Shown one piece after another: positions 1-64,000 of a stretch of 64,000 nt of DNA. The stretch is from positions 21,009,925 to 21,073,924 of the forward strand of contig NC_092087.1 of assembly GCF_045679555.1 (NCBI RefSeq), read 5' to 3'. Below the pieces are notes generated by a model, which ran no database searches, was not told the origin of the DNA, and saw only the letters and a list, made by a program, of their open reading frames with translations. The translations under genes were made by a program, and so were the position numbers. Positions within the stretch are counted from its first letter, which is position 1, and each line of letters opens with the position of its first letter. Source of the DNA: Salvelinus alpinus (Eukaryota > Chordata > Actinopteri > Salmoniformes > Salmonidae).

Positions 1-133
1 TGCCCTCCTCGAATACTTTATCCCAGTTGTGCTCCATCGTTTTCCTACACATCCGTATGGGATTAAGTAAGAATGTGCATGAGAAACCATCCATGTGAAC
101 TGTGTCTGTGGGACGGACAAGAGAATTACTCAC

Positions 134-1562
134 TGATACAGCTCAGCGAGAGGTGCACTTTCCTGGCTGCTCATTTTCTCCAGGTAGCCATCTAGACCAC
201 ACGCTATGTCCAGGGCCTTCTGTAGGTTGACCCTCAGTTCCTCTGGAATGTTGGCATTGCTATCTGCTATCTCCTTGGCTTTGTTTAAGAAATCCACCAT
301 GAATTCCATCGGGGTGTCAGAGACTGCAGAGAACACAAGACCAAAACTGTACACAAGCCTATACAGTATAGAACTAATGAGTACAGTAGGCTATTATACT
401 AATGAACAATTTGAGACAGAAGGGGGGTAAAAAAAAAGGTGATACAGAGAAGGAGTGACGTTATAATAATATGGAATTCCAATGGTGTAAAGTACTTAAG
501 TAAAAATACATTAAAGTACTGCTTAAGTCATTTTGGGGGGGGAATCTGTACTTTAATATTTATATTTCACAACTTTTACTCCATTACATTCATAAGAAAA
601 TTATGTACTTTTTACTGCATACATTTTCCCTGACACCCAAAAGTACTTGTTACATATGGAATGTTACATATGATACGCACTTATCAAGAGAACATCCCTG
701 GTCCTCCCTACTGCCTCTGATCTGGCAGACTCACTAAACACAAATGTTTTGTCTGTAAATTATGTTGGAGTGTTGGGAGCGTGCCCATGGCTATCCGTGA
801 ATAAAAAATAATTTTGTGCCGTCTGGTTTGCTTCATATATAGAATGTAAAAGTATTTATACTTTTACTTTTAATACTTAAGAATATTTTAGCAATTACAT
901 TTACTTTTGATACTTAAGTATATTTAATCGGAGTAAACTGCTTGTATAGATGTCAACCCCAATACATGTTAATGCCATCGTCACCACTCAACTGCAATAC
1001 AGTTCAAAACTAGACTACCACCACGGATTTCTGTATGCTAGCGATACTACAAACGGGAGTTAGGAAACTAGCATTAGCAGTCACTTATTCTAAACCTGAA
1101 AAGGAACCAATTCTAAATGTTATGTAGCGAAAACAACCAAATATATTCAAATCGGACGTTAGTAACTACATTGTGGGCATGTTACAATACATCAATCTTG
1201 ACGGATTTGACGAATATCTACTTTGTTAGATCAGATTTGTTAAATGTGCGCCAATCCGGCGTCCTAGTCCCCCACGGCTGCGTTCCATGCATTGACCTCT
1301 TAACCGCATCTAACTAGTCCTATGTGTAGGTTATTTAATTTAATTACAATTAATATAAATGTAATGTTTAGTTTTATAATGCAAAAATAGTGGATTATTA
1401 TGAATATACTATTTAAGTGTCCTATCATCTTTCCAGTTGATGTTTCCCCGCGACATTCTCCTGCATTCTACAACTAACTAGCCCAACCATTCATTCTTTC
1501 GAGCTTCTGCAATCATAGCTAGTTCTGTGAGAAAGACCCGACATACCTTTGGCAGCCTGCAT
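134..1562 (-). CDS. MT-Ox: MT-Ox (methyltransferase-oxidoreductase of gadusol synthesis), first two coding exons, gene continues off the left edge
   Basis: Exon 1 (coding 1562 to 1547) reads MQAAK and ends at donor GTATGT. Exon 2 (323 to 134) follows a CTGCAG acceptor and ends at donor GTGAGT. The split codon G|TC restores VSDTPMEFM, so the frame holds across the junction (206 nt, 68 codons plus 2 nt). The start MQ-AKVSDTP and the helical stretch that follows resemble my memory of the zebrafish MT-Ox N-terminus, a segment before the SAM-dependent methyltransferase domain. In the known pathway MT-Ox methylates and oxidises 2-epi-5-epi-valiolone to gadusol using SAM and NAD. The catalytic domains are outside the window, so intactness cannot be judged. 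Divergent placement beside eevs strongly supports the call. Confidence 0.8.
485..935. repeat. dispersed repeat in MT-Ox intron 1 with inverted ACTTAAGTA-type ends
   Basis: The ends carry AGTACTTAAGTAAAAATAC (about 490) and GATACTTAAGTATATTT (about 915), roughly inverted, and inside are several AAGTACT/TACTTTTACT runs. I recall this block as a common fish repeat, probably a non-autonomous DNA element. It has no coding capacity. The rest of the intron (936-1546) shows nothing recognisable. Confidence 0.5.
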
Positions 1563-1649
1563 GGTGAATTTCCACGGCGTTCGTAATACAAAATACACAA
1601 CAAGTTGTCAAATCACAAAGGGCGACTGGCAAAGCAGCTGTCTGTCTAT

Positions 1650-1757
1650 CTATATAGCTTAAACCCGTTTCAGTTGTGTAAATGTATCTTTATTGATGGC
1701 TTACGAAACTCCCCAAAATAAACTCCTAGTTTTCCACACAGTAGGTCCGCCCACGTG
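1650..1757 (-). promoter_or_regulatory. putative MT-Ox promoter: E-box, D-box-like motif, TATA box
   Basis: Reading toward MT-Ox there is CACGTG at 1757-1752, AGTTTCGTAAGC at 1710-1699, and TATATAG inside the palindrome CTATATAG at 1657-1650. The E-box is 190 bp upstream of the ATG at 1562 and the TATA box about 90 bp upstream. The transcription start is not known. The same motif set lies before eevs at nearly the same distances. Confidence 0.5.
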
Positions 1758-2082
1758 TCCGTTGACCTGTAAGATCTGTCTATCGATGTCAAACTTTTTT
1801 TGTAAACCTTTCGCGACAAATTGTTTCCATCATGTTTACACTTTTGTCATGAGGTGCTGAAGAGTTCAAATGAGCCATGTAAAATGTGAAATCATTCAAA
1901 TGATATAATAAAATAGAATGGATTCTTAGCTCAATACAAAAAGACATGAACAATCACCTTACTTCAAGAATGTGCATATTTCCCATTACTCTACAAAAAA
2001 GTTGATCTTAAACTTTCATCTTGGCTAATCCTAGACTGACATCTGCTTTTGTTGTCAGCTGCACGTTTTATTACTCTTTATT

Positions 2083-2504
2083 TTCAGGTGTAGGATCTTA
2101 ATTTGATTACCCTGTTGCTGGACAACTTTACTGCAATGATTATTGCATTTGAGGTTTAAAAAGGCTTCTGAAGTTTGTAATTTCCACTTTGAAATGTCAA
2201 ACCTGATTTTCCCTTTTAAAAAAAGTATCAAAATGGCAATTAATTATAATCCACAATTCCTGTAGGCTTATTTTCCTGTTGTAACAAACTGGCTCAAATT
2301 GTTTAACTAGGCAAGTCAGTTAAGAACAAATTCTTATTTACAATGACAGCCTAAGACCAGTGGGTTAACTGCCTTGTGCAGAGGCAGAACAACAGATTTT
2401 TACCTTGCCAGCTCAGGGATTTGAACAAGCAACCTTTCAGTTACTGGCCCAACATTCTAACCACTAGGCTACCTGCTGCCCCAAATTAAGATGCTACATG
2501 TATA
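2083..2504. mobile_element. MITE with GATCTTAATTTGA ends, split by a SINE
   Basis: The left end reads GTAGGATCTTAATTTGA and the right end AAATTAAGATGCTACAT, an imperfect terminal inverted repeat. Related copies or pieces lie at 28.18 kb, 33.25 kb, 40.62 kb and around the LINE at 42.4/46.2 kb. It lies between the MT-Ox and eevs promoters. Confidence 0.65.
2301..2481 (-). mobile_element. tRNA-derived salmonid SINE (HpaI-like), inserted in the MITE
   Basis: On the minus strand it starts GGGCAGCAGGTAGCCTAGTG (box A region), has a box-B-like GTTCAAATCC, contains GTTAAC (the HpaI site that names the family), and ends in TTGTTCTTAACTGACTTGCC-type sequence. Direct repeats CAAATT at 2295-2300 and 2482-2487 fit a target-site duplication. 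Confidence 0.8.
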
Positions 2505-3214
2505 TTTACTCTTCAAACAGAACACTATGAACTCACCAGATGTGCTCAGATGAAAAATGGTCAATTGAATGTGTTTCTATACAGTAGCTGGCCAGGTTGA
2601 CCTCTGACAACATCCATCCAGTGCCACAAATAAATACTTTCTCTTGTAACTGTTGCATACCTGTGTACAGTATGTTAAGTAGCCTAGGAGGCTACGTAAT
2701 TGAACATACCACAATTCAACTAAACAAAAATGTTTTTTTCTTACAGTCAATTTGGCACACACAAAAAAGGGGTAATATCCAAAGCTTTTTTCTCATGTTC
2801 ATCAGTCTGATAGCACATTTTCTGCACAAGAAAGCAAGTCTGATGTAGGCTCCCCCAGTAGGCTAAATACATAACCCTCAAAGAAGTCAAGTGTCCCAAA
2901 ATTTCACATGTAACTTTGCAATACATGTGTATCTTTTACAAATGTATTTATCTTGCTTCTCTTATTCCTTGAGTGAAATAAAAAAGACTTGACATAATAA
3001 CATACAGTATGTGTGATCAAATACAATTACAAATGGTCCATGACATTTTTATTGATGTGGAGTCAGAAGTTTTTTATTAAGTAGCCTAAATATTTTTTAC
3101 AGAAAAAAATGTAGGCTAATCAATTATATAGCCTATTGTGGGGGGATCCCTCTTTACATAATTCTATAGTTTCATTACATCACTCCCAAAAATTGTGTAA
3201 GGATCATGCTGGGG

Positions 3215-3323
3215 CACGTGCTACACAATGGTTTTGGCTACAGTTTCATAAGCACACTGGAAAAACTTGCTCCTCCCCTAGTAGAAGTGAAGTGGTCTGC
3301 TGTCGAGGATATATGTATATATA
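3215..3323 (+). promoter_or_regulatory. putative eevs promoter: E-box, D-box-like motif, TATA box
   Basis: CACGTG lies at 3215-3220 (within palindrome GCACGTGC), AGTTTCATAAGC at 3242-3253, and TATATATA at 3316-3323. The E-box is 196 bp and the TATA box 93-100 bp upstream of the ATG at 3416. The 12-mer differs by one base from the one before MT-Ox. The remaining 1563-3415 interval holds the split MITE and no other recognisable feature. Confidence 0.5.
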
Positions 3324-3415
3324 CAGAGAGTAATAAGAGGTGAACATTATGCTCCATTAGGTTACTTGTCTCTGTATCGGTCACTCATTAGCTTCCAATA
3401 CATAAATATATCAAG

Positions 3416-6400
3416 ATGTCGCTTGATGCAAACACTGGGAAGACACATGTGGAAGACCCACTGGAATGCAACAATATTGCAGTAATAAAGAAGAACGAGT
3501 TTCACTTAGTTCAAGTCAAGGGCACATGGAAACGCAAATCGGGAAATAAATTGAATAAAAATATAAAGGGTCGAGTATCAGCTGCCAAAATGTGAGTAAA
3601 ACTTGTGTTAAAATATAATTAAGGGATTCAATTGATTCAAAATAAATTAAAACGTTATACAAAATATAAGGTTTGTGCACATTATCATCATACATCTAAA
3701 TTCGTTTTCTTGATGATCTAGCTAGACTTTAAGTAAACAAATAAGTAGCCTCCCACTGGGCAAAAACTTGTTTCCACGTCATTTCAACAAAAATATTCAA
3801 TGTGATGACGTGTAATCAACGTGGAAAACTGATTGGATTTGCAAAAAGTAATCAATAAGGGAATTTCATAATTTTTTCAACCAACTTTTAACCTAAATCC
3901 AATGGCATGGTGAAATTGTTTTGGGATTCACGTTAGTTGACAACTCAACCAAATGTAAATCAAAAGTAGATGTGTTGAACTGACGTTTGTGCCCAGTGGG
4001 CTTGCACAAGACTTGACTTGTGTGATTCGGAATGTAGTGTGAGGCATCTTGATGTACAAGTACACCAACTGGACAGGACACTCGTCTATCGCAGGGCCTT
4101 ACTACCATGTATCTCCTTAATACTGAGTGCCAAGCAGAGACTCATCTGGTCCCGTTTTTACAGTCTTTGGTATAAGCCTGAGATCCAGGGCCGGCGCCAG
4201 AACAAATCAGTTGGATAGGCATTTGATTTCAGTTGGATGGGCTCGTTTTTTCATGGGACTTCCGGTGTTTTGAATTTTGTTAATGGCTGTTATAATGAAG
4301 ACCAAAGGCAGCTAGTGAGTTTCAAGTTTGTGGAAGCTCACAATTTATCCTACAATTTTACTTATCTGTATGCCAGTTATGATTATTTTTATATGCGCAT
4401 TTTCGTAACGTTTTAGTTTCTCAAAATTATTGTCACGTGGTTAATCATACAAATATGAATTAAAATGGTAAAAATCTAAAAGTTAAAATTAAACTAATGC
4501 AAGAGCACCAGCCTTTGCCATATGGACACATTGATAGCCTACACCGTGATCCATTATACTCAAGACACATTATCTTCACATTTTACATGCTTTTCACTGA
4601 CATCCGCAACTCAATAATCAGCTAGGCTTATTGCCACTTGCTCTGCCCAAATTGCTGGCTTTCCGAATAGGCATAGGCCTATGCACTTGTGATTTGAAAT
4701 CTTTTTTTTTAAAGAAGCTAATGATCCTCTATGGCTAAGTCAAGCTCTCTGGTAAAGTATTTTGACTGGAGTAATTATATAATTTTGGCAAAACATCAAT
4801 TTACTTTAGGGATAGCCAGCATCCGAACAGTGCGCTGTGCACCCGTCAACTTTCCGTTCAAATTCACAAGTGGCTGAAACCAGAGATCTGTATATAATGA
4901 CGAGATGCTCATGTCTCCACCCTAACAATGCAAATCGTTGTCCCAAAGGTGGGAATTCAGGCAATAAGCTTAGGTCTGCATATTATGCCCATAGAAATGC
5001 ATTGGGTTTATTTAGCCCTCTCACTTGGCCTCTTCCTCTCTGCTAAAACTAGCGAGCGCAACAGCGCCGCTCTGTCTTAGTATATCTAGCTCATGTATCT
5101 GATGCTGTCTGGACAGAAAAAGTATAACATGCCATACTCCTTTTGTCCAGACAGCATCAGGTACATGGTCACACATACGGAGACAGAGGGGCGCTGTTTC
5201 GCTCGCTCGGATGCTTTATCTGAGATTGTTGAATCTTTCTGTCATCGTGCGTCTCGGTCAAATAAATTATCAATATTTCAATATTTTATTTGGACGGGCA
5301 AGGATGGTACGGTAGGGCAGGCAAAGCCCTCTAGGGCTCGCCCATAATGCCAGCCCTGTGGAGATTGAACTCCCAACCTTAGGGCGGACACTTAACACAA
5401 GGCCACTGAGTAGACAGTGGATGACAGTGATTGAAAGTAAATATTTATTTCACCATGTGAATAGATGGCATAATGTTATTTATCCAGCCATCACAACACT
5501 ATCATAGTAATTTGCAAACACATTTTTCCACTTTATTTAGCTACCACCACAGAAAGTGAAATTGTGTGAATTTACATTTATCCCCGGGCTTTGTTCTCTA
5601 AACATTTACTGTACGTTTTGTACTGTACATAAAATAATCTGACAAATATATCACGTTTTCCAGCTATGAGAGCACCATGGAGCAAGGCACCTCCTGGACA
5701 GTGGTCAGCCCTATCGTCTTCACCTACAAGGTGACTGAGTCCCTGGGCCTGCTGGACCCCAGCAACGACACCCTGCTCCTGGGCCACATCAGGGACCCCC
5801 AGCAGCTGGAGGCCCTGAGGAACAGCATCAGCACCAAGCCCCTGAGGCGCTTCGTGGTCATGGACCAGACCGTCTACAACCTCTACGGCTGCCAGCTCAC
5901 AGACTACTTTGAGGCCCATAATGTTCTCTACAGGATCCTGCCCCTGCCCACCACCGAGGAGAACAAGTCCATGGAGCTGGTGATGAGGATCCTGGAGGAG
6001 GTCCATAAGTTCTCCCTGGACAGACGCACAGAGCCCATCATCGCCATCGGAGGAGGAGTCTGCTTGGACATAGTGGGCCTGGCGGCATCCCTGTACAGGA
6101 GACGCACCCCCTACATCCGTGTCCCTACCACCCTGCTCTCTTATGTCGATGCCAGCGTGGGGGCAAAGACTGGGGTGAACTTTGCCAACTGTAAAAATAA
6201 GCTAGGTGGCTACATACCCCCAGTGGCTGCTTTCCTAGACCGCTCCTTCATTCAAACTGTTTCTCGAAGACACATCTCCAATGGGCTGGCCGAAATGTTA
6301 AAGGTACAGTGGCAATGCCTGACAGCAACAGATATGGATTAGATATTGGACTGTACATGAACTTAAGATACAATACTGTACTATTTGACTGTATACTATA

Positions 6401-7500
6401 CTGTAGAGAACAATATACAGTACATCATCAGTCTTAGAGAATATGTTGATGCTCATTTAGCTCTGTAGATCTGGTTTTATGTACTGGTATTTAATGTAAA
6501 TGTAATGTAGATGTGTGCTCTACAGATGGCCTTGATGAAACACAGAGGTCTCTTTGAGCTTCTGGAGACCAACGGCCAGTTCCTGTTGGACTCCAAGTTC
6601 CAGTCTGACAGCGGTCATCAGGGGGACAACAAAGATGCTGCCTCCGTGTCCACACGCATGGCCATAGAAACCATGCTCGAGGAGCTAGCCCCCAACCTGT
6701 GGGAGGACGATTTAGACAGACTGGTAGACTTTGGTCACCTTATCAGCCCAGAGCTGGAAATGGTACAGTACAACCAATTATATACCGCTTCACCTTAAAT
6801 AACCACAAAGCCAAGTAGTTCCATGAGCTACTGTATGTAACCGGGTTTGAACCAATATGTCATCATGTCATGTTTGTCACCTCCTGTTCCATTTTTAGTG
6901 TAACTATGTGCCAGATGAGCATGGTGTCAGGTTTACTCACACCTGTTTGTGTTAGTTAGCGCCAATACACAGTGTGGCTATGAGTAATACTGCACTCTAG
7001 AGAGTTTTGCATGGATACAGTACTGAACGCTGACCTTCTTATTGCAGAAGGTGCTCCCTTCCTTGCTGCACGGAGAGGCGGTCAACATCGATATGTCCTA
7101 CATGGTTTATGTGGCCCGTGAGAGAGGCCTCATGACAGAGGAGGAGAAGCTGCGGATTATAGGCTGCATGGGGGGGCTGGAGCTGCCTGTGTGGCACCAG
7201 GACGTTACCATGGCACTAGTGCAGCACTCACTTTGTGAGAGGCTGAAACACTCTGGTGGGCTGGTCAGGATGCCCTTACCCAATGGCCTAGGGCATGCAG
7301 GTAAAGAGACAGACATGTATTTGTCAGCTAGAGTTCAGCACATTAACAAAATATAAAAAATGCATATATTTTCAAAGCTGGTGTTAACAATCTCCTTTTT
7401 CTCTCCATCTGTAGAGATCTATAATGACACAGGTGATGACACCCTGTACAGAGCGTTTGAGAAGTGGTGTGATGAGCTGCGACCAAGCGACCTGAACTAG
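3416..7500 (+). CDS. eevs: 2-epi-5-epi-valiolone synthase, five exons, complete
   Basis: Exons are 3416-3591, 5664-6303, 6526-6762, 7048-7300 and 7415-7500. All introns are GT-AG and phases join, giving 1392 nt (463 residues plus stop). It is a sugar-phosphate cyclase of the dehydroquinate-synthase superfamily that converts sedoheptulose 7-phosphate to 2-epi-5-epi-valiolone with NAD and a divalent metal. Visible motifs are the glycine-rich GGGVCLD (188-194) and PTTLLSYVDASVGAKTGVN (213-231). Predicted metal ligands are E269 (GLAEMLK), H343 (DFGH) and H359 (LLHGEAV); the 16-residue gap between the histidines matches dehydroquinate synthase. The start is the first ATG downstream of the TATA box, and the 58-residue first exon ends in phase 2 as exon 2 requires. 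No stops or frameshifts were seen. Intron 1 is swollen by a MITE and a hAT-like element. It pairs with divergent MT-Ox for gadusol. Confidence 0.95.
3752..4000. mobile_element. MITE with CCCACTGGGCA / TGCCCAGTGGG termini, copy 1
   Basis: It begins CCCACTGGGCAAAAACTTG and ends GTTTGTGCCCAGTGGG, a terminal inverted repeat. A second copy lies at 56777-56996 and shares TTTCCACGTCATTTCAAC and ACGTTAGTTGACAACTCAAC. It sits in eevs intron 1 and is non-coding. Confidence 0.75.
4186..5358. mobile_element. possible non-autonomous hAT-like element in eevs intron 1
   Basis: The left end is CAGGGCCGGC and the right end GCCAGCCCTG, a 10-bp inverted repeat with one mismatch, typical in form for hAT termini. 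Flanking 8-mers CTGAGATC and TGGAGATT agree at 5 of 8 positions, so the target duplication is only suggestive. No transposase is readable. A long inverted repeat lies near its right end. Confidence 0.4.
5050..5210. repeat. long inverted repeat (foldback hairpin)
   Basis: The inner arms 5092-5125 and 5134-5167 match at 30 of 34 positions around an 8-base loop. The pairing continues outward: AGCGAGCGCAACAGCGCC on the left answers GGCGCTGTTTCGCTCGCT on the right. Part of the right arm recurs at 32965-33050. Confidence 0.75.
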
Positions 7501-7812
7501 TCCAAATATTTTGCATTACCGTAGATTATTTACTTTGAATGATTTAAATGATTAAAACAAGGATGTGGCATTTCTGCTTGACATGTTGACACAGATATCT
7601 AGAATGCTCAACAGTTGTTGTGGCTGATATTTGTTGGTGCTGTTGATTGTTCAGGTTGACTTGATTTGATAGAAAATTGCAAGCGCTGTCTTGTGCTATT
7701 GAACAATAACGGCCCCTCAGTTTTACTACTACATTACAAAAAGGGAAATTCAAAACTTTATGTATGATGACTTTGTATTGCTATTGATGTTTTTGATGTC
7801 TCAAATGTTCTC

Positions 7813-7818
7813 ATTAAA
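7813..7818 (+). promoter_or_regulatory. probable eevs polyadenylation signal ATTAAA
   Basis: ATTAAA lies 313 bp after the stop codon, the first good signal variant downstream, and before the Tc1-like insertion at 7909. Confidence 0.4.
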
Positions 7819-7908
7819 TCGTTTAAGAAATGAATAGTTCTTGTGTCTTAAATACACAATTACAAACACTTTATTTAGGAGCAATGCACTTTAATATTGT
7901 ACAAAATA

Positions 7909-8940
7909 CAGTTGAAGTCTGAAGTTTACATACACTTAGATTGGAGTCATTAAAACTCGTTTTTCAACCACTCCACAAATTTCTTGTTAACAAACTATAG
8001 TTTTGGCAAGTCAGTTAGGACATCAACTTTGTGTATGACACATAATTTTTCCAACAATTGTTTCACTTATAATTCACTGTATCACAAATCCAGTGGGTCA
8101 GAAGTTTACATACACTAAGTTGACTGTGCTTTTAAACAGCTTGGAAAATTCCCGAAAATTATGTCATGGCTTTAGAAGCTTCTGATAGACTAATTGACAT
8201 CATTTGAGTCAATTGAAGGTGTACCTGTGGATGTATTTCAAGGCCTACCTTCAAACTCAGTGCCTCTTTGCTTGACATGGGAAAATCAAAAGAAATCAGC
8301 CAAGACCTGGTGCACTTCACAAAATAGATGGCATCATGAGGCAGGAAAATTATGTGGATATATTGAAGCAACATCTCAAGACATCCGTCAGGAAGTTAAA
8401 ACTTGGTCGCAAATGGGTCTTTCAAATGGACAATGACCCCAAGCATACTTCCAAAGTTGTGGCAAAATGGCTTAAGGACAACAAAGTCAAGGTATTGGAG
8501 TGGCCATCACAAAGCCCTGACCTCAATCCTATAGAAAATTTGTTGGCAGAACTGAAAAAGCGTGTGCAAGCAAGGAGGCCTACAAACCTGACTCAGTTAC
8601 ACCAGAGGAATGGGCCAAAATTCACCCAACTTATTGTGGGAAGCTTGTGGAAGGGTACCTGAAACGTTTGACCCAAGTTGAACAATTTAAAGGCAATGCT
8701 ACCAAATACTAATTGAGTGTATGTAAACTTCTGACTCACTGGGAATGTGATGAAAGAAATAAAAGCTGAAATAAATCATTCTCTCTACTACTATTCTGAC
8801 ATTTCACATTCTTAAAATAAAGTGGTGATCCTAACTGACCTAAGACAGGGAATTTTTACTAGGATTAAATGTCAGGAATTGTGAAAAACTGAGTTTAAAT
8901 GTATTTGGCTTAGGTGTATGTAAACCTCCGACTTCAACTG
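7909..8940 (+). mobile_element. Tc1-like transposon, family 1, copy 1, internally deleted
   Basis: It begins CAGTTGAAGTCTGAAGTTTAC and ends CCGACTTCAACTG, with the TA target duplication at 7907-7908 and 8941-8942. Compared with the copy at 26.5 kb, a block of about 575 bp is missing: the sequence jumps from CAGCCAAGACCT to GGTGCACTTC. The transposase start and first catalytic Asp are therefore lost. Confidence 0.9.
8336..8662 (+). pseudogene. Tc1-like transposase, C-terminal remnant
   Basis: The remnant keeps WVFQMDNDPKHTSK (second catalytic Asp) and SPDLNPIENLLAELKKR (catalytic Glu region of a DDE enzyme). The N-terminal helix-turn-helix and first Asp are deleted, and the frame changes after GTTACACCAG relative to the 27.5-kb copy, so the end is out of frame. 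Non-functional. Confidence 0.85.
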
Positions 8941-8976
8941 TAGTACATAGTACAATTAGCACACATTATGCAGTTA

Positions 8977-9540
8977 AATCAAATCAAAGTATATTTGTCA
9001 CGCGCGCCGAATACAACAGGTGTAGACCTTACAGTGAAATGCTTACTTACAGGCTCTAACCAATAGTGCGAAAAAAAGGTGTGTGTGTGTGTGTGTGTGT
9101 TTAGGTAAGTAAAGAAATAAAACAACAGTAAAAATACATTTGAAAATAAGAGTAGCAAGGCTATATACAGACACCGGTTAGTCAGGCTTATTGACGTAGT
9201 ATGTACATGTAGGTATGGTTAAAGTGACTATGCATATATGTTGAACAGAGAGTAGCAGTAGCGTAAAAGGAGGGGTTGGCGGGAGGTGAGACACAATGCA
9301 GATTGCCCAGTTAGCCAATGTGCGGGAGCACTGGTTGGTCGGGCCAATTGAGGTAGTATGTATATGGATGTATGGTTAAAGTGACTATGCATATAAGATA
9401 AACAGAGAGTATCAGCAGCGTAAAAGAGGGGTTGGGGGGGGGGGCACACAATGTAAATAGTCCGGGTAACCATTGGTTACCTGTTCAGAAGTCTTATGGC
9501 TTGGGGGGTAAAAACTGTTGAGAAGCCTTTTTGTCCTAAT
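8977..9540 (-). mobile_element. 3' part of a non-LTR retrotransposon (same family as 29.5 kb), with an internal duplication
   Basis: On the minus strand the end reads AAGCATTTCACTGTAAGGTC then GACAAATATACTTTGATTTG, the tail also seen at 29.88-29.95 kb. A GT dinucleotide run is at 9080-9101. A block of about 85 bp with GGTTAAAGTGACTATGCATA is present twice (from 9197 and from 9353). Confidence 0.6.
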
Positions 9541-9762
9541 GCCTTGTTCAAAACAACTGGTCATCGGAACTCAGAAATCTCAGGCTTCCAACTTCAGTGC
9601 GTTCAAGACAACTGGGAACTCGCAAAAAAAACGAGCTCCGACTGGGAAAAATCTTTCTTGAGGACATCTTTCTAGAGCTCCTACTTTCCGACATGAAGGT
9701 CACTGACGACATGATTTGACCTTGTTTTTTCCCCAAGTTCCCAGTTGTCTTGAAAGCACCAT
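9540..9762. mobile_element. palindromic MITE (TTCAAGACAACTGGGAACT inverted ends)
   Basis: GTGCGTTCAAGACAACTGGG at about 9597 is answered on the opposite strand by CCCAGTTGTCTTGAAAGCAC ending at 9758. It is non-coding and typical of short foldback DNA elements. Confidence 0.6.
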
Positions 9763-11423
9763 ACGTAAGTAGTAGGCAAGCCAGATTTCGGACGCAAAAA
9801 GTATTTATTTATTATAATTTTTTTAATGGGGGGGACTATCTTAATAGACATAGAAATGACTAAAACTAAATTAAATATGACGTGTTGGATTACATTACCT
9901 ACAGTATTTACTAAAGGGCTATCTTTTACACAACACCTCTGACCTAAATAGCTTGTAGCATCTCCCTCCTGAGCACATCTGGTGTTTGGGTTAAAGATAA
10001 GATGTGCCCTTGGCATTAGGATATCAGGTCCTGCTTAAAGAATGTAAACAAAGCCAGTAGAGTAAGGACTTCGGTCATGCTCTGCATGATATGATACTCT
10101 GCTCAGCTCACTGACTGAGGTTGTGAGAATCTCTCAGGTTGTTTAAAGAACATTGGTGCAGTGACATTAGGTTATCAGGGCCTGCCTCAGTAGAGCAAAG
10201 TATTATTGATGTATGGAATGTTGGGTTTAAGTGTATAAAGTGTGTACTGGTGGACGCTGCTGAGTATGAATGTGATGTGGGGGAATGAAGGGGGAAATGT
10301 TAGACAAGTTGCTAAGTTGGAAACCATCAAGTTGATACTTTAGAGGGAGGAAACTACACGATTCAAGGTTGCTGAGATCACGTCTGTTAATTCTGATCAC
10401 GGTGGCTGAGGTGAAAGCCACAGCAGAATCCAAGGACCTTAGTTAAAACTCACATCTGATCATGGTTAATTTGACATAAGTAGGAGCCTAACAACTCTTT
10501 CTGATCCTGGTTAATTTCTATATGAGTAGGAGTCGAACAACTCCATCTGATTCACAGGAACCTTGTTCATGAGCAGGTCCAAAGACTGGCACAATAGCTC
10601 AGCTAACCCTTCATGGGTGGTACTGTAAGGCGTTACACAATATCTCAGCTAACCCGTTAAGGGCGATACAGGTTAGCTGAGGTGCTATATTCACGTGCTA
10701 TATTCACGTCAGGGGAGTTTAGCAAAACAAGGTTGCTATATTCTCGTCAGCGGAGTTTAGCAAAAAGTGTCAGCCTATGTTATGTATAAAAAAGAATTTA
10801 AAAAATGTATTATGTCATGTTTTGTGTGGATCCCAGGAAGAGTAGTTGCCGCTTTAGCAGTGGCTAATAGGGATCCTAATAAAATACTAAATACTTACAG
10901 AGGACCATGTAGTGGTCTTATGGAAAGTTATATTAGGAATTGATATTAGTCATCATAAAGTTATATTAGGGATAGTAATTCAGCAGTCTGACATTCAAAA
11001 ACAATGGTCGCAGGTGCTCCTTCTGAGCTAAATATGTGTCATTGGTTTGACCTGGACAAAATATTATCTTCATGTGCATTACAACTTTGTATGGGGTAAG
11101 AGCAACGATCGAAATGATATGGTTGAGATAGCCAAGGGAATAAAAATGAAATGAATTCACTTTCAATTTAATACTTAAAGGCCTACTTCAAAAAACGAAA
11201 TCACAAAATATGTATATTTACAGTGTTGTTTTGTACAAATATCTTCACTTTAGATATCACCATGTCGGAAACTAAATTCATTAACAGGTTGTATTCATTC
11301 AAATTGTATTCATTGTTCCTGAAAGTTGTTTCTAGTCGCAAAAAATATTGTAGGTTTCAAACCATTGCTTCTAAATTTAAGGGTAAAAATGTGTCTTATC
11401 TCATCTTAAAATCTTGGTGAAAT
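9763..11423. other. interval between eevs and mitf 3' ends, no gene seen
   Basis: No exon-like coding was found. The only recognised piece is 10795-10893, the 3' tail (GATCCCAGGAAGAGTAG to TAATAAAATAC) of the LINE family also present at 61.1-61.9 kb. A short imperfect duplication of TGCTATATTCACGTCAG type lies at 10687-10760. Confidence 0.5.
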
Positions 11424-11429
11424 TTTATT
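11424..11429 (-). promoter_or_regulatory. candidate mitf polyadenylation signal
   Basis: AATAAA on the minus strand (TTTATT on plus) lies 482 bp after the mitf stop codon. Mammalian MITF 3' UTRs are longer, so this may not be the main site. Confidence 0.25.
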
Positions 11430-11910
11430 ATCAGCTAATTTAAGTATTCAACTAAATATATATTTCTCTATGATATCTCACAAAACAAATGTTTTAAACT
11501 AATTCAACAAATGGTCATGATATGAAAAAAATATCAAAATATTACACATATAATACATTCTTGCCATGTTATTGTGCACTTCCTGTCAAATAATTCACAC
11601 ATGAAAAGTGAACGCTACAGTACATTGAAATCTCAGCAGTCACTTTAGGTAGAGTAGCCTAATCTGAACAGACAGATTTGATTCCAGAAAGAGACACAAT
11701 ATTGTAAAACAAACAAAAACAAAAGACAAAACTTCTGAACACAATGGGAGGGAAAATCCCACTGTCTTTATCCACTGAGTATGGAGGACAGCTTTGGATG
11801 CTAGCAGGGAAGCATCTCAAGGAATAGGCCATAGCAGCACCTAGCGTTGGCTCCAGTAATAACAATGCTACTTTATAAAATGTCAGTGTGATTTAAGCTT
11901 GTGGGCAGTG

Positions 11911-57575
<45,665 letters not shown>

Positions 57576-60500
57576 TCTTTCCCCGTGAAACTTTCGCACG
57601 TATCGACAATGGCTAAAATACAAATAGCCTAAACAAATTTGATAAACTGTCATTTGAAAACATATGTTATTTTCCGCAGTCATGTCCTCTGAACACTCTA
57701 GATGGCGCCAAATAAAATAAACAACTGATTGTTTTCTGTGACGTTCCTCAGTGGTGATGATTAGGCATATACAGAGAAAACAAAAGCCACCTAAAATAAT
57801 GCAATTTATATATGTTACAAACTAAAGATATTCTACAATATTGTTATTTTTAATACCTATACCAAATACTATACCAAATACTATACCAAAATGTTTCTGG
57901 CATAAATTAAGATATTAGGCTACTGTGCCAATTAGTGTACATAGTGTACATTAGTGCATTAAGTCCACTAGATGGTAGTGTAAATCAAGAGGAAGTCCAG
58001 GATTATTCACTCAAGTCTGTTATCGCTGTACAAATATTGAACAAACTGATATCATCAAAACCAGGATAAAAAACCTAGCTTGAAAATATTATAAAAAAAT
58101 ATATGAATGTTTTAAAATAGTCGTTAATGTTAAAATTGTATTTGAAAGTGTTTTCTAAAGTAAGAATGTTTGCACTTTTTTCAAATTAACACAAAAACGA
58201 ACTCTTCCTATGTCACATTGTCTGGTCTAAAATATATATATTTTTTAATATTGCATTTTGTTACACTTTCGTTAAGATCAACATTATGAAATATATGCAG
58301 CTAAATGAACAGTGCTGTTTTTTTTGTATTTCATTTTTATTTAACCTTTATTTAACTAGGCAAGTCAGTTAATTAAGAATACATTTCACAATGATAGCCT
58401 ACTAATATGCTAATATGCTAACGTGGCTTTAGCTAAGAAAATGCGGAACAAGAGTTACAGAGAGACACACGGAAGAAAAACTGGAAATTCACAAACAAAG
58501 ATCCCTGAAGCTTCCTCCACAATATCCCCCAGTAACATAACACCACATCTTTAAATGAGGGATGGGGGATAGGGGATGGGCGAACAAAACTGAAGGAGAG
58601 AGTAATGGTGGATTATTTCACTGTGACCTGGAAAATACTAAAATTGTCCTTTCATTCCAAAGAAATGAACAAGCAGAATGAGGGCTGGTGGCTGTATTAA
58701 TACAATGCCATTATACAGTCGACCTGTTTCGGCTGCTCTGCTGTATGAGATGGGATGTCTATAGCCCATATAGACACTAGCCCATATGGTTCCACACCCG
58801 CAATTCTTCTTGTGTCCTTTGTTTTATATTAAGGATGTAAACAAATTCAAAACACAGAAAACAATATGATTTGCAAAGTTAATGAGAGGTGATGTCTGAG
58901 CATCAAATATCATATTACCAGTTAACCAAGGTCAAGTCTAATGGTAGTGGCTGTCAGAGTTAATCTGGCCTGAGGCCTGTAATAGGAGACAGATACTTGG
59001 AGATGCATGGTGATGGGATGCACACTGACACACTGACACACTGACAATGGCCCTACCAAGGAGATTGGCATAGTGTGAATCAGCTCTGGGTCTCTCCTGC
59101 CCCCATCATGTCCCAGGAGGTTTTCCCTCCTCTCCATGTTAACATCTGCTCCATGAGGGTCACTGATGGAACATAATCCCCTCTATTTAATATTCATGGT
59201 GTTAATCTCCCCTAAAACAATGAACCCTCCACTTTAGCGGTTGATATCTCTGCTTGTTATTTTGAGAAGAATAACTAAGTTATTCTATCTTATTTTACTT
59301 AATCTATATTCAGTTTTCTATTAAACATTATTCATACAATTATTCTCAAAATCAGTCATTTGTTGTTTTTTTTCATCTCAAGGGACCTGTACATTTTTAG
59401 CTTATAAATAAATACTTGTATGGTGAGGCTTTTGGTTGTTCATACCTGCACAAATAGGTCTTATTCTTATTTATGTACAATATGAATTTAATAGAGGTTT
59501 TACTCTGTAGCCAATACCTTCTTTCTCATCAATGACCAGACTGATTTTCTTTTTCTTTTGGAAAACTGCCTCCATTCTTTAAAAAGAAAATTGGTGTACA
59601 ATCTATATTTATTTTTTAGTGTATCGTGAATAGGACAGATATAGGAAGTGTCAAAGTGACAAGGCCTGTGGTATTCGCCATGGGACCTGAGGCCAGGCTG
59701 AGATTTGGGGGTAGAGATGCTTAGTGCACACATGGCACTGGATTAAGCCTAATCACTCGCAAGCAGAAATCCCCCAAAATGGGGGATGGAGGTGAGGCAG
59801 TCCCCTGGGTGACTAATTTAGGCTTTGAACTAAACATTTTGTCTCTGTACACACCAGTAGGTTGCCTAGACACAAATTATAATATTTTGTTTTAAATGGG
59901 TATGCAAGGATGAGATTGAGAACAGGGCACCACCCACCTTTAGTTTGTCTGTTAACGCTTTGACCTGGTTGAGCTACCTTACAGTAAACCTAGTCATTTT
60001 TTCAATTCCTCCCATTTCCTAGTCCTGCAGTTTCTGGGGATTTCAGAGTTTTTCCATTGTTCAGTTTCCAGTGACTACACAATGATCTGGCACTCCCTTC
60101 CTTTCCCGTACAACTTGTTCCACAATTCTGTCAGTTGAAAGATATGCATTTTGCACATTCACATAAATTCTACTGAACAAGTACTACTCAATCAATTTCT
60201 ATTTTTAGTAATGGGCCTGTTCATCATTTTATCAATGTTATAATTTTCATGATAACTCTAGCAGCTTCCTTTTTTGCCTAATAGATTAATCATCATAAAA
60301 ATTGAACTTTCTGCAGACTAGTCTAAAAAACGTATTACCCCATTGGTTAAACTATCACTGTGCTGAAGAGAGAACAGCAGCATCCACAGAGTCAGCCAGA
60401 GGTCTGGATAGGACTGATAGTTGTTATTATATTTCCCTGAAAGCAAAATACACATTTCTGTGATCAATGTAATTGAATGAAGTGCACCTGCAAATATATT

Positions 60501-60821
60501 GGCATACAAATGTTAGTGTTGGATAGGTTTTGTCCTTCACAAGAAAATACACATTCAGCTCTTTAGCATCAATACCTTGAGAGGTTGGATCCCCAATGTT
60601 GTTTTCATCAAGTGGGCTTGCTATTTCTCCGACAACTGAAGGATGAATGCAATGTTTGTTCCAACGTTAACTAATTTGAATGTCCAGCATGAATACATTT
60701 TACAGTTCAGTAAATATTTAAACTCCTCTAGCTATCCTACATTCAATTATCACATTATTCAATCTTGAAATGAATAATGTGGTAATTGAGCAAGTTGAGG
60801 ATGCCTAAACTACTTGGAGGG
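57576..60821. other. region upstream of mitf exon 1A, no gene seen
   Basis: Only a minus-strand SINE 3' tail at 58327-58405 (TTTAACTAGGCAAGTCAGTT) was recognised. A non-palindromic CRE-like TGACGTTC lies at 57739. No coding exon is recognised. Confidence 0.45.
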
Positions 60822-61055
60822 GGGCTCCAGAGTGACGTAGTGGTCTAAGGCACTGTGTCTCAGTGCTAGAGGCATCACTACAGACCCTGGTTCAATTCCA
60901 GGCTGTATCACAACCAGCTGTATTTGGGAGTCCCATAGGGCAGCGCACAATTGGCCCAGCGGGGCCAGGTTAGGGTTTGGCCGGGGTAGGCTGTCATCGT
61001 AAATAAGAATTTGTTCTTAACTGACATACCTAGTTAAATAAAGGTTAAATAAATA
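60822..61055 (+). mobile_element. tRNA-derived salmonid SINE, near full length
   Basis: The head has GTGACGTAGTGGTCTAAGG (box A) and GGTTCAATTCC at 60889-60899 (box B). The body contains GCGCACAATTGGCCCAGC. The 3' end reads TTGTTCTTAACTGACATACC then TAGTTAAATAAAGGTTAAA, the tail shared with the RSg-1-like LINE. Confidence 0.85.
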
Positions 61056-61081
61056 CAATAAAAAATATAAAACTTTTGTAA

Positions 61082-61890
61082 ACGATTATGGTCAAAACAT
61101 ATTAATACAACAGTAGCTAGGATGTGCAGAACTCTGTCCATAATAAAGTGCTGCTCTTCGTTCTTAACAGCACTATCAAAAAGGCAGGTCCTACAGGCCC
61201 TAGTTTTGTCACACCTGGACTACTGTTCAGTCATGTGGTCAGGTGCCACAAAGAGGGACAGGAAAATTACAATTGGCTCAGAACAGGGCAGCACAGCTGG
61301 CCCTTGGATTTACACAGAGAGCTAACATTAATCTCTCCTGGCTCAAAGCGGAGGAGAGATTGACTTCATCACTACTTCTATTTGTGAGAGGTCTTGACAT
61401 GTTGAATGCACGAGCTGTCTGTTTGGCACTGGCACATAGCTCGGACACCCATGCATACCCCACAAGACATGCCACCAGAGGTCTCTTCACAGTCCCCAGA
61501 ACAGACTATGGGAGGCACACAGTACTACATAGAGCCATGACTACATGGAACTCTATTCCACATCAAGTAACTCATGCAAGCAGTACAATTAGATGTAAAA
61601 AATTAAATAAAAATACACCTTATGGAACAGCGGGGACTGTGAAGAGACACACACATAGGCACAGACACATGCATACAAACCCACAATAACATACTCACTA
61701 TGCACATGTAGACATGGATTTTGTGTTGTAGATATGTGGTAGTAGAGTAGTGGCATGAGGGTACACACTTAATATGTTGTGAAATCTGTTGTAAATGTAT
61801 TGTAATGTTGATTTTTTTTTTAGAACTGCCTACATTTTGCTGGACCATAGGAAGAGTAGCTGCTGCCAATAATAAATATAAAATACAAAT
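61082..61890 (+). mobile_element. non-LTR retrotransposon 3' fragment
   Basis: Frames read LSHLDYCSVMWSGATKRD, then NRAAQLALGFTQRANI, DTHAYPTRHATRGLFTVP and HRAMTTWNSIPHQV, the C-terminal region of a LINE ORF2, broken by frameshifts. The end AGGAAGAGTAGCTGCTGCC then AATAAATA matches the fragment at 10.8 kb. Confidence 0.75.
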
Positions 61891-61989
61891 GTAGAACTAC
61901 GTTTGCAGAGCAGAGACTGACAGAGCTTTGTTTATATGGACTATAGTTCAGCAGGTCCCGCATCGCTTGTACGTGGACAGTGCATTTGG

Positions 61990-62314
61990 GCAGGTCATGC
62001 CAGCACTGGCACAGAATAAATAGTGGGAAATTCGTCTTCTCTGAATTGGCTGAAGGATACAGGGGAGGAGGCAGAGAGTGAATGGATGGGACTGTGGACG
62101 ATAAGGATATGCGGACCTAGTAGACAGCTTCGCTTTCTGGCCCCAATGGATCACTAGCGAAAGAGCAGCGGTTAATTTTACGTTCTTTATTCGTTTTAGT
62201 GGGCTACAGCCGGAGAGAACGCCGGTGGAATACTTTGTTTTTATCGCTGCCGGTAAAAAACCTTCTGTTCATACAAAAAGTTAAATTCGAACATAACGGC
62301 GGCAATAAAAAAAG
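61990..62314 (+). other. possible CpG-rich first exon of a plus-strand gene (frmd4b candidate)
   Basis: About 13 CpG occur in roughly 190 bp (62120-62310) in an otherwise CpG-poor area. The stretch ends in a strong donor AAAG|GTAAGG at 62315. No coding start is required, since it could be 5' UTR. In mammals FRMD4B lies head-to-head upstream of MITF, which is this position and strand. The identity is inference only. Confidence 0.35.
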
Positions 62315-62987
62315 GTAAGGAACTATCCAGTTTCTTTTCAAACGAATCAATCATGCTTTTGATGGTAACTGAAGCAATGTTTATCAAAAGCAATACTGAT
62401 TGTGCTGGCAACCATCTGTAATTGTGCCATGCCAGTATCATATGATGTATGGTATAAGTTATATTTTCAACTGCATTGTAGGCTACATTATTTTTTTCTT
62501 CAACAATAAGTAAACCTATGTAAAACAAGCTCGTATTGCTAAATTGCTCTGTTATCTCACTCTGTTCTCATCCTTTATCTTGTTGCATTGTGCATTACTT
62601 GGCACATGTTATACACTTAAAACACGCTAGTAGCCAACCTATTGTACCTAGACACTTTATACAGTAATAAGTATTCCCCTAGTTTATAGGTTGTATTTAG
62701 TTTATGCCTTTTCATCATTGGAAGTAATGTTCATTTATTTGTTTATCTCAAGAAAGAGATAAGATCACCCAACAATATGAGAAAAAGAAGATAAGAATGC
62801 AATTCTTTCCATCACCTTCATTTACTTACTCCCACAGCTGCTATCAGGTGATGACCGACTGAGGTATCACACCAAAACATGTGTACGCTTGTTTTCTAAT
62901 AGACATGCTGCTGTTAACATGCACACAGGGTGTTGATTATGTCAATACCATGTCCAGAGGGACAATAAAGACATAACAGACAACACA

Positions 62988-63089
<102 letters not shown>

Positions 63090-64000
63090 CTGAGACACAA
63101 ACAAACAGGTTTTAAAGTCACAGACTCACAACTTCTGCCTGAGTTTCCTGTTTCCTGGGAAAGACAAACAATGGGAGAAAGAATGTGATATCCTGTATGG
63201 GGTTTGTGTCACTCTGGACTCAAGTACCAAAATAGGCACATAAGAGGAATTAGACTGTAATGAATTGTAGGCTACAGATAGGCTACTCAAAGCATTAACT
63301 TTATAGGACAGAAAAGCCACAACTAACTGTAAACAAGATGGATAGGTAGCCTACAAAGTTTGATTAATAGACCTCGGTTTACCTCAGCAGCTCAGTTCAC
63401 TCAGTTACCTCAGGTAGTTTAAATAGCTGTACATGCTGAGGACAGGCAGTGCTAATGTGCCTGTCCTGTCCCAGTCACTACACTGCATAGGTCTGGTTTG
63501 TAAAGGGGACAATATTAAATTAGAGGCTCATAAAAGAAGTGTCACACACAGATACACACAGACACACACGCACACACACGCACACATGCACACACACACG
63601 TACACACACACTACATTAGAGTACAAAAGCAGGACAGCATTTTGTTTACTTCAGTCTGGGATGTCCAGTTGGTTTTAATGGGGTCAGTGCTTCCAATTCA
63701 ATAAAGCTATTAACCGTCACCTAAGATTCCATTGCTGGTGCTCCAACCTGGTCTCAGAGCATGTTGTATTATTCTGTACTTAAAATCTAAAACACTCCCT
63801 TTATTATTTTATGTTACATTTCGTATATTATGTATTAATTTGTGGATGTCCATCGCCCAATTCGTATTATATGTTACAAATTTGCAAAACGTACTATATG
63901 TTATGTATTTGCACAATGTACTATATGTTACGAATTTGCAAAACGTATGATATTTTACAAATTATAGCTAGGTGGCTACGTTAGCTAGGCTATGGGTTAG

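Follow-up and report, generated by a model that had tools for sequence, protein, structure and literature searches.

The stretch of DNA analysed here, called the window below, is 64 kb of the Salvelinus alpinus genome (C2:21009925-21073924; the genome searched comprises 2.37 Gb in 928 contigs), and it carries eevs and MT-Ox as divergent neighbours, a pair whose products jointly make gadusol, a natural sunscreen. Exon 2 of eevs gave a DHQ_synthase match and its last exon a DHQS_C match, and the best solved relative was 4p53, named Cyclase. MT-Ox extends leftwards beyond the window edge, and its exons match Methyltransf_3 and adh_short. An exon at 11914-12312 on the minus strand carries DUF3371, which we take to be the C-terminal domain of MITF, so that MITF adjoins the eevs/MT-Ox pair. 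The locus thus has what marks the vertebrate gadusol gene pair, a DHQS-type cyclase beside a methyltransferase-oxidoreductase and near MITF, and both the gene content and the neighbouring genes correspond to the gadusol cluster described by Osborn et al. (PMC4426668). The two first exons were placed as follows.

1547..1562, minus strand: coding part of MT-Ox exon 1, ATGCAGGCTGCCAAAG and then GT; the A of its ATG is at 1562
3416..3591, plus strand: coding part of eevs exon 1 with the donor GTGAGT, exon 2 with its DHQ_synthase match following from 5665; the A of its ATG is at 3416

When the MT-Ox promoter was used to search the genome, it led to C12:13873223-13873499 (71%), and the region there proved to be a collinear duplicate with the exons and promoter of MT-Ox, the promoter and exons of eevs, and the block that includes the MITF end. 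We take the C12 locus for the copy made by the salmonid whole-genome duplication, an event roughly 80-100 million years old. Between C2 and C12 the MT-Ox promoters are 71% identical over 256 columns and the eevs promoters 73% over 248. The eevs exons of C12 are open, the lone stop reported falling beyond the exon 2 donor. In the C12 MT-Ox (C12:13864691-13868621) four of the six pieces searched are open, including the methyltransferase and dehydrogenase pieces, and two contain stops, namely the exon 2 piece and a linker piece, which may include some intron sequence. Because this copy looks damaged at its 5' end, where the exon 1 donor is altered and the TATA is absent, part of the promoter conservation may be inertia. 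The elements upstream of the two genes, with their state in C12, are these.

1752..1757, minus strand: MT-Ox E-box CACGTG, inside the run CACGTGGGCGGA that is identical in C12
1699-1710, minus strand: MT-Ox copy of a 12-mer, AGTTTCGTAAGC
1699..1708, minus strand: core of the 12-mer in MT-Ox, TTTCGTAAGC, within an 18-base run identical between C2 and C12, GTTTCGTAAGCCATCAAT
1651..1656, minus strand: TATATA word of MT-Ox, without conservation in C12
1578..1586, minus strand: TTACGAACG, a second TTACGAA word, unchanged in C12 and placed in what is presumably the MT-Ox leader
3215..3220, plus strand: eevs E-box CACGTG, present in C12 too, which has a second CACGTG 10 bp upstream
3242-3253, plus strand: eevs copy of the 12-mer, AGTTTCATAAGC
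3244..3253, plus strand: core of the 12-mer in eevs, TTTCATAAGC; TTTCGTAAGC in C12
3316..3323, plus strand: eevs TATA word TATATATA, inside the run GTATATATACAGA that is identical in C12

An initial annotation of this DNA had described a mirrored layout before the two genes, namely CACGTG 190-196 bp from the ATG, a TATA word, a 12-mer between them differing by one base and a further TGGAAAAACT-like word, and much of it held. CACGTG does precede both genes, its 5' edge lying 195 bp (MT-Ox) and 201 bp (eevs) from the A of the ATG, and the claimed distance fits a count from the other edge of the E-box; with the C12 promoters included, the four copies give 195, 211, 201 and 201 bp, a range of 195-211. 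The 12-mer is present in both promoters with its one-base difference. As a shared element it stood in part, since its ten-base core, TTTCRTAAGC, is conserved in C12 and its first two bases, AG, are not conserved in either gene; the variation that had been noticed at the Y position returns in the two eevs copies, whose cores differ only there (TTTCATAAGC versus TTTCGTAAGC). Both TATA words exist, and that of eevs is kept in C12 (13 of 13 bases of GTATATATACAGA), whereas that of MT-Ox is missing from the aligned C12 copy. The TGGAAAAACT-like word found no counterpart in the C12 alignment of either promoter.

The identical runs of at least nine bases are CACGTGGGCGGA, GTTTCGTAAGCCATCAAT and TTACGAACG in the MT-Ox promoter and TAAGCACACTG, GCTCCTCCC, GTATATATACAGA and AGTAATAAGAG in the eevs promoter. 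The MT-Ox runs of 18 and 12 bases coincide with the 12-mer core and the E-box, and in eevs TTTCATAAGCACACTG became TTTCGTAAGCACACTG in C12, a single change in 16 bases, which falls on the R. At C12:13874339-13874354 the duplicate of the eevs promoter shows CACGTG twice with four bases in between (CACGTGGGGCCACGTG), the window having the proximal one only. The initiator motif YYANWYY was absent from 3330-3416 and from 1562-1645.

With an MITF gene at hand, the E-boxes might be targets of its product, tying the sunscreen to the pigment-cell programme, and the exon for the MITF C-terminal domain does lie beside the gene pair. The favoured MITF site has a T before CACGTG. The E-boxes of the window read ACACGTGG and GCACGTGC, neither of them such an M-box, and only the extra C12 E-box reads TCACGTGG. 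MITF control also says nothing on TTTCRTAAGC, and we consider it very unlikely. A direct link of the gadusol genes to the neighbouring transcription factor genes is left as an open question in the passages of Osborn et al. 2015 (PMC4426668).

Could two AT-rich promoters have come to share these words by accident, with the duplicate keeping them by inertia? Inside the window, the 12-mer is the sole 12-mer with at most one mismatch common to both E-box-to-ATG stretches, and dinucleotide shuffles produced such a match in 116 of 2000 cases, which bears out the chance of about 0.05 estimated in the initial annotation; the rate was 296 of 2966 among pairs of real random segments, repeats included, and 20 of 2000 shuffles when only the part from E-box to TATA was used. 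AGTTTCRTAAGC is an ordinary word in the genome, with 198 occurrences versus 157 for the reversed control. On window evidence alone the 12-mer is therefore weak, with a 6-10% probability by chance. CACGTG was counted 13 times in the whole window versus 5.6 expected, a number that none of 100 shuffles reached, and 11 of 5000 shuffles placed it in both 300-bp promoters. The alignment of the whole eevs and MT-Ox promoters was rejected as a sign of inverted duplication, being equalled by 180 of 1000 shuffles. Counting words blindly in just the two promoters of the window was also set aside, since it gave no clean pointer to D-boxes: with one mismatch allowed, the top oriented 8-mers were TTACATAA (a D core) and TATATAGA, six times each (1 of 400 shuffles), the top oriented words of seven and nine letters were ATAGATA (20 of 400) and ATAGACAGA (10 of 400), and on both strands the top words were TGTGTAT, TATATAGA and several at length 9 (4, 4 and 153 of 400 shuffles). 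A bacterial promoter scan was inapplicable to fish, and the two relatives at 30-34% identity from a search of viral contigs were not used.

The window-only judgement of the 12-mer as a chance match was reversed by the duplicated locus. We searched blindly for gapless words common to the eevs and MT-Ox promoters of both C2 and C12, allowing at most one variable column and presetting no motif. At length 10 this search returned TTTCRTAAGC only, and at length 9 it returned GGNCACGTG together with parts of TTTCRTAAGC. Among 2000 shuffles of the columns, 7 produced a 10-mer and 48 a 9-mer, and larger runs gave a 10-mer in 12 of 6000 shuffles, or in 17 of 4000 when blocks of two columns were moved; a 10-mer with a separate 9-mer never appeared (0/6000 and 0/4000, 0/10,000 in all). 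In a harsher control, 75 other aligned C2/C12 segments of about 260 columns or more, the two promoters themselves excluded, were compared in both orientations with each of the two promoters; every control segment exceeded 78% identity, none matching the 71-73% of the promoters, and with this difference a 10-mer was shared in 11 of 300 comparisons and two collinear elements in none of 300. The 10-mer alone is thus moderate evidence, and the pair of E-box and TTTCRTAAGC is strong evidence. An accident would fit the 6-10% of the 12-mer alone, the ordinary frequency of its word and the 11 control comparisons with a common 10-mer; it is at odds with the complete absence of the pair from both controls and with promoters that are just 71% and 73% identical, yet in which the 18-base and 12-base MT-Ox runs fall exactly on these words. 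We find it hardly credible. The elements, their conservation in C12 and their rarity as a pair are direct observations of this analysis, and what the initial annotation had observed is confirmed, more strongly than the window alone could show, because the duplicate places the pair far beyond chance; the interpretation given there is partly supported.

The distance from E-box to TTTC is 49 bp in MT-Ox of C2, 52 in MT-Ox of C12, 55 in eevs of C12 and 29 in eevs of C2. The pattern CACGTGN{22,52}TTTCRTAAGC occurs at 12 places in 2.37 Gb, four of which are these promoters, a count that is descriptive only, since these same four promoters set the limits of the gap, and the pattern is not enriched in the genome (12 versus 21 for the reversed control). 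Older eevs paralogues were found at C17:22540194-22540862 (77%) and C28:24001780-24003385 (69%), the former open in exons 2-4 and the latter with a stop and a disruption in exon 2. In neither do the 8 kb preceding exon 2 contain CACGTG or an exact D core, which is a weak negative since exon 1 of both was not placed with certainty; a single TTTCRTAAG lies 7.2 kb before exon 2 of the C17 paralogue, and the 27 kb around the C17 or C28 copy contain no piece of MT-Ox.

The eevs promoter holds, in addition, better D-boxes, GTGATGTAAT and ATTATGTAAA, which the initial annotation overlooked. The literature gives RT(G/T)AYGTAAY as the consensus for D-boxes and CTTATGTAAA as the site that functions in per2 (PMC2759001). 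Matches to this consensus near the eevs E-box are as follows.

3174..3183, minus strand: D-box GTGATGTAAT, 10/10 to the consensus; GTGACGTAAA in C12
3153..3162, minus strand: D-box ATTATGTAAA, 9/10 to the consensus and one base off the per2 D-box; its core is TTATGTAG in C12
3192..3201, plus strand: D-box-like ATTGTGTAAG, 8/10 to the consensus; ATTGTATAAG in C12, the core of the cry1a D-box

The first two precede the eevs E-box by 31 and 52 bp, their starts 21 bp apart, and no other two exact cores in the 64 kb are as close as 60 bp; among the 13 E-boxes of the window, only that of eevs has an exact D core within 100 bp. Shuffling the 300 bp before eevs gave at least one full D-box match in 94 of 5000 cases and at least two exact cores in 2 of 5000. 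Over the whole window, perfect matches to the consensus number 3 versus 2.3 expected, which is a chance number. In C12 the core at 3174-3183 changed from TGATGTAA to TGACGTAA, as the consensus permits, and that at 3153-3162 from TTATGTAA to TTATGTAG, which is a lost core, so that in this one genome the duplicate keeps the E-boxes, TTTCRTAAGC and one D core, and has lost the other. The 300-bp MT-Ox promoter contains no exact D-box core; its D-box-like CTTACGAAAC and GTTGTGTAAA reach 8/10, a level that is functional in cry1a yet common by chance. The 12-mer, a candidate D-box, likewise scores 8/10 to RTKAYGTAAY, as does, by our own count, the functional cry1a D-box GTTGTATAAC (PMC3516543). When one mismatch is allowed, the 300 bp before eevs contain 5 D-like cores (7 of 1000 shuffles) and those before MT-Ox contain 4 (14 of 1000), but real 300-bp tiles reach such counts too (at least 4 in 251 and 5 in 66 of 6370 overlapping tiles), and we did not rely on these weak sites. 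A local repeat within the eevs promoter, 3164-3195 versus 3238-3269 at 72% (1 of 150 shuffles), sets the stretch of a D-box against that of the 12-mer; we make no claim of descent.

The closest known arrangement is the Light Responsive Module of per2, in which an E-box and a D-box together suffice for light-driven transcription (PMC2759001). The per2 module has a CACGTG with a nearby D-box and lies near the start site; an E-box of the form CAYGTG is present in both window promoters and both C12 copies, and D-boxes matching at 10/10 and 9/10 lie near that of eevs. On the other hand, the per2 D-box lies downstream of its E-box, about 14 bp on, whereas the good D-boxes of eevs lie upstream and its downstream site is a variant. 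The cry1a, hebp2 and ddb2 genes are also light- or ROS-responsive through canonical or variant D-boxes, often with an E-box (PMC3516543, PMC12561580, PMC7891740): light-induced hebp2 uses GTGATGTAAC, one base off an eevs D-box, and two variants (PMC12561580), the photolyase genes and ddb2 have D-boxes for induction by light, ROS or UV (PMC7891740), and ROS act via the D-box (PMC6123470). None of these is a sunscreen gene, and their sites, like those of per2, were studied by function, whereas ours are known by their sequence. Zebrafish MT-Ox (zgc:113054) is among the light-upregulated genes reported in retina and/or pineal by Weger et al. 2011 (PMC3039656), a response restated by Osborn et al. 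2015, who also give a peak at 72 hpf for both zebrafish genes (PMC4426668); light control of zebrafish MT-Ox itself is thus already published. In the Weger gene set, E- and D-boxes were the most robustly enriched motifs, both being present in 44% of the genes with either (PMC3039656). It is the same gene in another species, and the passages of PMC3039656 and PMC4426668 that concern it hold no analysis of its promoter; zebrafish eevs (LOC100003999) is absent from the main text of PMC3039656. Among the matches listed in a search of the open-access literature, a scope that leaves preprints and most subscription papers outside, no analysis of the eevs or MT-Ox promoter was found.

The best reading of these data, and on sequence grounds a probable one, is that a light- and ROS-responsive E-box/D-box control governs eevs and MT-Ox. 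The light control proposed in the initial annotation gains from the blind recovery of the E-box and the 12-mer core, from the eevs D-boxes and from the light response of zebrafish MT-Ox (PMC3039656, PMC4426668), and it loses the MT-Ox TATA and the TGGAAAAACT-like word. Each gene would have a proximal module with the E-box GGNCACGTG 195-211 bp before the ATG and TTTCRTAAGC 29-55 bp further on, to which eevs would add its D-box pair, 31 and 52 bp before the E-box. The D-box sites would be served by PAR-bZIP factors (Tef, Hlf and Dbp, with Nfil3 as antagonist), the E-boxes by bHLH factors, and light together with light-made reactive oxygen would raise transcription of both genes, as for per2, cry1a, hebp2 and the UV-repair genes, so that UV screening would go up together with repair in daylight. 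We infer that these elements cause the MT-Ox light response and that eevs responds too; D-box factors would bind TTTCRTAAGC, and the place of transcription start is putative. Given the published data on E- and D-boxes, ROS, the photolyases, ddb2 and hebp2, placing the gadusol genes in the light/ROS class is the simplest account. Against this reading stand the lack of an exact D core in the MT-Ox promoter, the chance number of D-boxes in the window, the loss of the D core at 3154 and of the MT-Ox TATA in C12, the 10-mer alone in 11 of 300 real comparisons, the module without enrichment in the genome, the older paralogues without it in the 8 kb before exon 2, and a report that zebrafish MT-Ox is also affected by oestradiol (PMC3819264).

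Egg provisioning would use the same promoters differently: an oocyte bHLH factor (e.g. FIGLA) or oestrogen would drive both genes in ovary or liver, eggs would be loaded with gadusol, and TTTCRTAAGC would be a partner site. Gadusol is well documented in fish eggs (PMC4426668), zgc:113054 is in Table 2 of a study of oestradiol-responsive liver genes at 4 dpf, where the direction is not given (PMC3819264), and an oestrogen element with one mismatch lies between the genes at 2590-2602 (GGCCAGGTTGACC), its downstream half, AGGTTGACCT, being kept in C12. From the oestradiol list and this near-element, an egg-provisioning programme could use the same E-boxes, and their position also fits the FIGLA-controlled zona pellucida genes, which serve the egg and have an E-box within about 200 bp (PMC1906760), a likeness of position. 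However, oestrogen elements in the window are at chance (26 versus 22.9 expected), none being in the two 300-bp promoters, and neither FIGLA nor egg provisioning in general accounts for the D-boxes or for the induction of MT-Ox by light in zebrafish. We hold egg provisioning to be rather unlikely.

The words might also be generic proximal promoter sites, a USF-type E-box with a C/EBP-like site and without light control. CACGTG is bound by many bHLH factors, TTTCRTAA resembles bZIP half-sites generally, and the eevs core at 3174 and its C12 form are also close to CRE-type sites. Generic sites seem to us improbable here, because the promoters of light-induced fish genes are known to be built on a pair of E- and D-boxes and because zebrafish MT-Ox does respond to light (PMC3039656).

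Returning to light- and ROS-responsive control, the shared words kept by the duplicate make the control of this pathway by sunlight a concrete and testable proposal, not a coincidence of letters. If it is true, UV screening would belong to the same light- and ROS-driven defence programme as photolyase and excision repair, the targets for mutation are already specified to the base, and cave and deep-water fish could be examined for loss of the module. More tentatively, TTTCRTAAGC may be a distinct half-D-box with the fixed flank TAAGC, sitting on either side of the divergent pair from before the duplication of the locus, which together with the E-box would lock both gadusol genes into one daylight programme, a cis code for a vertebrate sunscreen pathway. 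A short upstream reading frame of four codons, ATG CTC CAT TAG, was seen at 3349-3360 in what is presumably the eevs leader, and its ATG is kept in C12.
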